This document shows positions 1-39,911 of a stretch of DNA of 39,911 bases, in pieces. The stretch is taken from assembly GCA_019747795.1 (NCBI GenBank), contig JAIEQK010000330.1:1-39911 (forward strand). The letters are read 5' to 3'. Position 1 is the first letter of the stretch, and each line of letters opens with the position of its first letter. Origin of the DNA: Gammaproteobacteria bacterium (GTDB taxonomy: Bacteria; Pseudomonadota; Gammaproteobacteria; Ga0077536). The position numbers and the translations under genes are program-made. The notes below the pieces were generated by a model that saw only the letters and a program-made list of their open reading frames with translations, was not told where the DNA came from and ran no database searches.

Positions 1-774
1 GACAGCGAGAGCATCGAGCTCGGCGAGCGCAACCAGTTCAATCCCAAGGTCGGCGTGAGCTACGAGCCGTGGGCCGGCACCGTGTTCCGCGCGGCCGGCT
101 TCCGCACCTTGAAGCGCACGCTGGTCACCGACCAGACTCTCGAGCCCACCCAGGTGGCGGGCTTCAACCAGTTCTACGACGACATCAACGGCACGGCGGC
201 CTGGCGTTACGGCGGCGCCATCGATCAGCGTTTCAGCGCCCGGCTGTTCGGTGGCTTGGAGATCACCAAGGGTGACCTCGAAGTGCCGTTCATCGGCTTC
301 GACAATCTCGGCAACGCGCTGCCGGGCCGCGTGCCGTGGCAGGAGACCCTCGGTCGTGGCTACCTGTTGTGGGCGCCGGCCGACTGGCTGGCGCTGCGCT
401 CCGGCTACGAGTACGAGCGCGCGCTGCGCTCGGTGAAGCTCGCCGATGGCGTGGTGTCGATGGACACCCACCGCGTGCCGGTCGGCGCGAGCGTGTTCCT
501 GCCGCATGGCTTCAGCGGCTCGTTCCGCGTCACCTGGGTGCACCAGCATGGGCGCTTCGAGGAGATCTCGGGCGCCTTGAAGAGCGGCGACTCGGAGTTC
601 GCGCTGCTCGATCTGGGCCTGAGCTATCGCCTGCCGAAGCGCTACGGCATCGTGTCCTTCGGCGCGAGCAACCTGCTCGACAAGCAGTTCGACTACTTCG
701 ATACGGACAGAGACAACCCGGCGTTCCAGCCGGCAAGGATGCTGTATGGGCGCATAACCTTGGCCTTTCCCTGA
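1..774 (+). CDS. TonB-dependent receptor-type outer-membrane beta-barrel, C-terminal part
   Basis: The reading frame is already open at base 1 and stops with TGA at 772-774, so only the last 257 residues are present and the real start lies outside the window. The protein shows the alternating polar/aromatic pattern of outer-membrane strands, with short turns between them. It carries phrases typical of TonB-dependent receptor barrels, such as RAAGFRTLKR, LEPTQVAGFNQF and GASNLLDKQFDY, and ends in the strand GRITLAFP close to the C-terminus, as barrel proteins usually do. The plug domain and TonB box are not in view, so the ligand cannot be inferred. The next gene follows 56 bases later on the same strand. 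A non-TonB barrel with the same C-terminal fold is the main alternative. Confidence 0.75.
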   Translation, partial: DSESIELGERNQFNPKVGVSYEPWAGTVFRAAGFRTLKRTLVTDQTLEPTQVAGFNQFYDDINGTAAWRYGGAIDQRFSARLFGGLEITKGDLEVPFIGFDNLGNALPGRVPWQETLGRGYLLWAPADWLALRSGYEYERALRSVKLADGVVSMDTHRVPVGASVFLPHGFSGSFRVTWVHQHGRFEEISGALKSGDSEFALLDLGLSYRLPKRYGIVSFGASNLLDKQFDYFDTDRDNPAFQPARMLYGRITLAFP

Positions 775-830
775 GCACATGCTCGGGCGAAGGGCCGCCC
801 ACCATCGCTACACCCTGGAGTCAAACTACA

Positions 831-1700
831 ATGAAAGCGCTCCGCTTTGCCCGCCGGGCCGGCATCTCGCTGGCCCTGCTCGCCGCCTCGTCCGCCAGCC
901 ACGCCGTGGCCAACGGCGACGGCACCTGTTCCAGCGCCGAGGCCAATGCACGCGAGTGCGGCAGCTTCGGCACCAACGTGGTCGAGTTTCTCGGCGCCTA
1001 TGGTTCCAACCAGTGCCGGGTGAGTTCGAGCACCACCCCGGTGCCATGCACAGCGTATTTCTATCGCTATTCCGGCACGGCAACGAACCAGCTGAACGTC
1101 GCGATTCCGCTGCGCGTGGCACAGACCTTCAAGACCGCGGGGGACATCAACTGCTCGCAGTTCCTGGTCAATGGCGCGGGCGATCCGACCACCGGTTTCG
1201 GCAAGAACCAGCTCTCGCTCGGCGTGTGCCGGGTCGCCAACAACCTGGTGACCGCGCCGGTCGATGTGACCATCCCGCCAGGGGCGAATCTCGTGCTTAC
1301 CCTCGACCCCAGCTCGCCTAGCGCCACCAGTCCGCTCGACTGGCAGCTGAAGCAGAGCAACAACGTCTTTCCTGCGAGCATCGCCGGTCCGTTCGAGACG
1401 CAGGCGCCGGTGTTCGAGACGGCCGCGACGCTGGTCACGCCGGACGGCGCCACCGTGTCCTATACCAACATCGGCGGGCAGCTGAAGATCACCGGTGGTA
1501 ATGCGCGGCTGGTGCCGCCCGGCGGTACGAAGCTCTGCGTGCTGAACGTCGGCGGCGACAAGACGGTGCCCTATACCTCGCCGGCCTTTGCCGCGAATTG
1601 GACCTGCGAGACCATCACCTACGCCACCGAGCAGTGCGACATCAAGACCGACGGCGGCGATCCCTGCCGCATGATCGGCGGCACCTGCGTCAAGTACTGA
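831..1700 (+). CDS. Secreted cysteine-rich protein of unknown family (paralog 1)
   Basis: A 289-residue protein. The ATG at 831 was chosen because GGAG lies at 817-820 and a clear signal peptide follows: basic MKALRFARR, a hydrophobic stretch, then SASHA as a likely signal peptidase I site near residue 25. The mature protein holds many cysteines, including CSQFL, VCR, KLCVL, WTCET, EQCDI, PCRMI and GTCVKY near the C-terminus, which suggests disulfides and a periplasmic or extracellular location. There is no transmembrane anchor, lipobox or sorting tail. I do not recognise the family. The next gene encodes a close paralog with the same cysteine pattern. A hairpin at 1708-1737 follows the stop. 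The upstream neighbour is an outer-membrane barrel, so a surface role is possible but unproven. Confidence 0.85.
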   Translation: MKALRFARRAGISLALLAASSASHAVANGDGTCSSAEANARECGSFGTNVVEFLGAYGSNQCRVSSSTTPVPCTAYFYRYSGTATNQLNVAIPLRVAQTFKTAGDINCSQFLVNGAGDPTTGFGKNQLSLGVCRVANNLVTAPVDVTIPPGANLVLTLDPSSPSATSPLDWQLKQSNNVFPASIAGPFETQAPVFETAATLVTPDGATVSYTNIGGQLKITGGNARLVPPGGTKLCVLNVGGDKTVPYTSPAFAANWTCETITYATEQCDIKTDGGDPCRMIGGTCVKY

Positions 1701-1707
1701 GGGGTGA

Positions 1708-1737
1708 GGCGTCGACGGTGAGTTCGCCGTCGACGCC
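1708..1737 (+). terminator. Hairpin after paralog 1
   Basis: A perfect 11-bp stem (GGCGTCGACGG at 1708-1718 and its complement at 1727-1737) with an 8-base loop begins seven bases after the stop codon at 1700. No T-run follows, so it is not a textbook intrinsic terminator. It could end or stabilise the upstream transcript. The rest of the gap to 1932 holds nothing else I can support. Confidence 0.5.
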
Positions 1738-1931
1738 GCCCTGTCCTGCCCCGTAATGGCGCGCTTCGCGGAATTCTGCGAACCGTCTCCGATTTTGCAT
1801 TGCTTAACGTCGCGTGCGCTGCGCCGGTAGCGACCGGCGCGCTAAGCTCCGGCGTGCTCGACCTGCTCAATGGGTGGCACGGCGCCGCCCGTCACATCAC
1901 GCCTGAACCGTCACAGAAGGGAGCCTCCGAG

Positions 1932-2840
1932 ATGCCTCAGTTCGAATCCGCGTCGCGCGCAGCCATCGCGCTGATCCTGACCGCCGCCAGTGGGCTGGCC
2001 TGGGCGGCTGCCGACGGCAACGGCGTATGCTCCCCGGAAGAAGCCGCCAAGTTCGAATGCGCCAATTTCGGCCCCAACGTGGTGGAGTTCCTGGGGTCCG
2101 AAGCGGCCACGCAGTGCCAGCTCGAAGCCGGTCCGCTGGTGCCGTGCACGGCCTACTACTATCGCTATACCGGCGGCGCGACCAACCAGCTCGCGGTCGC
2201 GATCCCGGCGCGCAACACCAGGATCTTCAAGACCGCGCCCGACGTCGGCTGCAGCCAGTTCCTGACCAATGGCGCGGGCGACCCGACCACCGGCTTTGGC
2301 AAGAACCAGGCGACGCTGAACGTGTGTCGCATCGCGCGCACCATGACGTGCTCGCCGCGCGGCGCGCGTCCCCCGGTCAGTTCGAACTTCGTCATCACCG
2401 TCGACCCCAGCGCCTACGACACGCAGAACCCGCTCGACTGGCAGCTGAAGAAGGGCTCCAACCGTGACGACGACGACCGGCGCTCGAGCTCGAGTTCGTC
2501 AGGCGTGTGGGGCGGCAGCATTCTCGGGCCCTTCAGCACCCAGCCGGGCGTGGTGGAAGCTGCGGTGACCTTGACCACGCCGACCGGCGAGACGGTGTCC
2601 TATGCCAACATCGCGGGCAACGTCACCATCACCGGTGGCAACGCGCGCGTGGTGGCGCCGGGTGGCACCAAGCTCTGCGTGGTGAACCCGGGCGGCGATC
2701 CCAAGGTGCCCTACACCTCGCCGGACTTCGCCGCCAACTGGACCTGCGAGACCATCACCTACACCACCGAGCAGTGCGACATCCGCACCGATGGCGGCGA
2801 CCCCTGCCGCATGATCGGCGGCACCTGCATCAAGTACTGA
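1932..2840 (+). CDS. Secreted cysteine-rich protein of unknown family (paralog 2)
   Basis: A 302-residue paralog of the preceding protein. The ATG at 1932 is supported by AAGGGAG at 1917-1923 and by a signal peptide ending near LAWAAADG; an in-frame TTG at 1800 would put unrelated sequence before that signal. The two proteins align over their whole length, sharing for example FLGxxxxxQC, PCTAYxYRY, NGAGDPTTGFGKNQ, PLDWQLK, ITGGNAR and GGTKLCV, and their last 40 residues are almost identical. This copy carries an extra charged/serine stretch after PLDWQLKKGSN (four Asp, two Arg, six Ser) that paralog 1 lacks, and a longer basic segment after VCRIARTM. Function is unknown. The tandem arrangement indicates local duplication followed by divergence. 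Confidence 0.85.
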   Translation: MPQFESASRAAIALILTAASGLAWAAADGNGVCSPEEAAKFECANFGPNVVEFLGSEAATQCQLEAGPLVPCTAYYYRYTGGATNQLAVAIPARNTRIFKTAPDVGCSQFLTNGAGDPTTGFGKNQATLNVCRIARTMTCSPRGARPPVSSNFVITVDPSAYDTQNPLDWQLKKGSNRDDDDRRSSSSSSGVWGGSILGPFSTQPGVVEAAVTLTTPTGETVSYANIAGNVTITGGNARVVAPGGTKLCVVNPGGDPKVPYTSPDFAANWTCETITYTTEQCDIRTDGGDPCRMIGGTCIKY

Positions 2841-2873
2841 GACGCGAAGGTCGGGTCGACTTCGCTACACCGA

Positions 2874-3344
2874 GGCGCCCTCGCACAAGCGCGGGTCCGT
2901 CGGCGGACGTCGAAGCCCATGGATGCCTGCTTTCGCAGGCATGACGGAATATGTGGAGCCCTCACTTGTCCGTCACCCCTGCGAAAGCAGGGGTCCATCG
3001 GTGGTCGTTGAAGCCCATGGATGCCTGCTTTCGCAGGCATGACGGAATCTGTGGAGCCCTTACTTGTCCGTCACCCCTGCGAAAGCAGGGGTCCATCGGT
3101 GGTCGTTGAAGCCCATGGATGCCTGCATTCGCAGGCATGACGGAATATGTAGAGTCCTCACTTCTCCGTCACCCCTGCGCAAGCAGGGGTCCGTCGGCGG
3201 TCGTCGAAGCCCATGGATGCCTGCTTTCGCGGGCATGACGGAATACGTGGAGCTCTCACTTGTCCGTCACCCCTGCGAAAGCAGGGGTCCATCTGCGGTC
3301 GTCGAAGCCCAAGGACGCCCGCCTCAGCGAGCATGACGAGGCGC
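2874..3344. repeat. 98-bp tandem array of inverted-repeat units
   Basis: The phrase GAAGCCCATGGATGCC recurs at 2912, 3010, 3108 and 3206, with a decayed copy at 3304: exactly 98 bp apart each time. The partner phrase GTCACCCCTGCG recurs at 2972, 3070, 3168 and 3266, also 98 bp apart. Each unit contains two hairpins, CCCCTGCGAAAGCAGGGG and TGCCTGCTTTCGCAGGCA, whose flanks are inverted copies of each other, so one unit is itself a large imperfect palindrome. This resembles paired REP/BIME elements. The array fills the space between the convergent genes ending at 2840 and 3365, so transcription from both sides runs into it. No coding sequence is supported in this gap. Confidence 0.9.
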
Positions 3345-3364
3345 GATGCGCGCGCGTGTTCTCC

Positions 3365-4270
3365 TCAGGCTTGTTTCGGTGATGGGTAGGCGTTCCGCGG
3401 GTTGGGCTTGTTCGCGGCCTCGGCCTGGGAGTAGTCGCCGAACAGCGCGTCGCGCTGTGCGACGGCCGCCGGCACACCGGCCTTCTCGGCGTACTCGATG
3501 AACGCGAGTGCCTCCGGTGTGTTGCGCATCAGGCCGTCCAGCACCGAGCCCAGCAGCTGGGTGGACTTGAGCCCCTGGTTCTCGAAGGCCTGGTTCACCA
3601 CCAGCTTCATCGCGGCCAACTGCGAGAGGGGAATGGAGGCCAGTTCGCGCGCGAGCTTGTAGGCCTCGTCCTCGAGCTGCTCGAAGGGCACGGCCTTGTT
3701 CACCAGCCCGCAGGCCACGGCCTCCACGCCCGACAGCGGCCTGCCGGTCAGTGCGAGTTCCTTGGCCTTCGCGAGCCCGAGGCGATGCACCCACATGCCG
3801 GCGTGATGACAACCCCACATGCGCGAATAGGGCGTACCGATACGCGCGTCTTCGCTCATCAGCACGAGGTCCGCGCACAGCGCCATCTCCGAGCCGCCGC
3901 CCAGGCACCAGCCATGCACCATGGCGATGACCGGCTTGGGGCTGTGCCACAGGCTCATGAACTTCGGCACCCAGCCAAGCACCGGCGAGCAGGTCGCCAT
4001 GAAATCCTTGCCCGCGTCCCAGGTGCCGCCGCTGGTCAGCTTGTCGTCCCACTGGTGGAAGCCGCCGCTGAAGTTGAAGCCCGCGCAGAATGCGCGGCCC
4101 GCGCCGCGCAGCACGATGACCTTGACCTTCGGATCGCGCACCGCGCGCGCCACCGCTGCTTCGAGCTCGTCGGTCATCGGCGGGACGATGGTGTTCAGGT
4201 CATCGGGACGATTGAGGGTGATGGTCGCGATGGCGTCGTCGGTGGCGTAGACCAGGGTTTCGAAGTTCAT
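3365..4270 (-). CDS. Enoyl-CoA hydratase/isomerase (crotonase) family protein
   Basis: A 301-residue protein. The start at 4270 (MNFETLVYATDD) fits the family's N-terminus; a longer frame upstream adds unrelated arginine-rich sequence. Crotonase hallmarks are visible: ITLNRPDDLNTI near the start, the oxyanion-hole region RAFCAGFNFSGG, and the segment GWCLGGGSEMALCAD, which keeps the first acidic residue (E of GGGSE). The place where hydratases usually have the second catalytic glutamate (PE before LG) reads GTPYSRMWG here, so simple water addition is doubtful. A different crotonase reaction on a CoA thioester is plausible. The substrate cannot be deduced. The C-terminal tail is longer than in short crotonases. 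No obvious operon partner: the gene downstream is convergent, and the chemoreceptor gene upstream lies about 300 bases away. Confidence 0.85.
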   Translation of the reverse strand: MNFETLVYATDDAIATITLNRPDDLNTIVPPMTDELEAAVARAVRDPKVKVIVLRGAGRAFCAGFNFSGGFHQWDDKLTSGGTWDAGKDFMATCSPVLGWVPKFMSLWHSPKPVIAMVHGWCLGGGSEMALCADLVLMSEDARIGTPYSRMWGCHHAGMWVHRLGLAKAKELALTGRPLSGVEAVACGLVNKAVPFEQLEDEAYKLARELASIPLSQLAAMKLVVNQAFENQGLKSTQLLGSVLDGLMRNTPEALAFIEYAEKAGVPAAVAQRDALFGDYSQAEAANKPNPRNAYPSPKQA

Positions 4271-4575
4271 GGGCGCGATGTCCTGCTGCAAGAGCGAGTG
4301 GTTGGGGTGGGTCTCAGGCGCACGGCGCGAGTTCCACGCCGCTCGCCCGGCAGTTGCCGTTGCTCGCGGTAATGGTCGGCTTGCCCGGGTCGAGCCGGCG
4401 GACACCCATGGGGACGGCGCCACGCCTGTCGATCAGGAGCTCGGACATCGAGGACTTCCACCAGGGTGACCCGGCGGGAGAGTCACTCGGGCGCTTGGCG
4501 GGCGTCAAGCGCGGGCGGGAGGCACATCGCCTCGCGCGCTACCGGTGCTGTGGCGCGTGGGCGGCGCCGGTGACC
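4271..4575. other. Gap between crotonase and chemoreceptor genes; doubtful small ORF
   Basis: About 305 bases without a gene I can support. On the minus strand a 44-codon frame runs from ATG at 4448 to a stop at 4314, beginning MSELLIDRRGAV, a string that resembles the first residues of some crotonases, but the resemblance ends there. It may be a chance frame or a decayed remnant. A short hairpin (GAGGC at 4519-4523, GCCTC at 4529-4533) lies downstream of the chemoreceptor stop and could help terminate its transcript. No T-run is seen. Confidence 0.4.
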
Positions 4576-6186
4576 TCAGACGAGCTTGAACTGGCCGACA
4601 CCCGCCTGCAGGGTCCGGCACAGCGCCTCGAGCTCGCGGGTCGCGTTGCCGACCGCCTGGCTCTCGGTAGCCGTGCGATCCGCGCCCTGCTGGATGCGCT
4701 GCAGGGTGCGCTCGACCTCGGCGATCACCTGGCTCTGCTCGCGGGCCGCGAGCGCGATCTCGCCATTCATCTCGCGGGCGTTGCCAACCGCCAGGTCGAT
4801 GGCGACGAGGGCGTCACCCGCGACCTGCGCGGCGTTCACGGTCTGCTCGGCGCGGGTGCGGCCGGCGTCCATGGCGTCGGCCACGCGCCGGATGGCGGCC
4901 TGCAGGCGCTCGATCATGGTGTTGATTTCGGAGGTCGAGTCGCCGGTGCGCTGGGCGAGCGTGCGAACCTCGTCCGCCACCACCGCGAAACCGCGTCCCT
5001 GTTCTCCGGCCCGCGCTGCCTCGATGGCGGCGTTCAAGGCCAGCAGATTGGTCTGTTCGGAGATGTCTCGAATAACCTGCAGCACCTGGCCGATGTCGCC
5101 GCTCGAGCGCTGCAGTTCGCTGACCGCGTCGGCCGAGTCGCGAATGTCGGTGGACAGGTCGGAAATGGTGCCGATGACCTGGGTGATCAGGCCCCGTCCG
5201 TCCGCCACGCGGCGCTGCGAGTCGTGGGTGGCATCGACCGCGGTGTCGGTGTTGTGCGCCATGCTCTGGGCGCTGCTCGCCAGTTCGGTCAGGGCCGAGG
5301 CCACGGCCTCGGTCTCGGCGAGTTGCGCGCTCATGTTCTGATTGGCCCGCGCTGAACTGGACTGCACCAGGCTGGTGGCGCTGGCGATCTGAGTGCTGGC
5401 GCCGGCCACCTTGCCCATCAACATGCTCAGCACGCCGACGAACTCGTTGAAGCCGCGCGCGATGGCCCCGATCTCGTCCTGCCTCGAAGCGTCGAGGCGC
5501 ACGGTGAGGTCACCGCCCCCCTTGCCGAGCGCGCTGAAGTGGAAGGCGATCTCCTGGAGTGGCAGGACGATGCCGACGTGCGCCCGATAGCCGATGAATA
5601 CGCACAGCAGCAGGCCCATGCCCAGCGCCGTGGCGATGCCGGTGTTGACCCGCGCGCTCAGCGCGAAGATGTCCTTGACCATGCCCTCGACCGCGGCGTC
5701 ACCGGTTTCCTCGAGCTGCACGAAGTCGGTGAGCAGGATTTGGGTCGCGTCGTGGTAGGCCTGTTCCGTAACTGGCGATACGCCGCTGGTGCCGCGCAGT
5801 TCGGCGAGCAATGCGTCGCGTGTGGCGGCGTAGCGTCGCACTTCGTCCCGTGCCCGCGCCAGGCTTGCCGCGGGCAACAAGGTGTCACCGTCCAGCACGC
5901 GCGTCAGGGCCTGCTCGGCGAACTCATGGGAAGCTTCGTAGCGTTCGAGCGCGGCCACCGAACCGCCGTCGCGGATCGCCGCCTGCAAGGCGAGCATTTC
6001 GCCCTGCACGCCAATCTGAGATTCCATCGCACCGTCAGCGGTGTTCCAGGCGGGGCCGGTCACCCGCTCGAGCATGTGCTCGAGCCCCAGCACCCCGTAG
6101 ACCCCGGCGCCGCCGGCGGCGCACAGTGCGAGCAGCAGCAGCAGGTTGAGAGAGGTGAGGCGGAAACCGATGGAATTCACGTTCAT
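4576..6186 (-). CDS. Methyl-accepting chemotaxis protein
   Basis: A 536-residue chemoreceptor with standard architecture. Transmembrane segment 1 lies near residues 11-32, a periplasmic helical sensor of about 150 residues follows, transmembrane segment 2 is near 182-200, a HAMP linker spans roughly 203-255 ([20 protein letters not shown]), and a long cytoplasmic coiled coil follows. The signalling tip is unmistakable at 374-413 ([21 protein letters not shown], then [12 protein letters not shown]). Such proteins bind CheW and CheA and are methylated on glutamates of the coiled coil. No C-terminal CheR-binding pentapeptide is present; the protein ends GVGQFKLV. The ligand is unknown and the sensor is a plain helical bundle. 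No che genes lie nearby, so this is a stand-alone receptor. Confidence 0.95.
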
Positions 6187-6269
6187 GGGCAGGTGCTCGC
6201 GTCGTAGCTAAGTCGGGCGACGGCGTCGCGCCTCAGCCACTAGCGACCACCCCGACCCACCGCTTGAGG

Positions 6270-6296
6270 GCCGGGCGGCACCGCGCGCCGCCCGGC
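6270..6296 (-). terminator. Hairpin downstream of the EthD gene
   Basis: A perfect 10-bp inverted repeat (GCCGGGCGGC at 6270-6279, its complement at 6287-6296) with a 7-base loop sits directly past the stop codon at 6302 of the minus-strand EthD gene. There is no T-run, so termination is inferred from position and stem strength only. Confidence 0.5.
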
Positions 6297-6301
6297 AGTG
6301 C

Positions 6302-6673
6302 TCAGCCGCGCCGCAGAGCGGGGAGATCGGTCTCGTGGTCTTCCATGATCATGAAGCGGATCGAGGACTTCTCGAACAGCTTCTCCTCGTCCGCGCCGAT
6401 GATGGCGGCGGTCTCGGGATCGGTCAGGTAGGCCATGCCTTGCTGGAAATCGGCCTCGTCGTCGAACCAGATCTCGGTCAGCACGTCGTAGGGCGGTTCT
6501 GCGTCGGCGCCGTACACCGCGTTGCCGTAGGGCCGGATGAAGTGCCGCACATAGCGCTTGAGGTTCGGTACCTTGGAGGCGCCGAGCGGGGCATGGTGGT
6601 TCTCGTAGTACGCGATGAAGTCCTCCATGCTCATGCCACGCTTGCGCTTGATCATGACCATCACCTTGAACAT
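6302..6673 (-). CDS. EthD-domain protein
   Basis: A 123-residue protein that starts MFKVMVMIKRKRGMSMEDF, followed by YYENHHAPLG and a central acidic segment. The opening beta strand on methionine/valine, the xYYExxHAPL phrase and the later LTEIWFDDEADF segment are typical of the EthD family of small dimeric alpha/beta-barrel proteins. GGGGAGAG upstream of the ATG at 6673 serves as ribosome binding site. Members include accessory proteins for ether degradation and polyketide-type enzymes, so a specific role cannot be assigned. It is the last minus-strand gene before the hairpin at 6270-6296 and lies 75 bases after the phosphatidyltransferase gene, so it may be the tail of that transcription unit. 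Confidence 0.85.
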   Translation of the reverse strand: MFKVMVMIKRKRGMSMEDFIAYYENHHAPLGASKVPNLKRYVRHFIRPYGNAVYGADAEPPYDVLTEIWFDDEADFQQGMAYLTDPETAAIIGADEEKLFEKSSIRFMIMEDHETDLPALRRG

Positions 6674-6748
6674 CGGCGCTCTCCCCAGTGTGTCGTGCGG
6701 ACCATGCTAGGGCGTGAGCGCGGCGCCGCCCACGGTCTTTCGGGGAGG

Positions 6749-7336
6749 TCAGCGTGCCCCGCGCCGCAGTCGCCAGAGGCCACCGACATTGCTGCGCGGG
6801 CGGGAGAGCAGCAGGGTGATGAGAATCTCCTCCAGCGCGGCGAGCAGCGCGAGCCCGGCGGCGATGCGCAGCGGCCAGCCGCGGCCGGTGAAGAGCGCGG
6901 TCAGGAGCGCCGCGGCGGTCGTTGCGACCGCGGCCTTGGTGGCCCAGGTGTGATAAGCGGTCAGGCAGCGGAAGCGCAGCCAGCCGACGGCGGCCGGCAG
7001 GCTGAAACTCGCGACCAGCGCGCCGAAGGCGAGCCACTCCTGCGCCACCAGTCGCGGCCACAGCAGGGCGACGCCAAGCGCGATGGCGCAGTAAGCGGCG
7101 CCGTCCGCCCACGAGTCGAGCCACGCGCCGAAGGGCGTGGTGCCACCGCTCCAGCGCGCCACGGTGCCGTCGATGAAGTCGCTCAGGAAAGCCGCGGCCA
7201 GCATCACCAGGAACACGTCGCGCCAGCCGGCCAGCGCCGCCAGCACCATGGCCGGCGCGGCGAGCGCGAGGCGAAACAGCGTCAGGCAGTTGGCCGCCGT
7301 CCAGCGCCGCGGATGGCGGTGGACGCCGCGCGTCAC
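6749..7336 (-). CDS. CDP-alcohol phosphatidyltransferase
   Basis: A 195-residue integral membrane enzyme that transfers a phosphatidyl-type group from a CDP-activated lipid to an alcohol. The family signature is complete: D56-G57-x2-A60-R61-x8-G70-x3-D74-x3-D78, inside LSDFIDGTVARWSGG and FGAWLDSWADG. Several hydrophobic helices surround it. The GTG at 7336 was chosen because it overlaps the TGA of the upstream gene (GTGA, 7333-7336), a common translational-coupling arrangement; the longer frame upstream is antisense noise. The acceptor alcohol is not deducible. Its neighbours upstream are an endonuclease/exonuclease/phosphatase enzyme and a CarS-like CTP transferase, so the three probably act in one membrane-lipid pathway. 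Confidence 0.9.
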   Translation of the reverse strand: MTRGVHRHPRRWTAANCLTLFRLALAAPAMVLAALAGWRDVFLVMLAAAFLSDFIDGTVARWSGGTTPFGAWLDSWADGAAYCAIALGVALLWPRLVAQEWLAFGALVASFSLPAAVGWLRFRCLTAYHTWATKAAVATTAAALLTALFTGRGWPLRIAAGLALLAALEEILITLLLSRPRSNVGGLWRLRRGAR

Positions 7337-8082
7337 AGCTCGAACCAGGCCTGCAGCGGCGCGTGATCGGAAAGCGTCGCCCAGGGCGGGCCGGCCAGGC
7401 GTCGCGCGGCGGTCGGCCGCAGGCCGCGACAGTAGATGCGGTCCATGGGAAAGAGCGGCGCCCACGACGGGAAACTCCGCGCGTGGCGACCGTGCAGCGC
7501 GCGGAACACTTCGCGCAGGCCCAGCGCGCTGTTGAAGCCGCGCTCGGCGCGGCCCCACCAGTCGTTGAAGTCACCCGCCACCACCAGCGCCTCGCCGTGC
7601 GGAATGCGCGCCTCGATGTGTTCGCACAGCCGACGGATCTGCGGCCGGCGCTCGGCGGCGAGGAAGCCGAAATGGATGCACACCAGGTGCAGGCGAGTGC
7701 CGCCCGGCGGTTCGATCACGCCGTGCAGCAGACTGCGGCTGGCGGCGAAGGGATAGGGGGAGACGTCGATGTTCTCCCAGGTGAGGAGCGGGTAGCGGCT
7801 CAGGATCGCGTTGCCGTGGTGGCCGTGGTCGTAGAGCGCGTTGCGACCGTAGGCGTAGTGCGGCCATAGCGTGTCGGCCAGGAACTCGAACTGCGAAGCG
7901 TCCGGCCAGTCGGCCACCCGCTCGGCATGGCGCTGATGTTCGCCCTGGGCCTCCTGCAGGAACACCACGTCGGCGTCGGCCAGCGCCAGCGCGTCGCGCA
8001 TGCGCGGCAGCACGAAGCTGCGCCGTCCGTCGCCGCTGAAGCCCTTGTGCATGTTGTAGGTGAGGATGCTGAACGCGGCCAT
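7333..8082 (-). CDS. Endonuclease/exonuclease/phosphatase (EEP) family enzyme, YbhP-like
   Basis: A 249-residue protein covering one complete EEP domain. Metal-binding and catalytic residues are in place: N10 in TYNMHKG, E44 in FLQEAQG, D171 and N173 in GDFNDW, D214 in MDRIY, and D239/H240 in LSDHAPL. The superfamily includes nucleases and phosphodiesterases or phosphatases acting on phospholipids. There is no signal peptide, so it acts on the cytoplasmic side. Its stop overlaps the start of the phosphatidyltransferase gene, and it starts six bases after the stop of the CarS-like gene. That context favours a lipid phosphate or phosphodiester substrate over DNA. This is an inference from gene order. 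Confidence 0.9.
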   Translation of the reverse strand: MAAFSILTYNMHKGFSGDGRRSFVLPRMRDALALADADVVFLQEAQGEHQRHAERVADWPDASQFEFLADTLWPHYAYGRNALYDHGHHGNAILSRYPLLTWENIDVSPYPFAASRSLLHGVIEPPGGTRLHLVCIHFGFLAAERRPQIRRLCEHIEARIPHGEALVVAGDFNDWWGRAERGFNSALGLREVFRALHGRHARSFPSWAPLFPMDRIYCRGLRPTAARRLAGPPWATLSDHAPLQAWFEL

Positions 8083-8088
8083 GGTCGT

Positions 8089-8568
8089 TCACCAGGGACG
8101 AGGGCGCAGGCGCAGACGGTAGAGGAGCGGCGAGGCGAGCCGCACCGCGAGCACGAAGCCGAGCACGCCGAGCAGCGCTTCGCCGGCGCTCAAGCCGAGG
8201 TCCTCGCGCAGGCACCAGGCCGGCAACAGCGCTTCGGGCAGGCTGTCCAGCCGCGGCGCGCGCGCGCCGGCCGGCAGCTGCAGCCGGCGCTTGACGAAAC
8301 TCGCCGCCAGGTCGCCAAGCATCGCGAGCGCACCGACCTGGGCGCCGAGCGTCCAGGCCAGGCCGAGCGCCGGCGCGGCCAGCGCGCAGGCCAGCGTCGC
8401 GGCCGCGAGGCCCCGCCAGGTCTTGGAACGGCCGAACAGCGGCGCCTCGTCGCGCAGCCTGAGCCCGCCGTCTATCGGTTGCTGCCACAGGTCGCCGCAC
8501 AGGTGGCTCGCGGCCACCGGCGCCGAGTTGGCGAGGGTCAGGAGGACCAGCAGTTGCAGCACGGCCAT
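8089..8568 (-). CDS. CarS-like CDP-lipid synthase (CTP transferase)
   Basis: A 159-residue membrane protein. The phrases NSAPVAASHL near the start, PIDGGLRLRDEAPLFGRSKTWRG, then GDLAASFVKRRL and GARAPRLDSLPEALL follow the order of conserved blocks in the CDP-archaeol synthase (CarS, DUF46) family, which transfers CMP from CTP to a lipid phosphate. That family is best known from archaea, but bacterial members exist. Here the gene is followed by an EEP enzyme and a CDP-alcohol phosphatidyltransferase, which would use a CDP-lipid product. The lipid substrate is unknown; a bacterial diacyl or isoprenoid lipid phosphate are both possible. It lies 56 bases after the DUF1854 gene on the same strand. 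Confidence 0.8.
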   Translation of the reverse strand: MAVLQLLVLLTLANSAPVAASHLCGDLWQQPIDGGLRLRDEAPLFGRSKTWRGLAAATLACALAAPALGLAWTLGAQVGALAMLGDLAASFVKRRLQLPAGARAPRLDSLPEALLPAWCLREDLGLSAGEALLGVLGFVLAVRLASPLLYRLRLRPRPW

Positions 8569-8624
8569 GGTTCAGTCTCGCGGTCTGCGCGCACGCGGGC
8601 GCTGACCGGCGTCAGGCGCGCACC

Positions 8625-9095
8625 CTACATGAAGCGCGCGAGGATGCGCCGCGAGGTCGCGTCCAGCTTGGCGAGATCCGCGACTTCGAAGTGCAGGCCG
8701 TGGCTGTTGGTGACCAGGAGCCGGCCTTGGCCGAGGCGGCGGATGTCCTCCTCGGCTTTCAGAATGAGTTCGGTGCGGCCGCGGTCGGTGCGCACCGTCC
8801 AGGTCGTGGGCGTGGCGAACGCGGTGCAGGACTCGATGGCCTCGATGCGCGGCACGAACTCACGCTGGCGGATGTGCCTCGCGAGGAGTTCGCGGGTCGG
8901 CTCAGGCAGGTCTGCGAGACGTGGAATGTGCAGCACCTCGTGGCCGTCGTTGGCCACCAGGCCGATGAACTCTTCCGGCGCGCCCAGGGGAAAGGCGCGC
9001 ACCGGCACCACCCCCTCGAAGGTCCGGCCGTCGGCCAGGCGCAGTTGCAGACGGCCGCGCGCGTCCTCGTGCAAGGTGAAGTCCGCGTCGCTCAT
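8625..9095 (-). CDS. DUF1854 family protein of the cyanophycin-associated type
   Basis: A 156-residue cytoplasmic protein with no signal peptide or membrane span. It begins FTLHEDARGRLQLRLADGRTFEGVVPVRAFPLGAPEEFIGLV and contains REFVPRIEAIESCTAFATPTTWTVRTDRG, which I recognise as the DUF1854 pattern. Members are often found next to cyanophycin genes, but their activity is unknown. Its ATG (9093-9095) overlaps the TGA of the ABC transporter gene (9092-9094) by three bases, so the two proteins are probably made together. The cyanophycin synthetase genes lie just beyond the transporter, divergently oriented. Role in polymer turnover or export is inferred only from this context. Confidence 0.85.
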   Translation of the reverse strand: MSDADFTLHEDARGRLQLRLADGRTFEGVVPVRAFPLGAPEEFIGLVANDGHEVLHIPRLADLPEPTRELLARHIRQREFVPRIEAIESCTAFATPTTWTVRTDRGRTELILKAEEDIRRLGQGRLLVTNSHGLHFEVADLAKLDATSRRILARFM

Positions 9096-11326
9096 GCGTC
9101 GTCCTCGCCCTGGTTGCGTGCCTGCGCTTCGTAGAGCCGCGCGTAGGCGCCGTTCTTCTCGATGAGTTCGTCATGGTTGCCGATCTCGACGATGCGGCCG
9201 CGCTCCAGCACCACCAGCCGGTCGGCCTTGCGCAGGGTCGAGAGCCGATGCGCGATGGCGATGGTGGTGCGGCCGCGCACCAGGTTTTCGAGCGCCTTCT
9301 GGATCTCCTTCTCGGTCTCGGTGTCGACCGAGGAGGTGGCCTCGTCGAGCAGCAGGATGCGCGGGTCGATCAGGAGCGCGCGGGCGATGGACAGGCGCTG
9401 ACGCTCGCCGCCCGAGAGCTGCTGGCCGCGTTCGCCGACCAGCGAGTCGTAGCCCTGCGGCAGCCGCAGGATGAAGTCATGGGCGTGCGCCGCGCGCGCC
9501 GCGGCGATGATCTCCGCGCGCGTCGCGTTGGGTTTGCCGTAGGCGATGTTGTCCGCCACGGTGCCGAAGAACATGTAGGGCTCCTGCAGCACGAGACCTA
9601 TGTTCTGGCGAAAGGCGGGGATGGACAGCTGCCGGATGTCCACGCCGTCCAGCAGGATCGCGCCCTCGGCGACGTCGTAGAAGCGGCACATGAGGTTGAC
9701 CAGCGTGCTCTTGCCCGCGCCGCTCTGGCCGACCAGGCCGATCATCTCGCCCGGCTGGATGTCGAGCGTGATGTCGCGCACCACCGAGCGGCTGCCGTAG
9801 CGAAAGCCGACGTTGCGCAGCTCGATGTGACCGCGCACCTGCGGCAGCGGCGTCGGGTTGGCGGGTTCCGGCACGCTGGAGACGTGGTCGAGGATGTCGA
9901 AGATGCGCTTGGCGGCGGCGGCCGCCTTCTGCGTCACCGAGACGATGCGGCTCATGGAATCGAGCCGGGTGTAGAAGCGTCCGATATAGGCCAGGAAGGC
10001 CGTCAGCACGCCGACCGTGATCTCGTGCTGCGACACCTGGTAGATGCCGAAGGCCCACACCACGAGCAGCCCGATCTCGGTCAGCAGCGTGACGGTCGGC
10101 GTGAACAGGCCCCAGATGCGGTTCAGCCGGTCGTTCTGCTCGAGGTTGTAGCGGTTCGCGGCGAAGAAGCGCTGCCCTTCGCGTTCCTCCTGCGCGAAGG
10201 CCTTCACCACGCGGATGCCGGGAATGGTGTCGGACAGCACGTTGGTGACCTCGGACCACACGCGGGTCAGGCGCTCGAAGCCGGTGCGGAGCTTCTCGCG
10301 CACGATGTGGATGAGCCACGCGATGACCGGCAGCGGGATCAAGGTCGCGAGCGCGAGCCACGGATTGATGCTGAACAGGATGGCCGCGGTCATCAGCATC
10401 ACCAGCACGTCGGTCACGAAGTCGAGCGCGTGCAGCGACAGGAACACGCAGATGCGATCGGACTCCGAGCCCAGCCGGCTAATGAGATCGCCCGTGCGCT
10501 TGCCGCCGAAGTATTCGAGCGAGAGGCTCAACAGGTGGTTGAAGGTGGTGGTGCGCAGATCCGCGCCGATGCGCTCGGAGACCAGCGCGAGCACGAAGGT
10601 CCGCGCCCAGCCCAGCACCCACGCGACCAGCGCGGCGCCGAGCAGGCCGCAGAGGTAGAGCATCACACGGTGCTGGTCGATGGGCGTGCCGTTCTGGAAC
10701 GGGATCAGGATCTCGTCCATCAGCGGCATGGTCAGGTAGGGCGGGACCAGGGTCGCGAAGGTCGAGGCCAGCGTGCAGACGAGGCCGATGGAGAGCTGCA
10801 GTCGATAGGGCCGCGCGAAGCGCCACAGGCGGAAAAGGGTCCAGGTCGAGGGCGGCGTGTGCAGCTGCGCCGCGCATACCTGGCACTCCTCCTGGCTCGG
10901 GTCGAGCGGCGTGGCGCACACCGGGCAGTGCTCGATGCTCTCGCTCGCGGGCTCGCCGCCGGCGGCCAGGCGCTCGAACTCGGCTACGAAGCGCTTGGCG
11001 CCCAGGTCTTCGGCCAGGGTGAAGCGCAGCTGCCCGACCCGCTCGCCGGCGCGCAGCAGCTCGAGCGTGCCGACGCCACCATGCTCGCCATGGTTCAGCA
11101 AAAGTTCAGTGCTGAGCTTCCAGTCTTCGACCCCGCCGTCCTCGGACAGGTGCAGCACACGCGCATCGGTGAGGACGGCGAGACCGCGGGCATAGAGGAG
11201 ATCCGCGGTGAGGTCCGTCTCGAACCAGGCGCGTACCGTCTCCACGGGCGCGATCTGGGCGGCGGCTGGGGCCTGCCATCGCACTGGCAGAGCGGGTACA
11301 AGCGAAAATTGGGAACGGGCAGTCAT
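9092..11326 (-). CDS. ABC exporter with N-terminal zinc-ribbon extension, cyanophycin-associated
   Basis: A 744-residue half-transporter with fused membrane and ATPase domains. Residues 1-130 form an unusual soluble domain. It is followed by a zinc ribbon (C134, C137, C148, C151: HCPVC then CQVC), a six-helix exporter domain at about 165-460, and a nucleotide-binding domain with Walker A GQSGAGKST (533-541), signature LSGGE (637-641), Walker B ILLLDEA (657-663) and the H-loop histidine 693. It probably works as a homodimer. The start codon has only a weak GGGGA upstream. The DUF1854 gene overlaps its stop. Both lie divergent to two cyanophycin synthetase genes, so a link to cyanophycin is likely, but what it moves is unknown. 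Lipid or peptide export are both compatible with the fold. Confidence 0.9.
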   Translation of the reverse strand: MTARSQFSLVPALPVRWQAPAAAQIAPVETVRAWFETDLTADLLYARGLAVLTDARVLHLSEDGGVEDWKLSTELLLNHGEHGGVGTLELLRAGERVGQLRFTLAEDLGAKRFVAEFERLAAGGEPASESIEHCPVCATPLDPSQEECQVCAAQLHTPPSTWTLFRLWRFARPYRLQLSIGLVCTLASTFATLVPPYLTMPLMDEILIPFQNGTPIDQHRVMLYLCGLLGAALVAWVLGWARTFVLALVSERIGADLRTTTFNHLLSLSLEYFGGKRTGDLISRLGSESDRICVFLSLHALDFVTDVLVMLMTAAILFSINPWLALATLIPLPVIAWLIHIVREKLRTGFERLTRVWSEVTNVLSDTIPGIRVVKAFAQEEREGQRFFAANRYNLEQNDRLNRIWGLFTPTVTLLTEIGLLVVWAFGIYQVSQHEITVGVLTAFLAYIGRFYTRLDSMSRIVSVTQKAAAAAKRIFDILDHVSSVPEPANPTPLPQVRGHIELRNVGFRYGSRSVVRDITLDIQPGEMIGLVGQSGAGKSTLVNLMCRFYDVAEGAILLDGVDIRQLSIPAFRQNIGLVLQEPYMFFGTVADNIAYGKPNATRAEIIAAARAAHAHDFILRLPQGYDSLVGERGQQLSGGERQRLSIARALLIDPRILLLDEATSSVDTETEKEIQKALENLVRGRTTIAIAHRLSTLRKADRLVVLERGRIVEIGNHDELIEKNGAYARLYEAQARNQGEDDA

Positions 11327-11338
11327 TACTTATATTAT
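11309..11338 (+). promoter_or_regulatory. Putative sigma-70-type promoter for the cyanophycin synthetase genes
   Basis: TTGGGA at 11309-11314 and TATTAT at 11333-11338 are 18 bp apart, in a small AT-rich patch inside a GC-rich region. TATATT at 11331 with a 16-bp gap is an alternative -10. The start of the divergent ABC gene (11326) overlaps the element, so regulators bound here could affect both directions. This gives an untranslated leader of about 100 bases before the ATG at 11445. Assignment is by pattern only. Confidence 0.4.
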
Positions 11339-11444
11339 CCCCGGATCGACTACAGGATGGTGTCGCTGCCACCTGGGCAAGGTGCCCACGGGCGCTGCGG
11401 CGCCGAGGCGTGTCCGTACGCGCCGCGACCCACAGCCGTCAGTG

Positions 11445-13643
11445 ATGACCCAATACGACATTCGTCTCCTCGACCTGATTTTTCTGCGAGGACCCAATCG
11501 CTGGTCCTATCGACCGACCCTCGAGGCCCTGGTCGACATCGGCGCCCTCGAGGAACATCCGTCGAATGTCCTGCCCGGCTTCGTCGAGCGCCTGGTCGCC
11601 TGGTTACCGGGCCTGCGCAAGCACGAGTGCAGCTACGAAGAGCCGGGTGGCTTCGTGCGGCGGCTCGAGGAAGGCACCTGGGTCGGCCACATTCTTGAAC
11701 ACGTCACGCTCGAACTGCAGACCCAGGCCGGCCGGCCGGCCGGCTTCGGTCGTGCGCGCAGCACCTCCACCACCGGCATCTACCACGTGGTGGTGCGCAC
11801 CACCCAGGAAGACCTGACCAAGACCTGCCTGCTGCGGGCGCGGGACCTGATCCTGGCCGCGATCCATGGCCAGGCCTTCGATGTCGCCGGCACCCTGCGT
11901 GAACTCCGCGTGCTGGCCGATCGCAAAGGTTTTGGCCCGAGCACCGCCTGCATCGTCGATGCCGCGGTCGCCGCGCGCGTGCCGGTACTACCGCTCGGCC
12001 AGGGCAACCTGGCGATCCTCGGCCACGGCACGCACCAGCGCCGCATCTGGACGGCCGAGACCGACCGGACCTCGGCCATCGCCGAATCCATCGCCGCCGA
12101 CAAGGCGCTCGCCAAGCAGCTGCTCGCGCCCTGCGGCATCCCAGTGCCGGAAGGCTCGGAGGTGCGCAACGTCGAAGCCGCGATCGAAGCTGCCGAGGAC
12201 ATCGGCTACCCGGTGACGGTGAAACCCTGCGAGGCGAATCGCGGCGAGGGCGTGTTCCTGGACCTGCGTGACGCCGAGCAGGTGCGCGCGGCCTTCAAAC
12301 CGGCCTATGACGCGTCGGCATCGACCGTGCTGGTCGAGAAGCACATCGAAGGTGACGAGCATCGCCTGCTGGTGGTGGGTGACAAGGTCGTCGCCGCGAC
12401 CCGCGCCGTGCCGGTCGAACTCGTCGGCGATGGCGTGCGCAGCGTGCAGCATCTGCTCGCCTACACCCTGGCGGCGCTCGCCGAGCATGGCGACCCCGCC
12501 GTGGTGCCGTTCACGGTGGAGGACTTCGAGGACTTTCCCACCGTGCGCCTCGCGCTGGCGCGGCAGGGCCTGGATTTCGCCGCGGTGCCCGCGGCCGGCC
12601 AGGTGGTGACGCTGCCACGCCACGCGAAGATCGGCGAGGACGTGCTCGCCCTGGTCCATCCCGCCACCGCCGCGCTCGCGACGCTCGCGGCGCGCGCCGT
12701 GGGGCTCGACATCGCGGGCATCGACATCGTCGCGCGCGACATCGGCCAGCCGCTCGCGGCCCAGGGCGGCGCGCTCATCGAGGTCAATGCCGGCCCCGCG
12801 CTGCCGACCCACCTGCCCCAGGGCGAACATGGCGCCCATCCCGCCGGCCGAGCCATCATCGACCACCTCTTTCCGGGCGACGAGAAAGGCCGGATTCCGC
12901 TGGTCGGCATCGGCGGCAGCGCGGACACCACGCTGGAAGCACGCCTGGTGGGTTACTTGCTGCACTTGAACGGCGTGTCGGTCGGTGTGGCCTGCGGCAC
13001 CGGTCTCTACCTCGGCGATCGCCAGGTCGATCACAACGACGGCGCGCACTGGGCGGCCGGCCAGCGCCTGCTGATCAACCGCACGCTCAAGGCCGCCGTG
13101 ATCCAGACCACGGCCGAGAGTTTGCTGCGCGAAGGTCTACCCTACGACCGCTGCCAGGTGGGACTGGTGACGTCGCTGGACAGCGGACACACGCTCGCGC
13201 GTTTCGGCGTTCAGGACCAGGAACAGCTGACCAAGTTGCTGCGCACCCATGTTGACGTGGTGCTGGCGCAGGGCGTGGCGGTGCTGAACGCCGACGACCC
13301 GGGGGTACTGGCGCTCGCCGAGTACAGCGATGGCGAAGTGCTGCTCTACAGCGGCCGGCCGCAGGGCGAGGCGCTGGCCGAAGCGCGCGCCGCCGGGCGC
13401 CGCGCGGTCTATCGCGACCGGGACGAACTGGTGTTCGCCCACGGGGATGCGAGCGAGCGCCTGCCGCTGCCTTCGGGTTTCGACCTGCCGGCCGCGCTGC
13501 CTGCCGCCGCCTGCGCCTGGGCGCTGGGCGTGCCGCCCGAACTCATCGTGAGCGGCATCGTGGGCTTCCCGGCCGCACACGAGTGTGCGGAACCGGGCTC
13601 GGACCCGCGCAGCGCGGCGGAGCGGCTCGCCGCCCGCCTGTGA
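11445..13643 (+). CDS. cphA': Second cyanophycin synthetase (CphA'-type) with degenerate ligase P-loop
   Basis: A 732-residue protein; ATG at 11445 chosen because MTQYDIRLLDLIFLRGPNRWS matches the family's N-terminus. An N-terminal domain (about 1-160) is followed by an ATP-grasp domain with the nucleotide lysine K260 in VKPCEANRGEG and the block IEVNAGPALPTHLP at 445-458. The Mur-ligase-like domain is degenerate: where the neighbouring CphA has GTNGKTT, this protein reads GIGGSADTT (488-496), lacking the P-loop lysine. The lid region with PGRFN and DYGHNP is absent, and the protein is about 130 residues shorter. The later block LLREGLPYDRCQVGLV still aligns, so the fold is kept. It probably performs only the ATP-grasp half-reaction or partners CphA. 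The gap to cphA is 34 bases. Confidence 0.9.
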   Translation: MTQYDIRLLDLIFLRGPNRWSYRPTLEALVDIGALEEHPSNVLPGFVERLVAWLPGLRKHECSYEEPGGFVRRLEEGTWVGHILEHVTLELQTQAGRPAGFGRARSTSTTGIYHVVVRTTQEDLTKTCLLRARDLILAAIHGQAFDVAGTLRELRVLADRKGFGPSTACIVDAAVAARVPVLPLGQGNLAILGHGTHQRRIWTAETDRTSAIAESIAADKALAKQLLAPCGIPVPEGSEVRNVEAAIEAAEDIGYPVTVKPCEANRGEGVFLDLRDAEQVRAAFKPAYDASASTVLVEKHIEGDEHRLLVVGDKVVAATRAVPVELVGDGVRSVQHLLAYTLAALAEHGDPAVVPFTVEDFEDFPTVRLALARQGLDFAAVPAAGQVVTLPRHAKIGEDVLALVHPATAALATLAARAVGLDIAGIDIVARDIGQPLAAQGGALIEVNAGPALPTHLPQGEHGAHPAGRAIIDHLFPGDEKGRIPLVGIGGSADTTLEARLVGYLLHLNGVSVGVACGTGLYLGDRQVDHNDGAHWAAGQRLLINRTLKAAVIQTTAESLLREGLPYDRCQVGLVTSLDSGHTLARFGVQDQEQLTKLLRTHVDVVLAQGVAVLNADDPGVLALAEYSDGEVLLYSGRPQGEALAEARAAGRRAVYRDRDELVFAHGDASERLPLPSGFDLPAALPAAACAWALGVPPELIVSGIVGFPAAHECAEPGSDPRSAAERLAARL

Positions 13644-13677
13644 CACTCGACAATCCAGCAAGGTCCAAACACCGCCG

Positions 13678-16263
13678 ATGGAAGTAGCCCGCGTACGTGC
13701 CCTGCGAGGGCCCAACCTGTGGAGTCGCCGCACCTGCATCGAGGCGGTCGTGCACTGCACCGAGCAGGAACGGGACCTGTCCCTGCAGCCGGAATTCCTG
13801 AAACGTCTGCGCGCGCTCTACCCGCAACTGCAGGTGCTGCCGGTGCCGGACGGCGGCGTGCCGCGCTCCGCCGCCCACGTACTCGAGATTGCGACGCTCA
13901 GCCTGCAGGCCGACGCCGGCTGTCCGGTCAGCTTCAGCCGCTGCGGCGCGACCCCCGAGGCTGGCGTGTTCCAGGTGGTGGTCGAGTACAGCGAGGAATC
14001 GGTCGGGCGCGCCGCGCTCGAGATCGCCGAACGTCTGGTGGTCGCCACGCTGACCGGCCAGGCCTTCGATGCCGAGGCCGAGATCGCCGGCCTGCGCGAG
14101 TTGGACGAGGAAGAGCGTCTCGGTCCCTCCACCGGCGCCATCGTTGCCGCGGCAGTCGAGCGCGGCATCCCCTACCGCCGCCTCACGACCGGCAGCCTGG
14201 TGCAGTTCGGCTGGGGCAGCCGCCAGCGCCGCATCCAGGCCGCGGAGATGGATCGCACCAGCGCCATCGCGCAGTCCATCGCCCAGGACAAGCAGCTCAC
14301 CAAGCAACTCCTGAAGGCCGCCGGCGTGCCGGTGCCCGACGGGCGCGAGGTGCACAGCGTGGAGGAGGCGTGGGCCGCGGCCTGCGCGCTTGGTCTGCCG
14401 GTGGTGGTCAAGCCGCGCGACGGCAACCACGGCCGCGGCGTGACCGTGAACGTCGAGACCAAGCCCCATCTCGAGGCCGCCTACCGCGCGGCGCTCGAGG
14501 CCGGCACGGTAGTGATCGTCGAGCGCTACATCCCCGGCCACGACTACCGCTTCCTGGTGGTCGGCGACAAGCTCATCGCCGCCGCGCGGCGTGACCCGCC
14601 CTTCGTCATCGGCGACGGCGTGCACACCGTGCGCGCGCTGGTCGAGGAGGTGAACCGCGATCCGCGTCGCGGTGAAGGCCATGCCACCTCGCTGACCAAG
14701 ATTCGCCTGGACGACATCGCCCAGACGCTGCTCGGCCTGCAGGGCCTCACGCCCGACGCCGTGCCGCCCAAGGGGCTGCGCGTCGTGCTGCGCAACAACG
14801 CCAATCTCTCCACCGGCGGCACAGCCACCGACGTCACCGACGAAGTGCATCCCGATCTCGCCGCGCGGGTGGTCGCCGCGGCGCAGATGGTGGGACTCGA
14901 CATCTGCGGCGTGGACGTGGTCTGCCAGTCCGTGCTGCGGCCGCTGGAGGAACAGAACGGCGGCATCGTCGAAGTGAACGCCGCGCCGGGACTCCGGATG
15001 CACTTGACGCCGTCCTATGGCACCGGGCGGCGGGTCGGTGAGGCGATCATCAACGACATGTTCCCGCCAGGTGAGGACGCGCGCATTCCGGTCATCGCCG
15101 TGACCGGCACCAACGGCAAGACCACCACCGTGCGTCTCACGACCCACATCCTGCGCACCGCGGGTCTCAGGGTCGGCATGACGCTCACCGACGGCGTCTA
15201 CGTCGACGACGTGCAGATCGACAGCGGCGACTGCAGCGGGCCGCGCAGCGCGCGCTCGGTGCTGATGCACCCGGACGTCGATGCCGCGGTGCTGGAGACC
15301 GCGCGCGGCGGCATCCTGCGCGAGGGCCTGGCGTTCGATCGCTGCCAGGTGGCGGTGGTGACCAACATCGGCGCGGGCGATCATCTCGGCCTCAACTACA
15401 TCACCACTGTCGAGGATCTCGCGGTCCTGAAGCGGGTCATCGTCCAGAACGTCGCGCCCGGCGGCTTCGCGGTGCTGAACGCCGACGATCCGGTCTCGGC
15501 GCGCATGGGCGCGGCCTGCCCCGGCGCCATCATCTATTTCTCGCGCAATCCGGCCAACGCCGTCAGCGTCACCCATCGCGCCCAGGGGCGCCGCGTGGTG
15601 CTGGTGGACGGTGACGCCATCAGCTGCGTCGAGGGTCATGAACTGTGGCGCATGCCGCTGGCCGACATTCCGCTGACCCTCGGCGGGCGCGTCGGCTTCC
15701 AGGTGGAGAACGTGCTGGGCGCGGTCGCCGCGGCCTGGGGTGCCGGCATCGACTGGCGCGCCATCGAGGCCGGCCTGCGCAGCTTCGTCCCGGGACTTGA
15801 CGCCACGCCCGGCCGCTTCAACCTGCTGGACTACCGCGGCGCCACGGTAATCGCCGACTACGGTCACAATCCTGACGCGATGGTGGCGCTGGTGCAGGCC
15901 GTCAGCGCCTCGCCCGCGCGTCGTCGCATGGTGGTGATCAGCGGCGCCGGCGACAGGCGCGACGAAGACATCCGCGATCAGACCCGCGTGCTGGGCGACG
16001 CCTTCGACCGCGTGCTGCTCTACCAGGATGCCTGCCAGCGCGGCCGCGAGGATGGCGAGGTGCTGGCCCTGCTGCGCGAGGGGCTCACGAATGCGTCCCG
16101 CACCCGCGAGGTGGAGGAGATCCGTGGCGAGTTCGTCGCCATCGATCGTGCGCTGGCTCTGCTCGAGCCCGGAGACCTGTGCCTGGTGCTGATCGACCAG
16201 GTGGAGGAGGCGCTGGCCTACCTGCGGCGCTGCTGCGCGGCGAGTGCGGCCCAGGTGGCCTGA
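13678..16263 (+). CDS. cphA: Cyanophycin synthetase
   Basis: An 861-residue enzyme that builds the aspartate/arginine storage polymer cyanophycin from ATP and both amino acids. The N-terminal domain is followed by an ATP-grasp domain (K245 in VKPRDGNHGRG; IVEVNAAPGLRMHL later), which adds aspartate to the backbone. A complete Mur-ligase-like domain follows, with Walker A GTNGKTT at 477-483, ILREGLAFDRCQVAVVTNI, and the C-terminal blocks PGRFN (711-715) and ADYGHNPDAM; this part attaches arginine. The ATG at 13678 gives the family-standard start MEVARVRALRGPNLWS. Length is normal for CphA. No cyanophycinase or isoaspartyl dipeptidase gene is in the window, so degradation genes must lie elsewhere or be missing. 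The gene converges on the histidine kinase gene with only 19 bases between stops. Confidence 0.97.
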   Translation: MEVARVRALRGPNLWSRRTCIEAVVHCTEQERDLSLQPEFLKRLRALYPQLQVLPVPDGGVPRSAAHVLEIATLSLQADAGCPVSFSRCGATPEAGVFQVVVEYSEESVGRAALEIAERLVVATLTGQAFDAEAEIAGLRELDEEERLGPSTGAIVAAAVERGIPYRRLTTGSLVQFGWGSRQRRIQAAEMDRTSAIAQSIAQDKQLTKQLLKAAGVPVPDGREVHSVEEAWAAACALGLPVVVKPRDGNHGRGVTVNVETKPHLEAAYRAALEAGTVVIVERYIPGHDYRFLVVGDKLIAAARRDPPFVIGDGVHTVRALVEEVNRDPRRGEGHATSLTKIRLDDIAQTLLGLQGLTPDAVPPKGLRVVLRNNANLSTGGTATDVTDEVHPDLAARVVAAAQMVGLDICGVDVVCQSVLRPLEEQNGGIVEVNAAPGLRMHLTPSYGTGRRVGEAIINDMFPPGEDARIPVIAVTGTNGKTTTVRLTTHILRTAGLRVGMTLTDGVYVDDVQIDSGDCSGPRSARSVLMHPDVDAAVLETARGGILREGLAFDRCQVAVVTNIGAGDHLGLNYITTVEDLAVLKRVIVQNVAPGGFAVLNADDPVSARMGAACPGAIIYFSRNPANAVSVTHRAQGRRVVLVDGDAISCVEGHELWRMPLADIPLTLGGRVGFQVENVLGAVAAAWGAGIDWRAIEAGLRSFVPGLDATPGRFNLLDYRGATVIADYGHNPDAMVALVQAVSASPARRRMVVISGAGDRRDEDIRDQTRVLGDAFDRVLLYQDACQRGREDGEVLALLREGLTNASRTREVEEIRGEFVAIDRALALLEPGDLCLVLIDQVEEALAYLRRCCAASAAQVA

Positions 16264-16282
16264 GCGGTGTGAGTCGCGCCGC

Positions 16283-19306
<3,024 letters not shown>

Positions 19307-19420
19307 GACAACGGGGCGCCTTGAAGGGAACGCCTTGATAGCGGCCGCCGGCGCGGCTCGCTTGAGCGGGCGACGAGACGCCGGCCGTCAGGCGGCGGGC
19401 GGGCTCGAGGGAAAGGAAAA

Positions 19421-19605
19421 GGTGTTCTCCACGGTGCCGTCTAGACCGTAATCTTGAACCAAGGGTTCAAGACGGGACTTCTCGAGGTGAATCAGGCTTT
19501 CCGCTACGAGGCGGCCATGCACAACATCACGCATTGATCGGTCCCTGAGGAATGAAAAATAGGCTCAAAGATCTCAGGTCTTTGACGCACACAGCAGAGA
19601 ACACC
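19421..19605 (-). ncRNA. ssrS: 6S RNA
   Basis: A minus-strand RNA of about 185 bases that folds like 6S RNA, the regulator that binds sigma-70 RNA polymerase. The ends pair perfectly: GGTGTTCTC at the 5' end and GAGAACACC at the 3' end. Near the 3' side is the hairpin CTTGAACCCTTGGTTCAAG, the same arms as the E. coli hairpin. Position supports it: it lies 56 bases downstream of zapA on the same strand, the classic gammaproteobacterial arrangement. Length matches the 184-nt E. coli RNA. The ends are estimated from the closing stem. A TTTTCCTTTCC run directly after the 3' end (19410-19420) may serve in termination or processing. The usual downstream gene, 5-formyltetrahydrofolate cyclo-ligase, is absent here. 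Confidence 0.9.
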
Positions 19606-19661
19606 AAGCTCTAAATCGACTGCAATCTCCGGTTCTTTAGTCCGCGTTCCCGGCGCCGGCC

Positions 19662-19997
19662 TCAGTGCCCCGAGGCCTTCAGGCTCAGCGTCGGCCCGCG
19701 GGACAGGGCATCGGCAATCTTGCCCTGCATGCGCGACACGCTGGCAACGACATCGGTCGCGAGCGTCTCGTGCTTGCGCCGGTACTCGAGGTACTCGTGC
19801 GCGATGTTCAGCGCGGCCATCACGGCGATACGTTCTGTACCAATGACCTTGCCGTTGTCCCGTTGTTCAATCATTTTCTTGTTCAGGAACTGCACCGAGG
19901 CGAACAGCGCCTCGCGTTCGTTCTCCTTGCAGCCGACAACGTAGTCCTTCTCGAAGATCTGGACCGTGATCGGACGGACCTCACTGTCGCTGCTCAT
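19662..19997 (-). CDS. zapA: Cell division protein ZapA
   Basis: A 111-residue protein that promotes FtsZ filament bundling at the division site. The N-terminal globular part (VRPITVQIFEKDYVVGCKENEREALFASVQFLNKKM) and the following segment IGTERIAVMAALNIAHEYL are the conserved ZapA blocks, and the rest is helical and coiled-coil-like. The ATG at 19997 is preferred over the TTG three bases upstream because it overlaps the upstream gene's stop by one base (TGATG), a coupling arrangement, and gives the normal start MSSDSEVRP. The promoter at 20259-20288 probably drives this gene with its upstream neighbour; 6S RNA follows 56 bases downstream. Confidence 0.95.
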   Translation of the reverse strand: MSSDSEVRPITVQIFEKDYVVGCKENEREALFASVQFLNKKMIEQRDNGKVIGTERIAVMAALNIAHEYLEYRRKHETLATDVVASVSRMQGKIADALSRGPTLSLKASGH

Positions 19998-20218
19998 CAA
20001 CGTGTCTCCATCGCCTTCAAGCGGGCGATCATTGCTTCGACGCGGCTGCGCGCCTGCTCGGTCTTCTCGATCAGCGCTGCGCGCTCGGCGGTGAGCGAAG
20101 CCTGCTGGTGACGCAGCGCTTCGTTCTCGCTCGCGAGGCTCTCGACCGTCTTGATCAGCTCGTCCACCCGCGTTTCGAGCGCGACCAGATCCAAGCGGTC
20201 ATTGCTGCCTGCAGTCAT
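19997..20218 (-). CDS. Short coiled-coil protein of the TIGR02449 type
   Basis: A 73-residue protein, almost entirely heptad-like coiled coil: LDLVALETRVDELIKTVESL, then ENEALRHQQASL and later EAMIARLKAMETR. Small proteins of this kind sit immediately upstream of zapA in many gammaproteobacteria and are named TIGR02449; they resemble ZapB in size and composition. The ATG at 20218 (MTAGSNDRLDLVALE) was preferred to an upstream frame that reaches into the promoter region. The last base of its stop is the first base of the zapA start. A role in division with ZapA is inferred from context. Confidence 0.85.
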   Translation of the reverse strand: MTAGSNDRLDLVALETRVDELIKTVESLASENEALRHQQASLTAERAALIEKTEQARSRVEAMIARLKAMETR

Positions 20219-20258
20219 GGCGTTACGCGTGCTCACCGGGGGGATGGGATGCCGAGGC

Positions 20259-20288
20259 ACTATAGAGCCCGGAACGGCGGACGGTCAA
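20259..20288 (-). promoter_or_regulatory. Sigma-70-type promoter for the zapA/6S RNA unit
   Basis: On the minus strand TTGACC (20283-20288) and TATAGT (20259-20264) are separated by 18 bp, a close match to the sigma-70 consensus. It lies about 40 bases upstream of the ATG at 20218, in the 233-base divergent gap before ygfB. On the plus strand GATAAT occurs at 20352-20357 and may serve ygfB, but it lacks a convincing -35 box. Confidence 0.7.
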
Positions 20289-20451
20289 CAGCGCTTCCCG
20301 CCGTTTCGGGGGTGATGGCGCGCGGTCCGTCGGAGGCTTCGTCGTGGCGTGTGATAATGCGCACACGCCGCTCTGCCGCGCCACAACCATCGATACCTCA
20401 GATCATGCCAAAAGCCGTCTTGCACGCGCCGTTGCCCGGCGCCTCCGCGCC

Positions 20452-21003
20452 ATGAGTCTCTACCTCGAAGTGGCGCGCGCGCTCGCCGCGGCGCGTTCGG
20501 ATGTCGGCGCGGCGGAATGCCATGGCATGCTGTGCGGCATGCTGTCCGGACCTCGCGCGTTCACGCCGGCCCTGTGGCTCGAGCACGTGGCCGGTGGGGA
20601 CGACGCACAGCTCGGCGCCGCCCGCGACGCGCTGTGGCGTCTGCAGGCGCACACCCGCGCTGCGCTCGAGGGCGGTGATTTCGACTTCGCGCCGCTGCTG
20701 CCCGCCGATGATGCGCCGCTCGCCGAACGGGCCAGCGCCTTCGGCGCGTGGTGCCGCGGTTACCTGTCCGGCTTCGGCCTGGCGGGGATTGCCGATCTGG
20801 GAACGCTGGGCGAAGATGCACGAGGCTTTCTCGTCGACCTGTCGCGCTTCGCGAGCGTCGCCACCGAGGTGGCCGGTGACGAGGACGACGAGCGTGCGCT
20901 GGCCGAACTGATCGAGTTCACGCGCATGGGCGTGCTCCTGGTCCGCGCGCAGTTCATCGACGACGCGCGTGACGACGAGGCCGACGGCCCGGTCCTGCAC
21001 TGA
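20452..21003 (+). CDS. ygfB: UPF0149 (YgfB/YecA-type) family protein
   Basis: A 183-residue protein. The opening (AAARSDVGAAECHGMLCGMLSG), the central block FGAWCRGYLSGFGLAGI and the end (TRMGVLLVRAQF) match the UPF0149/YgfB family, whose members are cytoplasmic helical proteins of poorly defined regulatory function. The ATG at 20452 was chosen because it gives the family start MSLYLEVARALAAA; the frame is open further upstream but without similarity. It stands 35 bases before pepP, the same neighbour order as in E. coli, and divergent from the zapA unit. Confidence 0.9.
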   Translation: MSLYLEVARALAAARSDVGAAECHGMLCGMLSGPRAFTPALWLEHVAGGDDAQLGAARDALWRLQAHTRAALEGGDFDFAPLLPADDAPLAERASAFGAWCRGYLSGFGLAGIADLGTLGEDARGFLVDLSRFASVATEVAGDEDDERALAELIEFTRMGVLLVRAQFIDDARDDEADGPVLH

Positions 21004-21038
21004 ACCCGCCAGCCCCACCAACCAATCGCCGAGGTCGC

Positions 21039-22358
21039 ATGGAGAAGAGAGAGTTCGCCCGCCGCCGCAAGCGCCTGATGGACATCGCCGGGCGGGGCGC
21101 CATCGTGATCCAGCCGACCGCGCCCGAGCGCATCCGCAACCGCGACGTCTACTACCCCTTTCGGCCCGACAGCGATTTCTATTACCTGACCGGTTTCGCC
21201 GAACCCGAAGCGGTGGCGGTGCTGGTGCCCGACCGGCCGCAGGGCGAATTCATCCTGTTCTGCCGCGAGCGCGACGACGAGGCGGAGACCTGGCACGGCC
21301 GGCGCGCCGGGCTGGAAGGCGCCTGCGAACTCCACGGCGCCGACGACGCGTTTCCGATCACCGACGTCGACGACATCCTGCCGGGCCTCATCGAGAACAA
21401 GGAACGCATCTATTTCACCATGGGGCGCTACGCCGAGTTCGATCAGCGCCTGGTGAGCTGGCTGAACCGCGTGACGAGCAAGGGCCGCGCCGGGGTGCAC
21501 GCGCCCGACCAGTTCGTCTCGCTCGGCCATACCGTGCACGAGATGCGGCTGTTCAAGAGCAGCCAGGAGCTGAAGGCGATGCGCAAGGCGGCGAGCATCT
21601 CGGCCGCGGCCCATCGCCGCGCGATGGCGGCGTGCAAGCCCGGCATGCGTGAATACCAGGTCGAGGCCGAGTTGCTGCACAGCTTCCTGCAGCAGGGCGC
21701 GCGCGCGCCGGCCTATCCCTCCATCGTCGGTGGTGGCCCGAACGGCTGCATCCTGCACTACGTCGACAACGACGACGTGCTGAAGGACGGCGACCTGGTG
21801 CTGATCGACGCAGGCGCCGAGTACGACTACTACGCCGCCGACATCACCCGTACCTTCCCGGTCAGCGGCGAGTTCACCCGCGAGCAGCGCCTGGTCTACG
21901 AGGTGGTGCTCGAGGCGCAGCTCGCCGCCATCGCCGAGGTGCGTCCTGGCAACACCTGGAACGAACCCCACGAGGCGGCCATCGAGGTCATCACCCGCGG
22001 CCTCATCGATCTCGGCATCCTGAAGGGTCGGCTGCGCAAGCTGATCGACGAAGAGGCCTACAAGCCCTATTACATGCACAAGACCGGTCACTGGCTGGGC
22101 ATGGACGTGCACGACGTCGGCGACTACAAGGTCCACGACGAATGGCGGGTGTTCGAGCCGGGCATGGTGACCACGGTGGAACCCGGGCTCTATCTCGCCG
22201 CGACGCTGAAGGATCTGCCGCGCCAGTGGTGGAACATCGGCGTGCGCATCGAGGACGACGTGCTGGTGACCGAGACCGGCCACGAGATCCTGACCATCGA
22301 GGCGCCGAAGTCGGTCGAGGCGGTCGAGGCCGCGACGCGCGAGCGCAGTGCGATCTGA
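21039..22358 (+). CDS. pepP: Xaa-Pro aminopeptidase (aminopeptidase P)
   Basis: A 439-residue enzyme that removes N-terminal residues preceding proline. The N-terminal creatinase-like domain (YYPFRPDSDFYYLTGFAEPEA) is followed by the pita-bread catalytic domain. The di-metal ligands are visible: two aspartates in VLIDAGAEYDYYAADITRTFP, the histidine in HWLGMDVHDVG, and glutamates in TTVEPGLYLA and RIEDDVLVT. Length and order are as in the E. coli protein. The enzyme is cytoplasmic. Its stop lies 11 bases inside the start of the ubiH gene, so the two are translationally linked. Confidence 0.97.
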   Translation: MEKREFARRRKRLMDIAGRGAIVIQPTAPERIRNRDVYYPFRPDSDFYYLTGFAEPEAVAVLVPDRPQGEFILFCRERDDEAETWHGRRAGLEGACELHGADDAFPITDVDDILPGLIENKERIYFTMGRYAEFDQRLVSWLNRVTSKGRAGVHAPDQFVSLGHTVHEMRLFKSSQELKAMRKAASISAAAHRRAMAACKPGMREYQVEAELLHSFLQQGARAPAYPSIVGGGPNGCILHYVDNDDVLKDGDLVLIDAGAEYDYYAADITRTFPVSGEFTREQRLVYEVVLEAQLAAIAEVRPGNTWNEPHEAAIEVITRGLIDLGILKGRLRKLIDEEAYKPYYMHKTGHWLGMDVHDVGDYKVHDEWRVFEPGMVTTVEPGLYLAATLKDLPRQWWNIGVRIEDDVLVTETGHEILTIEAPKSVEAVEAATRERSAI

Positions 22359-23547
22359 AGTCGACGTCCTGGTGGTCGGCGCCGGCCTGGTCGGCGCCTG
22401 CGGCGCGCTCGCGCTGGCCCGCGCCGGCTCGAGCGTGCTGCTCGTCGAGCGCGCGCCGCTGCCGCCGGCGCCGGCGGGCGACGCGCGCGCCCTGGTGCTG
22501 TCCGCCGCCTCGCGCGAAGTGCTGCAAGGGCTCGGCGCCTGGGACCGGCTCGCGCCACACACCTACGCCATCGAACACATTCGCGTGAGCGATCGCGGCG
22601 GCTTCGGAAGTCTGCGCCTCGAAGCCGGCGAGGCCGGCCTGGACGCGCTCGGCTGGGCCTGTCCCGCCGATCTCCTGCTGCACGAACTGCGCGGCGCGAT
22701 GCGCGACGCGTTGGCCGCGGATGCCTGTTTCGACACCCGCTACCTCGGCCATCACCAGGACGGCGAGAGCGTGCTGGTCGAACTCATGACCGGCGAGACG
22801 CTGCACACCGTGCGCGCCCGGCTGCTGGTCGGCGCCGATGGCGCGCAGTCGGCGCTCAGGCTAGCGCGCGGCATCGCGACCGACGGCTACGACTACGGTC
22901 AGCAGGCGGTGATCGCGCCGGTGACGGTCGAGCGCCCGGTGCCGCACACGGCCTTCGAGCATTTCACCCGCGAAGGGCCGCTCGCGCTCCTGCCCTGCGG
23001 CGGCGCGCGCTACGTCAGCGTGCAGTGTCTCCTGGACGCGCGCGCGATGGACGCGCTCTCGCTTCCCGACGACGCCTACGCCGCGCTGCTCGAACGTCGC
23101 TCTGGCGCGCGCCTCGGACGCATGACCGTGGTCGGTCCGCGGCGCGCCCACGCGCTGGCGCGACAGCGCGCGCGACGCGTGATCGACCTGCGCATGGTGC
23201 TGGTCGGCAACGCCGCCAACACCATGCATCCCAATGCCGCGCAGGGTCTGAACCTCGGCCTGCGCGACGTCGCGACGCTCGCCGCCTGCGTCGAGCACGC
23301 GGCGGATCCCGGGTCCGCCTCGCTGCTCGAGCGCTACGCCGCGGCGCGCGCGCCCGACCACCGCCGCACGGTCGGCTTCAGCGATCTGCTGGCCCAGGGC
23401 TTCCGCTCGCGGCTGACCAGCGTGAGCCTCGGCCGCCGACTCGCGCTGGCGGGCGCCGATCTCTGCGCGCCCGCGCGTCTGCGCTTCGTGCACGAGGCAA
23501 GCGGGCTCGCCGCACTTGCGCGTAGCACGACGGCGGTGCGCGCATGA
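22348..23547 (+). CDS. ubiH: UbiH-type FAD monooxygenase of ubiquinone synthesis
   Basis: A 399-residue flavoprotein. The FAD fingerprint VLVVGAGLVGACGALALARAG opens the protein, DGAQSALR gives the second conserved block, and the third reads VLVGNAANTMHPNAAQGLNLGLRD. In most UbiH proteins this third block is GNAAHTLHPxAGQG; here His is Asn and Gly is Ala, a mild divergence at the FAD-binding loop. UbiH hydroxylates the ring of the ubiquinone precursor at the membrane. The start is GTG at 22348, which overlaps the pepP stop by 11 bases and gives the expected N-terminus. It is followed by a second family member whose ATG overlaps its stop. Which of the two does which ring position is by gene order, not proven. 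Confidence 0.9.
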   Translation: MRSEVDVLVVGAGLVGACGALALARAGSSVLLVERAPLPPAPAGDARALVLSAASREVLQGLGAWDRLAPHTYAIEHIRVSDRGGFGSLRLEAGEAGLDALGWACPADLLLHELRGAMRDALAADACFDTRYLGHHQDGESVLVELMTGETLHTVRARLLVGADGAQSALRLARGIATDGYDYGQQAVIAPVTVERPVPHTAFEHFTREGPLALLPCGGARYVSVQCLLDARAMDALSLPDDAYAALLERRSGARLGRMTVVGPRRAHALARQRARRVIDLRMVLVGNAANTMHPNAAQGLNLGLRDVATLAACVEHAADPGSASLLERYAAARAPDHRRTVGFSDLLAQGFRSRLTSVSLGRRLALAGADLCAPARLRFVHEASGLAALARSTTAVRA

Positions 23548-24746
23548 TCTTCGATGTGCTGATCGCCGGCGGCGGCGCCGTCGGGCTCGCCGCCGCCGCG
23601 CTCTTGAACGATGCGGGCGCGAGCGTGTGCGTGCTCGAACCGCGGCTCGAGCGGGACTTTCCCTGCGGTCCCCTCGGCCTGCGCAGCTACGCGCTGACCC
23701 CCGCCGCGCGGCGCCTGCTGGAAGTGACGCGCACGTGGTCGCTGCTCGATCACACGCGCATCGGCCAGTTCACCGCGATGGACGTGTGGGACGCAGGCTC
23801 CACCGGCAGGCTCGAGTTCGCGCCGCCGCCCGGCCACCAGGGCGCGATGGGCTACATCGTCGAGCACGCCAACCTGGTAGCCGCGCTCGCCGCGAGCGTC
23901 GCCACGCGACCCGGTGTGCGTATCGAACCGCAGGCCCTGGACGCGGTGGAGACCGGCAGGCCGGCGACGGTGGTGACGGTCGCTGGCCAGCGCTTGAAGG
24001 CGCGCCTGGTGGTCGGAGCGGACGGCGCCGGTTCGCGGGTGCGCGCGGCGCTCGCCATCGAGCACGCGCACGTGTCCTATCGCCAGAGCGCGCTGGTGTG
24101 CAATCTGCGGGTGGCCGATCCCCATCGCGGTGTCGCTCGTCAGCGCTTCCTCCCCACCGGGCCGCTCGCGGCGCTGCCGCTGCCCGGGCCCTGCGACTGC
24201 GCCATCGTCTGGTCGCTGAACGACGACGAGGCGGCCGCGACCTTGGCGCTGGACGACCAGGCGTTCAGTGTTGCGCTGGCCGAGGCCTTCGACGGACGCT
24301 TCGGCGACATCGTGAGCGTGAGCGAGCGCGCGGCGTTTCCGCTCGCGCGGGCGCGCGCGGCGCAGATGGTGCACGGTAACTGCGTGCTGCTCGGCGACGC
24401 CGCCCATCTCGTCCATCCGCTCGCCGGCCAGGGGCTCAACCTGGGGCTGCTGGACGCCGCGAGCCTCGCCGAATGCGTCGGCTCGCCGGGCGACGCGGCG
24501 TGGCCCGCGCTCGCCGACCTGCGTCGCTTCGAGCGCTGGCGCAAGAGCGAGACGCTCGCCATGCTCGCGGTGACCGACGGCCTGCACCGCCTGTTCCAGC
24601 GCGACGAGGCGCCGCTCCGTCACCTGCGTGGTCTCGGCATGCGCCTGACCGACGGCCTCGCACCGCTCAAGCACCTGCTGATCCGCCACGCGATGGGCAC
24701 GGCCGGCGATGTCCCGGCGCTCCTGCGCCCGCCGCCGCGGCGCTGA
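23544..24746 (+). CDS. ubiI: UbiI/VisC-type FAD monooxygenase of ubiquinone synthesis
   Basis: A 400-residue member of the UbiH/UbiF/VisC/COQ6 family. It has the FAD loop [17 protein letters not shown], the middle block [12 protein letters not shown], and the canonical C-terminal block [23 protein letters not shown], intact unlike in the neighbour. The ATG at 23544 overlaps the ubiH stop (ATGA, 23544-23547). UbiI hydroxylates another ring carbon of the same precursor, so two paralogs in tandem fit the usual pepP-ubiH-ubiI set. The short proline/arginine tail (LLRPPPRR) is not conserved-looking. UbiF-type specificity cannot be excluded. Confidence 0.85.
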
Positions 24747-24832
24747 CCGCACGCGCGCCGCGCGATGGTGATCGGCGGTGCCATTGGGCAGAATACGCGC
24801 CCCTTCTCGCGTTCACTCGCGGAGCTTCGCCG

Positions 24833-25720
24833 ATGACCGCCACCGCCCTCTATGACACGCATCTCGCGAGCCTGCCGCTGGTCAACCGCGGCAAGGTGCG
24901 GGACGTCTACGCCGTCGACGCCGAGCACCTGCTGATCGTCACCACCGACCGGCTGTCGGCCTTCGACGTGGTGCTCTCCCAGCCCATTCCCGGCAAGGGC
25001 GCGGTGCTGACCGCGATGTCGAACTTCTGGTTCGCGCGCATGGGCGGGGTGATTCGCAATCACTTGTCCGGCATGACGCTGGCCGAGGCGCTGCCCGACG
25101 CGCAGGAACGGGCGCTGGTCGAAGGTCGCGCCATCGTCGTCCAGCGCTTGAGGCCGCTGCCGGTGGAGGCCATCGTGCGCGGCTATCTCATCGGCTCGGG
25201 CTGGAAGGACTACCAGCAGACCGGCATGGTCTGCGGCATCACGCTGCCGACCGGGCTCGCCCAGGCGCAGCAATTGCCCGAGCCCTTGTTCACGCCCTCG
25301 ACCAAGGCCGAGCAGGGCGACCACGACGAGAACATCGACTTCGAGCGCTGCGCCACGCTGCTCGGGCGGGCGCGCGCCGAGCAGGTGCGCGATGTCAGCC
25401 TCGCCATCTACCGCGCCGCGGCCGACTATGCGCGCACCAAGGGCATCATCATCGCCGACACGAAGTTCGAGTTCGGCCTCGATGCCAACGACGAGCTGGT
25501 GCTGATCGACGAGATCCTGACGCCCGATTCCTCGCGCTTCTGGCCGGCCGAGGAATACCAGGTCGGCATCAGCCCGCCGAGCTTCGACAAGCAGTTCGTG
25601 CGCGACTACCTGGAGACCTTGGACTGGGACAAGCGTCCGCCGGCACCGATCCTGCCGGACGAGATCCTGGAGAAGACCGCGGCGAAGTATCGCGAGGCCC
25701 TGACCCGTCTCACCACGTGA
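24833..25720 (+). CDS. purC: SAICAR synthetase (phosphoribosylaminoimidazole-succinocarboxamide synthase)
   Basis: A 295-residue enzyme that joins aspartate to CAIR with ATP in purine synthesis. Conserved blocks are all present: [11 protein letters not shown] near the start, [56 protein letters not shown], and [10 protein letters not shown] with [14 protein letters not shown]. The ATG at 24833 was chosen by family start ([16 protein letters not shown]) and spacing; an upstream frame runs through ubiI. The length matches the longer form of PurC. The stop overlaps the cupin gene's GTG start (GTGA at 25717-25720). Confidence 0.97.
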
Positions 25721-26034
25721 GCGCCGCGCTGCCAACGGTGCTGCGTTTAAGCGCGCTGCCCGCGGCGCTCGGCGCTGAGCAGATCACGCAGCTGGCCGCC
25801 GGCCGGCGCTTTCGTCTCGAACACATCCTCTCCGGCGACCACGCGAGTCCGCCCGGCTTCTGGTACGACCAGGCCGGGGACGAGTGGGCCGTGCTGCTCA
25901 GCGGACGCGCGGTGCTCGAGTTCGACGAGGGGGCGCTCGAACTCGGCGCCGGCGACGCCGTGCTGATCCCGGCGCATCGTCGTCATCGTGTCGCAACGTC
26001 CGAACAGGCGGTCTGGCTGGCGCTCCACATGTAG
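25717..26034 (+). CDS. Small cupin-domain protein
   Basis: A 105-residue single cupin domain. The beta-barrel pattern is clear: [39 protein letters not shown], where the second motif ([14 protein letters not shown]) holds the histidine. The first cupin motif is reduced, with Glu but no HxH pair, so metal binding is uncertain. The GTG at 25717 overlaps the purC stop (GTGA). The stop codon TAG (26032-26034) lies inside the left end of the repeat element at 26030-26113. The function is unknown. Coupling to purC suggests coexpression, not a purine role. Confidence 0.85.
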
Positions 26035-26113
26035 GTCGGGCTTCAACCCGACATTCCGTTCAGAGCCTTCGTCGAAGCCCTGGAATGAATGTCGGGTTGA
26101 AACCCGACCTACA
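26030..26113. repeat. 84-bp inverted-repeat element, copy 1
   Basis: The left end TGTAGGTCGGGCTTCAACC and the right end form inverted copies that match over 26 bp except for one base, separated by about 30 bp. Each end is also its own small palindrome (GTCGGG around a short loop). The left end supplies the TAG stop of the cupin gene; the MFS gene starts 37 bases after the right end. The internal part is related to that of the copy at 28925-29010. No ORF is inside, so it resembles a small non-coding mobile repeat or BIME-like element. Confidence 0.85.
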
Positions 26114-26149
26114 ATGGCCGCACCGCTGTCCTCGGGGAGAAGGAACCGC

Positions 26150-27457
26150 ATGCGGGGCATACGCCTGCTCGTGCTCGGCGTGATCTGGCTGGGGTCGTTC
26201 TTCCTGGCCTTCGATCGCGTCAACATCTCGCTCGCCGCGCCGCGCATCATGGAGGAGCTGGCGTTCGACGGCGTGCGCATGGGTCTCGTGCTGAGCGCCT
26301 ACTACTGGGGCTACATGCTCGGCAATTTCTTCGGCGGGCTGCGCGGCGGGCAGGACAGGCTGCGCGGCGTGACGACGCTCCTGATCCTGGTCTGGTCGGC
26401 GCTGACCGCATTGTCCGGCAGTTGCCACACGCTCTGGCAGTTCGGTGCGGTGCGCGTCGCTTTCGGACTCGCCGAGGGCGCGACCGCCAATCTCATGCAT
26501 CGCCTGCAGAACAACTGGTTGCTGCCGGCCGAGCGCGGCCGCGGCTACGGCATCTTCATCGGCTTCGTGTATCTCGGCGTCGCGCTCGGCATGCCGCTGG
26601 TCGGCTGGCTGATCAAGACCTGGGACTGGCGCGTGATGTTCTACCTCTCGGGTCTCATGACGCTCGCGCTGGTGGCCCTGTTCTGGACGGTGGTGCGCGA
26701 TCATCCCGCCGCGCATCCGTGGCTGCCGGCAGCCGAGGGCCGCGCGCTGCAGGCGGCCATCGCCGGCGACCGTGAACGTCTCGAGCCCGATGGCAGCGCG
26801 CCGCCCAAGCTCGACATGGGTGAGCGCCTGCGCCGACTGTTCGCCATTCCGCATTTCTGGCGGTTGTGCGTCGCGGCCTTCTTCTGCATCGGCGTGTACT
26901 TCACCAACATGAGCTGGCTGCCCGGCTACCTGGTGCGTGAGCGCGGTTACTCGATCCTCGCGAGCGGCATCTACCTCACCATTCCGTATCTCGCCGCCTT
27001 CGCCGGCATGTGGGCGGCGGGGGCGCTGGGCGACAAGCTTGGCAACCGCAGCGCGGTGGCGCTGGTGATGGGACTCCTGAGCTGTCCGGCGATCATCGCG
27101 CTCGCCTACAGCAGCGAGGTCAACGCCACCATCGCGCTGATGAGCCTGATGCTGTTCCTGAACTCCGCCGCGCTGAACGGCATCATGGTGCTTCTGTTCG
27201 ATATCGTGCCGGCGGAGATCTTCGGCGCCGGCGTGGGCCTCGTCGGTGGGCTCTCCGGCGGACTCGCGGGCATCGTCGGACCGCTCCTGGTCGGCTGGCT
27301 CTACGATCTGACGGGCTCTTTCGTGGCGGGCTTCTACGCGCTCGCCGCGGGTGTCGTCATCGGCGCGGTGTTCCTGTGGCCGATGATCGCCCACGAGCGG
27401 CAGGTGAAGGAGGAGAAGCGGGCGCGCGCCGCGGTGCGCGGCGGAATGTCGGACTGA
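26150..27457 (+). CDS. MFS transporter, ACS (anion:cation symporter) type
   Basis: A 435-residue protein with twelve hydrophobic helices. The first loop FLAFDRVNISLAAPRIM is typical of the anion:cation symporter family (hexuronates, glucarate, phthalate and similar organic anions). The loop RVAFGLAEGATANLMHR and a central cytoplasmic region about 200 residues in follow the family. The ATG at 26150 was chosen because a strong ribosome site (AGAAGGAA, 26138-26145) precedes it; the alternative ATG at 26114 directly abuts the repeat. The last codons (MSD, stop) lie inside the solo repeat end at 27445-27470. The substrate is unknown. No catabolic genes sit beside it. Confidence 0.9.
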   Translation: MRGIRLLVLGVIWLGSFFLAFDRVNISLAAPRIMEELAFDGVRMGLVLSAYYWGYMLGNFFGGLRGGQDRLRGVTTLLILVWSALTALSGSCHTLWQFGAVRVAFGLAEGATANLMHRLQNNWLLPAERGRGYGIFIGFVYLGVALGMPLVGWLIKTWDWRVMFYLSGLMTLALVALFWTVVRDHPAAHPWLPAAEGRALQAAIAGDRERLEPDGSAPPKLDMGERLRRLFAIPHFWRLCVAAFFCIGVYFTNMSWLPGYLVRERGYSILASGIYLTIPYLAAFAGMWAAGALGDKLGNRSAVALVMGLLSCPAIIALAYSSEVNATIALMSLMLFLNSAALNGIMVLLFDIVPAEIFGAGVGLVGGLSGGLAGIVGPLLVGWLYDLTGSFVAGFYALAAGVVIGAVFLWPMIAHERQVKEEKRARAAVRGGMSD

Positions 27458-27470
27458 AGTCCGACCTACA
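27445..27470. repeat. Solo 26-bp end of the inverted-repeat element
   Basis: AATGTCGGACTGAAGTCC continues into GACCTACA, the same 26-bp end as in the elements at 26030-26113 and 28925-29010, but alone. It is itself a hairpin (GTCGGACT/AGTCCGAC). It sits between convergent genes and provides both stop codons: TGA at 27455-27457 for the MFS gene and TAG at 27466-27468 (minus strand) for pyruvate kinase. It may act as a two-way terminator, which is inference. Confidence 0.85.
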
Positions 27471-28905
27471 GGTCTGGCAAAGCGTCGCCCACGGTCACGA
27501 TCTTCATGCCGTTGGTGCCGCCGGAATGGCCGTGCAGATCGCCCTTGGTGATGATCACGCGGTCGCCTTCGAGGACGGCGCCGCGGGAGGCGAGCACGCG
27601 CAGCACTTCGCGCGTGACTTGCTCGTAGGCGATCCCCGTCACGTCGAAGTGGACGGGTACCACGTCGCGGTAGAGCGTCACGCGGCGGAGCGTCGCGGCG
27701 TCCCGCGCCAGCGCGAAGATCGGAATGGCGGTGTTGACCCGTGACATCCACAGCGGCGTCGCACCGGACTCGGTCAGCGCGGCGATGGCCTTCACGTTGA
27801 TGCGATTGCCGCAGTAGATGGCCGACATGGCGGTGGCCTGGTCGACCCGTTCGAAGCCGACGTCCGGCAGCGTGGAGGAGGCGGGATCGGTCCACTCCTG
27901 CTCGGCGCCGAGACAGATGCGCGACATCGCCGCCACCGCCTTGTCGGGATAGGCGCCGACGCTGGTCTCACCGGAGAGCATCACGGCGTCGGTGCCGTCC
28001 AGCACCGCGTTGGCGACATCGAACACCTCGGCGCGGGTCGGCAGCGGATGCTCGATCATGGATTCCATCATCTGCGTGGCGGTGATCACCACGCGGTGCT
28101 GGCGACGCGCCAGCGCGACCAGCATCTTCTGCGCGGGCGGCAGGCGCGCGTCGCCTATCTCCACGCCCAGATCGCCGCGCGCGATCATGATCGCGTCGCT
28201 GGCCGCGATGATCTCGGCGGCGTGCTCGAGCGCCTCGGCGCGCTCGATCTTGGCGATGATGCCGGCGCGGCCGCCGAGCGCGCGAATGAGCTCGCGCGCG
28301 GCCTCGATGTCGGCCGCGCTGCGCGGAAAGGACACCGCCACGTAGTCGGCGCCGTGGGCCAGCGCGTGGGCGAGATCTTCCTTGTCCTTGTCGGTCAGCG
28401 CGGGCGCGGACAGCCCGCCGCCCTGGCGATTGACGCCCTTGTTGTTCGACAGCGGACCGCCGACGGCGACCCGCGTGCTGATGCGTGGACCGTCGACTGC
28501 CGTGACGTCGAGCACGATGCGACCGTCGTCGACCAGCAGCACGTCGCCGGCGCGCACGTCCTCGGGCAGCGCCTTGTAGGTCAGGCCGACCTCGTGCTGG
28601 TTGCCGTCGCCCGCGCCGAGCGCGGCGTCGAGCGCAAAGGCCGCGCCTTCGACGAGCTCCACTGGCCCGTCGCGAAAGCGCTCGATGCGGATCTTCGGCC
28701 CTTGCAGGTCGGCGATGAGGCCCAGCTCGCGGCCCGCCGCCGCGGCGGCCGCGCGCACCTCGGCGGCACGGCGCGCGTGATCGGCGGCATTGCCGTGGGA
28801 GTAGTTGAGGCGCGCGGCGTCGAGGCCCGCAGCCACCAGGCGCGTGAGCACGCCGGGCTTGTCCGTGGCGGGACCGAGCGTGGCGACAATCTTGGTGCGT
28901 CTCAT
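27466..28905 (-). CDS. pyk: Pyruvate kinase
   Basis: A 479-residue glycolytic enzyme making pyruvate and ATP from phosphoenolpyruvate. Conserved blocks: TKIVATLGPAT, ARLNYSHG (N-terminal arginine), DLQGPKIRI, IIAKIERAEALEH with the catalytic lysine, IMIARGDLGVEI, TQMMESM and ITKGD with GGTNGMKIV at the end. The ATG at 28905 was chosen over an upstream frame that runs through the repeat and pgk. The length is normal. It is the last gene of the minus-strand tkt-gap-pgk-pyk set, 137 bases after pgk, with repeat elements in that gap. An effector site is not obvious from sequence. Confidence 0.97.
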   Translation of the reverse strand: MRRTKIVATLGPATDKPGVLTRLVAAGLDAARLNYSHGNAADHARRAAEVRAAAAAAGRELGLIADLQGPKIRIERFRDGPVELVEGAAFALDAALGAGDGNQHEVGLTYKALPEDVRAGDVLLVDDGRIVLDVTAVDGPRISTRVAVGGPLSNNKGVNRQGGGLSAPALTDKDKEDLAHALAHGADYVAVSFPRSAADIEAARELIRALGGRAGIIAKIERAEALEHAAEIIAASDAIMIARGDLGVEIGDARLPPAQKMLVALARRQHRVVITATQMMESMIEHPLPTRAEVFDVANAVLDGTDAVMLSGETSVGAYPDKAVAAMSRICLGAEQEWTDPASSTLPDVGFERVDQATAMSAIYCGNRINVKAIAALTESGATPLWMSRVNTAIPIFALARDAATLRRVTLYRDVVPVHFDVTGIAYEQVTREVLRVLASRGAVLEGDRVIITKGDLHGHSGGTNGMKIVTVGDALPDL

Positions 28906-28924
28906 GGCACGGTAAGCCTCTCGG

Positions 28925-29010
28925 TGTAGGTCGGACTTCAGTCCGACATTCTGTTCCAGAGCCGTCATCAAAGCCCGAGAATCAAATGCCGGACTGAAGT
29001 CCGACCTACA
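28925..29010. repeat. 86-bp inverted-repeat element, copy 2
   Basis: The left end TGTAGGTCGGACTTCAGTCC and the right end match as inverted repeats over 26 bp with one difference. The internal part (GTTCCAGAGCC followed by AAAGCCC) is recognisably the same as in the copy at 26030-26113 (GTTCAGAGCC, GAAGCCC). It lies between pgk and pyk, 20 bases upstream of the pyk start, so pyk transcripts from upstream must cross it. Confidence 0.85.
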
Positions 29011-29034
29011 GTTCGACCTGCAGTTCGACCTGCA
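28999..29034. repeat. Three tandem 12-bp repeats at the element's edge
   Basis: GTCCGACCTACA (28999-29010, the end of the inverted-repeat element) is followed directly by two identical copies of GTTCGACCTGCA (29011-29022, 29023-29034). The element end thus appears as the first, slightly different unit of a short tandem run. Confidence 0.85.
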
Positions 29035-29042
29035 GGCTTGCG

Positions 29043-30206
29043 TCAGCCTTGCGCCGCGCGCTGCTCGAGGATCTCGATGGCGGGCAGCACCTTGCCCTCG
29101 AGGAACTCGAGGAAGGCGCCACCGGCGGTGGAGATGTAGGAGATGTCGTCGCTGACACCGAACTTGGCGATGGCGGCGAGCGTGTCGCCGCCGCCCGCGA
29201 TGGAGAAGGCCGGCGACTTCGCGATGGCGCGGGCGAGCCGCTCGGTGCCGGCCGCGAAGTTGTCGAACTCGAACACGCCCAAGGGCCCGTTCCAGACGAT
29301 GGTGCCCGCCTTCTCGAGGGCCGCGCACAGCACGTCCAGGCTCTTCGGACCCAGGTCCATGATCATGTCGTCGGTGCCGACCGCGTCCGCGCTCTTCACC
29401 TCGGCGGGCGCGGTCTCGGCGAACTCCTTGCCGCACACCACGTCGACCGGGATCGGGATGTGGGCGTCGCCGCTGATGAGACGCTTGGCGATGTCGAGCA
29501 TGTCGCGCTCGACCAGCGACTTGCCGATCTCCTTGCCCGCCGCGGCGAGGAAGGTATTGGCGATGCCGCCGCCGACCACCAGCTGATCGACCTTGGAGAC
29601 CAGCGATTCCAGGAGGTCGAGCTTGGTCGAGACCTTGGAACCGCCGACGATCGCGACCAGCGGCCGCGCCGGCTTCCCGAGTGCCTGCTGCAGGGCTTCG
29701 ACCTCGGCCATCAGGAGCGGCCCGCCGCAGGCGACGGGCGCGAACTTGGCGACCGCGTGGGTCGAGGCCTGGGCGCGATGCGCGGTGGCGAAGGCGTCGT
29801 TCACGAACACGTCGCAGAGCGCCGCCATGCGTTTGGCCAGCGCGTCGTCGTTGGCGTTCTCGCCGACCAGGAAACGGCTGTTCTCGCCGAGCGTGATCAC
29901 ACCAGCCTTCAATTCCACGCCGTCGATCCACTCGGGCGCGAACTCGACCGGCACGCCGAGCAATGCGGCGAGCGCCGGTGCCACCGGCGCGAGGGAGGCC
30001 TCGGCCTCGAACTTGCCTTCCTTCGGTCGCCCGAGATGGGACATCACCAGCACCTTCGCGCCCTTCTCGAGCGCGAGTTTCAGGGTCGGCAGCGCGGCGC
30101 GCAGCCGCGTGTCGTCGGTGATGCGGCCGTTCTTCAGCGGTACGTTGAAGTCCTCGCGGATCAGCACGCGCTTGCCCGCGAGATCGAGCTCGCTCATCTT
30201 GAGCAT
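29043..30206 (-). CDS. pgk: Phosphoglycerate kinase
   Basis: A 387-residue enzyme interconverting 1,3-bisphosphoglycerate and 3-phosphoglycerate with ADP/ATP. Conserved blocks: [75 protein letters not shown] and GGGDTLAAI. One small change is DAFATAHR where DAFGTAHR is common. The ATG at 30206 leads with MLKMSELDL; the second ATG three codons on (30197) is an alternative start. It lies four bases after the gap stop, so both are coexpressed. Confidence 0.97.
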
Positions 30207-30210
30207 GACG

Positions 30211-31227
30211 TCAGCCCCGCGCCTTCACCATCGCGATGGTGGTGTCGAGCATGCGGTTCGAGAAACCCCACTCGTTGTCGTACCAGGACAGCACCTTGAC
30301 CAGCGTGCCGTCGATGACCTTGGTCTGCGAGGCCTCGAAGATCGACGAATGCGGGTTGTGGTTGAAGTCGATGGAGACCAGCGGCTCGTCATTCACCGCC
30401 AGCACGCCCTTCAGCGGACCCTCGGCGGCGGCGCGGATGACGGACGCGATTTCCTTCGCGTCGGTCGCGCGCTTGGCGACAAAGGTCAGGTCGACCAGCG
30501 AGACGTTGATGGTCGGCACGCGCACCGCGTAGCCGTCCAGCTTGCCGTTCAGTTCCGGCAGCACCAGGCCCACCGCGGCGGCGGCGCCGGTCTTGGTCGG
30601 GATCATCGACTGGGTGGCCGAACGCGCGCGACGCAGGTCGCTGTGATAGACGTCGGTCAGCACCTGGTCGTTGGTATAGGCGTGGATGGTGGTCATGATG
30701 CCGGACACCACGCCGATGGCGTCGTGCAGCGGCTTGACCAGCGGGGCGAGGCAGTTGGTGGTGCAGGAGGCGTTGGAGACCACGGTGTCGGTCGCCTTCA
30801 GCACGTGGTGATTGACGCCGTAGACGATGGTGGCGTCGACGTCATTGCCACCGGGCGCCGAGATCAGCACCTGCTTCGCGCCGCCCTTCAGATGCTGGCC
30901 GGCCTTGTCCTTGCTGGTGAACAGGCCCGTGCACTCGTGCACCACGTCCACGCCCAGGTCACCCCACGGCAGCTTGGACGGGTCGCGTTCGCTGAACACC
31001 TTGATGGTCTGGCCGTTCACGACCATGGCGCCATCCTTGACCTCGACCTTGCCGGGGAACTTGCCGTGGGCGCTGTCGTAGCGGGTCAGGTGGGCGTTGG
31101 TGTTGGCATCGCCGAGGTCGTTGACCGCGACAATCTGGATTTCGCCGGTGCGCTCGGCTTCGAACAGGGCGCGCAGCACGTTGCGACCGATGCGGCCGTA
31201 GCCGTTGATACCAACACGTATGGTCAT
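30211..31227 (-). CDS. gap: Glyceraldehyde-3-phosphate dehydrogenase
   Basis: A 338-residue enzyme. The NAD-binding start is [17 protein letters not shown], with the coenzyme-recognition region VAVNDL. Catalytic C155 is in SNASCTTN and H182 in TTIHAYTND. The C-terminal block [15 protein letters not shown] is intact. A GGAG lies upstream of the ATG at 31227. It is the second gene of the minus-strand carbon operon, 91 bases after tkt. The sequence does not settle NAD versus NADP use, though a dedicated NADP form is not evident. Confidence 0.97.
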
Positions 31228-31318
31228 GAGGAGAACTCCATCTTCTTTGGGGCAATAGGTGAAATCATGCCGCGCACGCGGCGTGTGCCGCCGTGATCCT
31301 GCTCACGTGGGCGCGCCA

Positions 31319-33328
31319 TCAGAACAGCGCGCGCACCGCGGCAGTCGCTTTAGCGGCGGTGAGGCCGAAATGCTCGAACAGCGCGCCGGCCGGTGCCGAG
31401 GCGCCGAAACGATCGAGGCCGATGACGATGCCGTCGAGGCCGACATAGCGATACCAGAAGTCGGTGCTGCCGGCCTCGATGGCCGCGCGGCGCCGCACCG
31501 CGCCGGGCAGCACGTGCTCGCGCCAGGCGGCGTCCTGCCGGGCGAAGACCTCGGTCGAGGGCATGGACACCAGGCGCACCTGGCGGCCTTCAGCCTGCAG
31601 CGCGGTCACCACTTCGCGGCCGAGGGCGAGTTCCGAGCCGGTGGCGATGACGATGGCCTCCGGCGTGCCGGCGCAGTCCAGCGCGATGTAGCCGCCGCGG
31701 GCGATGGCGTCCTGCTGGGCGGCGTCACGCGGTTGCTGCGGCAGGTTCTGGCGCGACAGCAGGAGCGTGCTCGGTCCGTCGCGACGTTCGATGGCAGCGA
31801 TCCAGGCGACCGCGGTCTCGGCCGCGTCGGCCGGACGCCATACGTCGAGGCCGGGGATCAGGCGCAGCGCGTTCGCGTGTTCGACGGGCTGGTGGGTCGG
31901 TCCATCCTCGCCGAGGCCGATGGAATCGTGGGTGAAGACGTAGATGGTGCCGATACCCATCAGGGCCGACATGCGCACGGCGTTCCGCGCGTAGTCGGAG
32001 AACACCAGGAAGGTGCCGCCGTAGGGAATGACCCCGCCGTGCAGCACCATGCCGTTCATCACCGCACCCATGCCGAACTCGCGCACGCCGTAGTAGACGT
32101 AGTTGCCGGCGGGGTTGTCGGGGGTGAGGCCGACGCTGGACTTGTGGAAGGTGTTGTTCGAGCCGGTCAGGTCGGCCGAGCCGCCGACCAGCTCTGGGAG
32201 CAGCTTGCCCAGGTAATCGAGCGCGCGCTCCGAGGACTTGCGCGTGGCTTCGGGCTTGCCGGTATCGGCGAGCGCCGCGACGCAGGCCGCCGCGCCGTCG
32301 GCCCAGGCGGCCGGCAGGCGCCCGGCGCACACGCGCTCGAACTCGGCGGCGAGGTCGGGGTGCGCGCGGTTATAGGCCGCGAGCGTTTCGCGCCACGCCG
32401 CTTCACGGGCCGCGCCGGCGTCCTTCGCGCTCCAGGCCTGGTAGACCGGCGCCGGGATCTCGAAGGGCGCGTGCGGCCAGTTCAGCGCCGCGCGGGTCGC
32501 GGCCACTTCGTCGGCGCCGAGCGCCGCGCCGTGGCAGGCCTCGGTGCCCTGCTTGTTCGGCGCGCCGTAGCCGATGATGGTCTTGCAGCAGATGAGCGTC
32601 GGCTTGCCGGACTCGGCGCGGGCCGCGTCCAGCGCACGCGCGACCGCCGCGGCATCATGGCCGTCGACCCCGCGGATCACCTGCCAGCCGTAGGCCTCGA
32701 AGCGCGCAGGGGTGTCGTCGGTGAACCAGCCATGCACCTCGCCGTCGATGGAGATGCCGTTGTCGTCGTAGCACACGATGAGCTTGCCGAGCCCGAGCGT
32801 TCCGGCCAGCGAGCAGGCTTCGTGGGAGATGCCTTCCATCAGGCAGCCGTCGCCGGCGAACACGTAGGTGTGGTGATCGACCACCGTGTGCCCCGGGCGG
32901 TTGAAACGCGCGGCCAGGTGCTTCTCGGCCAGCGCCATGCCGACCGCGTTGGCGAGCCCTTGACCGAGCGGGCCGGTGGTGGTCTCGACCCCGGGGGTCT
33001 CGCCGCGCTCCGGGTGACCGGGCGTACGCGAGTGGAGCTGGCGGAAGGCCTTCAGATCCGCGATGCCGAGGTCGTAGCCCGACAGGTGCAGCAGCGAGTA
33101 CAGCAGCATCGATCCATGCCCATTCGACAGCACGAAGCGGTCGCGATTGGGCCAGGCCGGGTTGGCGGGGTTGTGCGACAGGTAGTCGCGCCACAGCACC
33201 TCGGCGATGTCCGCCATGCCCATGGGCGCGCCCGGATGGCCGGAATTGGCGGCCTGCACCGCGTCCATGGAGAGGGCGCGGATGGCATTGGCCAGTTCAC
33301 GCCGCGCCGTGGCGGACATCTCGCTCAT
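31319..33328 (-). CDS. tkt: Transketolase
   Basis: A 669-residue thiamine diphosphate enzyme that moves two-carbon ketol units in the pentose phosphate pathway or Calvin cycle. It opens with [37 protein letters not shown]; the cofactor/magnesium segment is [19 protein letters not shown] followed by YDDN. Later blocks [20 protein letters not shown] and [10 protein letters not shown] are typical. The ATG at 33328 follows AGGA and gives the usual start; the frame extends upstream without similarity. It is the first gene of the tkt-gap-pgk-pyk set. No rubisco or phosphoribulokinase gene is in view, so Calvin-cycle use is not shown. Confidence 0.97.
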
Positions 33329-33544
33329 GCTGTATTCCTCGTGACAATTGCTAGGCGCTGGGCGCGCGCCGCGCATGCGCGGTGCGCGTGGCGGAACGGG
33401 CCGGCGACAGCCGCCGGCACCCGCGGTCACGCCCCGCCGGCGGCGCCGGAGGGCGGACAGTGAGCGCCGCGCGCCGGCCGTGAATGAGTGGCAGCATTTT
33501 AATGAGCGGCCGGCGCTCGCGCCACCGCCGAGGCGTCTCCAGCG

Positions 33545-33574
33545 TTAGGCGCTCGCGCCCCGCTCAGGGATAAT
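33545..33574 (+). promoter_or_regulatory. Putative metF promoter with overlapping inverted repeat
   Basis: TTAGGC (33545-33550) and GATAAT (33569-33574), 18 bp apart, lie 45 bases before the metF ATG. A 9-bp inverted repeat, CGCTCGCGC at 33550-33558 and GCGCGAGCG at 33579-33587, straddles the -10 box. It could be an operator or a leader hairpin. The remaining 290-base gap between tkt and metF contains GC-rich sequence with no gene I can support. Confidence 0.4.
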
Positions 33575-33618
33575 CGAAGCGCGAGCGGGCATGGGGCCCG
33601 GCACGGTACGCGATCAGC

Positions 33619-34482
33619 ATGAATTCCACCTCCCGCGCCATCGGTCTCAGCTTCGAGTTCTTTCCGCCGCGCACGCCCGAGGGCGTGGCGCGGCTCTCGG
33701 CCACCCGCCGACGGCTCGCCGCCCTGGACCCGGAGTTCTTCTCGGTCACCTTCGGCGCGGGCGGCAGCACCCGCGAGCTGACGCTCGAGACCGTGCTCGA
33801 GGTGCGCAATGACACCGGCATCGATACCGCGCCCCACCTGTCCTGCATCGGCTTCTCGCTGGCCGACATTCGCGCCGTGCTCGAGCGCTACGCGTCCGCC
33901 GGCATTCGGCGCCTGGTGGCGCTGCGCGGTGACATGCCGTCCGGCACCAGCGGCTTCGGTGAGCTGCGGCACGCCAACGAACTGGTGGAATTCATCCGCC
34001 GCGAGCGCGGCGAGCACTTCCACATCGAAGTCGCCGCCTATCCCGAGGTCCACCCCCAGGCGCCCGGCGCGGCGGCCGACCTCGACAACTTCCTGCGCAA
34101 GGTCGCGGCCGGCGCGAACGGCGCCATCACCCAGTACTTCTACAACGCTGACGCCTATTTCCGCTTCGTCGAGCAGGCCGCCAAGCGCGGGGTGGACGTG
34201 CCCATCGTGCCCGGCATCATGCCGATCACCAATTTCTCCAACTTGAGGCGCTTTTCGGAGATGTGCGGCGCTGAGATTCCGCGCTGGATGGTCAAGGCTC
34301 TGCAGGACCTCGGCGACGACCACAAGGCGATCTTCGAATTCGGCGTGGACGTGGTCACCCGGCTCTGCGACACCCTGCTGGCGGGCGGCGCGCCGGGGCT
34401 GCATTTCTACACCATGAACCAGCACGAAGCGGCGAGCGCGGTCTGCGCCAACCTCATGGTGCGCGGCCGCGGCGGCGCCTGA
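33619..34482 (+). CDS. metF: 5,10-methylenetetrahydrofolate reductase
   Basis: A 287-residue flavoenzyme that reduces methylene-THF to methyl-THF for methionine synthesis. The start LSFEFFPPRTPEG is a family hallmark; FSVTFGAGGSTRE, LRGDMP, EVAAYPEVHPQA, NGAITQYFYNADAYFRFV, VPGIMPITNFSNLRRF and APGLHFYTMN follow in the expected order. The ATG at 33619 fits the family start. It is cytoplasmic and binds FAD. The following regulator gene begins eight bases after its stop, probably by chance of compaction, as the two functions are unrelated. No S-adenosylhomocysteine riboswitch pattern was recognised upstream. Confidence 0.97.
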   Translation: MNSTSRAIGLSFEFFPPRTPEGVARLSATRRRLAALDPEFFSVTFGAGGSTRELTLETVLEVRNDTGIDTAPHLSCIGFSLADIRAVLERYASAGIRRLVALRGDMPSGTSGFGELRHANELVEFIRRERGEHFHIEVAAYPEVHPQAPGAAADLDNFLRKVAAGANGAITQYFYNADAYFRFVEQAAKRGVDVPIVPGIMPITNFSNLRRFSEMCGAEIPRWMVKALQDLGDDHKAIFEFGVDVVTRLCDTLLAGGAPGLHFYTMNQHEAASAVCANLMVRGRGGA

Positions 34483-34489
34483 GCGAGCC

Positions 34490-35914
34490 ATGGCCGGCGC
34501 CGAGTCCGCCCGCGCCGAACTGCTGCTGGTCGACGACGACCCGCTGATCACCGACGCGCTCGGCTTCGTGCTGGCCGACGAGTTCGAGGTGCTCTGCGCG
34601 CCGTCCCGCGCCGCGGCCCGCGCGCTCCTGCGCGATCGTGGCCACCAGCCGGCGCTCGCCCTGGTGGACCTCGGCCTGCCGCCCCTGCCGCACGCGCCGG
34701 ACGAGGGCTTCGCGCTGATCGCGGAGCTGGTAGCGCTCCATCCCGGCATGAAGGTACTGGTGCTGTCCGGCCAGGACGAGCGGCGCACCATCGCCCACGC
34801 GCTGACCTTGGGCGCGGTGGACTTCGTCGCCAAGCCCTGCGAACCCGACCTACTGCGCGCGCGGCTGCGTCACCAACTCCGGCTGCTGGACGCCGAGCGG
34901 CTCGAACGCGCCACCGCGGAGGCCGACGGCGGTGAACTCCTGCTCGGCGCGAGTCCCGGCATGGTGGCCCTGCGCGCCCTGATCGAGCAGTTCGCCGACA
35001 CGCCCTTTCCGGTGCTGGTGGAGGGCGAGTCCGGGGTGGGCAAGGAACTGGTGGCCCAGGCCCTGCACGCGGCGAGCGGCCGTGCCGGCCCGCTGCTGAC
35101 GCTGAACTGCGCGGCCTTCAGCCCCGATCTCCTCGCCGCGCAGCTGTTCGGCCACGCGCGCGGCGCCTACACCGGCGCGGACAAGGCCCGCGCCGGCTTC
35201 TTCGAGGACGCCGGCGACGGCACCCTGTTCCTGGACGAAGTGGGCGAGATGCCGCTCGACCTGCAGGCGAGCTTCCTGCGCGTGCTCGAGAACGGCGAGT
35301 TCTACCGGCTCGGCGAGACCGAGGCGCGCCGCTCGCGGGCGCGCATCGTCGCGGCGACCAACCGCGAGCTGCGCGAGCTGGCGCGCGCCGGGCGTTTTCG
35401 CCAGGACCTGCTGCATCGCCTGACGGTGCTGACCTTGAGCGTGCCGCCGCTGCGCAGCCGCGGCGAGGACTGGCGCCTGCTGCTGGACGCCTTCCAGCGT
35501 CAGTACGCCGGCAGCATCAAGCCGTTCACGCTCGAGCCCGCCGCCGAGGTGCTGCTCTCCGGCTATGCGTTTCCGGGCAACGTGCGCGAACTGCGCAACC
35601 TCGTCATCCGGCTCGGCGCGCGCTACCCGGGCCAGCGCATCGATGCCGCGCAGCTCAGGCCCGAACTCGAACTGGAGTTCACGCCGTCGGCGGGCGCCGC
35701 GGCCGCGCACAGCGTCGACCTCGCCGCGCGGCTCGCCCAGCCCGGCTTTCGCCTGGACGACGAGCTGGCCGCGCTGGAGCGGCGCTACATCGAGACCGCG
35801 CTCGCCCAGGTCGGCGGCAACCTGTCGCAGGCGGCGCGCCTGCTCGGGGTCAACCGCACCACGCTCTACAGCCGGCTCGCGCGCCTGGGCTTAAGCGCGC
35901 CAGGCGATTCCTGA
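34490..35914 (+). CDS. Sigma-54-type response regulator (receiver, AAA+, Fis helix-turn-helix)
   Basis: A 474-residue transcription activator. The receiver domain has the acidic pocket VDDD near residue 15, phosphoacceptor D60 in LVDLGLPP and K115 in VAKPC. The AAA+ domain has Walker A GESGVGKE (179-186), the sigma-54 contact loop as GAYTGA (225-230, instead of the usual GAFTGA) and Walker [11 protein letters not shown] (245-254). A Fis-type helix-turn-helix ends the protein ([20 protein letters not shown]). It resembles PrsR regulators. The likely targets are the pilus/secretion genes that follow on the same strand. The cognate kinase is not adjacent. The ATG at 34490 overlaps nothing. Confidence 0.92.
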
Positions 35915-35918
35915 GCCC

Positions 35919-37055
35919 GTGTACGAACGGCACTTCGGTCTCACCCGTCCCCCTTTCCGCATCACGCCGGACCCGGAGTTCTTCTTCCCCGGCGCCAATC
36001 GCGGCGCGGTGCTCGAGGCGCTGGTCTACGCCATCGCGCGCGGCGAGGGCATGGTCAAGGTGGTGGGCGAGGTGGGCAGCGGCAAGACCATGCTGTGTCG
36101 CATGCTGGAGCGCGAGCTGGCGGCGGACTGCGCGCTGGTCTACCTCGCCAATCCGCGCCTGCCGGCCGAGGCGGTCGTGTACGCAGTGGCGGGCGAGCTC
36201 GGACTGCCGGCCGGCGCCGACCAACCGCGCCTCGCCGTGCTGCGCGCGCTGGAGGATTATCTCGTGCGGCGCCACGCCGCCGGGCGGCGGGTGGTGGTGT
36301 TCGTCGAGGAGGCGCAGGCCATGCCACTCGAGACGCTGGAGGAGATCCGGCTCCTGAGCAACCTCGAAACCACCCAGGCCAAGCTGCTGCAGCTGGTGCT
36401 GTTCGGCCAGCCGGAGCTGGACGAAAAGCTCGCGCGCCACGAGATTCGCCAGCTGCGCGAACGCATCACCCACAGCTTCAATCTCGAACCTCTGCGCCGC
36501 GGCCAGGTCGAGGATTATGTGAACGCGCGCCTGCGGGCGAGCGGCCATGGCGGCGCGCCGCTGTTCTCGGCCGCCGCGCTGCGGGCCGTCGAGGCCGCCT
36601 CGGGCGGGCTCCTGCGGCGCATCAACATCCTCGCCGACAAGGCGCTGCTGGCGGCCTTCGCCGACGGCGCGACGCGGGTCGAAGCGCGCCACGTGCGGCG
36701 CGCGGCCGCGGACAGCGAGTTCGGCGGCGCGGCGCGGCCGTGGCTCCCCTGGGTGCTGGCCGGGGCGATTCTCGTGCTGGCCCTGCTCGCGGGGCTCGCC
36801 TGGCGCTGGGAATCCTTCCCGCGCGCGGCATCCCCGGCGCAGGCGGTGGCGCCCGCGGCGCCGGCCTCGCCTAAGGTCGACGCACCGCCGGCCGCTGCCC
36901 TGACACCCTCGGAGTCGTCGGCGGTGATGCCGCGGGTGGCACCCGACACCGGGCTCGTGGGTCTCGAACACCTTCGGCCGGCCGGCTTGCCCCCGGTCGA
37001 TCCGGAGGCGCTGCGGCGGCGCTGGGCCGAGCCCCAGGACGGGGTAGTGAAGTAA
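35919..37055 (+). CDS. mshM: ExeA/MshM-like membrane ATPase
   Basis: A 378-residue protein. The N-terminus MYERHFGLTRPPFRITPDPEFF is typical of ExeA/MshM/XrtA-associated ATPases. Walker A is GEVGSGKT (50-57), Walker B VVVFVEEAQ (125-133), and a sensor segment LLQLVLFGQPELDEKL follows. A single transmembrane helix near 275-296 and a proline/alanine-rich tail follow, without a peptidoglycan-binding domain. The start is GTG at 35919, five bases after the regulator's stop. The next gene is the secretin mshL, so assignment to the MSHA-type assembly is by context. PEP-CTERM/XrtA systems have a similar ATPase, but no other member of that system is seen. Confidence 0.75.
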   Translation: MYERHFGLTRPPFRITPDPEFFFPGANRGAVLEALVYAIARGEGMVKVVGEVGSGKTMLCRMLERELAADCALVYLANPRLPAEAVVYAVAGELGLPAGADQPRLAVLRALEDYLVRRHAAGRRVVVFVEEAQAMPLETLEEIRLLSNLETTQAKLLQLVLFGQPELDEKLARHEIRQLRERITHSFNLEPLRRGQVEDYVNARLRASGHGGAPLFSAAALRAVEAASGGLLRRINILADKALLAAFADGATRVEARHVRRAAADSEFGGAARPWLPWVLAGAILVLALLAGLAWRWESFPRAASPAQAVAPAAPASPKVDAPPAAALTPSESSAVMPRVAPDTGLVGLEHLRPAGLPPVDPEALRRRWAEPQDGVVK

Positions 37056-37058
37056 GTC

Positions 37059-37088
37059 AGACTTCTTTAAATATTAGAAATTTATAAT
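37059..37088 (+). promoter_or_regulatory. AT-rich promoter region before mshL
   Basis: Bases 37056-37115 are strikingly AT-rich within a GC-rich genome. A perfect TATAAT sits at 37083-37088; a possible -35 (AGACTT, 37059-37064) lies 18 bp upstream and matches poorly. The leader to the ATG at 37141 is about 45 bases. The region could support a separate promoter or an AT-seeking regulator. Confidence 0.5.
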
Positions 37089-37140
37089 CGATACATCATG
37101 TGTTATCTTGAAATTTGATCGGTCCCCGGACGCTGGGCCC

Positions 37141-38841
37141 ATGCGCACCACATTCCTTGCCCTGCACACGCTCCTGCTGATGGCTTCGCTGGCGGGCTGT
37201 GCCGCGATTCGGCCGCAGCCGCCCGCGCCCGCCCCGGCAGGTCACCTGACCACCGAGCCGGCACCGGCCGCCGACGGCATCCCGGACCTGGTGCAGCAGA
37301 CGCCCTACCTGCCCGTCCCCGGCGCCGCACCGGCCGAGGAGCGCTACACCGTGGTGGTGAACGACGTGCCGGTGCGCGAACTCCTGTTCGCGCTCGCCCG
37401 CGACGCCAAGCTCAACATCGACATCGGTGGCGACATCAGCGGCAACGTCACGCTGAACGCCATCGACCAGACGCTGCCGCAGATCCTCGAGCGCGTCGCG
37501 CGCCAGGTGACGCTCCGCTACGAACTCACCAAGGACACCATCGTCATCGCGCCGGACTCGCCCTTCCTGCGCACCTACGACGTGGGCTACGTCAATCTCT
37601 CGCGCGACGTCGACACCACGGTCCGGGTCGCGACCCGCGTCGCGACGACCGGCGACACCTCGGTGCAGAACAGCGGCAGCGGCGGCGGCCGTGGCGGCGC
37701 GGGTGGCGGCAACGACAACAACTCCTCGACCACCGAGCTGCAGTCGCGCTCCTACAACCGCTTCTGGGACACGCTGCGCTCGAACGTGCTCTCCATCCTC
37801 GGCGAGCCCAACACACTGGGCGCCGAACAGCAGGCCTCGGACAAGGTCATCGTCAACGCCGAGACCGGACTGCTCACCGTGCGCGCCACCAGCCGTCAGC
37901 ACGAGATGATCGAGCAGTTCATCGATCGCGTTCTGGTGAACGCGCGGCGCCAGGTGATGATCGAGGCGACCATCGTCGAAGTGTCGCTGAGCGATCAGTA
38001 CCAGGCCGGCGTCGACTGGAACTTCATACTGCGCGCCGGCGGCACCGGCTTCACCGTCAACCAGGGCCTGCTCGGACGCGTGGCCGACGGCGCGCTGGAG
38101 AACACCATCTCCTCGCTCACGCTCGGCTATACCGATCCGCAGGTGGGCGATAACTCCGTCACCTCCACCGTGCGCCTGCTGCACGAGTTCGGCGACACGC
38201 GCGTGCTGTCGAGTCCGCGGCTCATGGTGCTGAACAACCAGACCGCGATGCTGAAGGTGGTGGAGGAACTGGTGTACTTCACCGTCAACGTCACCAACCT
38301 CGACGGCACCACCACCGCGCAGGGCCGCACGCTGGTCGACACCGACGTGCGTTCGGTGCCGGTCGGTCTCGTGATGGCGGTCACGCCGCAGATCTCGGCG
38401 AACAACGAAGTGACGCTCACTGTGCGTCCGACCATCTCGCAGAAGATCGACGACGCGGTCGACCCGGGTCCCGCTCTGATCTCGCGGCTCAACCAGGGCG
38501 ACAACGAAGTCACCAACCTCGTACCGGTCATTCGCGTGCGCGAGATGGAGTCGGTGCTGAAACTGGTGGACGGCCAGATCGGCGTGCTCGGCGGCCTCAT
38601 GCAGGACGACATTCGCGGCGGCAATCGCGACATTCCTGGCCTCGCGCGCGTGCCGGTGCTGGGACCGATGCTGTTCCGCACCGAGGAAGCGAACAAGCGC
38701 AAGACTGAGCTGGTCGTGTTCCTGCGCCCGGTGGTGGTGCGCGATCCGAGCATCAACACCGATCTGAAGGACTACAGCGACCTGCTGGGGCAGGCGCCCG
38801 GGCCCGCGCCGGTTCCCGGCACCGGCGCGCAAGTGCCCTGA
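37141..38841 (+). CDS. mshL: MshL-type outer-membrane secretin lipoprotein
   Basis: A 566-residue secretin. The ATG at 37141 was chosen because it gives a lipoprotein signal with lipobox LAGC and lipidated cysteine C20; a TTG-started frame upstream adds a charged lead without a signal. A short secretin N domain (VPVRELLFALARDAKLNIDIGGDISGNVTLN) is followed by a glycine/asparagine-rich linker at about 177-198, then the secretin core: QVMIEATIVEVSLSDQYQAGVDW, LSSPRLMVLNNQTAMLKV, and the C-terminal IPGLARVPVLGPMLF with KTELVVFLRPVVV. It would form the outer-membrane ring for an MSHA-type pilus or related machine. The pilin genes are not in the window. Confidence 0.88.
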   Translation: MRTTFLALHTLLLMASLAGCAAIRPQPPAPAPAGHLTTEPAPAADGIPDLVQQTPYLPVPGAAPAEERYTVVVNDVPVRELLFALARDAKLNIDIGGDISGNVTLNAIDQTLPQILERVARQVTLRYELTKDTIVIAPDSPFLRTYDVGYVNLSRDVDTTVRVATRVATTGDTSVQNSGSGGGRGGAGGGNDNNSSTTELQSRSYNRFWDTLRSNVLSILGEPNTLGAEQQASDKVIVNAETGLLTVRATSRQHEMIEQFIDRVLVNARRQVMIEATIVEVSLSDQYQAGVDWNFILRAGGTGFTVNQGLLGRVADGALENTISSLTLGYTDPQVGDNSVTSTVRLLHEFGDTRVLSSPRLMVLNNQTAMLKVVEELVYFTVNVTNLDGTTTAQGRTLVDTDVRSVPVGLVMAVTPQISANNEVTLTVRPTISQKIDDAVDPGPALISRLNQGDNEVTNLVPVIRVREMESVLKLVDGQIGVLGGLMQDDIRGGNRDIPGLARVPVLGPMLFRTEEANKRKTELVVFLRPVVVRDPSINTDLKDYSDLLGQAPGPAPVPGTGAQVP

Positions 38842-38925
38842 GAGGCCTGCCGTGGCCGCGATCTTTCTCCTCGTGCGTCGCTTCGAGCCTGCCGCTCGCG
38901 GCGCGAGCCGCGTGGAGGGTGGCGC

Positions 38926-39911
38926 ATGAGCCTCTTGATGGACGCGCTCAGGCGCGCCGAGGCCGACAAGAAGGCGCAGGAAGAGCGTGCCGCGCAGGCG
39001 AGCCTCGACGGTGGCGCGATCACGCGCATCTCGCCGTTCGCCAAGTCCGAAGACGACACCGTGCAGATCGACGGTCTCGCGCTGCAGGCCGCCGCCGCCG
39101 CCCATGACGAGCGCCACGAGCCTGCGCTCGAACTGGAGGAGCACCTCGCGCCGCCGCCCGCGGCCGACTTCAGCCTCGCGCCCCTGGAACTGGAGGAAGG
39201 GCCCTACGCGCCCGAGGCCTTCGCCGTCGAGGCTCCCAGCCGCGTCAGCACGGGCTACACCACGCATGCCGGTCGCATCGAGCGACGCGAAGATACCGGC
39301 ACGCTGCCCTCGGCACGGGGCATGCGCCACGACGTCGACGACTATCTCGATCGCTCGCATTCCATGGAGGTGCCGCGCGTGCCGTCGCGCAGCAACGACG
39401 GTACGCTGGACGACGTCGCCGCGCACACCGTGGCCAGCGCGCAGACCGTGTTCCGCGCGAGCGATCGGCCGAGTCGCGGACGCGTGGTGACGATCGCGGC
39501 GAGCATCGCCGTGTGCGTGGTGCTGGCCATCGTCGGCGTCGGCGTCTACTACGCGAGTCTCGCGCCGCGACCGCGGCCGGTGCCTTCCCCCGGCGTCGCG
39601 CGCGACGTGGAGAAGCCGCGCGAACCACCGTCCGCCTTTGCCGCCGATGGCGGGCTCGCGCGGGTTGATACCACCCCGCCGCCCGAGTCCGCGCCCGTCC
39701 CGCCGGCGGTCGGTGAACTCGCCGTCCCCGCCACACCGACGATCGCGCAGGCCGAAGAGCCCGCGGCGTCCCCAGTGAGCCCGGAACAGGCCGCGCCGCC
39801 CGTCGCCCCGCCTGCGCCGCCGGTCACCACCCCGCCCGTGGCGCGTCCGCGTCCGGCCATGGCGCGCCCGTCCATCCACGATGAAGAACTCGGCAACGGC
39901 CAGGTGCGTAT
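38926..39911 (+). CDS. Bitopic membrane protein of the MSHA/type II secretion neighbourhood, cut by window end
   Basis: The frame is open from the ATG at 38926 to the window edge; 328 codons are visible. The opening MSLLMDALRRAEADKKAQ is a common start of proteins found beside MshL or GspD secretins (GspB/MshN-like). A charged, disordered cytoplasmic region with acidic/proline patches extends to about residue 186, a single transmembrane helix spans about 187-209 (VVTIAASIAVCVVLAIVGVGVYY), and a proline/alanine-rich stretch follows. A C-terminal domain such as TPR repeats, if present, lies outside. Directly downstream of mshL (84 bases), so probably in the same unit. Confidence 0.8.
   Translation, partial: MSLLMDALRRAEADKKAQEERAAQASLDGGAITRISPFAKSEDDTVQIDGLALQAAAAAHDERHEPALELEEHLAPPPAADFSLAPLELEEGPYAPEAFAVEAPSRVSTGYTTHAGRIERREDTGTLPSARGMRHDVDDYLDRSHSMEVPRVPSRSNDGTLDDVAAHTVASAQTVFRASDRPSRGRVVTIAASIAVCVVLAIVGVGVYYASLAPRPRPVPSPGVARDVEKPREPPSAFAADGGLARVDTTPPPESAPVPPAVGELAVPATPTIAQAEEPAASPVSPEQAAPPVAPPAPPVTTPPVARPRPAMARPSIHDEELGNGQVR

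Follow-up and report, generated by a model that had tools for sequence, protein, structure and literature searches.

A CarS-like CTP transferase, a YbhP-like phosphoesterase and a CDP-alcohol phosphatidyltransferase encoded side by side: one form of a CarS-phosphoesterase partnership in gammaproteobacteria

The locus and its genes

The window, that is, the whole stretch of 39,911 nucleotides analysed here, belongs to a gammaproteobacterial genome of 5.9 Mb that is 99% complete (G000:C296). Three consecutive genes on its minus strand, hereafter the trio, are the subject of this work. They and their surroundings are as follows:

4576-6186, downstream of the trio: methyl-accepting chemotaxis protein
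6302-6673, downstream of the trio: EthD-domain protein
6749..7336, minus strand: CDP-alcohol phosphatidyltransferase (CAPT), 195 aa from the overlapping GTG, PF01066
7333..7336, minus strand: GTGA stop/start overlap of the EEP and CAPT genes, read from the sequence
7333..8082, minus strand: YbhP-like EEP-family phosphoesterase, 249 aa, PF03372
8089..8568, minus strand: CarS-like membrane CTP transferase, predicted CDP-lipid synthase, 159 aa, PF01864
8625-9095, minus strand, upstream of the trio: DUF1854 protein, over the cut-off of an NCBI cyanophycin-associated family
9092-11326, minus strand, upstream of the trio: ABC transporter, over the cut-off of an NCBI cyanophycin-associated family
11208-13643 and 13585-16263, divergent from the trio's strand: two cyanophycin synthetase genes

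The cyanophycin-associated genes that immediately precede the trio on its strand did not figure in the earlier sequence-only reading of this DNA. That reading had described three consecutive minus-strand genes with a GTGA overlap at 7333-7336, and both the open reading frames and the overlap are where it placed them. The EEP gene ends in GAG CTG TGA, within which a possible CAPT start, GTG ACG, opens at 7336. This GTG is the likely start of CAPT but is not proven, because the same frame is also open further upstream and would give 269 aa if begun at 7558. The gap between the CarS and EEP genes is 6 bp, and neither promoters nor terminators were found on the trio's strand. Compared with a congener (G019), amino-acid identity is 71% for CarS, 81% for EEP and 61% for CAPT. 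The differences at codon positions 1/2/3 are 0.25/0.19/0.46, 0.16/0.12/0.37 and 0.30/0.25/0.48, respectively, the pattern expected of coding DNA.

The three proteins

The CarS-like protein matches PF01864 (E 3.2e-10, 40.7 bits; Pfam cut-off 22) and stays under the cut-off of 24 for CTP_transf_1, the CdsA family (PF01148, 15.3 bits). It does not reach the NCBIfam archaeal equivalog NF003114 (64.1 bits, cut-off 148). When a profile of 77 CarS relatives was run against the PDB, archaeal CarS (5GUF) was the sole distinct sequence at E <=1 (E 3.3e-21). The AlphaFold model (pLDDT 92) likewise led to 5GUF, with E 5.5e-6, a TM score of 0.72 and 33% identity; this was the only PDB match at E <=0.001, the second-best standing at E 1.4. 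The sequence-only reading had called this protein CarS-type and had named a grouping with ordinary CdsA-like enzymes as the finding that would overturn it. On family scores and predicted fold the protein groups with CarS, away from CdsA, and these same results rule out a CdsA origin. CarS and CdsA are separate subfamilies and kin within one superfamily, as an excerpt of PMC9385802 has it.

Thirteen residues are invariant among the 77 relatives (D33, G46, K49, G53, G85, D86, S90, K93, R94, R95, D108, E112 and F138), and the motifs DxG...KT, GDxxxSFxKRR and LD can be aligned between the CarS-like protein and 5GUF. The sequence that follows the last of these is LDQLD in the Aeropyrum pernix enzyme (ApCarS) and LDQxPE in most bacterial CarS, E112 being invariant. 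Three Thermoplasmata sequences lack an acidic residue where ApCarS has D, so the correspondence between the archaeal Asp and the bacterial Glu is not secure. Position 109 is Q in 62 of the 77 sequences, T in 7, S in 4, H in 2, V in 1 and E in 1. Nine of the 12 sequences with one of S, T and V come from co-directional trios, and the other three are L030 and two Methylobacter loci (L027, L038) that carry this substitution though they have no EEP or CAPT neighbours; at the divergent EEP loci L100 and L134 the residue is Q. In a quick tree these 12 rows form a single group (SH-aLRT 86), whereas in a more careful CarS tree, whose bootstrap had not settled, S/T/V at this position needs two changes.

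The second protein belongs to the Exo_endo_phos family (PF03372, E 1.5e-19, 71 bits; cut-off 24.5) and is 47% identical to Escherichia coli YbhP over 248 positions. The sequence-only reading credited it with full catalytic residues. Eight residues that we take to be the candidate catalytic set (N10, E44, H137, D171, N173, D214, D239, H240) are indeed invariant in 11 sequences including YbhP. Two solved structures match a profile of these sequences at E <=1e-5, and both are enzymes of the sphingomyelinase type. Sphingomyelinases are phosphodiesterases. In E. coli K-12 ybhP overlaps clsB. Plasmid-borne ybhP-clsB-ybhN restored cardiolipin in Salmonella, according to an excerpt of PMC9241728 in which ybhP figures only as a member of the clsB operon and no function for YbhP was found.

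The third protein is a member of PF01066 (CDP-OH_P_transf, E 2.9e-16, 60.7 bits; cut-off 22). Its signature, D53xxD56G57xxA60R61...G70xxxD74xxxD78, is as complete as had been claimed and is invariant in 14 homologues; we take DxxDGxxAR(x8)GxxxDxxxD to be the CDP-alcohol phosphatidyltransferase motif. No NCBIfam head-group equivalog cut-off was reached among those for PgsA, PssA, PIP and archaetidylinositol phosphate synthases. The best head-group match is archaetidylinositol phosphate synthase (NF040950, 46.4 bits, cut-off 180), while the pgsA and pssA equivalogs give 26.0 bits (cut-off 109.1) and 27.3 bits (cut-off 107). Reading the acceptor from solved relatives was also ruled out, as structures of the PssA, PgsA and PIPS types all match at 30-37 bits.

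Elsewhere the window's genome encodes a CdsA (168 bits to PF01148, cut-off 24; 140.9 bits to NF008635, under its cut-off of 385), a PgsA (TIGR00560, 182 bits, above the cut-off of 109) and a PssA (TIGR00473, 121 bits, above 107). It also encodes three further PF01066 proteins of ambiguous type.

Conservation of the gene order

Among 36 genomes of the same family that were searched, five have a CarS match: four with an intact gene (G000, G019, G016, G017) and G025, whose match is weak (E 6.8e-4) and holds two internal stops. The order CarS-EEP-CAPT, whose conservation the sequence-only reading had proposed to survey, is kept in all four genomes with an intact CarS, and it recurs in more distant gammaproteobacteria. 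A scan of contigs gave 38 CarS loci; three come from archaea, and L056 breaks off within CarS. The full trio is present at eight (L022, L023, L026, L029, L033, L036, L040, L055), and at L030 CarS and EEP are followed by the contig end. Four of the eight (L022, L023, L040, L055) are not independent evidence, because they are the records of G019, G374, G016 and G017. The additional carriers are a MAG (L026), Methylomicrobium (L029, which is Methylomicrobium sp. wino1, and L033) and Methylicorpusculum (L036). In two further genomes (G043, G145) EEP and CAPT adjoin CarS in a divergent arrangement, on separate parts of the CarS tree. On this tree the EEP neighbourhood needs four changes, two of which are forced by well-supported branches. 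The trio is nevertheless a minority arrangement among CarS loci.

CarS and its phosphoesterase partners across the class

An even sample of 369 gammaproteobacterial genomes, for which p values are not corrected for kinship, was surveyed for CarS, for YbhP-like EEP and for a metallophosphoesterase (MP) resembling YaeI and LpxG. CarS relatives occur in 64 genomes (E <=1e-8; the matches in G290 and G355 contain a stop), EEP in 46 (E <=1e-40) and MP in 53 (E <=1e-50). CarS and MP go together: 46 genomes have both, 18 CarS only, 7 MP only and 298 neither (p 3e-36, kinship not corrected), so that MP is found in 46/64 CarS genomes against 7/305 others. Genome-wide, nine genomes have both CarS and EEP, which is no excess (p 0.68, kinship not corrected). 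EEP adjoins CarS in 4/18 CarS genomes without MP and in 0/46 with it (p 0.005, kinship not corrected).

The CarS neighbourhood was read in 61 of the 64 CarS genomes (the window and 60 others). MP is present at 37/61 of these loci, convergent in 33, divergent in one and fused to CarS in three. EEP lies on the same strand at two and is divergent at two. A CAPT of the window's subfamily is found at 7/61 (same strand at four, divergent at three). Nineteen loci, some at contig ends, have none of these partners. The fusions (L154, L156, L158) are open frames of 475-503 aa with CarS first. Two genomes outside the 61 add a single open frame of 530 aa with both matches (G168) and a pair that by position are convergent neighbours (G324). 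In the contig scan MP is near CarS at 20/38 loci, adjacent in 18 and 2.6-2.8 kb away in L050 and L051, and at L111 and L125 CAPT stands alongside CarS and MP. The trio is thus one form of a larger partnership between CarS and phosphoesterases in gammaproteobacteria, a link drawn from co-occurrence, adjacency and fusion. The sequence-only reading had regarded CarS as known mainly from archaeal lipid synthesis and had presented the three genes as a bacterial cassette; the cassette stands, but the picture was too narrow, given CarS in 64/369 genomes of the class and MP as its commonest partner.

MP scores 82.9 bits with the YaeI family (cut-off 188) and 68.6 bits with the LpxG family (cut-off 350), under both cut-offs, and a sequence search found no solved relatives. 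Two domains are modelled with confidence in the fused protein, and Foldseek returned Mre11-type metallophosphoesterases for one part and 5GUF for the other. With a linker pLDDT <50 and a pTM of 0.66, the model is too uncertain for the placement of the domains to be interpreted. We also considered, and set aside, a phosphatase of a third kind next to CarS: in 20 ORFs from 10 of the 19 partnerless loci and L110, no known lipid phosphatase family was found, and the scan returned one NUDIX domain (L116) and three ORFs without any match.

EEP also has a life away from CarS. Of 40 further EEP loci in the class, 9 have a CAPT of the window's subfamily (E <1e-50) next to EEP and 11 have ClsB there; the remaining 20 have neither. 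These neighbours fit the joint role in phospholipid head-group chemistry that the sequence-only reading had suggested for the trio. ClsB is a PLD-type synthase, whose reaction leaves no leftover phosphate to remove. EEP-CAPT pairs occur in 13 of the 44 EEP genomes read (of 46), including four linked to CarS. CarS is present in 7/13 genomes with such a pair against 2/31 other EEP genomes (p 0.001, kinship not corrected), and in G063, G101 and G208 the pair and CarS lie on different contigs.

The titles found in open-licence PMC literature include none on a bacterial CarS family or its phosphoesterase fusion. There PF01864 was met only in work on archaea, and no paper was found that joins CDP-archaeol synthase with Marinobacter, PGP phosphatase with 'endonuclease exonuclease phosphatase', or cyanophycin with DUF1854.

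What might the trio make?

Since CdsA, PgsA and PssA are encoded elsewhere in the window's genome, the trio would form an additional branch. We give about an even chance to the reading that it is a dedicated second phospholipid (CDP-lipid) branch beside this ordinary set. With CTP, the CarS-like enzyme would activate a lipid phosphate to give a CDP-lipid; ordinary phosphatidic acid is the likeliest substrate. CAPT would then exchange CMP for the head group, an alcohol that is probably itself phosphorylated (glycerol-3-phosphate or inositol phosphate, for example). As the third step, the YbhP-like EEP may hydrolyse a phosphate ester; in the simplest case this would be the surplus phosphate that the new head group still carries. 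The phosphoesterase linked to CarS in the majority of other CarS-bearing gammaproteobacteria is the unrelated YaeI/LpxG-like metalloenzyme, in a few cases fused to CarS. Family membership, conserved residues and the conserved association of the genes are established at the level of sequence; substrates, head group, direction of flux and the part of the phosphoesterase are presumptive, and phosphate removal by EEP is the weakest step.

Could EEP stand in for PgpA? No PgpA was found in the window's genome, which is suggestive, but the class counts do not bear this out: among 294 genomes with a match, where presence was read by eye, PgpA occurs in 54/64 CarS genomes and 240/305 others (p 0.39). 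Because its frequency is alike with and without CarS, EEP is not claimed to replace it. This result, the ClsB neighbours and the kinship with sphingomyelinases would be compatible with a role in recycling or as a phosphodiesterase. Other points also count against a second branch. The lack of a genome-wide excess of CarS with EEP, the scarcity of CAPT at CarS loci and the many loci with no partner are observed facts, and the CAPT reaches no head-group cut-off. Moreover, according to an excerpt of PMC9385802, the CarS of one archaeon favoured the archaeal substrate and failed to rescue an E. coli cdsA mutant.

The main rival is lipid recycling, in which the phosphoesterase would act on a phosphodiester lipid or a nucleotide-diphosphate lipid, the lipid phosphate thus set free would be re-activated by CarS, and existing phospholipids would be remodelled. 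It draws on the prevalence of CarS loci with a phosphoesterase and without a linked CAPT, on the direct CarS-MP fusions, on the sphingomyelinases as closest solved relatives of EEP, and on the scores of MP with YaeI and LpxG, the latter of which cleaves a nucleotide-diphosphate lipid (excerpt of PMC4807358). MP is, however, below the cut-offs of both families, a CDP-lipid pyrophosphatase next to a CDP-lipid synthase would be futile, and the CAPT of the trio points to synthesis; we consider recycling possible, if on the unlikely side. It is quite improbable that three unrelated genes are adjacent by chance and form no functional unit. The minority status of the full trio, the partnerless loci (some of them at contig ends) and the unremarkable co-occurrence of CarS and EEP would fit such a view, which has to contend with the GTGA overlap and tight spacing, with recurrence in same-strand and divergent forms in different regions of the CarS tree, and with the EEP-CAPT pairs that recur away from CarS.

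Two further readings have still less in their favour. The trio might act with the ABC transporter and DUF1854 in modifying membrane lipids around cyanophycin granules or transport, since it follows DUF1854 on the same strand after 56 bp in the window and in G019, and no terminator-like site was found from 6200 to 11500 (shuffled sequences averaged 1.6). Yet DUF1854 is absent from G016 and G017, both of which carry the trio, and it occurs in 12/36 same-family genomes, of which 10 lack CarS; the two with both are G000 and G019, while the third genome of the window's genus (G020) has DUF1854 and no CarS match. Across the loci examined (window, L022-L059, L099-L158, L167-L206 and E. coli L090), DUF1854 is present only in the window and L022 (which is G019) and at no other CarS or EEP locus. 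Among the genomes and loci covered, linkage of the trio to the DUF1854 and ABC transporter genes was found in the window's genus only, and a cyanophycin function was set aside as very improbable. Synthesis of archaeal-type ether or isoprenoid lipids in a bacterium, with CarS making CDP-archaeol, would agree with the CarS family and fold and with archaetidylinositol phosphate synthase as best CAPT family match, though well short of its cut-off. This pathway was rejected as very improbable: no PcrB-type GGGP synthase was found in the genome, where the single weak match (18.3 bits, cut-off 23.9) is TrpA, and the CarS-like protein misses the archaeal equivalog cut-off. An excerpt of PMC7852524 states that CarS was not detected in those MAGs of Cloacimonetes in which other genes for archaeal lipids are present.

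The second-branch reading could be extended, speculatively. The bacterial CarS family may be a CDP-lipid route parallel to CdsA that has its own phosphoesterase, EEP or YaeI/LpxG-like, merged into a single enzyme in some genomes; with the change from Gln to Ser/Thr/Val at position 109 in the trio lineages, the enzyme would then activate some lipid phosphate that is not diacylglycerol phosphate, and would yield a phospholipid class undescribed in these bacteria. We regard this wider proposal as rather unlikely. CarS has been treated as the archaeal counterpart of CdsA and as one side of the 'lipid divide' (excerpt of PMC9385802). If the second-branch reading is right, a CarS family tied to a phosphoesterase, beside an ordinary CdsA in the window's genome, would be a second bacterial CDP-lipid route. 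The analysis leaves a short list of genes (carS, fused carS-phosphoesterase, ybhP-like EEP and CAPT), and the linkage to CarS and CAPT gives context for YbhP.

Comparison with known systems

With ApCarS (5GUF) the window's protein shares the Pfam family PF01864, the fold and the motifs. It differs in the residues behind the active-site Asp (S, against Q in ApCarS) and behind the LD(Q) motif (P-E, against D in ApCarS), as well as in its sub-threshold score to the archaeal equivalog and in a genome without PcrB. With CdsA (PF01148) it presumably has in common the type of reaction, CTP plus a lipid phosphate; at about 159 aa and under the PF01148 cut-off, in a genome with a separate CdsA, it is otherwise distinct. 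The gammaproteobacterial CarS-MP loci resemble the trio in tying the same CarS family to a phosphoesterase, although theirs is of a family unrelated to EEP and is mostly convergent. In ybhP-clsB-ybhN of E. coli, as in the trio, a YbhP-like EEP gene overlaps a gene for a phospholipid synthase; there, however, the synthase is the PLD-type ClsB, whereas in the window it is a CAPT, and the window adds CarS.

Variation and fusion of CarS

The CarS-like protein of the trio (window 8089-8568, minus strand) belongs to a minority of 12 among 77 aligned relatives in which position 109, the residue directly after a conserved Asp, is Ser, Thr or Val in place of Gln. All co-directional trios in the alignment fall within these 12 sequences, and the change has one or two origins. 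Single in-frame stops interrupt the CarS matches of two further loci (TAA in L143, genome G355; TGA in L148, G290), which are perhaps decaying genes.

At three loci, CarS forms the first part of a single open frame that continues into a YaeI/LpxG-like metallophosphoesterase:

L154:4957-6381, minus strand
L156:5927-7435, plus strand
L158:6026-7468, minus strand

The same fusion was read from search-table rows for a fourth genome, G168. In the Lamprocystis loci L050 and L051 the two genes do not adjoin, being separated by 2.6-2.8 kb, as if something had arrived between them.

Genomic surroundings of the trio

The trio is flanked in the window by:

6302-6673, EthD-domain protein, directly downstream
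8625-16263, cyanophycin cluster, upstream: ABC transporter and DUF1854 genes (minus strand), two cyanophycin synthetase genes divergent

The EthD-domain protein is 86% identical to its counterpart in the congener G019 (L007); none was seen in the other surveyed loci. Of the two synthetase genes, the second has its full length; in the first (11208-13643) the family match covers only positions 1-719 of 871, and a Mur ligase match is absent. PgpA (PF04608), present in 294 of the 369 gammaproteobacterial genomes sampled, was not found in the whole genome carrying the trio (99% complete).

Among 40 further class loci with a YbhP-like EEP gene (L167-L206), this gene adjoins ClsB in 11 and a CAPT of the trio's subfamily in nine. 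These two kinds of neighbor suggest one lipid-related role for YbhP.
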